This document shows, in pieces, positions 1-64,000 of a stretch of 64,000 bases of DNA. The DNA lies in NCBI GenBank assembly GCA_014925825.1, contig JACGCK010000167.1:1-64000 (forward strand). The letters run 5' to 3'. A program made the translations under genes and the position numbers. Position 1 is the stretch's first letter. The number at the start of each line of letters is the position of its first letter. The notes under the pieces are model-generated. The model saw only the letters and a program-made list of their open reading frames with translations, had not been told where the DNA came from and searched no databases. Source of the stretch: Pholiota molesta. Lineage: Eukaryota > Basidiomycota > Agaricomycetes > Agaricales > Strophariaceae.

Positions 1-1
1 C

Positions 2-516
2 CAGCACCGCTCCGTGCGTATCTTCCAACCTACCCGCAACACGATGCAGTCTGGCTCTGCAAAGACTGAGCGCTGGCGCATTGACTTTGACATCCTGCCT
101 GGGAGTGCGCGATGGGAGAACCCTCTTATGGGATGGGCTAGCTCGTGAGTCTGGTTTAGGTTGTGGTTTGTGCGGTGCTGATATTTGTTCCTTCACAAGC
201 GCGGATTACATGCAGGGAACACGCATTTCGTTCCGAAGCAAGGAGGATGCAGTCCACTTTGCCGAGAAACAAGGTGAGGAATTGCAAATTGATGTTTCAG
301 AGCGAGAGATGAACTGACGCTGTTGTGTGTCTCTTTGTGTCTGCTTAGGATGGAATTACTTTGTGTACGTTGTTGTCTCCCCCCACCGTTCCACGGCCCG
401 GGGCCTCATTCATATCTTGCAGCCAACAACCCGCCGTCAAGAGGATCCCGCCAAAGAATTACGCGGAGAACTATGTTTACAAGCCTCACAAACTCAGGAT
501 TATGAGGACCAAGTAG
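2..516 (+). CDS. NDUFS4: NADH:ubiquinone oxidoreductase (complex I) NDUFS4-type subunit, 5' end outside window
   Basis: Accessory 18-21 kDa subunit of mitochondrial complex I, acting in the matrix arm during assembly and stabilisation. Four exons fit: 2-144, 200-273, 349-364 and 423-516, all with GT-AG borders. The joined frame shows the family landmarks in order: [41 protein letters not shown], then the C-terminal [12 protein letters not shown] and a terminal HKLRIMRTK before TAG. The third exon is only 16 nt. The N-terminal mitochondrial targeting region lies left of the window, so the gene is partial. The C-terminal match to the NDUFS4 family is strong; the joins come from reading-frame continuity. 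Confidence 0.93.
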
Positions 517-889
517 AGTATCTTAGAGTTCATGCAATCTATTCATCTCGCCCGACCGTTGGTTCTGTTTGGTCTGTTCTACTTCTGTTCTACTATCTTT
601 TGTCACTGTGCGCATGCTCCACGAAGACGAAGTCGTGCGCTATATATATGACGTCGAGCCTTCTCTGTACCACGACTCGTGTCAATACAAGGGTTCTTAA
701 GGGCTAGTTTCAGCAACATGTATGGACTTGGTGCTTTCGGCAGAACAAGAAGATACGCGATGCCGAATGCTCCAGGCTTTTGCAGAAGATTGCCATTTTG
801 GGCGTATATTGCAAGGCTCAGCTCGTCCCACTTGTTTTTCCCGTCCATCATCTTCATGTCAGCCCATACTTGAACTCTATCCATAACGA
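517..889. other. intergenic, 3' region of NDUFS4 and 5' region of the CSC1-like gene
   Basis: No convincing gene. The short open frames on both strands here lack family motifs. The stretch must hold the NDUFS4 3' UTR and the CSC1-like promoter; I recognise no specific site. Confidence 0.5.
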
Positions 890-3800
890 ATGGGTGATAT
901 ACAGACACGACCATTCTCGAAAAACTACAGGTGCGGCGTGCTCTAGGGCCCGTTTGAGGGTCGAAAAAGCGGAAAAGAACCGATTCTAACCCAACCTCCT
1001 ATAGTGGTCTTGTCAATCAGTCGGTTATTGGCCTTGGAATCGCAGTACTATGCATATCGGGCCAGGAATTCATGAAGCGGCGGCGGCGGGGCAAGGCATT
1101 GCTCGAGCCAGGCGTCGGGCTGGGGAGCAGGGAGTCCTGGGAGTTTGGCTAGTGAGTGCACATCGTTATCGCCACCGCGAACACCACTGGTCTCACACCG
1201 TCTAGTCTCTACCAAGGAAGATCGTGGGCTAGGTAAGTTGCTCAGTTCCGAGTTATCAACGCTGTCAGATGTGCCAATTTCTGAACAATGCCGATGGGAT
1301 TCTAGATTTCCGTCACCGCCGTCGCCCGCGGGCTGGCCGCTATCATGGGTCAAGCAGGCTATCGACTTTCCAGAGGAGAAACTGAACGAGCTGCGGGGCT
1401 GGATGCGACGCTCTACATACGCTTCCTGCGAGGCTGTTGTGCGTCTTCTTCTGCTACTTACAGGTTGTAATGATCTAATTATAGACCAGTCTGGTTCTCC
1501 CTGCTCCAATTTTGCACAACTTTCCCCATCCTGTTTCCTATCCATGTCGAATTCTCCGACGACGCCATTTCGCCCAAGTCGATGACCCGTGCCTCCATAT
1601 CCTCGCTGGTGGGCACGGAAAAGGGTCTTTCCCTGCTGTGGATCCATGTCTGCCTTTTAATTTGGATTACCCTTTCGTGGATGGGAACTTTGTTCTGGAT
1701 AGTGAACGGGACATTCAGATTGCGCGCTGCTAATCTCCAGGCAGCTGCTAAGCGCGGGGCGGAAATCCCAGAAGGACTGAAAGAAGCGGACAACACCTAT
1801 TACGAACACCCTCACCCGCAATACGCATTCAAGGACGTGCCCTCGCGCACACGAGACGCCCCGGTTAAAGGACTGCGATTACGCACAATCATGGTCTCCA
1901 ACATCCCTTCGTCGCTGCGCAATGAGAAGGCGCTGCAGCAATATTTCGAGTACTACATGACGCGCAAGGTGGGGAAACCGTCGATGGGGATCACGTCGTC
2001 GACGCAGCCGGGGTTCCTGAACAAGTCGCTTGCGTTCCTGTTCCATCGCGCGAAGCAGATACCCGATCGCCTCCCTATCAAGCCCCTCATCCATAAGGAC
2101 CAGGACGAGCAGTCCGAGGAGGGAAACAAGACAACGCCCAAGAGGTCTGGGTCGAGAAAGATACTGGACCGCGATGTTCCGATCATCGAGCGCGTCGTCG
2201 TCGCGCGCAAGATGACCGAGCTCGCGTCTCTGCTGGAGCGCCGCGAGACGATCCTGGCGCTCCTCGAGGCGGCGCACGTGAAGCTGGCGAACAAGGCGCT
2301 GACGGCGGTGAAGGCGGCCATGGAGCGCAAGGCGGCGAACAAGCCGATCGGGCAGGTGGCGTCGAAGTCGATGGAAATCGTGCGGAAGCGGCGGTCGGTC
2401 GCGAAAGCGCACGCGGCGGCGGCGGCGGACGTCGATGCGGAGCGCGGCGAGCCGCAGGAGGAGGGCACGGTCGACGAGGAGGAGCGGATGGAGCAGCTGA
2501 TCGCGGTGCTGGGCCCGTTCGTGGAGGCGTTCGGGACGCAGCGGTCGCTGTCGACGCGCTCGAAGAAGGCGGTCTCGCGGACGTCGCGGCAGGCGTTCAA
2601 GAAGCTGCGCACGCAGGGCTCGGAGGACTCGGAGTCGCATGTGAACGTCTCTGCGTACCCGCCGTCGCCGACGGCGTCGTCCCCGCGGACGCATGCGTTT
2701 GGGGGCGAGCAGACGGTGTGGGAGGCGCTGCTGTCGCTGCCGCGCACCAGCCTCGATGCGTACCAGCCCCTGGTCAACCTCAGCCATCTGTTCCGAGGCA
2801 AGGTCGTGCCCTCTATCGACTACTACACGGCGAAACTTAATTTGCTGACGTCACTGATTACGGAGAACCGGTCGAAGATGGTGACGGACTACGATCCTGT
2901 GTCGACAGCCTTTATCACTTTTGCGGACCCTGCGGATGCGCGGAGGGCGTGCAAGTATTTGGCGGTCCATCCCAATAACCCGCTGGCGTGTCTTGTTACT
3001 ATGGCCCCAATGTACCAGGACATTGATTGGAAACGAGTGATGAAGTCATCGTATCGAGCGGAGGTATGTTTTTAGTTTTTTCTTCTTCTGTTTTCGTTCG
3101 CGGCTCATCGTCGGTATGTAGTTTCTGAAAGATTGGGTGGTCGACATCGGTGTCTGGTACGTATTCATTCGTGTATCTTGATCATCGACGACACGATGCT
3201 GAACTTGAAATATAGGACATTCACACTGTTCTGGCTCTTCCCAGTATCCTTGCTCGTCGGTCTTGTTTCCATCCAAAATATCAGTTTGTTCTGGCCTAGT
3301 CTTGTAAGCTTCATGTATACCTATCTATTGCCACCCTTGACTGACATCTTCCTATAGAAAACCTATCTCGATCGCCACGCCTGGCAAAGTGAAGTCCTGC
3401 AATCCTTCATCCCCACGCTCCTCGTCGCCCTTCTCGCCCTTCTCATCCCTCTTGTCCTACTCCTCATCGCAAAGAAAGCCCACACGATAACCACCCTTTC
3501 TGCGCTCCACGACTTGATGCTGACTCGTTATTACAAATTCCTTATTGTCAATGTGCTTATTTTCTTCTGCGTCGGTACCGCGGCACTGCAGTCTTTCCTC
3601 AATTCGTTTAGGAATCCGACACATATCGATGTTCTTCAGACTGTTTCCTCGAGTTTTCCTACTGCGGGTCCTTTTTATGTTGGTTGGCGTAAGTTTGTTC
3701 CTCTTGAGATTATAGGGTGCATCACTGATGATTGATGTTTTTGACAGTCATTTTCACAACGGCTATGCATGGAGGATTTGAAATGGCTTTGCGTAAGTCC

Positions 3801-6100
3801 TTGCTTTATGAAACTCACTTGCTCCAGCGCTAACTGTTGATCATAGTCGGTGTACGTAATATTGGTGTCCCAACCAGGCTCTGCAAACTGATCCTTTTTT
3901 GTAGTTACCTCTCATTCTATACCCCAAGACATCACGACAAGTTGTCCCGTAAGCATCTACCCATTTTCTCGTCTTCCATGGATGCTTATTGCTATCGTTT
4001 ACCAGCCGGAAACGTGCGGTCGGCATCCGTCCCCGTACTTTCAATTTTTATTGCAAGTATTTTTGTTTCTCCGAATTGGCGCGATATAATATTGACCACG
4101 AATGTCGTTGCTTTTCAGATTGGCTCCCAAATCACACTCTCGTCATCCATGTACTCCTGCTCTTCGCGGTGCTTAATCCCTTTGTATTGCCTTTTACGAC
4201 TTTTTATTTCTTTATCCAGCATGGTTCGTGGCCTATTAATTCATGTTTTGATATCGAATGCATGCTGATCTTCTGTCTTCTTCGCTTATAGGGGTCGTCA
4301 AGAACCAGGTCAATTTCTCTCAATTTCTTCTTTAACCCTATCTAATGTTGATCCTGTTCAATAGCTCGTTCATGTTTATGCTAAGAATTATGAAGGAGAC
4401 GGACGAGTACTCATTATTAGGATGATTCGATATTCACTGGATGGCTTAATTCTTGCTCAAGTCGGTGACGATTCATTCAGCTTCCACTCGTCGTAATGTT
4501 AACATCATAATTTCAGACCGTGTTCATGGCATACATGGTCGTTCTCAAGAAGAATGCGAACGTTGGACTTTCCGCACTCCTGATTCTTTTTACAGCCATC
4601 GTGAAACTCATGTAAGTCCCTTGAACCATCGTTACTTACAGCCCACCAATCTTCACTTTTAGGATGACCCGGATGTGTCGTGCGCAGTACGAAGCCGACG
4701 ATTTATTGGAAGCAGAAATTGTTTGCAACGGCCATCATCGAGAAGGTTCGCGCTTACAAGACCCAGAAGCTCAAGGACTTATCGATGGCTCCGAGGATGG
4801 CCATGCCCTCCGTGGACACCCGAATCACCACCAAACTGGGACGTCCTTCCTTACCTGGAAGCTGCCTGTATGGGTCAATTTCTCATACCGGACTTTCCAA
4901 CGAGTGGGGCAGGTTCAACGACGACCTCCTAATCCATTTGGCCCTCACGGCGACAAGGATTTGCCAAAGGTCAGCGAGTCGTCCCCTAGGCCGTCGTCTC
5001 GCAAACCAGATGAATGTCAGTTGGAAGCGGGCCCCCCAGGAGCTTCCACTGCGCATGAACTCACTACAAAAGTTACCGCTGATGGATACCCATGGAAGAT
5101 GCCAGATAACAACCCCAAGCATGATCCTGGAGTGTTGGGTCTCAACGTTGATGCCCTGGAGACCTCAGGTCCTGTCATACCTCATCCTCCACCCGTTCCT
5201 TGGGATGACCAAGCTACAATTGATTTACCTTACGACAACCCCTTCTACACTCGGACCATCGATAATGTCCTGTGGTTGCCGAGAAATCCTACAGGGGTGC
5301 TCGATCTCGATGATACCGTGGATATGAGAGTTTCTATGACTGTAGAGGTTTCGGCTGGCCGTCTTGGAACGTGGCTCGGCCTGGAAGAAGAGACGGAATC
5401 GCCAGAGGAATTGGCATGCGCCTCAAATTCTGACCAGGAGACTCCCGGCAGTCGTCTAACCATGCCTAAATCGCCTCTTTCCATGCGCGCGGACTTGCCA
5501 GACGTAGATGGAACGGAGGAGATCGAGTTACCAGCGGTCATCGCAAAACGTGTACAGGCCAAGGAAGGAGGTGTAGAGCAGACCATCCGGCCTCGCAAAT
5601 CGAGTATGTTTTCCAGGAAGAGTTATGGTGACAAAAGCCACAGCGGGGCTACGTCTCTTTCTGCGCGACGCCGACCAACGACGCCGAAGCGACCTACCCT
5701 CCAGAATCATCGCTCCTTTTCGGACAACGTTCCCCCTGTTCCTACCACGGGCCGCACGCGGTCCTCCTCTATCATGTCGGTGCTACATGTACCGACATTG
5801 CCCGCTGCCCGAAGACACTCATCGTCCGACCAAGAGCTCGGTATCCGGCCAGACGCGCACGCACAAGCCGACTTCGTAGCTGCCAATAACTCTTCCTCGC
5901 ATCTCTCTTTGACGGCGCCGAGGCTGCCGACACGGGGCCAGAACGTCTCTGCGGCCGAAGCCATTTTCCACGAGGTGCTGGAGGAAGAGCGGCAGGCGCT
6001 GCGCGACCGCATTGAGGACGAGGCGGCGGAGGCGACGAAATCGCAGGGCACGAAATCATGGCTGACTTCGTGGATGTTTAAGAAGTCGACTAACGAATGA
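890..6100 (+). CDS. CSC1/OSCA (DUF221) calcium-permeable osmosensitive channel, 17 exons, one apparent frameshift
   Basis: Integral membrane protein of the CSC1/OSCA/TMEM63 family, stress-gated cation channels. Exons by splice signals: 890-930, 1005-1151, 1206-1232, 1306-1442, 1485-3063, 3122-3156, 3216-3303, 3358-3688, 3748-3792, 3847-3851, 3905-3948, 4006-4052, 4119-4223, 4292-4308, 4365-4460, 4517-4611, 4663-6100. Landmarks: an N-terminal TM (GLGIAVLCISG), LDATLYIRFLRG, the PHM7-type cytosolic region (TIMVSNIPSSLRNEKALQQY), MYQDIDWKRVMKSSYRAE, then the multi-TM channel core (TAMHGGFEMALLGLPLILYP, NHTLVIHVLLLFAVLNPFVL). The cytosolic loop is enlarged and highly charged, and the C-tail is long and Ser/Pro-rich. 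The frame breaks at a GGGG run (1394-1397): one more G restores it and makes the exon sum divisible by three (1,425 aa, long for the family). The gene also has a 5-nt exon and a GC-AG intron. Confidence 0.9.
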
Positions 6101-6479
6101 ATGAAAGCAACGACAACCTGACGAAAGATGGTGATGGCTGCATACCTAATGGAATATCCTGATTTATGTATTTATGATGTTTTGCATATTTTGATACACC
6201 CGGAACAAAGTTAGATTATTAGTTTTAATGCATACCCCCTCATACCCCATACAACTCTATTCACTCACTTTTCATCTGCTTGAAGAGGATGAGATAAATG
6301 AAGACTCAAGAATCAAAAAGTTGAGGCAAGAACACGGTCTTGAACATGAATACACTGTACAGTACCGTCACTGGACGCAAGGACACAAAAACATTATCGG
6401 TGCCTCGTTGAACCAGACCAGAGACTCAGAGTGGCTTATGCTCCACAACTGCAAATCTAACAATGTCATCAAAGTACCA
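6101..6479. other. intergenic, 3' flank of the CSC1-like gene
   Basis: AT-richer sequence after the channel gene's stop codon. I see no gene or repeat until the R1 homology begins near 6480. Confidence 0.5.
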
Positions 6480-8161
6480 ATGAATAGCGGGACTAATTTT
6501 TGATCGACTCGGAAGGTCTGGAGGGTGAATCATGGTTGAGGGTTGAGCCTGCTTGCGAGGATAAAGACGCGCTGACGGCTCAAGAAATCCTAGTATCCGC
6601 GGTGCGCAGCTTAATATCGAAGTCACACAGGCGCCGAAGCGCATTGGCCCCTTTCGGGGTTAGACTAAATGTATTGAAATAGGTTTGGTGTAAAAAGAAA
6701 AAGAAGGTAAAGATGATTCGAAAAACCATTGCCACTTAAACATTGTCGCGTTAACATCGCAGAATTCTGCTCCTCATGCCCGAATTATCATAAGCCAGAG
6801 GAGCTTGCTCCATGCGTTCTATTCCACCCCGGAGGGTGAGGGTGGAAAGACCCTTCAACTCTGCGCAACAATGGCGAGAGCGAGACGGCGCTCACCCGGT
6901 TATACCTACATAGCAGAACCCTATTGGATTCTGGCAGTAGCCGGGAATATTGCCTTTGGCGGTCCAGGACCCAGGGGAGCCCTTGGACGCAATCCGTCCC
7001 GTGTTTTGAAGGTCCAAACGTCTCATAGAATTCGGATGACGGCTGACAGGGGGCAATGGACGAATAGGAAAGAGGATACAAAAGGTATACAATAGTGGTA
7101 GAGAAATTGAAAGGTGAACAGCCATAGCAAACGAAACAGGCATTGTCATCTAAAATATCCACACACATCAGGATAGATAAAATAGGAGAATGAAGAGATG
7201 TAGTACCTGTATAGTCTACGGCGTCTACTGGTTCATGCCTTACCTGAAAGCATGACCTGTGCGAGACGTTAGCTGAGCCAATAGATTTTACAAGGGGACG
7301 ATGAGCGTCGGATAATAAATCTACACGAGCGATCGAATTAGAAAAGTCCAGAGGTCAGTTGAAGCACGTACGTTTGACGCCCCACCGTCCGCTACGCACA
7401 CCTAGCATTGGGTGTGCGACACGTTTCCGTGATTCAAGGTTGTGGTGTGGCATAGCCAACAAGGCCTATGCCAGCCAGTGGTAGTTGGGTAGGGGTGCAT
7501 GCAGGATAGTCCGAGGTTTTCAGACTACCCGCGTCTATAACATGAATTGTTAGAAATGTCCAAGCATCAGATAGGAACGAGCATTCACGATGAGTGCATG
7601 ATCACCCGCCCGGAACGACGACCGATCTTTTCAGTGAGTTGGCGGTGGGCATGGGCGATAGGGTGTGCGGTAAGGAGTGATGATTTGGTGGAATCACCCA
7701 GTGCAGAGCGGCTCGAAGACAGAGATGGTCGTCGTTTGAGATAGGGAGAGGAAGAGGGGAGCAGGAGGTTTATATAAATTTCTGAGTGGATGGTCCTATT
7801 TGGCTCCAGGCCTTGATTTTATCCTCCCGAGGGAGTAGCCGACTACCGCAGGGAGCGAGCACATGGTCGCGTACCTGCAGACAAGGGATTTTTCTAGATA
7901 GCTCCAAAAAGGCGTTTACAAGCAAAAAAATTAGGGATTTTCCGGTGCGTCTAAGGCGGCAGTGGTGTGGGATTGCAGTGCTCGGGTTTTGCCCTGCTCG
8001 AAATGGACAACGGATGCGAAGGGTCCAGTGTTTGCGGACATCAAATGCCATCGATAAGATGCAGAAACGGTGGGCGTTGCGCTTGGATTGATGTACATAG
8101 AAAAATAATTTACAAAAACCCCGTGGTCCATAAGCGGCTTAGGCCAACAGAATTCTGTTGA
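6480..8161 (-). repeat. R1 repeat, copy a (1.6 kb, transcript-like, minus orientation)
   Basis: First of three copies of a dispersed repeat; the others are at 9350-10935 and, inverted, 34676-36390. Read on the minus strand it has a TATA-like box near 7771-7779, a CT-rich leader, an ATG followed by a 16-codon frame (MPTANSLKRSVVVPGG), then blocks separated by intron-like GT...AG segments, and a GC-rich tail near 6600-6680. One end is a perfect 16-bp palindrome, CAACAGAATTCTGTTG (8146-8161). Reading frames are partly kept between copies but broken in this one (stops in the block matching ALIVP in copy c). I recognise no protein family. It may be a decayed gene family or a non-autonomous element. 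Confidence 0.7.
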
Positions 8162-8820
8162 TAGTCTTATTCCGGCGTACAGATATCAAGGAGACCGGAT
8201 ACGAAGAAGATTCTTGGAGATTTAGGGTATCCACGCCAAAGCGAGTCATTCAAAGCGTAAGGTTACTAGAGTTGTTGTAGATGTCCAATCTTTTCCCCAA
8301 TACAAACCCATGGTCGAGACCCATTGAATCTAAAACATTCGATACCCCTACTGGTATCTAGTCGCCTCTAATCGCTGAAGAGACAGACATACCAATTTCC
8401 ATTCAAAAGCCCGAATCCCAAGGTATCAGAGAAGATGACGATCAAGTTGATCAGTCAATGGAAGAGCATGAGCATGTTTGTAAGGCCGTAAAAAGACAGA
8501 AACCTATTTGTCCATGAAGAAGGATCATAGAGAAAACCAGCCCAGATAAAGCAGCTTTAGAATCGCAGGATTGTAATCTTTGGTTGCGTTCGAGGTATCT
8601 GCACAGGGAACATGAAACCCATAAGATGCAGTCATTCTTGTCAGTCGCAGATAGCCTCCAGAGAAATAAACACTGTGAAGACCAGAGACGACAGGTGTGG
8701 AGGCGGTAGTACTTACATGTCGGAGGGACTCGGACGGCGAGCAAAGGGCGAGCGGCGAGCGCGCAGTCCACCAAATTTAGAATCCGGAGTCACACCAAAG
8801 TCACGTCAGGTGATATAGAG
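8162..8820 (-). repeat. duplicated flank of R1a, matching the upstream region of the ERG26-like gene
   Basis: This stretch aligns by eye with about 10960-11640. Shared marks include an ATCAAGGAGA start, a CACGCCAAA block, a CATGAGCATG/CATGCGCATG block, and a GCGCGCAGT...CCAAATTTAGA block. The last also lies upstream of the second ERG26-like gene (near 32815). R1a plus this flank and R1b plus its flank are therefore a tandem segmental duplication of about 2.3 kb. The copy here has lost the gene that follows the other copy. Confidence 0.6.
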
Positions 8821-9349
8821 GTTACGAGTCCTATTTATAGCAATCGTTTCTTTAGGACTCCCCAAGGAGAGAGCTTTCAAGTTTTAGAAAAAGGTTCAGC
8901 TTTCGTTCACTGGCATTTACTGATCCTTGCCCGCAGTTATTTTCGAACACATAATAGCATGTTCCCCCTACAGTGCGAGTGCACCCCGCCGAGAAGTTAG
9001 AACACATACCTCCCGGACGAACCAATGTGTCTGTATGTTCAGTCGCCCAATAGTTCTCTGTAAACTACGCTCGAATCTGTTGCCACTAAGTTGAAACACA
9101 TACCTCTGAGTTGACGGCCCAAGCCATTTTGCACGACGCTGGCAGAGGGCAGGGTCCAGGCAATCAGATTGAGGGCGATACGGGGTCGTTAATAAAATTG
9201 CAGCATGAAAATCAATCAATGACGGCTGATTTCATTGGGATTTCATAGTCATTCAAGAAGCCAACTAACGAATAAATTTGGGGGCTGAATGATTGACATT
9301 TGCTAACACTACGTTGACTTCTGTGGACTTTGTTGAACACAGGATCTCA
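8821..9349 (-). pseudogene. possible gene fragment with two splice-donor-like sites
   Basis: On the minus strand, 8968-9219 reads openly with KWLGPSTQR and then, after a possible intron, TIGRLNIQTHWFVRE. Two donor-like GAG|GTATGTGTT sites about 95 bp apart (9007-9015 and 9103-9111, complement) bound this block. It looks like an exon remnant of a protein I cannot name. The rest of the stretch shows nothing. Low confidence. Confidence 0.25.
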
Positions 9350-10935
9350 ATGGGGGCTTGCAAGGAGAGAAAACGACAAAAGGCATAAGAAAATCATTAT
9401 CGCGCGCAGCTTAATGTCGAAGTCACACAGGCGCCAAAGCGCATTGGCCCCTTTCGGGGGTAGACTAAATGTATTGAGATAGGGCTGGTGTAAATACGAA
9501 TGAACGAAAAGGTGGTTCGAAAAACCATTGCCACTTTAACATTGTCATATTACCATCGCAGAATTCTGCTCCTCATGCCCGAATTATCATAAGCCAGAGG
9601 AGCCTGCTCCATGCGTTCTATTCCACCCCGGAGGGTGAGGGTAGAAAGATCCTTCAACTCTGCGCAACAGGGGCGAGAGCGAGACGGCGCTCACCCGGCT
9701 ATACCTACATAGCAGAGCCCGGTTGGACTCTGGCGGTAGCCGGGAATATTGCCTTTGGCGTTCAAGACCCCAAGGGCCCTGAGCCTCAATCCGTCCCGTT
9801 TTTTGAAGGTCCAAACGTCTTTTCGAATCGCTACGATGGCTGACAGGGGGCAACGGTCGAATAGGAAAGATGATAAAAAAGGAATAAAATGGTGGTGGAG
9901 AAATTGAAAGGTGAACATATTCATAGCAAGCGAAACAGGCATTGTCATCTAGAATATCCAAACATATTAGAATAGATACAATGGAAGGACAAAGAGAGGG
10001 AGTACCTGTATAGTCTGCCGCGTCTGTTGGTTCATGCCTTACCCCGAAGCATGATCTGTGCGAGAGGTTAGCTGGGTCGACAGGACCCATAGCGAATGCG
10101 GAGGGGACGATGAGCATCGAGTGAGAAATCTACAAGAGCGATCGAATTAGAAAAGTCCAGAGGTCAGTTGGAGCACATACGTTTGAAGCCCCATCGTCCG
10201 CTACGCACACCTAGCATTGGGCATGCGACACGCTTCCGTGATTCAAGGTTGTGTGGCGTAGCCAAGAAGGCATATGCCAGTGGTAGTTGGGTAGGGGTGC
10301 ATGCAGGATAGTTCGAGGTTATCAGACTACCCGCGTCTATAACATGAGTCGTTAGAAGTGTCCAAACATCAGAGGAACGAGCACTCACGATGAATGCATG
10401 TTCACCCGTCCGGAACGACGACCGGTCTTCTCACTGAGTTGGCAGTGTGCATGGGCAATATAATGTGCGGTAAGGAGTGATGATTTGGTGGAATCACCCA
10501 GTGCAGAGCGGCTCGAAGACAGAGATGGTCGTCGTTTGAGATAAAGAGAGGACGAGGGGAGGGGGATTATATAGATTTCTGAGTGGATGGTCCTGTTTGG
10601 CTCCGGGCCTTGATTTTATCGTATGCAGGGAGCGAGCACATGGACATGCCTGCAGACCCAGGGATTTTTCTAGATAGCTCCAAAAACGCGTTTTCAAGCA
10701 AAGAATTTAGGGATTTTCCGGTGCGTCTAAGGCGGCGATGGTGTGGGATTGCCTGGGATTGCCGTGCTCGGGTGCTGTCCTGCTCGAAATGGATAAAGGA
10801 TACGAAGGGTCTAGTTTTGCAGACATCAAATGTTCATCGATTAGATACAAGCACTGCGCTTGGATTGATGAAAAAACGCACATGTAAACCACCGCAGCCC
10901 ACAAGTAGGCTAGATCGTCAGAATTTTGTAAGGAG
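9350..10935 (-). repeat. R1 repeat, copy b (minus orientation)
   Basis: Second copy of R1, aligning with 6480-8161 over most of its length. Its 5' side (left end) is degenerate compared with copies a and c. It keeps the TATA-like box (about 10567), a short ATG frame (MHTANSVRRPVVVPDG), the three intron-like intervals and the GC-rich tail. Here the longest frame, 9587-10117 on the minus strand, stays open and carries PVDPANLSHRSCFGVRHEP and DDNACFACYEYVHLS, blocks also open in copy c. No known domain. Confidence 0.7.
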
Positions 10936-11735
10936 TTCCATTTTGAATGCCATGTATCAAGGAGATTAAACATAAGAAAGCTCTAATACGGTACTCACGC
11001 CAAAACAAGTCATACGAAGCTGGCGCAAATTTCCAGGAGTGAGAGAGGAGACATGAATGTCACAACAGTTCCCCAACAGATTCATGTAGTCCAGAGCTTT
11101 TCAGTAGTATATTAATGGTTATAGTGGTCTCAAACCATCAGAGAGGCAGAGATAAGCAGAGATATCAATGTTCCATTCGACATCCGAAGTCCAACGTATC
11201 AGATAAAAAATGAGTTTACCAGTAAAAGTAAAGAACATGCGCATGTTGATAGGGCCGTACAGCAGAAGAACAATCATACCTCGACACGGCAGCTTTATAG
11301 GCATCACCGAACTTGTTCGAACTAGCAGGTTTTCAATGTTAACACCGTGTCCGGAGGACAGCGGAGCTGGATTCCGCAGTTGAACGCGAGCCGTAAGCAT
11401 TATGAGGTGGGAGCGGTCCTCCCAGTAGTAGGCAACAAGTTAATCTCCAAGAGGAATAAAGCAGGAGAAGAGCCGAGGCGACTCGTGCGTAAGATGGGTA
11501 TGAAGATGGTAGTAGATGGTTGAGAGCAAGCGCGCAGTGAACCAAATTTAGACGACGCTAGCGTCACATCAGAGTCACATCATGTGATAAGTACTCCCAA
11601 CATATGATGGCCAAAAATATATTGGCTTTACAGTCGTTCGATCTTTGAACGCTTCCCCATCTTACATTCACGCCTTTTCTACCCTCCCAAGAACCTTCTA
11701 TTGACCTCGTTATCTCTATATTTCGGAAGGAACAA
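10936..11735 (+). promoter_or_regulatory. upstream region of ERG26-like copy 1, duplicated elsewhere
   Basis: About 800 bp between R1b and the ATG at 11736. The part nearest the gene (about 11510-11735) recurs inverted before ERG26-like copy 2 (32698-32860): the block CAGTGAACCAAATTTAGAC, a CTCCCAAG block and TCGGAAGGAACAAATGTCGC up to the start codon. The shared promoter suggests that both copies were duplicated with their control region. No specific factor site is recognised. Confidence 0.5.
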
Positions 11736-13311
11736 ATGTCGCACGAAAAAGAAAACTCCAGAGATGTGTATATGGTCATTGGAGGCAATGGGTTCCTGGG
11801 ACGCCATATCGTACAACAGCTACTAGCACGGGGGGATATCGTATCTGTGTTTGATATAGTAGCGCGCTATGACGACGTCAGTTTTTACTCTGGGGACATC
11901 AGCGACCAAGAGTCGGTAGCGTCCGCCTTGCGCAAGGTGCGTTTCTCCTGCCTTCGTTGAACCAGCAAATTCTCATAATTAACGTCTGGCAGAGCGGCAC
12001 GACATGTATCATCCACACCGCCTCTCCGCATGCGACACTAAAGGACCCCGCGGTTTTCCACAAAGTGAATGTGCTAGGCACGCAGGCCATCATCGCTGCC
12101 GCGGTGGAGACTGGCGTGCGCAAGCTCGTGTTCACGAGTTCTGCGGGTGTCGTGTTCAACGGTGGCGAGATTAAGGACGTCGACGAGCGCATCGCTTTTC
12201 CCGAGGTTCCTATGGATGCATACAACGATTCCAAAGCGAAGGCAGAGACCGCCGTCTTGGAGGCGAATGGCAAGGGTGGCCTCCTGACTGTCGCGCTCCG
12301 CCCCGCCGGAATTTTCGGGTATGTTCTGCCTGTCAAACCTAACACTTGCTCCACATCATCTCACTTTCTTTCTATTGTTATACAGTCCTGGAGACCGCCA
12401 GGCTATGTCGGGTATGTACCAAGTATACGAACGCGGGCAGACGCACTTCCAAATCGGCGACAACACCAACCTCTTCGACTGGACATACGTCGGAAACGTC
12501 GCACGCGCCCACCTCCTCGCCGCAGACCGCCTCTCCACCCCCCCGCCCGCACCCCCGCTCGCCGAACGCGACCCGGAGAAGCTCCCCGCCTCCGCAGACG
12601 AGGTGCCCCCTCTCAGCGCCGCCGAGCTCGCGCTCATCACGCCCGCCCTGCCCACCGTCGACCTCACGACGGGGCACCACCGCATCCCCACCTGCGACGC
12701 GCGCCCGCTCGGGCCGTACGTCACGCCCCCGCCCGACGCGGACAAGATCGCCGCGGCGTGGGCGGACCCCGCGGCGGCAGACGCCGCGCCGCGCCCGGTG
12801 ATGCGCACGCGCTTCGACCAGCTGTCCGAGTACTCCCTGCAGCGCGCGAAGCTCGCGCGGCCCGACGTGAACCCGCTGCAGGTCGCGGGGCAGGTGTTCT
12901 TCATCACGAATGGGGAGCCGTGCTACTTCTGGGACTTCCCGCGGATGGTGTGGAATGAGCTGGACAAGTACTTCCCGGGGAAGCGTGCCCCGCGCGGCGT
13001 GTTCCAGCTGCCAAAGAGCGTGGGAATGGCGGCGGCGGTGGGCTCGGAGTGGTTTGGGTATTTGACGGGCAAGGATGTGACGTTTACGCAGTTCAAGGTG
13101 ACGTTTAGCTGTACGCCAAGGTTCCATAATATTGAGAAGGCGCGGCGGATACTTGGGTACGAGCCGGAGGTGGGCGTCGAGGAGGGCGTGAAACGTATGG
13201 TTGAGGTGAGTACTTGATTTGAGTTCAAGGATTAATGTGTCTGACGATATTTCGTTGATGTAGTGGTGGTACGCCGACTATTTGGCCAACCAGAAACAGT
13301 CATCTAAGTGA
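11736..13311 (+). CDS. erg26: sterol-4-alpha-carboxylate 3-dehydrogenase (ERG26-like), copy 1
   Basis: Short-chain dehydrogenase of the 3-beta-HSD/ERG26 group, which oxidises and decarboxylates C4-carboxysterols at the ER in ergosterol synthesis. Exons 11736-11936, 11993-12318, 12386-13205 and 13264-13311 give 464 aa. Visible: the Rossmann motif VIGGNGFLGRH near residue 14, HTASPHA, FTSSAGVVF, the catalytic pair in AYNDSKAK (Tyr and Lys), LRPAGIFGPGD, and the family blocks NTNLFDWTYVGNVARAHLLAA and FFITNGEPCYFWDFPRMVW. Exon 3 is much richer in GC than its flanks. It has an inverted paralogue at 31093-32697. Its motifs are intact, so this is the likely functional copy; the orthologous ERG26 could also lie elsewhere in the genome. 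Confidence 0.9.
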
Positions 13312-13959
13312 CTTGTTTTCTGACAAAATGGATGATGCTCGAGGATCTGGCTTGCTTGTTTCGGATTTTTTGTTTCATCTATCTATCTTTCTTTCTTTAT
13401 CATACCTCATTTATACCTTTACCAGAGTTAATACTTTGGCAAAAAATATATACCTTACGTGACGCGCCGCTCGACAGGTAGTGGGTGAACTGATGGGCAC
13501 TTCATCAAACAAAAAAACAGGCACTCGAACATTGCAAAATGGATAATACAGCTCCTCGAAGTATTGAGTCAAGTATCAAGAATACAAGAATATATGAGCA
13601 CTCGACCGCCCGCGGACACTTCGAACCACTCAGGACTCAAGTGCCACATAGACGAAATCCGCCTGCCTTTTTCTTTCTTTTTCTTGGCTTTTAAAAAAAA
13701 AAAAAAAAAAGGTCCGGGAACGTATGTGACACCAAGCCGTGAGTGGAAATGTGCGCCTAGATGCAGGAGGAGAGAAGCCAGTGGAAGCAACCGAAGGCAC
13801 CGTAATCAAAGTTGAAACAGTGCGCGAAACTGACCAACCCCTTCTCTCTTGACTCGGCTAATCAAAACGAAGAATGAAAAGGCGACGCCTGCTAGTCGAT
13901 GATGCATGGGGGACTACAGGCATAAACAGCAAATACTGAATAATCAATTATTCATGATT
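13312..13959. other. 3' flank of ERG26-like copy 1 with a partial R2 segment
   Basis: The first 200 bp (for example the TAATACTTTGGCAAAAAA block near 13429) match the 3' flank of copy 2 near 31010, so the duplication extends past the stop codon. Around 13655-13745 an A-run followed by GGTCCGG and ACACCAAGCCG resembles the core of the R2 repeat. No gene is seen. Confidence 0.5.
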
Positions 13960-14205
13960 TACCGCTTGCGCTTGTGTATATATGACATCGGAAGCCGGTG
14001 GCCTTGATGATTCAATTCGCTGATCAACCGCCGAGAGCACAATGCAGAGCGGCCTAGGTATACCAGTAGCCCAACCAGTAGCGAGCAAATACCGAAATCA
14101 AGCAATCCAGAACTTGATGTCATGCACCCAGCAGATCTTGTGTTCCAATTAATTGAAGGACCAACGTTGAGTTGAGTCCTTTTTTAAAATTTTCTTCGTA
14201 CTGAC

Positions 14206-14241
<36 letters not shown>

Positions 14242-14500
14242 ACCGGAAACGCAATAGGCACCAAGTCGAGAGAAACCTTGTCGGTGAGGATATATACACC
14301 GGCGCAGCATATAAAAGAGACAGCAAAGGCGATAAGGCTAACGCGAGCGATCTCTCCGGGGGAGCGAAAGATAGTATGCTGCCGCGAACGAAGTCGGTCC
14401 AAAATCCGCCGAAACGCAAGAAGGAAAAGAGTCAAGGACTCAAAGACCCCAACAGAACACCGCGAGACACATAGAAAGCATAAATTCATAATTGTAGTTG
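13960..14500 (+). repeat. R2 repeat, copy a, with a 33-base poly(A) run
   Basis: Aligns with 15405-15990. Shared order: CGCTTGCGCTTGTGT, ACCGCCGAGAG, GAACTTGATGTCAT, a poly(A) tract (14207-14239) flanked by GACC and GGACCGG, then CAAGTCGAGAG and GTGAGGATAT. The sequences on both sides of the A-run can pair (GTCC or GGTC with GGACC). No open frame is conserved. It is a repeat of unknown class; the A-run may be internal or a remnant of RNA-mediated copying. Confidence 0.55.
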
Positions 14501-15279
14501 GCAGGGGGCAGCAATACTAGGCTCCCAAGAATAAAGGAAGCTGAAGAGAACGCATAGTAGAGTCATGTCAGCGACGGTGTCAGCTCAAATGCAGACAACA
14601 TTAAACCTGATACCACACACACCGTTGGAATACGATAGGATAATGAGCAGAGAACGATGCAAGCGGAGGAACACTTTATTCTAAAGCGAGGTCCTCTAGT
14701 TTTATAGCGTGGAATGGACATCAAGCCACTTGTGCCACTGACTGTCCACGGCTAAGAACAATGTCCTATGCTATTTTTAGCAGGGCATGCCTAAAGCTCG
14801 AGGTGCTCGCTTGCTTGTTGCGTGTTTCTTTCGATCTAAGTAGCAAATTTCTTTCTTGCTCATCATTATACGCTCTTACTGACCTGAGGTTTCTTATAAT
14901 GCGACATCACCACTTCCAGAGAGTTACAACAGTAGATATCATTCTCCATTTCATACAACAACCAAACAACAACATTAGAGTAGCGCCTAGTAGTGGAAGC
15001 CCATCGTCACTGTGGGCCTGCCGGGAGATTTGATTATCTCAGAGTTTGCATGCATTCACTCAAGCGATATTCCAAGGGGATAAATATACTTTCTACGTAT
15101 GGGCTCGAGCAAGAATACTTGGCCACGCCGCCCGGTGAATAGCTTCATGGCGTGCGAGGATAAAATGCCTTCAAGTTCAGGTTTTAATAATGAAGGGGTG
15201 CCATTTAATGAACTAATATTAATTGAATGTGATACCTACAGCGGTCTTGCAGCGGTCAAAGGGTAGTGGAACTTCCGAC
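14501..15279. other. spacer between R2 copies
   Basis: No gene. Short frames only. A TATA-like TTTTATAGC element lies near 14700 on either strand, without a supported transcript. Confidence 0.4.
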
Positions 15280-15990
15280 ACTCTGGAAGCTGTGGAAGTG
15301 ATCGAAGACACTGTAACAGATGAAAGAATTTGCAGTGACTTGGTAGGAAACTACCCCCTTCCCTCTCTCGACTGGATCACCCTTTTCATAAAAGAGGCGA
15401 CGACTCCTTGTACCGCATGCGCTTGTGTGGGACATGGAAGACGGCGCCTCGATGAATTTGCTGGTCAGCCGCCGAGAGAGGGCACGATGGAGTCGCCCAA
15501 AGACATCAGTACGGAAGGAAGCAGACATTGTCGTAAGATAACCCAGGACTTGATGTCATACGCTCAAAAGGTCTTTGCATTGACCATTATTGTCGAGGCC
15601 TTTTTCTCTTTTTCTGTCTGTGTCCGGTCAAAAAAAGAAAAAAAGGGACCGGTAAAACGCAAATAACATCAAGTCGAGAGTAATCTTGTCAGTGAGGATA
15701 TGGGTGAGCTTAGGAGAGAAATGGGAGAGAAAAGAGGGAGCAAGGCGACGAGGCTGACGGGAGCAACGTTCTTTGAAGCTGGGTGCGATGTGACGAGCGA
15801 AAGATAAATAGTGGATAAATATTATCCACATTTAAGAGCTTGCACTTGTTTTGACACAGCACAAAAGATGTCGGGAAGTCAGTCCAAAGCCAGGCAAGGT
15901 GATGGAAAGCAGAGATATAGAGCCGGTAATAAGGAGGGAGAAGACCGGGGTGGGGCAATTGGAAGAAGTGATTCTGAGAATTCTCGACCA
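15280..15990 (+). repeat. R2 repeat, copy b, and the adjoining inverted-duplicated segment
   Basis: 15405-15990 matches R2 copy a, with CCGGTC before and GGGACCGG after an A-rich tract (15625-15652). The adjoining 15285-15375 matches 30440-30530 in inverted orientation (shared GTCGAGAGAG, CACTGCAAATTCTTTCA and TCGATC.CTTCCAC blocks). That orientation agrees with the inverted ERG26/R1 block. No coding potential is recognised. Confidence 0.55.
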
Positions 15991-17260
15991 TGAATGTCGC
16001 GCTTTTATACTGCGTAGGTATGGGTGCCACTGCCACTGGTACCCGGTACCCCCTTATAAAATTTGCTCGATCGAGATCGCCACAAAGTTCCAGTGAATGG
16101 CCCTGTTCGATGGAGTTCGCCAAGGCCATAGTTGTACATATTAGCGCAACGGGAAGATGGCAGTAAAGCAAAGAAATGCGTCATTTGAATTTGACTTGAA
16201 GAAGTCCTGTGCTATTTCCGGTGCGGCGCTAGCATGCATGGTATGCATGAAAACTTGCTCACTGTAATTGTAATCGCTAGGGGCCAAGCGCCGGCAACAA
16301 TCCGTGCGCTTATTGTCTGAGTAGATCAAGAAAAAGATATACCCAAAGCCAAATTGAATGACAGTGGCACCGATTGCTTTAGAGCCTCGGCAAGTTGAGC
16401 TGCGAGCAAAAACGGCCTTGCCGCTTGTACTTGAAAAGTTTGCCACTTGAAGATTTATCATACAATAAAAATGCCACTACCAACTGGTTTCAATCAAGTT
16501 TTTTTTTGTTACGGAGTTGGTGCCGAAATTATGGGAAATGACAACATAGGGCCCAAGAAGCGCCTGATCCTCCTTTGTTGGCCGCTGGCCTTTGTCTGAT
16601 TCTGACTGTAGAGATAGTGGCTCACCATGGACTACATATACTAGTACAAAAGCACAATGTACAGGCGGCTTGAATATTCGAGAGTCACTGTCAGCTTCCT
16701 CGCCTCCTAAGGTAGGGCTCCCCATTCTAATGGCACTTGCTATGTATATTTTTCTCCGGGATCTGTTCCTCGCTCCCCACCTGCATCATCGCCAGTCCTC
16801 TGAATCATCCTTCTGATTTGCCTGCATTGACATTAAAAGACCGTGTGTGGTACCGTATCTATACGCAGCTTTGACCTCGGAACATCGCGAGGTTGGCTGA
16901 GCGCGCTTGGTCCCTTGACAATGTGGTTCATCCGATTAACGAAGATTCGGATAGGTTTACTACTAGTACAAAGGCTGTCGGTCAGCTACATTTTTAGACG
17001 CGCTGCGTCAAAAATAACCGATTAATCACCTCACATCTAATTTGATCTAATCATCCTGCATAAGTATCTTCAGTTCGTCTTGAATAATCTGAGTGATGTT
17101 GGTAGCGGGAATATAATATCAAGGCGGATACACCGCGAAGTAAGCGCAGGGTCAATCGAGTATCAATAGTCTACTATTATTTGCCATCGCTGAATGGTAT
17201 ACCGTTACTCTGAATTGACTAGATGTCAACAGACTTTGGGAACAGTTCTGATAATCTGAT
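15991..17260. other. gene-free stretch with a short dispersed repeat near 16850-16960
   Basis: No supported gene. The sequence TACGCAGCTTT...GCGCTTGGTCCCTTGAC (about 16862-16920) recurs in the same orientation near 33625-33700, preceded in both places by a GTAGGGCTCCC block. This suggests another small dispersed repeat. Confidence 0.45.
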
Positions 17261-19487
17261 TCATAAATTACGAATTCCAAACAGCCATCCAACAACAAGC
17301 AAGAAAATTCCTCCAACATGTCCCAACAGCTCTCTAACACCCGATTTCTCCAAGAAATCAAACCCAAACGCCAACACCTCATATCCCACATTCTCCGATC
17401 CGCGCCGACTCAGTCGAACGTGGTGGTCTGCGTGCTCAATCTCAAACGGCGGACGGACAGTGCCCTTGCGCGTGGGGATCGTCATTCCCTCAAGCGTCGC
17501 GGTGTACGCCGTCGCGGCTGGGAGGCTTGACTGCGCGTCGTCGACTGAGCACGCAGCGAGGAGGCCCGAGGTGAAGCCGTCCTCGTGGAAGCCGTATTTG
17601 AGGTAGGCGCCTGCGTAGGAGATGGAGCGCGTGTTTTGGATCTTGTACATTTCGTTTTGGGCCCTCACTGCCTGATGAGGAGCGAGGCTTGCGTGTCAGC
17701 GAACACTTGCGTAAGAAGTATAATGAGACAGACCTTGGCATCCAAGACTGGATGGTCGTATTTCCAGCGCCCGCCTATCTTTTCGCTCGCGGGCTCAAAG
17801 GGTGGGTTGAGCGTCACCAAGACTGGCCCATACTTGGCTTCGGATATATGCTGGAGATCGTTCATTCCGTACGTTCTATGGGCCAGTTAACATCTGCGAT
17901 CAGAAGAGGAATAAAAGCACGTACAAAGATACCTCATTCACTTCTCTTTCCACCAGCTTTGAAGGAATTTCTGACTTTTCCGAATATAGATCGTCAGAGT
18001 CGCGATCCGTAGAGTACCCGTTCGCGTATTTACTAGACGGATTAGGGATAGATTTGGTAAAGGAGAGGTAATTCCAGCATGACCAAGCCAAGCGACTCTT
18101 TGGCATCAGCTATGGAAATGTGCTTAGATGTCGAGTATGATAGATTACATCAGAACCAGTTCACCTTGTCGTCCGAATGCAAGATCGCCTCATTGTGATT
18201 CCAGTCGAATTGGCCGAGAATGCGTTCTTCGTCCTCAGTAATACCGCCGCCAGCTTGTAGGATCTGGAGGCTGGTATCGGAGTGGCAGGCAAGAATTACA
18301 TGGTCATATGTAGCTTCTTCGCCATGTTCAGTGACTAAAAGAACTTGTGGTTTTTGTCCTTCTGCTGCAGGACGAGTTTTGACGGACTGTATCCCAGTAG
18401 AGATGTGAAGGTTTTCTGGAGGAAGTTCAGACAAGATCTTTTTGACATAGTTATGGCTGCAACTCTTTGAGAAAAGCGAAATATTGAGGGCATGGAACTG
18501 CCCACCTGCCGCCTTGAATAGTCAACCACGAAGGTTTGCCTGTAATTTGCAGGAGATTATGGTTGTATAAGAATTGGATCTAGATGATTTTATGGGATAT
18601 GGTCTGCGAAAGAAATGACTTTACGAACCAATGTGCGAGCGGGAAAGTCTAAGAAGCAGTTATCAGGAGGGGTGCTCCATATCGCTGCTGTCATGGGCTA
18701 TGAGAGTAAATAATGTTAGTATATGGATGTATTTCATGCTAAATGCTTACTATCAAGTAGTTCTTTCGGAAAGCGTTTGAATACCCTTCGTTGTTCAAGT
18801 ATTCTCCGATAGACACTTCCTTTTCACCATGTTGTAGAGGGTTTAAGATGACGCGTCTAGCGCATACATTGAAGCGCAGTATATCGTATATCATGCGCCA
18901 CATTTGTGGGTCGACCAGACGACGTGATTGGCAGAATACGGTAGCCAGATTCTTGCCGGCCCATTCGAATGCGCCGCCGTCTCGAGAAATGCTGAACGTC
19001 ATTTCAGTTGGGATTATACGTATGCCTGTGCTATTGTCGTCGCGTTTTCTGCTTTCAAACCACGAAGAGAACCAAGATCCACGCGTGTCGGATCGTGCAT
19101 ACATTCGAAGAAATCGCAGAAAGTTGGGGTAGGTATCAGGGTTGCAGACAATCTAGAAGAAGCTTTAGAGGCTTAGATTTCGCTTGAAAATATCTTCAAC
19201 ATACGAATCCACTGATATAAGTAAGTCATTGTCGACATTGAGAAGCCTTGTGGACGTACGTGTCAACATCCACCCCTTCGCTTTTTCCGTTTGGCACAAA
19301 ATGGACGGTGTTGGCATGGCCGCCTGGTCTGCTATCAGACTCATAGAGATGCACCTCGTGGTCGCTGTGCTCATTCAAGAGCTATTCACTTGGACAATAA
19401 GATATCAATCGAGGACGAGCGAAATATGGGACTTGCCCATGTTGCTCCTAGACCAGCAACCCCAGAGCCTACGACTGCAATCTTCAT
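17261..19487 (-). CDS. FAD-dependent oxidoreductase of the COG2907/amine-oxidase-like group, 10 exons
   Basis: Flavoprotein with an N-terminal dinucleotide fold and a C-terminal hydrophobic segment. Exons (minus): 19437-19487, 19260-19381, 19205-19211, 18751-19152, 18620-18697, 18506-18579, 18165-18456, 17925-18109, 17734-17875, 17261-17671; about 587 aa. Motifs: KIAVVGSGVAGLGATW at the start (GxGxxG), YESDSRPGGHANTV, TGFIVCNPDTYPNFLRFL, DHVILACHSD, RLAWSCWNYL, LTYGMNDLQHI, and RSISYAGAYLKYGFHEDGF near the end. This is the group of predicted NAD/FAD-binding proteins often met beside cyclopropane-fatty-acid synthases; its substrate is unknown to me. The first intron is GC-AG and the third exon is 7 nt. 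The 18620/18579 junction is the least certain: the donor is weak and gives RKIQF where relatives have a shorter join. Confidence 0.82.
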
Positions 19488-19724
19488 TTAAGTCCTTGGA
19501 GGTGTGGTAGAAGAAGAGAAGCAAGTTGAGAAAAGGTTTGGCATGGTACCCGTTGTAGAACGTCTATGTAGCATCAGGTCAGCGTTGTCGTGCACGTCCA
19601 AGCGATGACCAGCATCACGATCGGATGCTTGGGCCATATCCCCATTTGCGAATATGATGATGATGGTGGCAAGCAGCGCCAAACTGCTGTCTCTTCTTCA
19701 CCTCTTACCACCACCCAACCCTTT

Positions 19725-21518
19725 ATGCCAAAAGACCTGCCAGGCCTTTACTGGGACGAGGAACGAAATAGATACTTTCCAATATCCTCGCGTCCAAGAC
19801 AGCCGCCACCTCCACCTGCCACTATCACCAGCCGCCACACCGGAAAGACCATCGCAGAACCTGCGACCGAAATTTCGACAAATGAGAAGCGTAAGAGGTG
19901 GTTTGTTCCTTTGCACTCTAACGGAGCCAGGATATCTACCGCAAGCGACGCCAGAGGGTTGAGAGATTCTCAGTATGTGTTGTTCTGTGAAGCTTGAAAG
20001 ATTGCATCTGAGTTTCATTAGCGACATTCTCTGCTTCCATTATGCATCCACCTCGCGTCTGAGTCGCGTCAAAATACCTACCTTGGGACGTATACAAACC
20101 TTTAGCGTGAGCTCTGATTCCTTTACAGTCATTTTATAATTCCTAAAACCGAGCAATTGACCCAACGACCCTAATTGTAGTCTGCTGAATTCAATGGCCA
20201 CACATGGCGCTTCATCGGAGACGACCAGGGCTGGCTGTACAGTGATAAAGATATCATCTATGAGCAACGTCAAGGCATGCACCATTGGTCTGCCGACATG
20301 AATCTTCAACCTTCTTCTGCGGTTCGTAGCAGTTCATCAATACTTGTGTGCAAAAGTGTGCTAATTGGCTATCGAAAGATTTCCTCTATATCTATCCATG
20401 GGTCGCTTTGCATGTAAATCTTCTACTCTTTATTTTTAGAGTGGGTCTGGTCTTATACTATCTATCCAGCTCGACGTGCCTTGGAGCAGGAAGAATCGCA
20501 GTTCAAGACTTCATTTTTCCCGAGTCCGTATAGTTGACCCTTTTTAATGTCTCAGCTATCTGATTTACAGCAGGCGGATGTTCATACTCAATATGCGTAA
20601 TGTGAATGATATTCGAGCTTCTGATATTCAAGATCGGACTCTTGTTTTAGGTACTTATACCACACTTGATTCGGTCAATATTGCTCTTTCTCAATGGCAT
20701 TCTCCAGGCGCGTCCAAGAAGGCTGTTTATATCCCAGACATAGATACTACAAACTCGCCCCAATATCTTCACACCAAAAGTGATGTGTTCTCGGTCGCAC
20801 AACAACGAGTATGTACGCGCATACTTTTCGTTATCTTCTCTGACGATTTCCGGCCCCTTATACAGCACCTTGTGTACACTGGCGCCCGAAACGGTACCGT
20901 CGAACGTTTCGATATGCGTATGGCGAAGCACCATAGCCACAAGCTTTTCGACACTCGCTTCAGCTCCGGTGCACGAAGTTCAGTCCTTCATCTCAACCTC
21001 ATACGCGATCACGAGATGTTATTGAGCCACTTAAACGGAGACGTAAGTGATTAAAATATTCAAAAATACAGAGGCTCAATCATTTTTACTATAGCTTGTC
21101 AGTTTTGACATGAGATTTTTCTCGACAACCTCGTCTATAGCCCCTTTGAAAGTTTTCGAGGGCCATGTCAACACAAACAAGCAGAACCTGGTTTGTTTTC
21201 ACAACACATACGATTAAGGTCAATTGACTAACATATCGATAGGGAATAGCCATCGATCACGACCAAGATTTCCTGTTCGCAGCTGGTGAAGACTATCGCA
21301 TCAGAGGGTGGTCCTTGCGCACCGGACGGCCCCTTCCCTGGAACAACACAAATGCTCCTTATAGCCCAACCAACCCGTTTTTGGCCTCATTTTCTGATCA
21401 TGTTTCCTCTCTTCAAGTTACGAGGGAGCCAGGCGAAGCGGGTCTCTCATTATGGGCCGCTGCCAATCAGGACCTTTACCAGTTCCACCTAGGACAGAGA
21501 ACACACACTGGGGTCTGA
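19725..21518 (+). CDS. WD40 protein resembling DCAF4/WDR21
   Basis: Probable substrate-receptor type WD40 protein of CUL4-DDB1 ligases. Exons 19725-19972, 20022-20106, 20181-20321, 20379-20413, 20470-20523, 20571-20808, 20866-21042, 21095-21190, 21243-21518; the sum is in frame and gives 449 aa. The N-terminal LPGLYWDEERNRYFPI is the typical DCAF4 opening. Blade-like segments follow: WRFIGDDQGWLY, LVYTGARNGTVERFDMRM, LLSHLNGDLVSFDMRF, LFAAGEDYRIRGWSLRTGRPLPW. I chose the ATG at 19725 because it directly precedes the conserved LPGLY block; an in-frame ATG at 19590 would add 45 residues of no recognised kind. The CUL4 link is by family only. Confidence 0.82.
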
Positions 21519-22444
21519 TTTGCCTGTGTCGGGCAAACTAAGACCGACCGCTCTGATTTCCTGTAGTCAGTGGATGAAAGTATGGCGGGCAGTAGATTGA
21601 GCGCGTGCGTATGGTGTTCAAGAGTGGCTGTTGCTATCGAAGGGGCGGCCACGTTCATTTTTTGGACGATGGCAGGCCGTGTCCGAATGTCGAAATGTTT
21701 CCTTCCAGCGAATGCGTTTGTGCACCACCTGATAATGGGAGATCGACTTGGAATGGAGTTCAAGCCACGCGTTTCGTAAAGTGCCGGTCTGGGATCCACA
21801 GGCGAAGCTCAGGTCTACTAGTTGTAGTTGCGTTTATCGTGGCTTCGGAGGTGATTACTTCTAGTTTGAAAGGCAGTCACTTACGCAGAAGGTCGAGATA
21901 GTTGAATGCCATATTTATGGATTAACTGGGCAATGATTGAAAGAAGCTTGAGATCGACGTTTGTCATCTAGCCACGATCTAAAGCGCCTCCGCCACACAA
22001 CCCTTGTTCTAGGCTCAAATTGAATTCTTGCGTTAAACAACTGCATTTCGAAGACCTACCCTGGTCGCTATGAGAGGCGCACACAGGAAATCCCAGATTT
22101 TCAACATAATGAACGAATAGGATTATCCTAAGCGACTTCGCAAGATCCAATACTCACTGAACTGTTTGACATCTCTCCAGTATGTGTGTGCTAACATCTA
22201 GGCGAGCCTGATGGCGGCGGCGGACACTCAGTCAGAAATATGGGACAGAAGGCATACTGTATACACAGCACCCTCCTTGTCTGAAGCTTGTGCACAAACA
22301 CTCCATGCGTGGCGCAAGTCCCTCTCGCTCGAACACCAGCACTAACTGAACAAGGGCTGCACCATAAATTACTTGTTTTCTTCCTCCTCTATAATCTGGG
22401 TTGGGTTTCTACCTGCGCCTCTGACTTGGTCAGTCGACGCGAGG
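21519..22444. other. intergenic between the WD40 and DUF6534 genes
   Basis: About 0.9 kb without a recognisable gene or repeat. The open frames on the minus strand (21476-21799) and plus strand are short and motif-free. Confidence 0.5.
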
Positions 22445-24716
22445 ATGCCAGGTCCCGCAGAAGTCGCGTCAGTACTTGAATGCAGCGCTATTCGCCAATG
22501 TTCTCAGCTGACTTGGTCGAACCGCAGGCATGGCCCGATGTTCATAGGGTTTACGTTCAATGTTTTTCTCTTCGGGATCATGGTCACGCAGGTGTATCTC
22601 TATTTTACGACATACAAAAAGTGAGTGGACCTGATTTTTTTTTTCCCCCCACCCTCGAGGCTCTTCTGATCTTTGGTCTTCGTGTAGTGACAAAAAATGG
22701 ATGAAAATCTTTGTGCGCCACCTTACCCTTCCAAGTTCTGGCCAGAACGTCAACGCTTCCTCTTTCTCTAGGTGATCGTTCTTGTCATTGCAGATACGGC
22801 CAACACCATTTTCGACGCCGCCTATCTATACCAGTCGCTCATCGTTCATTTTGGTATCTATCTCGTCGCAAATATCATTTTTATTCCCTCGTATCCTGTG
22901 CTAATCCATAAATAAGGTGACGTCAAGTATCTGCTGACCGCGGATTGGCGTATGTCCTCCATTCCATTCCCACTTAGGGTGAAAAATATTTCATATTTAA
23001 GCTGATTTTCTTGGCTTTATCCAGTATTCGCCACAGGCAAGTTATTGTGATGCAGACGACCTGCGCAGGACGCCCTTATTGATACTTACCTCCCAATAAC
23101 ATAACACCTAGACCCTGCCATCACCGTCAGTCGTCCCACCAACACACAATACAGATGACGAACATACATCTAGGGCATCATAGCCGCCCTCGTGCAGCTA
23201 TTCTTCGCGTGGCGCGTCCGGATCCTGACGCACAGCTGGCCGTTGGCCGGCGTCGTCCTCCTTGGGTCTCTCTCTGGACTCGGTATGCTTGTCTTTTTCA
23301 ATGGTGTATAATAGTATTAAGTGAATTTATGTGCAGCCGGAGCGGTCGCCACGTCGTTCGAGGTGGGGGATACGCCGCGGTTCACTGATTTTCGCAATTT
23401 CAAGGTACGTACACTGGGCCCAGTGCATGAACGGGTGTGATCTGGTCGTCGTCCAGCCTGGCTGGCTGACGACGCGCGAACTAGGGCGTCGTGATCGTGT
23501 GGCTCGTCTCGGAAAGCGTTACGGATATCATCATCACCGCGAGCCTTGTGTGGTACTTGTAAGTCGGCCACGTTGCTTGGTATGCGTTTGGTGTGTGCAA
23601 GAAGAGCTGAAGGGTGTCGTGCATGTGATTCCAGGGTAAGCGCCCGTTAAGCGCCCGTTGTTCTATTGACCTCGTGGATTGTCGGATGATAGCGACGGCA
23701 TAAAACGGGGTTCCGAGGGTCCGACCATATGGTCGACCGTATCATACGCCGTAAGCCACGCTCGTTAGATGCTAGCGTTCGCACCTTCCGATGCGGTCGT
23801 TGATAACCTCTGAAGTTACGGTGCAGACCGGGCTCATCACGTCCGTTGTAGCAACACTGGACCTGATCCTGTTCTTGGTCTACGTGAGCGCCCAACACAC
23901 CACACATCACCACCCACTCACCCACTCACGCGCGCTTCCCCACACCCACAGGCAAACGGAACGTCAGTCCCCCTTTCCCCTTCCCAACCGACTGAACCCC
24001 GCCCTTCCTTCCTGACCCGATCACACAGGCACCTCATCTTCAACTTCCCCCTCTGCAAGCTCTACACGAACTCGCTCATGAGCAGCCTCAACGCGCGTGC
24101 GGGCTGGCGGTACGGGTCCGCGCACGGCACCGGCACGACGTCCGACCTCCTGCACGGGAGCGCCCCCGCGTCCGTCGGCGACGCGTGCGCGCCGACGGTG
24201 GTGATGGCGGGCGTCGGCGGCGGGGCGCCGGTGCCGGGGACGCTTCTCGAGCAGCGCGGGGGCGCTAGGCGGTTCGAGACGCGGGGTCTCGGGCTCGGCG
24301 GCGCGGTGGAGGCGCGCGGCAACTTGAAGGCGGATGTGGGGGCGGGGGGCGAGGCGCTGCCGAGGAGGAGTCTGAGCGTGGGGTGTACCGCGTCGAGCCG
24401 GCAGCTGGAGCGCGTCGAGGTGGGCCGAGGCGGCAGGGAGATGGTCACGGTCCCGGTGATGAGCAGCAGGTCGGCGTCCGGGGTCCTGCGTGGGAGTGGG
24501 TTCGGGAGGCCGTCGAGTGTGTGTTTGTCTGTCGCGACTGATACGAGTGGTTCGGAGAAGGCGGGGGATGGGGATGGTGCGAGTAGTAGGAAAGTTGGGG
24601 CGGAGGAGTTGATGCGCGAGTTGGATGTGGATGTGGGGTTGCGGTCGGACGATGTGGGACGCGCGGAGGCGGTGTCGCCGTCGAGGCTGGAGGCTGGACG
24701 TGGGCCCTTTGCATGA
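22445..24716 (+). CDS. DUF6534-type seven-helix membrane protein with very small exons
   Basis: Multi-pass membrane protein of a family expanded in mushrooms; function unknown. Exons: 22445-22620, 22688-22712, 22772-22853, 22917-22949, 23025-23036, 23112-23125, 23174-23282, 23337-23404, 23485-23558, 23635 (one base), 23693-23750, 23816-23883, 23952-23962, 24029-24716. Family landmarks: HGPMFIGFTFNVFLFGIMVTQ, ADTANTIFDAAYLY, LFATDPAITGIIAALVQLFF, RRHKTGFRGSDHMVDRIIR, LTVQTGLITSVVATLDLILF, GTHLIFNFPLCKLYTNSL. A long Gly/Ser/Arg-rich cytosolic tail follows. Intron 23037-23111 has a GC donor. Exons of 12, 14, 11 and apparently 1 nt are needed. The start ATG is chosen by closeness to the first helix and is uncertain. 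Confidence 0.85.
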
Positions 24717-25467
24717 TGGTTCAACGGCATCTAACTATGAATGTTTAACATTTAACGCCCGTCTGCTTATGTCTGTTTTTTCTCTTTCGATGAACTTTAT
24801 TCACCATGGTGGGCGAAGGGATGATGCATGATAATGGTTTCCGCAAGACCATACTACGCAGGCGGCAGTGATCAGGCGTATTATACCTTAAGAAAGGAAT
24901 TAAACCAAGGACAGGATCACCATCTGACCCCATTGATAAGGAAATTCGAGTAGGAGAAGACATGTAGTGTGGAGAGCGTCCTAGGAGGACGCAGGAGTTT
25001 GTAGACACGCTGCGCGGACCAGAGCAAGACTGGGGAAGTTAGTCCTCGGAGACTCGCGGATTCCGAGAGCACTGTTTCCCCGGATATGACTGCTACATTC
25101 AGAGCGATAGTCGTGGACATGAACTTTGGGGGTGGCTCAGGCGAGGCCGGCGAATGCGTGTACACTGTTCGGCAAGGCCGCTCTCGGCGGTAGTAGATTC
25201 GTGCACCATCTCGTCGAAGACGTGCAGCGTTCATTCTAGAGCGTACGATCAAGTTGGTGCGGCGGGATTGACTCGATGCGCGTGAATGCTATCGCAGTGC
25301 GGGGAGAGAGTGGTGTGATAGAGTCATAATCTCGTGCCAGTGTTCTGCCACTAAGATCGTCCCCATTGAAAAAATAAACAGCGGCAAACTCCGATCAGGG
25401 CACTCCCCCATAAAATGGCCTCCGCTGCTGTCACTCGGGTCAGATCTTTCTTCTCATCCTCCCCACC
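24717..25467. other. intergenic, upstream of the desaturase
   Basis: About 750 bp. A TATA-like CCCATAAAATGG lies at about 25409-25420. The minus-strand frame at 24917-25252 has no recognisable motif and I do not call it. Confidence 0.5.
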
Positions 25468-27082
25468 ATGGCACGCAAGCACGACGACGAGAAGGTCACT
25501 GTCGTTGAGCAGGATGTATACCCCGTCCCCGATATCCCTATCAAGGACTTGCTCGACGCGATTCCGTACGTCGCCTCGCTTTTGTCTTGCGGTCTTTGGC
25601 TAACTTGCTTTACAGAGCTCACTGCTTCAAACGCTCAGCAATCAAGTCCAGCGTATATATGTAAGTTCACCGTCCGTCGCGCTTTGCGCTGTCGCTGACA
25701 CGTCTCTGCAGCTTTTGGGACCTCTTCGTGTGGGTCGCATCGTACCGCGCGACCCGGTACTTGGACAGCTTCATTACGCCGGAAACATTCTCCCTGCCAC
25801 ACCCCGCCCTCTATACCGCCGCGTCCTTCTCCCTTTGGGCCCTGTACAGCTTCTGGACCGGCCTATTCGCTACTGGATTGTGGGTTATTGGACACGAATG
25901 CGGGCACCAGGCTTTCTCGGAATCCAAGTTCATTAACAACACTGTGGGATGGGTCTTGCATTCATCGTACGTTATTTTTAACAGGCCGTGATGGCTTATT
26001 TTCGTTGGGGCGATAGAGCTCACTTTTTGTTTCCTACTTTAGCCTCGGAGTGCCCTACCACTCGTGGCGCGTTACCCACGCCAAACATCACGCCTCGACA
26101 GGACACATGACCCAGGACCAGGTCTTTGTGCCTCCAACTCGTTCAGATCTCGGATTGCCCCCTCTTGACCCCAACCGCGAGGATCTCCTTGGTTCCCGTG
26201 TTACTGAGGAAGTCAAGAAGGAGCTTTGGGAGGCCCTTGGTGACTCTCCTATCGGTGCTATTGTTGGGCCGATGTCCTATCTCGTAAGTCCGGGAGTCGT
26301 CCGTTGCTTATTCGCTTTCCTGATTCATTAATTGCTTTAGCTCGGTGGATGGCTTCTTTACATCACCACCAATGCCTCTGGTCAAAGAAGATATCCCAAG
26401 GGAACCAGTCGTAAGTGTAACACCTATCAATATGATTCCGTCCCGAACTGATGATATATCCTAAATTCAAGACTTTACCCCGTCCTCCCCAATGTTCGCC
26501 CCTCACCACTATGGTCAAGTCATCATTTCCGTAGTCGGTATCCTGCTATGGCTAGGTGCCATTGCTGCCAGCATCCAGACTTGGGGCTTCTTTGAAGTGT
26601 TCAGAGCGTATCTCGTTCCCTACATGTGGGTCAACCACTGGCTTGTTCTGATCACTTTCCTCCAACACACCGACCCTCTCCTCCCCCACTACCGCGCTCC
26701 TGAATTCACCTTCGCCCGTGGTGCCCTCGCCACCCTCGACCGCAACCTCCTCGGCGACCTTGGCCCGATCATGGCCTGGATCGGCGCGCATGCCACCAAC
26801 GGTATCTCCGAGACGCACATCCTGCACCACATCAGCAGCAAGATACCGCATTACAACGCGTGGGAGGCGAGCGCTGCGCTGAAGAAGAAGCTGGCGCCTG
26901 CGGGGATCCCGATGGACGGCCGCGCCGGCGGCTGGTCCGAGATGATCCGCGTGTTCCGCGAGTGCAAGTTCGTCGAGGACGAGGGCGATGTCGTGTTCTT
27001 CAAGAACGCGTACGGGCTTGCGAAGATGAAGCCTGCTCTCCCCGAGACGTCGGCGAGCGATTCCGGCGTGGAGGTGAAGTAG
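25468..27082 (+). CDS. fad2: delta-12 (omega-6) fatty acid desaturase
   Basis: ER membrane di-iron desaturase converting oleoyl to linoleoyl chains. Six exons, 25468-25565, 25616-25660, 25712-25966, 26043-26283, 26341-26410, 26472-27082, give 439 aa, a usual length. The three histidine boxes are intact: HECGH, HAKHH and HILHH (in SETHILHHISS). Hydrophobic helices surround them (YTAASFSLWALYSFWTG; YGQVIISVVGILLWLGAIA). The ATG at 25468 has good context (CCACCATGGCA). The ATG at 25415 is in another frame and does not join the desaturase. The protein could be an omega-3 or bifunctional enzyme, which sequence alone cannot settle. Confidence 0.92.
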
Positions 27083-27297
27083 ATGGATAGATGGTGTATA
27101 CCTCGTTGTTTTTCTGTGGCTGGTCGCCGCGGCTATATCTTGGAAAGATATCTCTGTATCAAAACTACATAGAGCGGTGTGGTGTTTATAGATAATAACA
27201 TTAATACAACCACTAGATGCGTTGAACCCATACTCCGTGCTCCCTCTTCTACCTTCCGTCTTCCCCTAAGTGCCTCCCTAGTCCCTACCCACAGCCA

Positions 27298-29003
27298 TCA
27301 TGCGTCGTCGCCGTCGTCGTCCTCCCGCATGCTCTCGCTGACCGAGCGCTGCCACGCCCCCGCGAACTGCGCGATATCGCGGCCGCTGCTCATGTCGAGC
27401 GCCTCGAACGGGAGCATGTTGTGCTGGTGCGCGGGCGCGTTCCGCGCCGCGGCGGGGTGCGCGGCGGAGTCGATGACGCGCAGGATGGGGAGCGCCGCGG
27501 CGGGCGGGGGCACGATATCGGGTTTGGTGGTGGTGATGGCTGTGGTGGTAGTGATACCGTTGGCGGACGCGGACGCGCTGGCGATAGTGGTAGTGGTAGT
27601 AGTGGCAGTAGGAGTAGTCGTCGTCGTTGGAGGAGTAGTAGCAGGAGTAGGAGTAGTGGTGGTGGAAGTGGTGCTAGTGGTGGTGGTGGTCATAGTGGCG
27701 GCCTCGTGCAGCGCGTGCAGCTCATCGTACGTCCACAGCAGCGGGTCCGTCTTCGGGTGGTACGGGTTGAAGTCGAGGATGTGCCCGCGGGACAGGTCGC
27801 GCGTGAGGAGCAAGTCGAACACGTCTGTGCGGAGGAGAGAGATCGGGGTCAGTTACGGTTTTTGTTGGGGCGGACGTCGGGTGTAGGTGGAATGGGATGG
27901 GAGGTGTAATGCGATGGGAGGGAGAGCGTAGAGCGCAGAAATTAGAGATAAGTAGAAAGAAGAGCGACTACTCACAGTCCGGCTGCGCAGGCCACCGCGG
28001 CGCGATGTGCGCGGCCCAGAAGTCGCGCACGGCGGCGATCACGCGCGCCTGCGTCGCGGGGTCGTTCCAGAACGCGTAGAAGTTGGTGTCGCGCTGCGAG
28101 ATGCCTGTTCCGTCGTGCTCGTCAGCATATGTGCGGAGGAAGAGGAGTGAGGGAGAGAGAGCGAGGGAGGGAGGGAGAAAGGGAGGGAGGAGGGAGAGAG
28201 GGAGAGGGAGAGGACGGACGGACCGAGCAGTTTCCCGTCGCGCACGAAGCAGCGCACCTCGCGGCTGCGGTCGACGGCGTACCACTTGCGGAGGACGAGC
28301 TCCAGGGCGTACTCCGGCTGTTGATTCTGCTCTGGCCTCTTTTCCGTGTCCTTCTCCGTATCGGCGTCGGCGCTGGGCTCGTCGCACCCGGCGAACACGC
28401 GCTCGGGGCTCAGATCGTGCGTGACGAAGTCGGACGACTTGAGGAGGAGGTACACGTCCGCGGGCGCGACGCACTTGAGCGGGGAGGAGGCGGGGAGCAG
28501 CCACGCGGCGTCCTAACAGTGACAACGAGCAACGGTCAGAGGCAGGGGAAATACAGGTTCGATCGGTGGGGGGTGCGGACCTTGGGTGAGGAAAAGTTGA
28601 GCTTGGGGAACACGCCCCCGTACTCCTTCACCGCCGCGCGGATGCGCGCGTCGAGATCGGGGAACGCATAGTGCGCCGACCCTTCGGCTTCCTCGCCCGC
28701 GCCCTCATCGTCTTCGTCGTCCGAAAGCGTGCTCTCCACCGGGCTTCATATCAAGACCAAAGCATCAAGACAACGATAAGTCAGGATCGCATTCAGGACA
28801 GGCCACAGATAAACGCACTTATCCTCCGAGCCCTCGGGCACGAAGACCCCGTCCGCGTCGAGGTACGCGCGGAACGCGTCCGGCAGCGGGCGGACGACGG
28901 TGCTCTTGATGCTGTGCGCGGCGAAGAGGGGGTACCACGACGAGAACTGGAAGGCGAGGATGTAGGCGGGGGTCAGGCGCGGGAAGGGCGCGGATGAGGT
29001 CAT
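27298..29003 (-). CDS. CDC123: CDC123/D123 translation initiation factor eIF2 assembly protein
   Basis: ATP-grasp-fold protein that helps assemble the eIF2 alpha-beta-gamma trimer. Exons (minus) 28819-29003, 28581-28743, 28224-28512, 27976-28104, 27298-27824 are in frame. Motifs in order: MTSSAPFPRLTPAYILAFQF, FPKLNFSSPKDAAWL, LLLKSSDFVTHDL, ALELVLRKWYAVDRSREVRC, GKLLGISQRDTNFYAF, and GHILDFNPYHPKTDPLLW (metal/ATP-binding DFNP). After the family core comes an unusual Thr/Pro/Ala low-complexity segment from a GTA/GTG-rich tract (about 27500-27700), then a tail ending in SMREDDDGDDA. Three introns keep the plain GT-AG rule, two with GTCCG donors. Confidence 0.92.
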
Positions 29004-31092
29004 GGCGGTCAGAGACAAGGGCCGGCGGCTATTTTTGACGCGCGTGCGTGGAATGATCGCAGATTGCTAATCGATGCGATACTGTCACATGTCACACGCA
29101 CTCTCTCAACCCTCCGCCACCTTGCCGCCAGCCAGCCAGCCAGCCAGCCAGACTCCCTTTTGTGCATGCATTCGATTCTGCGACCTCTCGTACAGCTACC
29201 TGTATCGGTGCGACCGCGTAAAGGGGGCATAGATGCCTGAACGCTCTCCAAGTTGCTCGTGCCGGTGCAGTATTCGTGGTCGCATCCAAGGCTCTTCAAT
29301 CCCTTCCTGCAGTGCACGAGAGGGTGTCCGTGCGCCTTGTGGCTTGCGACAGGTGCTTTGACACTGTGCTATCCGTCCATCCATTCGCGTTTGTTCCCAA
29401 ACCTTCTTGGCTGAGTCTGAGTGCATATGTCGCTGCTCTATGCATTCTCTTCACTTGATTGCTCATGCACATGGATTATTCATGCTATGCATTCACTTGG
29501 CACGGCTACTACGCTGATGAAGTGGATTTATGCTGCATGTCACAGTTATGAACACTCCAGGAAGAGAATGCTTGCTATGTGCAGCTTCCACCCAGGTTCT
29601 TCCCATGGGATATTTGCATTATCATTTCTCGTACATAGCTGGCCTACGTTCTCGCGGCCAATAACACATTTGAATGGCATTCACTGTGCCGATTGGCCTC
29701 TTTCACTGACGGTTTTAATGCCATACCCGATCGGTGCTTTGACAACTTGCCACTGCTTGTGTCTTCGCAATGCAGCATTGGGATCGGTGTTTCTTCCCTA
29801 GTATATCAGATGTCACTGCATATCCATCGTTGTGTCTATCTTCTTTCTTTCTTTCTTTCTTTGTGTTGCTGCCACCTTGGACATCGACATGCTCCGATAC
29901 AAGATCAATTCCACTCGAAGTTATGTCCAATGCATCGTTCGGGCTTTTTTTGGACATTCGTCTCAAAGGAGTCAGCAACTGCATTATAGTGCGACTGCAT
30001 TTTCTTCGAGAGATGGAATTGATCTTTCTTCGTTGAACTAGTCGTCAACGAGTCTTGCAGATAGACGCGCTCATTTATGTTTTCCTTTCTTCCTTTTTTT
30101 AGAAATTTGCATGAAACAGTGCCAAATGCCAACTTGAGAGAAAAAAGTGTGTTGCGGATCTAGAGAAGCAGTCATATAATACGGCGATGCCATGAAGCGG
30201 CCCCTAATTCGGATGTCCATTGTTCAACCATCATAATCACTGCGTGTATTACTCCAGATTACTCCTCTTGACTCGAAGTTCAAATGCCACTCCCCCCTAT
30301 CTCGTTTGTATCTTGTATAAAAGCACGCGGCCTCAAAGCTCCCTCCAACCCCACCACTCGCCCATCCTCGTCACACAGAAGCATGTGGTAAAAGCCTACT
30401 ACAAGGGGTCGTCGCCTTTAACTTTTGGGCATAATAGCCAAGTCGAGAGAGAAAACGGGGCTGTATCCTACCGGATCACTGCAAATTCTTTCAATGTCTC
30501 GATCGCTTCCACTAACCTTTTACTGCTGAAGATATCACTTTCAATAGTTATTGGTTAATGGCCCCGCTTACTAGTAATAACTTGAAGATAGCATATCCTC
30601 GCACTTCAAGAATTTATTCACTGGGAGATGCGGCCAAGTAATCTTCCTGCTCAAGTCCGGGTTGAGGCTTGACTGCGGTATTTGCTCGCTACTGGCTACT
30701 GATGTACGTGGGCCGCTCTCCATCATGCTCTCGGCGATTGACCAGCGAGTTGGATCATCGAGGCCGCTGGCTTCCGATGGCATACACAAGCGCAAGCGGT
30801 AAATCATGAATCCCTTTAAAATATCTACCGTTAATACCTGTTGAGTGCTACTCCATTGACAGGATTGTTGTATTTTAGTTGGGCAATACGTAGCATATGT
30901 ATAATCATTTGCTGGACGAGGTATCGGCAAACTCTTGTCAGTGCCCATCAGTTCGCCCACAACCCGTCAAGCGCTATCTTGCTTTATCTTATCTTGTACC
31001 TTTTCCGGAGTCAATACTTTGGCCAAAAAAACTATACCTTTTGTGAATGCACCTTTGGCCCATCCTCAGGCCTCAAACAGCATCGGTTTTTG
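29004..31092. other. gene-free stretch with microsatellites and the distal part of the inverted block
   Basis: No supported gene over 2 kb. Visible: (CCAG)n at about 29127-29150, (TTTC)n at about 29842-29861, TATAAAAGC at about 30318, and near 30995-31050 a match to the 3' flank of ERG26-like copy 1 (CTTTGGCCAAAAAA). The short open frames show no family signs. Confidence 0.5.
30440..30530 (-). repeat. inverted copy of the segment at 15285-15375
   Basis: Shares GTCGAGAGAG, a TCCTACC block, CACTGCAAATTCTTTCA and TCGATCGCTTCCAC with the complement of 15285-15375. Together with the R1 and ERG26-like pairs it marks the outer part of the large inverted duplication. Confidence 0.55.
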
Positions 31093-32697
31093 TTAGAAAT
31101 TACAATGGATGTCCCACGGTTTTGCCTGCGTGGCCAACAGGTCGGCATACCACCACTACGTCAACGACATATCGTCAGATGCAGTATTCCCTGAGCTCAA
31201 ATCAAAAACTCACCTCAACCATACGCTTCACGCCCTCCTCGACACCGACTTCCGGCTCGTACCCAAGTACCCGCCGCGCCTTCTCAATATTATAGAACTG
31301 CGGCGTACAGCAAAACGTCACCACAGACCGCGTGAACGTCACATTTTTGCTGCCCATCAAATACCCACACCACTCCGAGCGCGCCGCCGCCGCCATCCAA
31401 ACGCTCCTCGGATACTGGACCACGTCGCGCGGGGCCCGCCGCTTCCCCGGGAAGTACTTGTCCACCTCATTCCACACCATGCGGGGGAAGTCCCAGAAGT
31501 AGCACGGCTCCCCGTTCGTGATGAAGAACACCTGCCCCGCGACCTGCAGCGGGTGCGCGTCGGGCCGCGCGAGCTTCGCGCGCTGCAGGGCGTACTCCGA
31601 CAGCGGGTCGAAGCGCGTGCGCGCCACCGGGCGCGGCGCGGCGTCTGCGGCCGCGGCGGGGTCTGCCCACGCCGCGGCGATCCTGTCCGCGTCGGGCGGG
31701 GGCGTGACGTACGGCCCGAGCGGGCGCGCGGCGCAGGTGGGGACGCGGTGGTGCCCCGTCGTGAGGTCGACGGCGGGCAGGGGCGGTGTGACGAGCGCGA
31801 GCTCGGCGGCGCTGAGCGGGGGCACCTCGTCTGCGGAGGCGGGGAGCTTCTCGGGGCCGCGTTCGGCGAGCGGGGGTGCGGGTGGAGGGGTGGCGAGGCG
31901 GTCTGCGGCGAGGAGGTGGGCGCGTGCGACGTTTCCGACGTATGTCCAGTCGAAGAGGTTGGTGTTGTCGCCGATTTGGTAGTGCGTTTGCCCGCGTGAG
32001 TATGCTTCGAGCAGAGCCAACATATCCTGGTGGTGGTGGTCTCCAGGACTGTATGACAATATAAAGAAAGTGAGATCATGTCAAGGAAGTTTGAGGTTTA
32101 ACAGCAGGACATACCCAAAAATTCCGGCGGGGCGGAGCACGACAGTCAGGAGGCCGCCCTTGCCGTTCGCCTCCAAGACGGCGGTCTCTTCCTTCGCCTT
32201 GGACTCGTTGTAAGTGTCCATAGGAACCTCAGGGAAGGCGATGCGCTCGTCGACGTCCTTGATCTCGCCACCGTTGAAGACGACACCTGCGGAACTCGTG
32301 AACACGAGCTTGCGCACGCCAGTCTCCACCGCTGCAGCGATGATAGCCTTCGTGCCTTCCACATTCACCCCGTACAACACGGAGGGGTTATATAGTGTCG
32401 CACGGGCATAAGGGGTATGGATGATACAAGTCGTGCCGCTCTGCCAGAAGTTAGTTATGCGAATGTGCTGGTTCAACGAAGACAGGACAAACGCACTTTG
32501 CGCAAGGCGGACGCTACCGACTCCTGGTCGCTGATGTCCCCAGAGTAAAAAGTGACGTCGTCATAGCGCGCTACTATATCAAACACCGATACGATATCCC
32601 CCCGTGCTAGCAGCTGTTGTACGATATGGCGCCCCAGGAACCTATTCCCTCCAATGACCATATACACATCTCTGGAGTTTTCTTTTTCGTGCGACAT
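31093..32697 (-). CDS. ERG26-like sterol dehydrogenase, copy 2, with altered NAD motif
   Basis: Inverted paralogue of 11736-13311 with the same four-exon plan: 32497-32697, 32115-32440, 31214-32048, 31093-31155 (474 aa). Exons 1 and 2 have the same lengths as in copy 1. It keeps the catalytic pair in TYNESKAK, but the Rossmann motif reads VIGGNRFLGRH: a conserved glycine has become arginine. The HTASPHA block has become HTPYARA. Exon 3 carries five extra codons (HHHQD region), and the C-terminus differs after WWYAD (ends KPWDIHCNF). No stop or frameshift is present. It may be a decaying or repurposed duplicate; reduced NAD binding is an inference from the motif. Confidence 0.85.
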
Positions 32698-34675
32698 TTG
32701 TTCCTTCCGAGATATAAAAATTAACAAGGTCAACAGAGATCCTTGGGAGGGTAGAGAAGAAGTGCATGTCAGATGGGGAAGGGTTCAAAGATGGGACGAC
32801 TGTCTAAATTTGGTTCACTGCGCGTTGCTCTCAATCATGTACTACCATCTTCATGATGACTATCATACGGTGTAACATGTAGTCAAGAATTTGATCTTAG
32901 AGGCGCGAGGCGTTTGCGCGAAAGAGTCGCGGTTGATATTGGTCAACGCAATGAAAATTCATAGCGTCTTCATTTTCGAAGATCGGGACGTCCGTCTCGC
33001 GCTCCCAGAAAATCAATTGTAAAACCCATTGTGTAACTTATACCAAATTGCGCAGTCCGATTTATACTATAGAAGCGCGACCAGAAATCCATGCACTTTG
33101 AAGCGTTCGCCGAGGGAAGCACGCACAAATTACATCCTCCGCGCTTGCTACGTGTCGAGTGACTTAATATTATTTCTATGCCGCAGAGCCTGGGCCGAGC
33201 ATCAGGCGCATGCCACTGTGTAGCGTTGACCAACGGGCCACTGCAAGAATGTGTAGAATTTGCAATGAGCCGAATTTGATCTTGTGCTTGCATGAATTGC
33301 AAAACTATTTGAATGTTAGAATCTGGCCCATTTGATATCTTTGTGTTAACGTTGTGTGATGAGTGGCCACATCCACTTCCCCGATTTCTATAAAAGCGCG
33401 GCGTGCAAAAGACACTTGAATACCCCAGAATGAATTTTTATCACAGCCGCCCCTCGCTCTCCTTTCTTGCTCCCTTCCATTTTAGCTGTTCGCGTTTCTC
33501 GCTGCCTTTATGTCCTCCATCACCCCCACTTCCTGCCTGCATAAGCGCCTGTGCTGTCTACTCTCATTATTTTGACCGAAGTAGGGCTCCCATCGTGCGT
33601 GATGCATGTAATATATGCAATTTACGCAGCTTTACCCTTGGAATATATTCCAGAGTGGTTGCAGGCGCTTGGTCCCTTGACGGTGGAGATTATAAGATAT
33701 CGGACGTGCATTCAGATTGCTTAATGCCGCCGTTGAGATGAGGTTGTTGAATATACCTTTACATTTTTACTGGTTCTTTGGCAATTCTTTGCCTAGCGCT
33801 GGAGGGCCTCAGCTCTAGATCTAGCTTCCGCTTCGGAATTCCCATTCCCATTGCCACTTATCTGTTTTATACACTTTTTGATGTGCATCATATGTACTTT
33901 CCGACCCCCTTACTGTCATGAACAGCCTTATTTTGTACAGTGAAAATGCATTCGAAGGTCGAACAACTGCAAGCCAATGTGGTCGACATATAGGGGCAAA
34001 TAGCGTGACTCTGGCATTCTAAATTTGGCACAAGAGTGTGACGGCGCGGCTCACCCTCGTCAACGTTACTAACTTGAACTCAACTCTCTCAGCAATCTAC
34101 CAGGCTCTACATAGATCTCACATGTACTACAACGACCATGCCTATCGTCCACGTCTGTCTCCGATATACCTCTGGATGAGTGGTCAATCAGCTACGATTG
34201 ACAAACTGACCTCGACCTTGCAACTTTGTTGCAACTCGCTTAGTTTTCCTTTGCGGGTACTGGTCAAAAAGTCCGGAAACCTGCGAGACTTGCACAAACT
34301 CTTTTGTAAAGACGCCTGATGACGCCTGTACCCTTGCAGCGAATTTTGGGGTTCTTTATCTTCTATATGGCTTCATAAACCTGTGCCATGCTCCCCCTGT
34401 TTGGTCGGCACACTTGTTCGAGCATTTTTGTTGCTTCTTCGGCCTTGGGCATTGAACTCATTACAATTATGTCCCTCTATCTATGTCTGCCTCTTTTTAA
34501 ACGAAAAACGAGTAGCAGACTTGACTGTTTCTCATATTGCTCTGGACTATATGTTTGCACTTACGAAGCAAAATTCGGATATCCATACTCACAACTTGCG
34601 CTAGTCTCGCTATATGTCTTGGGTACCATATTAGATCCTCCCGTTATTCGGTCTCCTGCCCCAAAATAAATTCTC
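32698..34675. other. shared promoter of ERG26-like copy 2, then gene-free sequence
   Basis: 32698-32860 is the duplicated promoter described for copy 1. Beyond it I see no gene. TATAAAAGCGCGGC at about 33390 resembles TATAAAAGCACGCGGC at about 30318. A block near 33580-33700 repeats 16720-16920. The 112-codon frame at 33403-33741 has no recognisable motif. Confidence 0.45.
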
Positions 34676-36390
34676 CAACAGAATTCTGTCTCCCTAGCCT
34701 ATTAGCCCACATATGGACCACCGAGGTTTTGTCCTTTTTTTCCCCGCATCAATCCAAGCGCAACGCCAGGCAACGCCCATGGCTTCTGCATCTTACCGAT
34801 GAAATTTGATGTCCGACATTGGACCCTTCGCATCCTTTATCTATTTCAAGCAGGGCAGAACAGGGAAGAACCCGAGCACCGCAAATCCCACACCATCGCC
34901 GCCTTAGACGCACCGGAAAATCCCTAAATATTTTGCTTGAAAACGCCTTTTTGGAGCTATGTAGACAAATTTGTGGGTCTGAAGGTATGCGACCATGTGT
35001 ATCACTCGCTGCGTACCGGTCTACCACTCCCTTGGAAGGAGGTCTGGAGCCAAACAGGACCATCCACTCAAAAATCTATATAAACTCCCTGCTTCCCTCG
35101 TCCTCTCTCTATCTCAAACGACGACCATCTCTGTCTTCGAGCCGCTCTGCACTGGGTGATTTCACCAAATCATCACTCCTTACCGCACATTATATCGCCC
35201 ATGCCCACTGCCAACTCAGTGAAAAGATCGGTCGTCGTCCCAGGCGGGTGATCATGCACTCATCGTGAGTGCTTGTTCCTCCTTATCTGATGCTTGGACA
35301 CTTCTAACGATTTATGTTATAGACGCGGGTAGTCTGAAAACACTGGACTGTCCTGCATGCACCCTACCCAACTACCACTGGCATACGCCTTCTTGGCTAC
35401 GCCACATCATAACATTGAATCACGGAAACGTGTCGCATACCCAACGCTAGGTGTGCGTAGCGGACGATGAGGCTTCAATCGTACGTGCTTGCGATGGCCT
35501 CTAAGCTTTTCTGATTTGATCGCTCCCGTAGATTTATCACTCGGCGCTCATCGTCCCCTTCTTGTTTTCTACTGGTCCTGCCGACTCAGCTAACCTCTCG
35601 AACGGGTCATATTTCAAGGTCAGACATGAACCAGTAGAAGACGCAGCAGGTTATTATAACAGGTACTTTATTTCTTCATTCTTACATTTTATCTCTGCTC
35701 ATGCGTTTGAATAACCTAGATGACAATGCCTGTTTCGTTTGCTATGATTTTGTTCACCTTTCAAATTCTCCAACACCGTTTTATTCTTTTTTTATCATCT
35801 TTCTCATTCGGCCATTGCCCCCTGTCACCCCATCATACGAATTCGAGAAGACGTTTGGGATCTTCAAAACACAGGACGGATTGAGGTCCAGGGCCCCTTG
35901 GGGTTCTTGGCCGAAGGCAATATTCCCGGCTACCGCCAGAGTCCTACCAGGCTCTGCTATGTAGGTATAGCCGGGTGAGCGCCGTCTCGTTCTCGCCATT
36001 TATGTGCAGAGTTGAAGGGCCTTTCCACCCTCACCCTCCGGGGCGGAATAGAACGCATGGAGCAGGCTCCTCTGGCTTATGATAATTCGGGCATGAGGAG
36101 CAGAGTTCTGTGATGGTTTTGACAATGTTAAAGTGGCAATGGTTTTCGAATCATCTTTACCTTCTTTTCTTTTTACACCAAACCTATTTCAATACATTTA
36201 GTCTACCCCCGAAAGGGGCCAATGCGCTTTGGCGCCTGTGTGACTTAAGATTTCAAGCTGCGCACCGCGCGATCCTAGGTCTGCTTGAGCCGTCAGCGCG
36301 TTTTTATCCTTGCAAGCCTCAAGCCTCACTGAGGCCTCAACCATGATTCACGCTTCAGACCTTCCGAGTCGATCGAAGTTGGGCTGAAGA
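34676..36390 (+). repeat. R1 repeat, copy c (plus orientation, longest copy)
   Basis: Inverted relative to copies a and b. It has a TATA-like box (35082-35088, CTATATAAACTCC), a CT-rich leader, an ATG frame MPTANSVKRSVVVPGG, and three well-formed intron-like intervals: 35265-35322 (58 nt), 35481-35531 (51 nt) and 35663-35719 (57 nt), each GT...AG with normal donors. The blocks between read GPADSANLSNGSYFKVRHEP and DNACFVCYDFVHLSNSP. The matching splice borders in the copies suggest descent from a spliced, transcribed unit. Product unknown. Confidence 0.7.
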
Positions 36391-37613
36391 TGACAGACAG
36401 ACGCTACGAACAAACTAGATATCTATTACCGATCGGTTCCGAATCTAGTGTTACGACGATTCAGCTGCCTTAAGCTCGAGGCCTGTCGCAGAGAAAGCTA
36501 GGGACTCGGGCAAGTAACAAGTGATAAGAAATTCCCGTTGGTTTTGGATGGCTCGAACCGCTCGTCCGATACACCTGACAACCAAATTTTGCCGCCGTAT
36601 TACTATCAGCTCGTAGACACAGCGAGCACAAGCAGGTGGGTGTTGGCCATCCGCAGCCACTGAAATTCCAAATTTCGTTCGATAATCTAACGTAAGCGAA
36701 AATCTCGGAGCTACCTAAAAATTACAATCTGACTGATTTTATGGTCAATTTTATGGTAGTATTATCGGATGGGAAGCAATCATACTGGACACGACACCAT
36801 GGACATCAACCGAGATAAGATTGGGGAGCCAGCCAGGCCTTGTTTTAATTTAAATTTGCACATAGTCCATTCACCGAACGCGCGAATCTCTGCATTTGAT
36901 CAACCCACAAGCTCACAGAATAGAAATCGTACCCTTTGGATTCACCACAGACTTTCGAAACATCTTTTTAATCGGCTGTGGGTCACTACAACGCTCTCCC
37001 CGTTCCAATCGTCCTTTTTCCGAGTTCGCCGCATCTTTATTCTCGGGTGCTTTCTATGCAGTTTGATGAACAATCAGAGTGTTTGAGAGATCGGGGTAAG
37101 TACAAAAGTTTAATTATGTCGGTGGTAAATAAGCTCCGACTGGCCGTATCACTACATAAGCCCGCCGGATTGAAGTAGTCGCATAGTAAAAATGGGGGGA
37201 TAGAAAGAACATAGCATGAAGAAAGTACATCGGAGTACATCGCGTATATCAGAAATTTGAAAGGCCCAACCAGCTATATCACCACCACCACATAGAAAGA
37301 AGCCCAGCGCTCGTTGTGGAACGCGAGAAAGACGGAAGTGAAGAAGGGTTTTAAATAACAGTATAAACAACAACGAAGAAAACAAAAACAAAAAACAAAG
37401 ATATACGCAGAAGAAAAAAATGCGGGAGCAGAAAAGGGTGATTTTCAAATAATGATAATCTAGGGTATAAATAACCTCGACATCAAAGATTGTTCAGTTG
37501 TTCCAGTCGTACACGTTCGCCAGGCCTTCCTATAGATTAAACAGTACACAGCTGCTCCACCTCCATATGAGCATCAAGCACCTGTTATCGCACGGTGAAA
37601 AAAAACCCGCACC
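36391..37613. other. intergenic, no recognisable content
   Basis: About 1.2 kb, AT-richer towards 37600, with A-rich runs near 37370-37400. It probably includes the 3' UTR of the minus-strand gene that ends at 37614. No gene or repeat is supported. Confidence 0.5.
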
Positions 37614-39506
37614 TTAGAACGCACTGAACGCGAACGGGCTCTCGCTCGACACCGTATGCGTCGACTCCGCGTAGTTGCTCACGCGCTTCACGGCGAAGAA
37701 CGACGGCAGGCTCTGCCCGGGCTCGCGGAGGCAGTCGATCGGGATGAGCCCCTTCCCGCAGTTTCCGGCGGCGCCGGTCCCGTCAGCCGCGGACGACGAC
37801 GACGACGACGACGACACCTTCTCGACGAGCGCCCAGCCGTCATCGAAAGTCTGCAGCACGCGCACGCCGTCGTCGGGCGCGACGCGGAGCTCGTCCGTGA
37901 GGCTGGGGTTGAACGGGCGCTTGATGTACTCCACCTCGGCGAACGCGCCGGCGACGGTTGGGGGGGCGGCGGCGGCGGCGGGGACGGGGACGGGGACGAG
38001 GGCCGGGGCGGGGGTGGGGGTTGGCTGGGTATCTTCGAAGGGGTTGTTGTCGGCGAAGGGGTTCGCCACCGGCTCAGCGCCGATGGGCGAGACCAGCGCG
38101 GGGGCTGGGAAGGTCGGGCCCGGGATGGGGGGTATTATTTCTCCGTACGAGGTGTAAGGAGAGATTGTCGGGCTTTTGTTGTTGTAGTTAAGTGTCGCGG
38201 TTGTCGCAGTGCTGGATGGGCGCGAGTACCCGGAAGTGCGATCGCCCGCGGGGTCGGGGGGTTTAGGGAATGCGAATGATTCCGACGGGGAGAACGGGCG
38301 GACGGACATCGGCGTGCCGACCATCTCGCCGGTGGTCGTGCTGTCTCGGTGGTTGACGACCAAGTACTGCGAGTCGTTGGAACCTTGGCTGCCAATGGAG
38401 AAGCGGGGGTCGTTGCCGAAATGGGACACGTCGATGACCAGGGCGGGCACTCTGCCATCCGTGCGCCCGACTTCGGCCATGGGCGGCAGAGGCGGGATGA
38501 TGAAGCTGCCATTCTGAGGCGTGGTCGAGTGGTCGACGGTGGTCGCGAAGCTGCTACGCGCGGATCGCGAACCGGCGGCGGCGGGGATAATTTCTGTGCT
38601 GTTTCGATCACCGTCGCCATATGTCTGGGATGTGCGGTTTTTGGTGAACCACCATTTATTCGCGCGGTCATTTCGGCGCGCGCGCTGACGGCGTCGGTAG
38701 CCTAAAGCCAGCACCGCAAGGAAGAGCAGCACCACAAGAACGATGGCTACGACAACGCCCGCGGAAGTGTGTGACTTGCCAGTGGCCGCGACGGTGTTGT
38801 TTCCTGTCGTTGTACCAGAAGTATTTCCAGAGTCACCGTTTGCTTGAGTAGAAACTGGAAGGCCGTTGGAACCGATCGAAAGAGATCCGGACGCTGAGCC
38901 GGACGAGTTTCCAGATGGGAGGCCACCAGCATTGGCCGTGCCTGGCTCGCCTCCGGCGTTTCCGCCGGATGAGGACGAAGACCCATCACTCCCTGGATTG
39001 CCAGACGTGCTCAGGTTGGTGCCAGTGGCGGTACTTCCTGCAGAAGCGGTACCGCTCGGGGATGCACCGCTCTGGGTGGCGGAAGGAGAGGATGCGTCGG
39101 CGGTGCTGGTGCTTGCGCCTCCGGAAGGCTGGGCTGCACCGGACGAGGCCGGGTCTCCACCGCCCGCTGATCCAGAGCCGCCGGTGCTGCCTGTGCCAGA
39201 GCCTGAGCTGCCTGTATCGCCTGAACCGCTGGAACCACCTGAACCGGTTGAAGGCGTGCTAGATGCCGCTGGTGATGAAGGAGTGGGGGTGGAAGCTGCA
39301 GGCGCGGTAGTGGGTGTGGAGCTTGGAGTTTTGCTTGAGCTTGGGCTTCCGCCAACAATAGGTGATAAGATAGGGCTCAAAACAGGGATAGAAGGGAGAG
39401 GAAGTGGGAGGTTAATCAGAGAGGGGTCGCGCGCTTCAATTTCTTCGTCATTCATGAGCGCGCGCCTGAGGATGGTGTGTCGGCCGGATTGTCGTGCCAT
39501 ATGCAT
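37614..39506 (-). CDS. mucin-like single-pass membrane protein with C-terminal SH3-like domain
   Basis: Single-exon gene, 630 aa. Layout: an N-terminal stretch without a clear signal peptide; a Ser/Gly/Thr/Pro-rich region of about 200 residues that would be heavily O-glycosylated if outside the cell; one TM helix (AGVVVAIVLVVLLFLAVLAL) followed by a basic stop-transfer (GYRRRQRARRNDR); a cytosolic tail of about 340 residues with NPFADNNPF; and an SH3-like end (VLQTFDDGWALVEK, GLIPIDCLRE) interrupted by a poly-Ser run. The layout resembles fungal plasma-membrane sensors or Fus1-like proteins with SH3 ends. The role is inferred from layout only. The first ATG (39506) is taken; a later Met (MNDEEIEARD) is possible. 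Confidence 0.8.
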   Translation of the reverse strand: MHMARQSGRHTILRRALMNDEEIEARDPSLINLPLPLPSIPVLSPILSPIVGGSPSSSKTPSSTPTTAPAASTPTPSSPAASSTPSTGSGGSSGSGDTGSSGSGTGSTGGSGSAGGGDPASSGAAQPSGGASTSTADASSPSATQSGASPSGTASAGSTATGTNLSTSGNPGSDGSSSSSGGNAGGEPGTANAGGLPSGNSSGSASGSLSIGSNGLPVSTQANGDSGNTSGTTTGNNTVAATGKSHTSAGVVVAIVLVVLLFLAVLALGYRRRQRARRNDRANKWWFTKNRTSQTYGDGDRNSTEIIPAAAGSRSARSSFATTVDHSTTPQNGSFIIPPLPPMAEVGRTDGRVPALVIDVSHFGNDPRFSIGSQGSNDSQYLVVNHRDSTTTGEMVGTPMSVRPFSPSESFAFPKPPDPAGDRTSGYSRPSSTATTATLNYNNKSPTISPYTSYGEIIPPIPGPTFPAPALVSPIGAEPVANPFADNNPFEDTQPTPTPAPALVPVPVPAAAAAPPTVAGAFAEVEYIKRPFNPSLTDELRVAPDDGVRVLQTFDDGWALVEKVSSSSSSSSAADGTGAAGNCGKGLIPIDCLREPGQSLPSFFAVKRVSNYAESTHTVSSESPFAFSAF

Positions 39507-40318
39507 AGCTAGGCAGCGGTGGGGAGAGGGGGTATAAGTATTCGGAAAGGGGTAACAGGAATAGAGAACGAGAAAGTGAACGAGTGTGGGTACGTCTTAA
39601 AAGACGAGGAAAATTGGAGAGAAGACTCTCAAAGAGCCAGGGAATGGCGTATGAGACGAGGGAGTGAAGGAGAAAAGGTGCGTCTATTCATTTTCCTGAT
39701 AATAAACAAGTCTCCATTTGTTGAGAGAATGTGTTGTGGGAAGATTTATCTCCGACGCTAACCTAAAGGGGGAAACTGATGGGAATAGCTATCAATAGCC
39801 GCAACGCTCAACCGTACAAAACCTTGTGCCTCTCATGATCACTCCACTTTTTGATAGACTTTATACCTCTCTCTTCACCATCGTTACAGCTTTTTGTAAA
39901 ACACAACACTTGCCATATTTTCCACAACCTCGTGTAGACTCCTCCACTGCTTTGTGCCCCGGAAAGCCTCTCCTTTGACTGGACGTTGCCAATGGATTTG
40001 ATCACAGGCGCCTCACACACAGAGCTGACCCATAATCCGGATGGACATGGTCACTGAGAGGTGAGCATTTGATCATTACATTGTGAAGCATATGGCCAGT
40101 GGTATTTGACGCGTTCAGGATGTACATCAACTTCGATGTAGCAATGTTTCTGTTCTCTGACATATGTCTGGAGAACGAGTCGTGGGTGGGAGATTACACG
40201 AATTTCTCCCATGATTTTCCATCCCCTACTCGAACTCAGGCTGGAGGCCGCCTCATCATCGGTGACTATAATCAGTGAATACTGAGACCGTATTTATACT
40301 TGGCGCTATGTGAATCGT
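39507..40318. other. intergenic before the retrotransposon
   Basis: Contains the 5' region of the minus-strand membrane-protein gene and about 500 bp of featureless sequence up to the element border at 40319. The 70-codon minus frame at 39808-40020 shows nothing recognisable. Confidence 0.5.
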
Positions 40319-40437
40319 CCAATGATCACGAGGCATGGATCACGCAGTGAGTAGGGGGTTTGAGCGCTCGGCGGCTGTTGGCCAGCCGAGCGCCCATATT
40401 TTAGATATTTTATTGTGAGTGGAGATTGAGGTACAGC
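40319..40437 (-). repeat. split direct repeat B2
   Basis: 119 bp, identical by eye to 40767-40885. It begins CCAATGATCACGAGGCATGG and ends GAGGTACAGC. It includes GCTCGGCGGCTG...CAGCCGAGC, an inverted repeat able to form a hairpin. Confidence 0.9.
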
Positions 40438-40519
40438 GCCGTAAACGACAAGTACATGATAATAAAGGAAGCAGTCTGAAAGATCTGAACACGATAAAAA
40501 TAGGGATGTGGTGGGGGGG

Positions 40520-40766
40520 TAGCGAAGAAATACGGCCTCTGGAACTGAGACTGACGATGAGAAGAGAGAGTCAAGGGGCCTGTGACCTTTGGGAAATTTT
40601 GTAGGCCAGGCGGGTTATCGATAATCCCGGCGCACGGTTCAGCTCTTGGGCAGAACGGCCGTGAGTACGCCATGGCTCACAGGCACGTGACGATAAGGAC
40701 AGTCTCCGCGTACCAGAGGCCTCAGCCGTTCTCATTGGACTTGGGTAAGTCAAGACTTAAGCTCGA
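40520..40766 (-). repeat. split direct repeat A2
   Basis: 247 bp, identical by eye to A1 (45371-45617), from TAGCGAAGAAATACGG to ACTTAAGCTCGA. It directly abuts B1. Confidence 0.92.
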
Positions 40767-40885
40767 CCAATGATCACGAGGCATGGATCACGCAGTGAGT
40801 AGGGGGTTTGAGCGCTCGGCGGCTGTTGGCCAGCCGAGCGCCCATATTTTAGATATTTTATTGTGAGTGGAGATTGAGGTACAGC
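40767..40885 (-). repeat. split direct repeat B1
   Basis: 119 bp copy of B2, directly adjoining A2. After it comes a T-run (about 40898-40914) and then the end of the recombinase gene. Confidence 0.9.
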
Positions 40886-41104
40886 TAAAAACGACCTTTT
40901 TTTTTTTTTTTTTATAAGATGAGCAGCGCAGCTGCGATGTGAGGAGCAAGCGGAAAGAACAGGAAAATAAAGGAAACAGAAGGGACAAGGAGTTGGGGTT
41001 GTAAGAGCGAAAGGAAGAAGCAGAGAAGTAGAAAGGAAACAGAAACATTCCCCGTTTCACGTAGAGGGGGATATGGTATGCGGAAGAGGGGACGGAATCA
41101 CAGC

Positions 41105-42108
41105 TCACGGCCCGGGATTAGCGCCCGTGTTTCGCGCGAACAGTAGCGCCTGGATCAAGACGGGATTTTTGCGTATGTAAATTTGGAAGCTGTTGCTCGC
41201 CCAACGGCCCATGGCCTGTATGATGGAAGGAGCGGCGCCATTCTCAGCGAGAGATGTGGCACCTCCGGCGCGCATGGAGTGGCCCGACACATCCTGGTCG
41301 AAAAGGCGCCGGAGCCTGTTGATGAAGAAGGAGCGGGTAGGGACTTCGCCGGCTTGGGTGAGCCACAAGGGGGAAGCGAGAGGAAAGGCGGCGTCGCGGG
41401 CGTGCAGGTAGTCAAGGAAATGCGCTAGGGGATTATGACGGACTTGGAAGGCACGGATAACGATGCGATTTCCTTCGAAGAAAGGGTCCGCTTTGTGGGC
41501 AGGCAACAAGAAGGAGTAGTAGTCGACGGAGACGCGAACCGACGAGCGTCGGGAAACCTTGCGCCAGTTCCGGAGGGATCGGTCATCAGGAAAGGCCATC
41601 TCTCCCAAACGCAGGAGGCCGAAGAAGCCCGTGAGGAGCATGGCGATGAATAGTTTGTCGTCGAGATGGGGGAAGAGCCATAATGGCGAAGTGCCTTCTC
41701 GAGGTCATCAAGGGTAAGCGCGCGCTTACGCATTGGAGGGGTGTTGCGGAGGCGCATGCAGCCCTGTAGTGAGCGAGAGACAAGCTCCGACCTGCGGTTC
41801 GCGCGGACGTCCGGGAAGTAGGGTTCGAGCTGTTGACAGATGCCGGACAGGTATGAGTCGACGGAATCAGGTTGGATGTGGTGGCACATCCAGACCGTGT
41901 AGAGGGAAAGGGTGTCTTTGGTGGGTTCCAAAGGCATGTTGTGGAGGCGAATGAACTCAAGGTAAGAGTTGAGGGCAGAACCATAAGATTTCCACGTCGA
42001 GGTGTCGATGGCGTGGCCGAGGGCGATAGCGCGCTCGCGCACTAAGCGCTCGTGGGTCCAGACTTCCCGCACGGGTTGCCTGGACCGGACGGAAGACCTG
42101 ATGCTCAT
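41105..42108 (-). CDS. retrotransposon tyrosine recombinase, frame broken by one missing base
   Basis: Integrase of the DIRS/Ngaro type that joins the circular cDNA to the target. An N-terminal SAM-like half (TWKSYGSALNSYLEFIRLH, LTLDDLEKALRHYG) ends in one frame. The catalytic half continues in the next: LFIAMLLTGFFGLLRLGEMA (first Arg), GHSMRAGG (HxxR), GRWASNSFQIYIR (Trp and the nucleophile Tyr). The break lies at a run of five G on the plus strand (41668-41672); a sixth base g restores SSPHLDDKLF. Its ATG overlaps the RT stop codon in ATGA, which suggests coupled reinitiation. It would be active only if the break is a sequence error. Confidence 0.85.
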
Positions 42109-45100
42109 TTTCGTGCTGCCCCCAGCGCCAATGGAGGGGGTTGAAAGTCGAGGAGTTGCAGACCGGGAACCAAGTCAATGGCCTTGCCAAAGGCCTGGCG
42201 AGAAATGGCGTCGGCCACCTCATTTTCTTCTCCGGGGACGTGGAGTACGCGAAGGTCGTGATCGCCCTGAACGAGGATGTCGACGACGAAACGGAGGAGG
42301 CGGTTGTAGGCAGGCTGACAGTGTAGGGAGTTGAATATATTGACCGTGTTCATGTTGTCGGTGTAGACGACAATGCGAGAGCCGTTCGGGGAGGAAAGGT
42401 GAGCGCGGTGAACGGCAGAAGTGACGCTGAGGGCTTCAAAGAAAAAGATGAGGTCGACTGGGACGTTCATGGGAACTGGAGAATAGTACCCGACTCGGTG
42501 GTCAGGGAACCAAAAACCTAAGCCATCAAGACATGCGTCGCAATAAATGGTGACGTCGGCGAGCGAGGGGTCCCAGGAAGTGGATTTCAGCAAACGAACA
42601 CCGGAAGAATGTTCGATAAGGTCGGCTGCCCAGTTGAAGTCCTCGCGGACGGCGTTGTTCACCCAGATACGCTCCCGCGGAGCTAGCTTCCCGGCAATTT
42701 TGGGGTAGACATTGTTAAGCGCGGGTCGAAGGAGCGGGTACACGTTAAGCGCCCAGTTTACCCAACCGGCGAGTACCTGCCACTTCTTCAGTTTGAATGC
42801 GCCGTTGGAGCGTCCTGTCGGCTTGGAACCCCAGAAACGAAGCTCTTCCAGCAGGGAGAGGCGAGAGTCGGCGGGAAGTGTAAGCGTCATGTTGTTGGGG
42901 TCGACGTCAATCCCTATGATCGTGAGCGGCGACCCGAAAACCTGTTTCTTCTCCACATGGGGGATACCGAGCTCGTCCCAGACCTCCAAGAGTGCTACCT
43001 GCTTGGATGGCATGAGCTTGCGGTAAGGGGCATAGTAAGATAGCTGGTCGGCGAACTCGGCGCCCGACGAGTCGTCGACGTAGGTAAAGATACCCAATAT
43101 GCTCTTGACGTATTTGACAATCCACGCCACGAGAGCATTGACGGACACAAAGTTCCTGTTTGACGCGGAATTGCCGAAGCAGTTGCGGCGGTCTATGTGA
43201 CCCTCGCCGTCGACGAAGACTGCCTGTTTGAGCTGCCAGATAGGGTGCATAGGGATGAGTCGATATGCCTCAGCGATGTCGGACTTGAACATGACCAGCG
43301 GGCGGCTGTCGTACGTGCGCCTGAGTTCGAGGAGATGTTCCCCGATATGCCGCATGTTATCGAGAGGGCAGCCACGGATCCGCTCGGTATCGACCATGCT
43401 ATTCAGAGAGAAACGCCCGGCACTATGGTCGGTGACCAAACGGAAATCGGAGGAGTGAGGCTTCGGCACTGCGTGGATGGGCATGCAATACATGCCAGGG
43501 AGGAGAGTCGGTCCGAAGGAGGGCGAGAAACGCCCTTTCGCGATCTCGATGTCGCGTTGGGCACGCAAAAAGGCAGCCTTCGCTTCGTCTGTGGGAGGGC
43601 CCCGGTCTTCAGAGTGAGTGGTGGGGTACTCGCCGATGTGGGTGTCAGCCCATGGCCAGAAACCCTCGCGCAGACCGCGGCACACCGACTGAACGAAAGG
43701 CTGGTTGGGGTGGGAAGCAAGCAGGCGTTCGAAGACGTCGACATTGATGGGTGTGGTGACGGAAAAAAGGTGTGGGTTTTCTGAAATTGTCTTCTGGGCG
43801 ATTGGGTTGTTGAGTTCGTGGGGAGGGACGGGAGGTAGGGGTTCTGCGGTCTCCGTCCACTCAGCAGTGGAAGGGAGGGACGAAGAGTGTTCGTCCGTCC
43901 ATACGTTGTATCGGAGGTACCGCGGGATGGCGCCAAAGGCGAGTTTACTGCCTCCCACGCCTGTCGCACTTCTCGCTGGAGTGGTCGGTCGAGCGACAGA
44001 TGCGGCAGGCGTGTTGGAATCTGCAGTCGGTCGAGTTGCATCCGGCAGCGGAATTGAAACGGTGGCAGACGGTGGGCTTGTTATTTTTAGAAGAGCCTCC
44101 GGACTGACCCCGCGTTCCTGATCGACCTTTGGCTTCGACCCCGTCAGCCGCGACGATAGCGGCGTAGAGGTGGTGGAAGCGTGATGACGCGTCGAAGAGG
44201 ACGCTCCGTTGTCCGCCAGCGACTTCATTTCGGACGGCGATGTCGAACATGATGATGCGCGGGTGGGTGGCGACGATTTTTGCTGCGAAGAGGCTCTCGA
44301 TGTAGTCTCCGTAGCTCCGGAGTTCCTGTTCGCGGTGTCTGAAAACGAACCTCGTGGCTTGGACGACCCGATTCCACGCCGAGATCCAGTCACCGGCAGT
44401 TTCGATCCGTTTCTTCGGTTCAGCCAACCCGAAGGTGATCTGAGTATCTCCCACGCGGCCGACATTCTCCTTAGCAGGCTCAGTTCGGTGGAGATTACTG
44501 AAGACCGCGTTGAGGTCGACGGCTTCCCCGCGGATGATGCGCTCCCACTGGGATGTGGGGAAGCCGGAAGGGGCGTGGGCTGAGTTCCTGATCCAGAACT
44601 TGACTTGAGGGATGTCGCGGGCGAACAAGGCAAGGAGTTCTCGATTCTTTCGACAGATAGGGTTATCGGACTCTCTGTTCTCGAGTTCGTCCTTGTACCA
44701 AGGCATGTCGGATAATGCGAGTCGTGGGCGCTTGGAGGATCTATCTCCATCGTCGTCGTCTCCAGGATCGGCGGCGACTGATTTGGCAGAGAGCTCACTG
44801 AGGAGGTCATTGACTCGGCGATCGACATCGGGATCACGCTGGGGTTCGAGGAGTTCTCCCGCGACCTGTCGTTCTTCGCCAAGCTGTTCTCCATATGGGG
44901 CGCCTCGCCTAGCCGACTCAGTAAGGGCCGTTTCGTGGGAGTTGATGGCCGAAAGGTAGAGTTCAAGCGTCTGCTCTTGGGCACGGTCGCTTGAGTCTGG
45001 GTCGTATTCGATCGTTCGAAGGACGAGCGCGATCGCTTTCGGCTTGTTGAGTTGGCCCGAACGGAAGCGGTCAACGATTCCGTCGAGTTCTTCGATGCGT

Positions 45101-45329
45101 CGTTGATGCTCAACCTGTCCAGCAGGGGGATGCTCGGTGGCCGCAGTCGGCGGAGCAGGCTCGGCACCGTATCCTCCGACTGGCTCGCTTCTCGAGCTTC
45201 TTTGATTGATGGGTCCTGCAGGCGATCCAGCAACCGAGGCGGCTTGATTACCTCGGGTACCGGTTCCTGAAGTCGTTCTAGAAGACCGGGGGGTTCTGAC
45301 GGGATGTTCGACGACTTCGAAGGAATCAT
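42105..45329 (-). CDS. retrotransposon reverse transcriptase-RNase H polyprotein (upper part overlaps gag)
   Basis: RT core: PIHAVPKPHSSDFRLVTDHS, SDIAEAYRLIPMHP, and the catalytic YVDD in IFTYVDDSSGAEF. RNase H: IYCDACLDGLGFW, an acidic FFEALSV, VVYTDNMNTV, HVPGEENEVADAISR. The frame is open from inside A1 (an in-frame ATG at 45524 lies in the repeat); I list the first internal ATG, 45329. The part upstream of about 43950 overlaps gag in another frame. Its first 75 codons hold repeated LLxRL motifs (LLERLQEP, LLDRLQDP, LLRRLRPP, LLDRLS); the rest of the overlap is Ser-rich and looks like a shadow of gag. The true RT start is therefore uncertain. Confidence 0.85.
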   Translation of the reverse strand: MIPSKSSNIPSEPPGLLERLQEPVPEVIKPPRLLDRLQDPSIKEAREASQSEDTVPSLLRRLRPPSIPLLDRLSINDASKNSTESLTASVRANSTSRKRSRSSFERSNTTQTQATVPKSRRLNSTFRPSTPTKRPLLSRLGEAPHMENSLAKNDRSRENSSNPSVIPMSIAESMTSSVSSLPNQSPPILETTTMEIDPPSAHDSHYPTCLGTRTNSRTESPITLSVERIENSLPCSPATSLKSSSGSGTQPTPLPASPHPSGSASSAGKPSTSTRSSVISTELSLLRRMSAAWEILRSPSGWLNRRNGSKLPVTGSRRGIGSSKPRGSFSDTANRNSGATETTSRASSQQKSSPPTRASSCSTSPSEMKSLADNGASSSTRHHASTTSTPLSSRLTGSKPKVDQERGVSPEALLKITSPPSATVSIPLPDATRPTADSNTPAASVARPTTPARSATGVGGSKLAFGAIPRYLRYNVWTDEHSSSLPSTAEWTETAEPLPPVPPHELNNPIAQKTISENPHLFSVTTPINVDVFERLLASHPNQPFVQSVCRGLREGFWPWADTHIGEYPTTHSEDRGPPTDEAKAAFLRAQRDIEIAKGRFSPSFGPTLLPGMYCMPIHAVPKPHSSDFRLVTDHSAGRFSLNSMVDTERIRGCPLDNMRHIGEHLLELRRTYDSRPLVMFKSDIAEAYRLIPMHPIWQLKQAVFVDGEGHIDRRNCFGNSASNRNFVSVNALVAWIVKYVKSILGIFTYVDDSSGAEFADQLSYYAPYRKLMPSKQVALLEVWDELGIPHVEKKQVFGSPLTIIGIDVDPNNMTLTLPADSRLSLLEELRFWGSKPTGRSNGAFKLKKWQVLAGWVNWALNVYPLLRPALNNVYPKIAGKLAPRERIWVNNAVREDFNWAADLIEHSSGVRLLKSTSWDPSLADVTIYCDACLDGLGFWFPDHRVGYYSPVPMNVPVDLIFFFEALSVTSAVHRAHLSSPNGSRIVVYTDNMNTVNIFNSLHCQPAYNRLLRFVVDILVQGDHDLRVLHVPGEENEVADAISRQAFGKAIDLVPGLQLLDFQPPPLALGAARK

Positions 45330-45336
45330 CAGGCAT
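43945..45336 (-). CDS. retrotransposon gag-like protein with C-terminal zinc-finger cluster
   Basis: 463 aa. A helical middle (RRIEELDGIVDRFRSGQLNK; ALVLRTIEYDPDSSDRAQEQ) is followed by a conserved-looking core (PWYKDELENRES, FWIRNSAHAPSGFPTSQWER, DWISAWNRVVQATRFVF). The end has a CCCH-plus-CxxC cluster (CHRFNSAAGCNSTDC, HACRICRSTDHSSEKC), usual for gag of basidiomycete YR elements. The first 75 residues in this frame are low-complexity; the other frame there has the LLxRL repeats, so the real N-terminus may come from that frame. Confidence 0.8.
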   Translation of the reverse strand: MPDDSFEVVEHPVRTPRSSRTTSGTGTRGNQAASVAGSPAGPINQRSSRSEPVGGYGAEPAPPTAATEHPPAGQVEHQRRIEELDGIVDRFRSGQLNKPKAIALVLRTIEYDPDSSDRAQEQTLELYLSAINSHETALTESARRGAPYGEQLGEERQVAGELLEPQRDPDVDRRVNDLLSELSAKSVAADPGDDDDGDRSSKRPRLALSDMPWYKDELENRESDNPICRKNRELLALFARDIPQVKFWIRNSAHAPSGFPTSQWERIIRGEAVDLNAVFSNLHRTEPAKENVGRVGDTQITFGLAEPKKRIETAGDWISAWNRVVQATRFVFRHREQELRSYGDYIESLFAAKIVATHPRIIMFDIAVRNEVAGGQRSVLFDASSRFHHLYAAIVAADGVEAKGRSGTRGQSGGSSKNNKPTVCHRFNSAAGCNSTDCRFQHACRICRSTDHSSEKCDRRGRQ

Positions 45337-45370
45337 AATATATTGTGAGGAACGATGACGAAGTGAATAG

Positions 45371-45617
45371 TAGCGAAGAAATACGGCCTCTGGAACTGAG
45401 ACTGACGATGAGAAGAGAGAGTCAAGGGGCCTGTGACCTTTGGGAAATTTTGTAGGCCAGGCGGGTTATCGATAATCCCGGCGCACGGTTCAGCTCTTGG
45501 GCAGAACGGCCGTGAGTACGCCATGGCTCACAGGCACGTGACGATAAGGACAGTCTCCGCGTACCAGAGGCCTCAGCCGTTCTCATTGGACTTGGGTAAG
45601 TCAAGACTTAAGCTCGA
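45371..45617 (-). repeat. split direct repeat A1 (5' end of the retrotransposon)
   Basis: 247 bp identical by eye to A2. On the minus strand it supplies an in-frame ATG (MAYSRPFCPRAEP) continuous with the pol frame; whether it is used is unknown. Confidence 0.92.
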
Positions 45618-48556
45618 TATAATACCGACGTATTGGCAACCTCTCAGCCTTCCCCAGAAGTTATTCCCTTATGTATGCTTCCGCCGAGTACTCTCTCCGT
45701 GCGCGAGTTTCTTGATGTTCGTTGACGTCTTCATAGAAGCACTTTCTGCCCGCCCAGATTAACCTCTGCCGCACAATAACCGCTCTGTTCCGAGTCTTGC
45801 GTGCGTGCCGGTGTTCCCCAGAAAACGCACAACGTACACCGTCAAAGCTTGCGCCTGCGGCCTGATGGGTGGGACTGATTACGGTTATTCTTCCTGATTT
45901 CTCTGCACTTACCTCATCTTGTATACAAAATAGATATCGGATGCTACGGAATGTGTGAGGAATGGCGTAAACACAGTGAGCTGGGAGTCAGGATGTCATC
46001 TTGAAGCCTTCATATTCCCTACTAACAACCATGCGAGATGTCGTATCGGACATATTCTAACATCACTCACACAGTCAAAGGCTTCATATACGACTACATG
46101 AAATATACGCACGATGGCCTCCGTAAGGCCTCCGTCAAAGAACCTCAGCGCACATGGATAGTATAAGTATCTCGTCCTTCATTAATTTCTTTAGCTCTGA
46201 ATTCCATCCGTTCCTGATCGCTCAAGATGGTTTAATAAACTGTAATTCATCACGAAGCGAAGGGTTATTCGCGCCACCTTATCGAGGACAATCCATCCAT
46301 GACGACCAACAGCGGGTAAGTCTCACGTATGACAACCCGGATTGAATCTGCATTGCGCCTCATTGCGCGCGCCGCGTACCGCTGCCAGCCAAGGTCGGCC
46401 AGAGCCAGAGCCAAGCCCGCACCGCGCACGGTGGCAGGGCGGCGGGTTTGTGGCACTGGCTGGATATCGAAGATTTGCGGAGGACGATGGCTATTGGATG
46501 AGCCACTAAATTTTGCTTTGCTGAAGGCTCTGAATAAGAGCCGGGAATGGAAGGTTGGAACGTGAACGCAGGTGAACAGAGGTGAACGTGCGTGATTTTT
46601 GGACCTACATGCACGCGCGCGTGATTTGAAATTGCGCCACGCGATGTGGCGTCCCGCGTGCCGGGACTCCAGACATAAAATAAGCGCCTATCTGGATTCT
46701 GTGCACTGTAAGGATCTTTAGAAATATGCTCCAAATATTCGGCACCGGGTACCCCACAAATTACAATCAAGACAAAACCGAAAGACGACGCCACACGGCC
46801 TGTTTGGCATTTCTGAGCAAGAATATTTTGGACAAAGTTGGCATGTCGTATGTACTATGTAGAAGATTTGTTCTTTCTGATTCCTAGGCTACGTGCGCAG
46901 GAACAATCTGTATCAAAGATATGAACAGAGGACGGGTTTGATGGGAAGCTTAATTACGTAATAGTGGCTGTGCCTCAGCGCCCGGTGCGCGTCCGTGCGT
47001 GTTCGCGCATCTACGCCAAATCTGCACGTCTTTCCAACGTCGCATCCTCCGAGTCCAGTCTATCTGCTGTGTAGGCCAATATTTGAGCTATATACTATAA
47101 TGCCTCAGTTTGAGCTGATAGTTGATAACTATAACATTGTTAAGTACAGTTACTTACAACTTGAACTTACAAGCCTGAGTGAGTTGTGATTAAGACACTT
47201 CAAAGTAAAAATACTGTTATCTTTTTGAGAGGATGGATAAATTAGAAATGAGTAGCCTATAGAGTGGGCCAGGGCGAAGCTCTGGCCGAAAAAGCTCTCA
47301 GAAGTTACAATGGGAATATTTGAAGTGGTTAAATTAGTAAATTAGTAGCAAAGAATTGCATATTTCGAGCACTTCAGTATTTTTTTCCGGAATAATGGGC
47401 CAGGGTGTAGCTCTGGCCCACATGTTTTTAAGAACATAGAATCAGGCAAAGCAATAAAAAAGAACTAAGTATCAATATGCCTTTAACACTTTGCTTCTTT
47501 TCTATTTACTTTTGGGCCTTGGCCAACTTTTGAAGTACAAACTAAGCTACAGCGCTGAAAATATAATTCTTATGAGCTCTTAAATTGTTTTAGTATTTAC
47601 TCTGCTCAGTTTGGCTCAATTCCATTCTTTTTGTGCCTGCTCCAACTGTGAAATCATAGAGGCGATTTCAAGCAAATTCTATTTTTTAAGGGCTATGTAC
47701 GGAGGCGCAAGGCGCCGACTCAAAAGGGGGTCCAGGGGCGCAGCCCCGGCAAGCTGTTGCCCAAAGCGAAGCAGGAGAAGAGCGCGAAGCACGAGCCTCC
47801 GACGCGTAGCGGCGGGCATAAAGCTGAGGTATCGTTCGATTGGTATTTCTCGCTTACCTCGCTTATGCTCGCGTAGTGATCCTGCCCTTTCCCATCAGGA
47901 TATACATGATTAGATAGAGTACATATGATTAGATAGTGGACCACAGACCGTTTTCCGGCCATCCATGGATATTACCGCCCGTCTCAGCCCGTCTCCGGTA
48001 AGCTTATGGTAGATCCTCTTGGCCGCTAAGCCATTGACCAACGGCGCTAGTTTGCAGCCGAATACCAAAAAGGACTTCCAGCGCGCACGCACCTACTCAT
48101 CGCCATACGCTGCTGAAGCGCTGAAGCCTGACCTGCCCAACGGCCACGCCAACGGAAACGCCCGGACGAGCACGACGAGCTCGCAGTCCAGCACGAACCC
48201 CGCCCGCGCGCTCTCCCCGCGCCCCGCCGACGCCAAGCCCACGCGAATACCGAAGGCGACGCGGGCGCCGGCATCCCAGCCGTCCAGCGCCGCCCCCTCG
48301 CCGCACCTCAACGGGGCCAGTCACAGCCCTGGCGCCGAGCTTTCAGGGTGTGGGCACCTCTACAGATTCCATATGGCTACTATGTTTAAACTCAGAATAT
48401 TGACTGCTGGGGCCACCTTCAGACAGGCCCGCCGGTCTCTCGGGGGAGATAACGGCCACGGCGGGATGAGCGATGAAGAATTTATTTTTATACTCATCAC
48501 GGGACAGTGGTGATTGCCGAATATCCTTAAGGGGGAATCGAGAAATACCAATCGAA
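45618..48556. other. gene-poor stretch between the two mobile elements
   Basis: AT-rich intergenic sequence with two short hairpins (47267-47287, 47397-47419), a GC-rich repeat-like tract (about 47700-47820: GGGGTCCAGGGGCGCAGCCCC), and an open plus frame at 48019-48360 (PLTNGASLQPNTKKDFQRAR, then Ser/Pro/Ala-rich). That frame may be an exon relic, but I recognise no family. The minus frame at 46360-46794 has no motif. Confidence 0.4.
47267..47419. repeat. pair of GGCCAG...CTGGCC hairpins
   Basis: 47267-47287 (GGCCAG, loop, CTGGCC) and 47397-47419 (GGGCCAG, loop, CTGGCCC) share the core CCAGGGYGWAGCTCTGGCC. Each can fold on itself. They sit in AT-rich DNA without a gene. Confidence 0.5.
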
Positions 48557-48565
48557 CCCGTACTC
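48557..48565. repeat. 9-bp target-site duplication, left
   Basis: CCCGTACTC directly before the left inverted repeat, matching 54792-54800 exactly. Confidence 0.85.
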
Positions 48566-48731
48566 CAGGCTCCTAAAACCAGCCTCTCGTATCGAGAGTT
48601 TCATCCGAGGGAGAGTAGTTGTACATATTTAATTCAGACGATTGTTGCCATCAGAATACAAACAAACAAACTTAAAGCTCTGAACTCTCGATAGAGAGGC
48701 TGGCACAATTGGTATGGCCGAGACGCCCGAG
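48566..48731 (+). repeat. left terminal inverted repeat
   Basis: Pairs with 54625-54791. The outer and inner arms match closely; the middle is more diverged. It contains CCAGCCTCTCGTATCGAGAG near the tip and the opposed CTCTCGATAGAGAGGCTGG further in, so each end could also fold on itself. It ends in ATGGCCGAGACGCCCGAG, a start codon context shared by both ends. Confidence 0.88.
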
Positions 48732-48865
48732 AACTGTGACCAGCGTTATTGTCACGATCATGTGCGGTCATGTGTTCCAACGCGTTACTTGGCCAATGTC
48801 ACTCTGTTTTTTATTGGCTGAGCTACATTGGGTTTACAACACGAGTACTCCAGATTGTCGGTCTC

Positions 48866-51730
48866 ATGGATTCTATACCGCTCGAAGAATCAAATCCCTC
48901 TCCTCCCTCCTCTCCTCCTCCTCCTCGTGTATGGACCATCCAAGAAATACGGAACCTTGTTCAGCGCGTATTCAAGAAACGACCGTGTTGGTTCCAGATC
49001 AAGGTGGCTCTTGCATTGCATGCAGGTAAAGACGTCATAGCCTGTGCGCCAACTGGAGCTGGAAAAACATTATCATTTTGGATCCCACTGCTTATGGCAC
49101 TTGAAGAAGGAAAAGACAAACTCACCATCGTTGTAACGCCACTCAATTTGCTAGGAAAGCAAAATGTAGAGTCGCTGAAGGAGGCTGGATTGTCAGCTAT
49201 TTCAGTCAGCAGCGAAAATAACAACTCACAGACATTTAACGTGAGTCATTCATTCACTGTCTTCAAAAGCAGCCAAGTCAGTACATTTTAATAGGCAATA
49301 GAAAATGGGAAATACCGCGTCATAACAATCAACCCAGAGATCCTCATGAACAACACCCATACAGACAATTTGTGGAAGAAACCTATCTTTACGCAACGAA
49401 TTCTGAACATCATCTTTGATGAAGGACACTGTATAAGTCAGTGGGGCTCCTTTCGGAACGAATATCGCAACATCGGTGCACTGCGATATCTCCTCCCAAA
49501 CTCGGTATCATTCTATGTACCATCTGCAACACTTCCATCCAGCGTCCTTCTTGATATCACCAACGTCCTACGACTGAAGCCCAACAATACCGAGCACATT
49601 ATTTGCTCGAATGATCGTCCAGATATCAGCCTGGTTGTACGGGGTCTGACATTCCCTGCAAATAGCTTCAGGGACTTAGCATTCCTTATTCCCGAGGGTT
49701 TCCGCGAGGGCGACTCACCTCCTGATAAATTTTTGATCTTCTTCGATAATAGGATCGAGGCCGAAAATGCATGCATCTATCTTGCTTCGAGGTTACCAAT
49801 TACCTTGAGATCGAAAATAAAATGGTTTCACTCACTGAATACCGGAGAATATCGTGTGGAGGAATTGGAGCGGATGAAGAATGATCAGATCTGGGGGTTT
49901 TGCTGCACTGATTCATTCGGAATGGTGGGTACATCTTCAGTCATCTACATGATCTCTCTGATGATCCATGCAGGGAATGGATCTTCCGGGAATAAAACTC
50001 ATCATCCAATGGAAAGCCACATGTAGCCTTTGCACACTCTGGCAACGGTTTGGTCGCGCTGCACGTGGGGCAGGTCAGACAGCAATAGGTGTTCTATTTG
50101 TCGAGAAGAAAGACACAGACGAAGTGCGTACGCTCAAGGCTACAAGAGAAGCAGATCGTCAGCAGAAGAAAGATGGTGTAGGAACGAAACGGAAGGCGAC
50201 CGACCAGCTGAACAAGGATGCCGGAGCAAAGCGGCCAGCTCTTGACGGCAGCTTGACTGTTAATCGGGTTGCTGGAGGAGTTGGTGTTCCTGAAACCAGG
50301 CCAGATCTCGAAGGCAGCAGCGCGATCGTTGACCATGCCGCTGAAGGAGGTGGTGTTCGTGCAGGCGGCATATCGGCGTCCATCTTGCTGCAAATGAACG
50401 AGCGGCGGGCGCATTACGCGAAGCGCGAACCCATCGCACGCTCCGTGGTGCAGGCATCGACAGTCAGTGGCAAGGGGAAAGGCGTTGAAGTCGGAAGTGC
50501 GATGGACGACTTCATCAACACGCCGTGTGAGTTCAAGTGTCGTCGCATCGTGCCCAAGCTGTATTTTGGGAACGATAAGACACGTGAGTACCGCGCTCGT
50601 CCATCCATCAGAATATTCTCATCGATCATCACAAACTTACAACACGTTCCTTCTCCAGCCACCAACTACCATCTTCTCTGCGACCCCGAGTTCAGTACCG
50701 GGTGCAGTCGTTGCAAACCTCGAGCCCTAACTCTTTGCTGCGATCTCTGCCAACCGGACGCATTTGCCATGTTCGACCCAACCAATACGGACAAGGCTGC
50801 TCGTGCACCTTCCAAATCGCACGTCAAGGCGGCTGAACCGACGGAAAATAGTCAGAAGCTCCAAGCCGCATTATTCGATTGGCGAGAGCAAAACGCACGA
50901 ATCAAGTTCGACGCCGAGATCCTTCAAGACATGGGATCTTTCATCTTCCTCTCAAATCAACTCATCTCAAGAATTATCGATTGCGCTCGCGCTGACAAGA
51001 TAGGGACGGTTGCCCTGCTATTCAAGGAGACCGCTTGGAGGAAAGAGTGGGTTGAGGAATTCGGAGAGTCGCTTCTCGCCGTCGCGCACTCATTCTATCC
51101 TGCAAAGCCGATCTCTGACCCAGCTGCAGCGTCAACTCGCCGAAAACCTCGCGCGCCTTCGAAGTGCAGTGCATGTGGAGAGATCGGTCATAACAGTATG
51201 TAAATCTTTCTATCTTCCTGTAAGCTCTATTCTAACTTTCATTAGGTTCTAAACGTACTTGCCCGAAGAGGATCGAAGCACGATTGCAAGGATTTGTAGA
51301 CAGCCTACTCCCTCTTGACAAAGAAAATGCCCCTCCTTCACGTCTGCAACCGCCGACTACCCCCTCTCGTCGATCGCATCGGCCGCTTTCTGTCTTGACG
51401 CCGCTTGCGGAGAGCTCGAGATCGGCTCATCCCGTGGCCCCGCCGATGTATCAGAACCCGTATCTTTCAACAAATCAACCAATATCCATTTCCACGCGGC
51501 TTTCCTACTCGACACCACTTGCAGGGAGCTCGTACTCAACGCCGCTCGCAAGGAGCTCGGCTCTTCCTATTTCCATGCCGCTTTCCTACTCGACGCCGCT
51601 CGCAGGAAGCTCGGTTCATCGCACCCCGCAGATATATCAACATCTTCTCCCTGTTCAACCCAACTCATTCTTACCACCCTATCTACCGCCATATCCACCA
51701 TATCCACCATACCCTCGGCCACCTCGCTAA
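48866..51730 (+). CDS. RecQ-like superfamily 2 DNA helicase with C-terminal zinc knuckle
   Basis: Exons 48866-49240, 49295-49924, 49974-50583, 50659-51195, 51246-51730 are in frame and give 878 aa. Motifs: Walker A CAPTGAGKTLSFW (about residue 60), DEGHCISQWG (motif II of RecQ type, Asp-Glu-Gly-His), SATLPSSV (motif III), FGMGMDLPGIKLIIQW and QRFGRAARG (motifs V and VI). A cysteine cluster (CSRCKPRALTLCCDLCQPD) and a CSACGEIGHNS...C knuckle follow, then a Pro/Tyr/Ser-rich tail with repeated SYSTPLAGSS. The start is the ATG at 48866; an upstream ATG in the inverted repeat (48709) may belong to a 5' exon. Likely role: unwinding element ends or replication during transposition (inference). Confidence 0.85.
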
Positions 51731-54429
51731 ACATCCAGGCTTCCATCGTCAACAACCTCCTCTATCCCACCGTCATTAAATTCATCTGATATGTCCATGT
51801 TGCTTTCGCCGCTTTGCTCGACCGTCACCATATGCGCTCCAATTTCCATCGCGTCTGGGACACTAAATGCCGACTTCCTTCCTTTTGCCTTGCTGTTCGA
51901 AGAATGCTTTACCATGTAGGCTGCCAAGTTTTCAAAGGTCATCTTCATTTTGGGTGGGGAATGGCGCGTCGTTTTGTGTTCCAAGCAGAACATTTTCTCA
52001 AACTGTAGCCGGACATTTTTGTAGACTTCAATTAATGGGGATTCGCTGATGATTCGTTGCTTCTGATGGTTTGAGAACTTTCCTGCGTAGATGCGCTGGT
52101 AGATTATCAGCTTTCTCATCTCAACTGTTTGCGAATGCACTGATCTACCTTTGTATACAGATTGTTATGCTCCACCACCCAGTCAATTGCACGGAAATGC
52201 CCCTTCTTTCCTGTGGGATTGCACAGGATATTCATACGTATGGCTCGCTTCAAGCCGGCGGGATATATAAAGTGTATGTTTTCCAAAGATCTTCTCATTT
52301 CGGTCGCATACTTATGTTTTCCACAGCCGAGAAATATGAAGATCCATGGAACGAACAGATCTTCAACTCGGCCAATGTCCCCATGATTCATCGCATGTGA
52401 CATCTCTTCGTACAAGAGAAAATATTTGCCTTGCAGGACGGTATTTTCGTATTGCTGATCCCTTTCTTTATCAGTATTTTGAGTGCGCTGATGATTGACA
52501 TATTTGCCAGCTTCTGAGTCCTTTTTAACAATGTCGTAAGACATTTGTACAATTGTTTCCCATGTCGGCTTCGACTTCCCCAAATCTTCAAGTGTTTTGT
52601 GCGCATGATTTCGCCTTTCCGCTTCGATTCTCCACAAGTCAAGACGAGTAACAATCCCCACATGCTGGACTACCTCGTGCATTCGGCGGAAACCTGGCTT
52701 TGTGAGTATCCTTCCTGTTTCTTTTGGACGAATCTGACCAATGTGGCTCATTAGGCTTGTTTCATCGACATCGCTCTTCTTATGATTAATGAAGATCCTC
52801 CAGAGTGCGTCTACGCAGGCCATCTTGAGATGGAAGAGGCCCATTACAAAGACTCCAAATTGCATGCGTCGCCATGGTGTTGCTTCAGATGATCGTGATT
52901 CGAGCACGCTTCGAATGTGCTGCCCAGTAAGTAGATCTCCAAATAACAAGACCACGGAATTCCCCACTGATTGAATATCCTCACCACTGTCTAGTGGGTC
53001 GCCGATTTTTGTCTGCTGAAAGAATGATTTCAATGCTTCAACATTCCCAGCTGGTGTGCTAGGACTAACGTCAACGGCCCGTAGTGGTGTTTGGGATGTC
53101 TTCAAGATTGGTATCTCATCTATAGCTTCGGGATCACCCAAGTCTTTCAGGAAGGTACGGAAGTACTCAGGCCCAAATTGCACAAGATCTGATCGGTATT
53201 TCCAGGCATTGAATCGTTCACGGCGGGTGAGACCTGTTGGATGTGGTGGCGGCTTGGGATGGATATTAAGCAGGTCATAAAATGAGATATTTGGTACGTC
53301 TTCGGGCTTGATATTAGGATTCCGATAAAATCTTTGCCATAGAAAGTCAGAACAGTCTAGATCTGCCTGAGTTATGCCATGATATAGTGGAAGCATCGTT
53401 CCCGAGGTAATGTGGATCAGAGTATCTTGCGGTTTCTCGACAGTCGGAACTGAGTGTTTCAAATCTATATCCAGGTTATCGAAAGCATATGAAACCAACA
53501 GGCCCTGGCCTAAACGCTGCATGCCAACATATGCCTCTTTGGAAAGGTTTGTTACTGCCAAGTTGACCGTGCTGGATGCAATCGATAAACCTATGCGTGC
53601 GAGTAGATCCGTGATTGTTTCGGGTGCATTGCAAGAGTGAAGAAAAATGCCCATCACACTTTGAAGGGTATTACAGTATCGGTTGGTGCTCTGCATCATA
53701 ATGCTAATGCAAATCACCCTTTTCTGTATAAAAATGACATTCAGTGATTTATCTTGAGGTCCACTTTGCACGTACAATTGTGATTAGGACACTTTCTTGC
53801 TGATTTAATTGGTCAGGTAAGTCTTCTGGTTCATCGTCATCCTCAGCCACTAGATTCACGTCTACTTGTTCAAATGCAGGCTCATCGATGAATTCTTGTG
53901 AATGCAAATCACCCATATCAATATCGCCATCCCCTAGATCTTTGCCTTGCTGTGCCGCATTTCCCTTTGTCATTTTGGTCACTCGATGGAGCGCACGAGC
54001 TTGACGGCGGTGGTTGTTTACGACATCTGCTGAGAGAAGAATACCAAAGAGTTTCCATACATCCGGAGCTAGGTCTTGCATCCGGGAGGCCAGCTCTTCA
54101 ATATCAAATGTGGTGAGTGCTTCTTCTGTCATTGTCGTGGCCGAAAACCAAAAACCGCTCTCCTTCTGTGCGAGACGCAACATCTGTGGCTGATATTTTT
54201 CTTGTATAGTGATTTTGTCTGCCCATTCAACGACAACATCATGTATTCCCTCGGCTTCCTGGAATGCATGGAGGATGTTTGTGGCAGCCTTTTTGATGGA
54301 AACCGTTGTAGGATGGTCTTTGTATGCAGGATCTGTTAAAATCGTGATAAGCAAGTCTTCGAGCTTTAATGTGTTGTCTTCTAGGACTCGGAGAACTACT
54401 GGAATGGCACTGTGGTGGGGAGATATCAT
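51727..54429 (-). CDS. DUF6589 protein, candidate transposase of the TIR element
   Basis: Three exons (53776-54429, 52149-53723, 51727-52095) give 865 aa. Family-like blocks: FWFSATTMTEEALTTFD, YAFDNLDIDLKHSVPTVEK, SVVLLFGDLLTGQHI, FHLKMACVDALWRIFI, KYFLLYEEMSHAMNHGDIGR, NPTGKKGHFRAIDWVVEHNN, and SESPLIEVYKNV...TTRHSPPKM. I recall DUF6589 as a basidiomycete domain of unknown function. Acidic residues at the ends of predicted strands (D300 in AFDNLD, D481 in LLFGD) and a helix Glu (E693 in YATEMRR) could form a DDE triad; this is inference. An upstream exon from the inverted repeat (MAETPEAVTIDQVVYH, near 54642) is possible. The stop codon overlaps that of the helicase. Confidence 0.82.
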
Positions 54430-54624
54430 AGATGGTTTGGGTAACTAAAAACATGCATGTTTTGCGATGTACATTATATTCGAAACAACCAAGCGCGCTT
54501 GCCTGGCACCCTTTCCATGGCACTCAAGGGACAATGGGAGTTGCTTGATTACAAATATGTGACGATTTGTGACCCTTAAGCACATGACACTCACATGATA
54601 GACCACCTGATCTATTGTGACAGC

Positions 54625-54791
54625 CTCGGGCGTCTCGGCCATACCAATTGTGCCAGCCTCTCTATCGAGAGTTCAGAGCTTTAAGTTTATTTGTTTGGTT
54701 TTTGATTTAACACAGCCACTTTTCTCATATGGTACAACTACCTCTCCCTCGGATGAAACTCTCGATACGAGAGGCTGGTTTTAGGAGCCTG
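54625..54791 (-). repeat. right terminal inverted repeat
   Basis: Complement of 48566-48731 with small gaps. Same nested motif pair as the left end. On the minus strand it also ends in ATGGCCGAGACGCCCGAG. Confidence 0.88.
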
Positions 54792-54800
54792 CCCGTACTC
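54792..54800. repeat. 9-bp target-site duplication, right
   Basis: CCCGTACTC directly after the right inverted repeat, identical to 48557-48565. Confidence 0.85.
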
Positions 54801-55096
54801 CATAAAGCTTGTTCAGTTCGACAAGACCACTAGTGCGCGATCAATCGATCAATTAATTCAGTATTAAATTAATAATGCCTTCCCTGAGCGCGCTTAAGCG
54901 CGGCGCGCGTCGTGCGGCATACTAGTCACGTTTCGTGAGCGTCACATGTTACGTCCTTTCATTCCAACTGTAGCCTAACCTTGGACTTGAACTTGGCCTA
55001 GTACCTACTACTAAGAAGCCTCAACATCTGAAGTTTGAACTTACTGGCCCGAGCTTAGCTTGAACATCTGGAATTTCAACTCAGGAAACGTCATAT

Positions 55097-58000
55097 ATGG
55101 CCACAGAAGCACTCAGATCGCAAGTGGCTGCAAAATGGCAAGAATCGTTTCAACGTCTGAATGCCGACGCGCCTGGAATCTCTGGACTAATGAGCTTCAG
55201 TGAGGCAAGTAAATTACACAGCTCATTGCAGCAGAAAACTAACTAAAGAACAGGCTTGGGCCATCTCTCTGAACTATTTGCATCCGATAGATATCAACAC
55301 GGTGGCACTGAGCACGGACGGGAAGCCATACGGTGAAGCATATCACTTTTGAGCGACGTCTACCGGGTACTCATACATTTCTTCGCCGAAGATAGGAAAG
55401 GATATAGAGCTCGCGCGACCAGCGTTCTCCCTGGTCAGCCAATGTCGAAAGATGCCCGCACTGCTCGAAAGCTTTCTCGGTGAGCTAACCGAGGTCTGAT
55501 TCAACAGTGTACTGACAGTCTCGTGCTAGAGGATATGCGAAAGCAGTTTTATCTCGTTGAAAGGGAGATTAACCAATATATGAGCTCGTATGAGGTGCGT
55601 CGGTCGCCATCCTTTCCCGTTCTGGATTCTGATGTACACCAGGTGGAAAACTCTCCCGAAACTGTGCAAGGTCTCGTCACACGTCTGATGTTATGGTACA
55701 AGGCTTGGGCACCACCATCCGAGTGAGTTGAATGTGCCATCCGAGGAGTATTTCTGACAAACAACAGTTTCGGACCCACCCTCTTCGCATCGTACACCCT
55801 CAACTTCCACACCCACCTCTTCTCCTCACTTCCGCCTTCCTTCGCCGTCGGCTTCAAAGCCCTATGTTCCTCGCTCCTCGGCACGCCAGACGGGACGCAG
55901 AGGTACAACCCCGTGAACCACATCGAGATCTGGAAGCAGTTCGAGCTGCTCGGCCTCATCGAGCGGTACGAGAGCGCCATCGCGAGCGTGGCGTACGAGC
56001 GGATCGAGGAGCACGTCCTGGCGACGTGCACGGGCGAGTGGGGCCGGCCGATGCTGGAGGAGCTGCGGGTGTGGATGACGGACAACGTCGTGCCGTGGAT
56101 GGTGCACGTCTACGCGCGGGGCGCGTCGACAAGTACGTGTGTTCTGTGCCGCATTCTTCTCCTCAAATTGTGCTGACATTTGGATCAGCCGAGGAGGCCA
56201 AAGGGATGCTGCAAGGGGCCGGTTCGCGATTCGACTTCCACATCAACAAGACGCTTTGTGATTTACGCACGCGCGAGATTTTTGACATCATCATCGATTT
56301 TCCTGATTCCATGGGCGCACTGCAAGACCTCCGAGAATGCCTGCAACGCGTCGACCAGCGTGCAAATCTCGTCCAGGCTCTGCGCAAAGCGTATGTCTGT
56401 CCCATCTCTTCGTTCCTCTGAAATTAACTGATTTGCCTCAGTAATGCCAAGCGTCTCCTGCATCCAGGTGCAGACACGAGACTGATTCTACAGCAATACG
56501 TCGCCACGATCAAGTGTCTTCGTATCGTCGATCCACCAGGAGTGTTACTTTTCAAGGTTGCCGATCCCATCCGACGATACTTACGGTAGGCTTTCCTCGA
56601 GCTCCAAGACTTGCGATATGCATCTGAAACGTCATAGGGAGCGACCTGATACGATTCGAAGTATCGTTGCCAATCTTGTAGGCGACGATGACACGGGCGA
56701 TGCGCTGGTTGATGAGAACGAGCCCGTCGTACCGTTGCAACAGCCCGAACTGGAGGACTACGGGGACCCGAATTGGGAACCGGAGCCGATTGACGCTGGC
56801 CCTGGTGCGTAGTCTATGTCTTTGTTCGCACCCCACTGGTGCCTCGCCATTGATGTCTTCTTCGTCTTAACGCTATTCTTGGATTACTTGACAATGCTTA
56901 TTCATTTTAGAATTCCGGACCAACAAACCGAGCGACGTCATTAGCACGTTAGTGAGTATCTACGACTCGAAAGACCTCTTCGTCAAGGAACTGCAGGTGT
57001 TGCTTGCCCAGCGGCTCCTGGCGATGACGGAAAGTGGTGATCGGGTTGAACGAGAGGTAAGTCTCCATAGATCTTACGCCTTTCATTTTCATGGGTGCAC
57101 GACCGCTGATATTGGACTACGACAGAGGCGGAATATCGAGATCTTGAAAATCCGGTTCGGCGAAGCCGCGCTGCAAGTTTGCGAAGTGATGTTGAAAGAT
57201 ATGACCGATTCGAAACGGATCGACGGACATGTGCAATCGCAGCGAGAATCCGTTGTGCATCCGACGATCATCTCGCGCCATTTCTGGCCGGCGCTGGAGT
57301 CGAGCGACATGGTCATGCCTGGGCAGTTTCAGCAGTACGTTTTGAATTCAGTTTACCAGATATCAACCCTGACATTCTTTCTTTTTGTGTTTAGACTACA
57401 AGAGCAATACGCGCGCGAATTCAATGTGTTCAAACCGGACAAGAAGCTCAAATGGTTACCACATCTCGGGACTGTGCATCTCAATATCGAGCTTGAGGAT
57501 CGAACATTGGATATTGAGGTCCCCCGTTGGAAGCGGCTTTTATTGAGCTATTTTCGCAGAAAAGTTTGTCCTCCTCACCCCAACGCTATCCCTTTATCGA
57601 TCGAGACTGATCATTCTATGCATATAGATGTATGGACTTTAGATGAGCTCATTGCTGGCGTTGGCTCGGTCACCCGAAGCGCCGCGATTAGAGCCCTCTC
57701 TACATGGGTAGACCGTGGCGTGCTGAAGGAAGATCCAGAAAACACGTTCATCTTGCTAGAGAGGGAGGAAGCGGGTGGTGTCGCAGCGCGAGAGAACAGA
57801 CCGGGTCCGTATAATGCTTCTCTATATTGCTATTCATGGCACTCAATGCATGTACAACAGTTCATATAGCCGAGGAAGCTCCTGCATTGATCAACCCACA
57901 AGACCAACAGGCAGAGCAAATGCGGATGTACTGGAAGGTGTGTAGCGCTCGTTATCGTGCTTTGATCGTCGCTCATTATATATTTTTCCTTTCAGTTCAT

Positions 58001-58172
58001 CGAAGGCATGCTCACAAATCTGGGCACCCTGCCTCTGGATCGGGTCCAGACGATGCTCAAGTTTGCGCCAGGTTATGATCGGTCAATCGAACAACTGGGG
58101 GCGTTCATGGAAGCAGCGAGAAGAGAGGGTCTGGTAGTTGTCAAAGACGGGATGTGGAGACTGAACAAGTAA
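55097..58172 (+). CDS. APC2: anaphase-promoting complex subunit 2 (cullin-like), two apparent frameshifts
   Basis: Cullin-type scaffold of the APC/C that binds the RING subunit. Fourteen exons: 55097-55204, 55254-55479, 55519-55594, 55643-55722, 55768-56132, 56189-56390, 56442-56585, 56638-56804, 56911-57056, 57126-57334, 57395-57563, 57628-57804, 57870-57937, 57996-58172. Motifs: FAEDRKGYRARATSVLPGQP, FDFHINKTLCDLRTREIFDI, RPDTIRSIVANLVGDDD, SIYDSKDLFVKELQVLLAQR, ILKIRFGEAALQVCEVMLKD, RHFWPALESS, LGTVHLNIELEDRTLDI, and the APC2-type winged-helix end. Two single-base gaps break the frame, at TTTT (55347-55350) and CCCCC (57521-57525). Adding one base at each makes the exon sum divisible by three (771 aa). 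APC2 is essential, so these are probably sequence errors. Intron 1 is GC-AG. Confidence 0.92.
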
Positions 58173-58372
58173 TTCAGAGAAGACTTTGAACGACATTGGT
58201 GGATTGCATTTATGTCCGTTGAGTGACTGACTCTCAAGTCTATGTTTTCGGAGATCGCATTCGTACCCTATCTCTGATTGAGCCTCCTTCCAGCTATATG
58301 TACAATATGTAAAATAAAAAGTGACATGAAGAAGCAAGTTGTAACTAGCATGGTGGTGTAGATCGAAATCTC

Positions 58373-60007
58373 CTACGTAGCAAGTAAGTCCCTACCTTCT
58401 GCGCCAAGAATTTCCACATAGGCTCCTGCATTTCGGGCGTTCATGAACTTTTGACGAACATCAACCAGGAGGAACCCCACTGGATCAGGAGGAACTTGAG
58501 GAGATAACTTGACTTGAACGTGGCTGATTGGCCTTCGCGATACTGTAATCTCGGGATCGGTGATGTCCTCCTCTTCGTGTTTCGTGGTTGGAAAAACTCC
58601 CGCCAATGATCGCCACAAAAAGGTGCGTCGTCCACGAAATTCCAACCTCTCCAGACGGAGTAGAAATTCAGCCCCAGCTTGGCTGGAGCTCAACAGCGGC
58701 GCGGAAAGACGCTCGAGCAGCGCATCTGACAATATTGACGTAGTGCATTCGGCGAATACCGCTAGATGTGTAAGGGTGGGCACCTCTTGTAGAACGCGCA
58801 TGAGACTGACGTCTGTCACGCGCGTGTGTGAGCTGGTGAGTCGCAGAGCGAAGTATGCGAGAGGGCATTGCGAGCGCGCAAAGAGGCCGCACAAGGTGTC
58901 CACGGGCAAGTTATCTCTCGAATCCGAGAAATCACACTCGAAGCGCTCCAGTTTGGGGAGGACGAGGCGCGCGAAAAGGAGGTCCAATTTCGTGGAGATG
59001 TCGCCGTCGGGGTGGACGGACAGTTCCCTCAGCGACGGGTGGGTGATTAACGATGTGGGTAGGGGGAAGATACCAATGCTCCCAGATATCTTCACGAACT
59101 TGCAGCGCACCAGGTGCTGCGCCATCCGCAGGAGCCCCATGATGTCGGCGAGGAAGATATCGGTGGCCTCGAATGTTGTGAGGAGGTTCCACTGGATAGG
59201 CACCTTCGCGAGGGATATGTTGGACACTTCCAGGTGGCGTAAGGAGGGCGTACGGCCAACGCCAAAATTATCAGCGGAAGACCATGCCGACTCAGTCGGG
59301 GGGTGGAGGAGAATCTCCTCGAGGGACGGGAGGACGTCAAGTCCGTGAACAAGTTTCTTGTAGTAATTTGTTGCGATGCGTAACATCAACTGGCGCCAGC
59401 GCGGTGAACACTCTCTGATAATGTCGAAGAGAGGCGCCACCGTATGAGATGGGTAAGTGTCGGCGAAGCTAAGACCGATAGACAGCGGCAGTTGGCCACT
59501 GCGGCCGAGCCACTGCCCAGTCAGCTCCGTATATATTGGAATATTGGAAGATTTGGATAGATGTACGTGGAGGAACGTCCATAGTTGAGGTGTCGACAAG
59601 GCTATTTTTCTCCATGTATGACAGACTGAAGCGAGAAGTAGAGGTGCAGCCCAGCCGCGTCTCCGGTTCGAGGACCGGAAAAAATCATGGCCTTCAGTGG
59701 TGTCATCATCCTCGAGAAATGAAATGAAGATCTGAGACGCAATTTCGATAGGCATCCGGTGAACGAAAGGATCGTGGCGGTGATTGATCTGGGTCCTCAA
59801 CAGCCGTTTCTTGTATTCAAGTCCAGCAGTCGTCACGATTCCGTATGTTGACTCTTTCTTGGGTGACTTATCTGAGTCGACTTTGGCCAAGCTTCTACAG
59901 GCTTCGCATGAAGTACCTCCCAAATTGAGGGCGCACTTGCTAGGGTCATAGACATCGCGTTTAGTAGGCGTTATTAACGTTGTTTCAGGGATGTTCGTGA
60001 TGGCCAT
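58373..60007 (-). CDS. F-box protein with LRR-like region (Agaricomycete type)
   Basis: Single exon, 544 aa. After an N-terminal region with a CxxC pair (CEACRSLAK) and a short basic stretch comes the F-box-like segment (DPFVHRMPIEIASQIFISFL ... LLLASVCHTWRKIALSTPQLW). The C-terminal two thirds hold irregular leucine-rich units (LPSLEEILLHPP, TPSLRHLEVSNISL, HPSLRELSVHPD, LPKLERFECDFSD, VPTLTHLAVFAE). Such proteins are SCF substrate adaptors and form very large families in mushrooms; the target is unknown. Confidence 0.85.
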   Translation of the reverse strand: MAITNIPETTLITPTKRDVYDPSKCALNLGGTSCEACRSLAKVDSDKSPKKESTYGIVTTAGLEYKKRLLRTQINHRHDPFVHRMPIEIASQIFISFLEDDDTTEGHDFFRSSNRRRGWAAPLLLASVCHTWRKIALSTPQLWTFLHVHLSKSSNIPIYTELTGQWLGRSGQLPLSIGLSFADTYPSHTVAPLFDIIRECSPRWRQLMLRIATNYYKKLVHGLDVLPSLEEILLHPPTESAWSSADNFGVGRTPSLRHLEVSNISLAKVPIQWNLLTTFEATDIFLADIMGLLRMAQHLVRCKFVKISGSIGIFPLPTSLITHPSLRELSVHPDGDISTKLDLLFARLVLPKLERFECDFSDSRDNLPVDTLCGLFARSQCPLAYFALRLTSSHTRVTDVSLMRVLQEVPTLTHLAVFAECTTSILSDALLERLSAPLLSSSQAGAEFLLRLERLEFRGRRTFLWRSLAGVFPTTKHEEEDITDPEITVSRRPISHVQVKLSPQVPPDPVGFLLVDVRQKFMNARNAGAYVEILGAEGRDLLAT

Positions 60008-60606
60008 GCAATTGATATATCCTGCAAATCGATAGAATTGAGGCTAGAAAAGGATCGTCAGCTTCTCTCTATAGCTTCTGGAGGTTATCTTGGGCTCACC
60101 TTTAGGAATTCTTGAATGGCAGATAAATGTATGTTGTGAGTATCGGTGCTAGCAGATAGGGTTTTAGGGGCTAGATGGGAAGCTCAGATGACAATAGATA
60201 AGCCAACGACGCAAAAGAGTGATATGGCTTGAAAATGTGCGTACCTTTCAGAAATCAAGCCAAGCACACGGAGATGGCTCAAAGCGAACGAAGCGCTGGA
60301 ACTTGAGATCTTGAGAGTCGAGAACAAGACAGGAAATGGGGAAGAAACTGTGAGACACTATATAATTAGACATTTATAGGCAAGATTCTGACTGGTCATG
60401 AGTCGGCCGACTTTGACACAGCGATGTCATTTCTATGCAAGGATGATACCACATATTTAATCGAGTACTACCTCTAGAAATCAGGTATCTCCGCATGGGT
60501 AAAGAAGTCCGCGAAGCTGCAATGCAAGTGACCTGTATAGATGATCGTGTAATAAACATAATGAATGTCACAAAAAAGAAGATGAATAGAAACATAGATA
60601 CCGACT
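60008..60606. other. intergenic between the F-box gene and the GST gene
   Basis: Holds the 5' region of the minus-strand F-box gene and the 3' flank of the GST gene. No gene or repeat is recognised. Confidence 0.5.
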
Positions 60607-61417
60607 TTATATGACCTCCTGATAGTCCTTAAGGTTTGCGAGAAGCTTTGCCCACCGTCCACCATGCCATGATACGATATCATCCCATTCCTTGCTATCT
60701 TCTCCCCAGATAGACCTCCACCACATAGCATAGGAAGCGACGACAAAATCAGCCCAGGAGGGGCTCGCGTCTAGTATGAAGGGCCCACTGCTCTTCGCAT
60801 ACCAAGAATCGACTCGCCCTAGCCCTGCCTTAAACCTTCCCCATTCGATCTCACCTCCCTTCCCTTTGAGAACCAAATCCTCCAACGGTTGGCCAAATTT
60901 CTTCTCTGTTTTCCGACGGAAATATTCAGCGCTGCGTTCATTGAGTATATGGCATTCAGGAGCGTAGGTGAACTGCCACATGGTGTCCAGTTGCTTGTGG
61001 AAGGCGTACATAAAAGCGGCCTGGAGACCCAGGGTGTTGTCTGGGAAAAGGCTGGGCGTAGAAGGATAGGTGTTTTCCAGATACTGGGCGATCTTCAACG
61101 AGTCGGCGAGGTAAGTTCCTGTAGAAGGATCATGGATAGCAGGGAGTGTGTAGAATGGGTCACGATGTCCTGTTGGAGTGATATCCAAGTTCTTGCAATG
61201 TCCTTCAATATCAGGAAGTTCGATCCATTCAGTCTCGTACGGAATTTGTTTGTAATTTAAGGAAAACCTTTCAAAAATAGTTTCAGACCAAATGCTTATA
61301 GAATGACGTGAATATATACCTCGTCTTCCAAGTGTTCGGAGACCAAGCCTTCTGTGGAAGTTTTGACGGTATGTCATATAATATGATTTTCTGTGATGGT
61401 TTCGTCGTTGAAACCAT
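60607..61417 (-). CDS. glutathione S-transferase (fungal GST, UstS-like group)
   Basis: Exons 61320-61417 and 60607-61267 give 252 aa. The thioredoxin-fold N-half begins IILYDIPSKLPQKAWSPNTW, then YKQIPYETEWIELPDIEGHC, PFYTLPAIHD (with the cis-Pro) and YLADSLKIAQYLENTYP. The all-helical C-half has FAGLG-like FKAGLGRVDSWY and FILDASPSWADFVVASYAMW. I chose the ATG at 61417, which starts just before the conserved IILYD; an in-frame ATG at 61477 would add 20 residues. Likely roles are detoxification or conjugation of a secondary metabolite. Confidence 0.88.
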
Positions 61418-61960
61418 GAATGGAGACACGGATTGAATAGCCGCTGGCCGCAGAGCTGCTCGCGGGACCTTCTGCATAGGGCCAAGTATAAAATCGGGAG
61501 TTGCAGCGCAAGGTCATTGTAAAAAATCGAGAGCCATCCATTGACGATGTTCTGAAACTTCTGACTCGGGAGCCGGAAGGTTATACGAGGTCCGTGCCCA
61601 TCAAAGTGTGGAGATTAGATCTATTCATGACCAGATTAGATCCTCTGACATTCCTGACATCCAACCAAAGGAAAATAAAATACATTTTCTATCTCCTAGT
61701 GCTTGCCCTTTCCGCAAATATTTAAATGACAAAAGAAATAATGTCCGTGTTCTGTCCGTATCGTGTGGATGTATAATATACAACATGCAGGGGAAAGTAA
61801 TTAGTCTCTAGTATTTTACATGTAAAAAAGCAAATTGGGCAAAGCAGAAATCCACAGCAGTATCAAAGCACATGAAGGAAAGGCGTCAAGTCATAACATG
61901 AAAAGAAATGTCCCAGATGAGAATAGAAAAGAGGGTGAATTTAAGGTTGGCCGCTGCGCT
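61418..61960. other. intergenic between the GST and DUF6699 genes
   Basis: Promoter of the GST gene and 3' flank of the DUF6699 gene, both on the minus strand. No further feature is seen. Confidence 0.5.
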
Positions 61961-63151
61961 TTACTTCAACCCTAAATGAAGATGGCACCAGTCGCCCGAC
62001 ATCGCATCGACCCTCAGACAGCGAAATCGGAACTCGTCCAACAAGTCCACGCGGCGATACCTATCGCCTTCTTTGGAGTGGCCAGTATACACGAGCCTCG
62101 CCGCTCCGATGCGTTTCAGAAGCGCCTCCATCGTCGGCGAGCATGTACTCTGCGCTATCTCGTCCGACGACAGCCGCTCGTTGAAGTACTTGAACATCGC
62201 ATCCATGAGATCAAACACAGTGATTGTTTCAAAGCACCGATTCCTGCCATTCTTCAGGTCTTGCAGAGGGCTTTTGCGAGCCCGCACCAAAACGCATCCC
62301 CAGCCCTTCTTGAACGCCTCAGCTCTCGGAGCGTCGAACGATATAGACACGCTCTTGATCTCCGACGAGAGAGCTGGGATGTTCAAGTCAGGCCGGGCGA
62401 AAGCGACTCCTGGCAAGACGCGGAATGACGCGCCGTTAGGCATATTGCGCACGTCCCACATCAGGCGGCACTCTTTCGCGAGCTCAGGAACCAAGACCAC
62501 GCCTGTGGCTTCCTCTTGAGACAATCCCTTCGCAATTGAGGGAATTTTAATGTCTGACTCGTCAGTGCATTTCGGGAGAGCAGCGTATTTTTGCAGGAAG
62601 GATTTGTCGGGCGACCAAGACCCAGCGCTGTCAATAGATGAGGTCCTAGAATGACTTGAGCGCTCATGTGGACTGGGCGCAACGTAGTCCTCGGCGTGCG
62701 GTAATGGCACTGTGCGTAACCAGGGCGTTGGAGGAAGACGATAAGGGGCGTCACGATCGTAAATGGCGCTTCTGCTTGCGCGGCGCGCCCTAGTTGATAA
62801 TCGAACAGGTTGGGACAATCGAACAGGTTGAGACTCGGTCAGATAGAGCAATTTATGCAGCGCGTCCAGGTCGAGTCCATTAGATATGTGCTTGGCTGCG
62901 ATGGGCTGCGTGCAACCCACCGAATACCTCCTTGCTCGGATACCCTTTGGTTTTGCTTCGATGATACAGATTTAGTTGGGAAATGTTTTCAAGGGTATTT
63001 ACTCACGTCCTGGGTTCCAGTAAGATGCGGTAGCATGCGCGTACGAATATTCGGGGTACGCAAGACTGGATTGCCAGTGCGAGTGGTAGGAGGTGGGGAC
63101 CTGCCGATAAGGATGAAAATGGGAAGCAGTGGGGCTTGTTATAGAAGGCAT
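61961..63151 (-). CDS. DUF6699 protein (basidiomycete-specific, function unknown)
   Basis: Exons 63007-63151 and 61961-62895 (359 aa). Exon 1 encodes a Ser/Tyr/His-rich start (MPSITSPTASHFHPYRQVP, SYHSHWQSSLAYPEYSYAH). Exon 2 has a Ser/Arg linker and the family domain: LMWDVRNMPNGASFRVLPG, ALSSEIKSVSISFD, TVFDLMDAMFKYFNERLSSD, RRVDLLDEFRFRCLR and the end WCHLHLGLK. An in-frame ATG at 62920 inside the intron could give a shorter protein, but exon 1 has a sound donor (GTGAGT) and a composition usual for these proteins, so I join them. The domain name is from memory. Confidence 0.78.
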
Positions 63152-64000
63152 CACAAATAATTTGGCGTGTTAAAGTAAAATAAAAATGAAAGTGAAAGTG
63201 AAAGTCCCAAATAAAAACCACAGTTGCCTCAAGCAATTGTGTACCCAAAAGAAAGAAGCAGGAGAAAAGGGAAAACGATGAACCCAACGTGAACATAACT
63301 CTGAAGCACCTTATATATTGTCAAGCGTGGCAAGGGACCAGGCTACTTTCTTCGTGGTAACATGTGCTTCTTCAATTCCCGATGAAAGTACAATACCACT
63401 CGCCATTGAATGCGGTCTCCGCCTTCAACTTCTCGCTACCGCCAATAACATAATCGAACGACGCGCTGTCAATCCGTGGTTAATAAACCGCCCACAAAGC
63501 TTTGAAGAGCGTCACTTACTGTACATCTTATTGTTCTGAACAGGTCTTCATGATGGACGTTGCGGCAGGAGCGCCCACAGTGCCCAGTCTATTGTACTCT
63601 CAGTCTCTCACCTTGTTTTTGTTGTTGTTAAGGATGAGATCGATGAGATGTCACGGTGGTGGAAGACGGCAAGCGGCGGCAAATTGTTAGCCGACGTTGT
63701 TTGACCAATTGATCTGATGCAGAGATGTTCAAGCGCTCAAGCGCTCCCTCCAGCGCATTCCTCTCATGCATGATTCAATGCTTTCGCGCAAGTGACATAT
63801 AACATACTTAGCTGTGAGGGAATCAGATGAGACCGAAGATTTTATTTGACCTTGCTACAGAATCCCAGCCAGAATTATTTGCGCACCTGCAAGTATGTAG
63901 CACAATATGACATACTTGTTCGAAGCTAGAAGAACAAGATGTGCAAATCGGAGTCGCTCGTTTTATCAATTACGAATATAATTCAAAGGCGTAAGTGGGT
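63152..64000. other. right-end stretch, no gene recognised
   Basis: Upstream of the DUF6699 gene: purine-rich AAAGTGAAAGTGAAAGT at about 63187-63203, then nothing recognisable up to the window end. A gene starting beyond 64000 cannot be excluded. Confidence 0.45.

Follow-up and report, generated by a model that had tools for sequence, protein, structure and literature searches.

The stretch of DNA analysed here, hereafter the window, comprises 64,000 nucleotides of Pholiota molesta (contig JACGCK010000167.1 of assembly GCA_014925825.1). It carries an element of 6,226 bp at positions 48566-54791, lying between two copies of the 9-bp sequence CCCGTACTC that can be read directly at 48557-48565 and 54792-54800. 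Terminal inverted repeats (TIRs) form its ends: the left one (48566-48731, plus strand) is 166 bp long, with the tip CAGGCTCCTAAAACC and an outer motif, CCAGCCTCTCGTATCGAGAGTT, whose inverted inner copy ends 138 bp in, and the right one (54625-54791, minus strand) is 167 bp long. All of the outermost 50 bases are complementary between the two, the middle parts have diverged, and the inner 82 nt are complementary at 95%. Inside these borders two genes lie tail to tail on opposite strands, namely a five-exon gene for a RecQ-like superfamily 2 helicase of 878 aa (48866-51730, plus strand; exons 48866-49240, 49295-49924, 49974-50583, 50659-51195 and 51246-51730) and a three-exon gene for a DUF6589 (PF20231) protein of 865 aa (51727-54429, minus strand; exons 54429-53776, 53723-52149 and 52095-51727), both according to our own gene models. 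The first-pass annotation had described a TIR element with a 9-bp duplication and two genes open over their whole length. Both points were borne out, introns alone interrupting the genes, with no stop codon or frameshift to pass, and window 48566-54791 is confirmed as a real TIR transposon of a recently mobile kind.

The left flank (48380-48565) belongs to the end of an older repeat of which the genome has 14 other copies, and similarity to them breaks off at the duplication or at most 4 bases beyond it. The end of this repeat is also the left duplication, and insertion of the element seems to have taken place at the repeat's edge. On the right, the flanking sequence has one partial repeat match (C609; labels of this kind denote contigs of P. 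molesta's own genome) and is otherwise unique. To the right of the element lies a gene that matches TPR_ANAPC2 and, below threshold, cullin, and that we therefore identify as APC2. An Rfam search of window 48000-55500 gave no match. On the minus strand at 42105-45527 there is an open frame of 1,140 aa with no Pfam match at E up to 0.01.

The helicase carries the motifs APTGAGKT and DEGHCISQWG and a cysteine/histidine knuckle at its C-terminal end, and the public P. molesta model of the protein (P0121, 719 aa) has DEAD and Helicase_C domains. Its nearest solved relatives in a sequence search of the PDB were RecQ, RecQ5, RecQ1 and WRN, and the RecQ family model TIGR00614 matched it at E 3e-41, which is below the curated cut-off of that model.

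The product of the second gene matches PF20231 at E 2e-87. Its public P. molesta model (P0001, 753 aa) corresponds exactly to exon 1 plus the frame that follows it, and the third exon (51727-52095), with the C-terminal end of the Pfam domain, is absent from that model. In a fold search with the DUF6589 model, the P element and Hermes transposases were the closest solved folds, and other DDE transposases and the ISCth4 transposase also matched. The predicted structure has an RNase H-like core with a helical insertion preceding the last acidic residue, and D300, D481 and E658 (P0001 numbering) are conserved in DUF6589 and are candidate catalytic residues. Because of the DDE-type fold matches and these three conserved residues, DUF6589 is very probably a DDE transposase, in agreement with the earlier suggestion that it was the likely transposase; the comparison with RNase H-fold transposases that had been proposed as a check gave matches to the P element, Hermes and other DDE transposases. 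A sequence search of the PDB with the DUF6589 profile gave nothing meaningful (best E 0.51), a library of viral structures gave no match as good as E 0.001 (its top entry, at E 0.1, was a hAT-like protein of Pandoravirus japonicus), and no mention of DUF6589 by name was found in the literature searched. Comparison of the window copy with that on C456 gave dN/dS values of 0.05-0.14 for the helicase (three exons) and 0.06-0.13 for DUF6589 (two exons), so that both proteins appear to be under constraint, although dS is saturated.

Within its own genome the window element had 65 matches, and a search for the DUF6589 family gave 61 matches, which were grouped into 36 loci. A helicase of the window type lies within 6 kb of 31 of the 36 loci and is on the opposite strand in all 31 (23 pairs convergent, 8 divergent and none on the same strand), which upholds the earlier claim that the helicase accompanies DUF6589. 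Conversely, all 31 matches in a search for relatives of the window helicase adjoin a DUF6589 gene, and a general RecQ model found other RecQ genes (e.g., on C24 and C447) on contigs that had no DUF6589 match in the family search. Complete copies with both genes and the CAGGCTCC tip include those on C456, C108 and C104; shorter copies with this tip and no gene pair occur on C349, C444, C190, C53, C136, C217 and C365, and C39 and C90 carry helicase fragments only. Recent movement can be read from three near-identical copies, each with a different duplication. C334a and C334b, both with the gene pair, share 99.95% identity over 5,743 bp, C147 shares 98.7% with C334a, and the aligned regions end exactly at the element borders.

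Of the 36 DUF6589 loci, 18 were examined for element ends, and 15 proved to have them (C76, C456, C108, C104, C46, C603, two on C257, C180, C25, C119, C11, two on C334, and C147), with no clear ends at C40, C113 and C55. The duplication is an exact 9 bp at 14 of the 15 and 8 bp at C456, that of C11 being supported by short tips only. Thirteen places that matched the TIRs and lacked the gene pair were also examined, and both tips were found at seven of them, every one with a 9-bp duplication; C400, C591, C99, C378, C529 and C240 had a good tip on one side only and were left out of the count, and a second match at C400, 3 mismatches away, is not the right end. Over all copies with resolved ends, the duplication is therefore exactly 9 bp in 21 of 22, the exception being C456. 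The arrangement in the window is not due to chance: among other copies with tips at most 1 of 15 bases off the window tip, eight are flanked by exact 9-bp duplications that differ in sequence from the window's, and a ninth by one of 8 bp. The duplications have no fixed common sequence and show a mild bias towards G/C at base 1 and A/T at base 7 (17 of 21 each). Four tip types were found (CAGGCTCC, TAGTCTCGG, TAGRCTCG and TAGTCT), which can be written together as YAGNCT; for C25, C257, C180, C119, C11 and C334/C147, only the tips are clearly common to both ends.

As a control, flanks were swapped among the 15 loci. With the tip motif derived from these same loci, and with the C104 stretch used without its left end, an 8-10 bp match at a YAGNCT tip was seen in 2 of 210 swaps compared with 12 of the 15 true pairs, and both swapped matches joined a C334 left flank to the C257b right flank. 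In an earlier version of the control, 4 of 210 combinations scored 60, all of them C334a or C334b against C147; these are not chance matches, because the three are oppositely oriented copies of one element that are 98.7-99.9% identical. Many gene pairs without inverted repeats or duplications, which the first-pass annotation had named as grounds against its reading, were not encountered, given tips and duplications at 15 of the 18 loci tested.

Empty sites were sought by joining the flanks of 20 elements with one copy of the duplication and searching for the product in the assembly, with 40 of 163 candidates scored. An uninterrupted site was present elsewhere in the assembly for 13 of the 20 insertions, 7 of the 13 being elements with the gene pair. 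Identities were 100% for C365 (160/160 bases), 99% for C190 and C180, 97% for C119, 96% for C349, 93% for C104 (in two places) and C456, 90% for C334b, 88% for C25, 85% for C136 and 84% for C46, and the matches for C444 and C217 both lay within repeats. At C456, C334b and C136 the matched stretch was longer or shorter than the query by some 10 bases or more, and these three sites therefore leave the number of duplicated bases unsettled. The seven insertions without an empty counterpart may be misses, since 40 of the 163 candidates were scored. Empty sites, which had been proposed earlier as a check at orthologous loci upstream of APC2, were thus found for related copies. The P. molesta assembly yielded no whole empty site for the copy in the window, and the case for its insertion is made by its borders and by the related copies.

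The genes of the element occur in P. molesta and in other Agaricomycetes. One search with the window DUF6589 protein returned 530 homologous proteins at E 0.001 or better. Among the 120 relatives listed, 51 are named NCBI proteins, four of them from P. molesta and the other 47 on 46 contigs. At least 18 of these 46 contigs, matched by eye, also carry one of the 120 helicase relatives listed, where a common long contig alone does not make two genes neighbours; at least eight pairs have neighbouring or next-but-one locus tags (e.g., QCA50_014705/014706 and PC9H_011710/011708). Non-fungal DUF6589 proteins were sought with a 351-aa query from C119, a deep lineage. Among the best 120 of 153 matches, filtered by length, the named organisms were all agaricomycete fungi and the remainder were unnamed or metagenome proteins, a list that says nothing against animal relatives.

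TIRs, here of 166 and 167 bp, are also a feature of AcademH, a name reportedly introduced in Kojima 2020 (Mob DNA 11:15), and the kind of element found in the window had probably already received that name in 2020. AcademH is presented, in the portions of the two sources available, as the helicase-encoding lineage of the Academ superfamily (PMC10045372, PMC10799480), with duplications of 9 or 10 bp against 3 or 4 bp in AcademX, a difference related there to the helicase and nuclease (PMC10045372). Its elements are described as low-copy in Basidiomycota, Ascomycota and Mucoromycota, and DEAD and Helicase_C are listed among the domains of AcademH, KolobokH or Helitron (PMC10799480, in part). The first-pass view that no named superfamily matches the element can therefore not be upheld, as a helicase together with 9-10 bp duplications in Basidiomycota is the description of AcademH in those portions. 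The window element shares with that partial description a helicase beside the transposase (RecQ-like here, and paired at 31 of 36 loci), the length of the duplication (9 bp in 21 of 22 copies, 8 bp in one), a basidiomycete host and a low copy number, and no difference was found in a comparison made by description rather than by transposase sequence. Because the features compared fit the published description, as far as it was available, the element is best filed as AcademH-type, with the reservation that this filing rests on helicase, duplication length and host range, Academ being known here by description. We are fairly confident, then, that the window holds an autonomous cut-and-paste DNA transposon of AcademH type, with DUF6589 as its DDE/D transposase and the RecQ-like helicase as an accessory.

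P elements and hAT transposons make 8-bp duplications and have no helicase gene, and P element and Hermes ends contain several binding motifs each. The likeness of DUF6589 to P element and Hermes lies in its predicted fold, an RNase H-like core with an insertion before the last acidic residue; membership by an 8-bp duplication is contradicted by the 9 bp of 21 of 22 copies (C456 having 8 bp), and the sequence search of the PDB gave no match. It is nevertheless conceivable, if unlikely, that these elements are a separate and unnamed helicase-associated TIR superfamily, with a DDE transposase nearer to P element/hAT than to Academ and an independently acquired helicase. The closest solved folds and the lack of DUF6589 from the literature searched speak for this, as does KolobokH, an example, according to the part of the source available, of another fungal transposon with a RecQ helicase (PMC9587614); against it, the AcademH description, so far as that was available, is matched by the helicase, by the 9-bp duplications and TIRs and by the basidiomycete host. 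We know of no solved structure of an Academ transposase, and Academ could therefore not surface in the fold search. A fuller form of the proposal, in which the superfamily would combine a P/hAT-like DDE transposase with an opposite-strand RecQ, recognition of a paired inverted motif and direct action of the helicase in excision or repair, we regard as similarly doubtful.

KolobokH itself, a fungal TIR transposon encoding a RecQ helicase, is a highly improbable identity for the window element. Kolobok duplications are TTAA and those found here are 9 bp and varied in sequence, so that the reading is disfavoured by duplication length. KolobokH resembles the window element as a DNA transposon with a RecQ helicase that is found only in fungi, but the available part of its description places the helicase downstream of the transposase domain (PMC9587614), whereas in all 31 pairs found here it has a gene of its own on the strand opposite the DUF6589 gene. 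It is just as hard to credit a Mutator-like element that captured a helicase, even with the ISCth4 transposase among the fold matches. MULEs typically have long TIRs and 9-bp duplications, as does the window element, but the only Pfam domain found in P0001 at E up to 1 is DUF6589, with no MULE transposase domain, which disfavours this reading. Helicase pairing also recurs across the four tip types, which argues against a single late capture.

Under the AcademH-type reading, the DUF6589 protein would act as a DDE/D transposase through its predicted RNase H-like core and putative catalytic triad, binding paired inverted motifs in each TIR and cutting at the CAG/TAG tips. The ends would be joined to target DNA at positions staggered by 9 bp, from which host repair would produce the 9-bp duplication, and the helicase encoded on the opposite strand would be an accessory, its probable task being to unwind DNA at the ends or in the course of gap repair. 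The borders, duplications, recurrent copies, gene pairing and empty sites of related copies are established at the level of sequence, and from there we infer cut-and-paste rather than copying. As far as the literature was searched, the role of DUF6589 as an AcademH-type DDE transposase and the paired end motif appear to be new; such features may already be present in the AcademH paper, named differently. A likely function and fold can be given to DUF6589, which protein databases continue to list among domains of unknown function, and genome annotators could mask DUF6589 genes as transposons. Furthermore, a single species with complete recent copies, matching gene-less copies and empty sites makes it directly testable for what reason a transposon should carry a RecQ helicase.

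The paired motif was found in 19 of 24 ends of 12 elements, as a motif of 16-32 bp starting at base 12-14 with an inverted copy ending 67-145 bp in. Its score in those 19 ends was reached by none of 300 shuffles, and it fell below threshold in the other five (C180 right, C257a right, C119 left and both ends of C334a). The sequence of the motif varies between families (TATCGAGAG in C76, TATCGCGAG in C108, TATCATG in C104 and CTCTGAAGGG in C46), and outer and inner copies agree within a family, so that the two may be regarded as putative transposase-binding sites.

Some smaller observations were made on the same copies. On C334, C257 and C400 alike, a DUF6589-helicase locus has a closely similar partner within about 5 to 30 kb, which may reflect local hopping or local duplication. 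The 4.15-kb copy on C349 (L012 349-4500), which is without the gene pair, may have a pogo-like DDE transposon nested in it, to judge from two open frames (275 and 326 aa). Lastly, the inner copy of the end motif is one G shorter than the outer (CTCGTATC outside and CTCTATC inside; in C104, GTCGTATC and GTCTATC), and this missing G recurs in several element families, at ends of C76, C456 (right), C108, C104, C444, C217 and C365.
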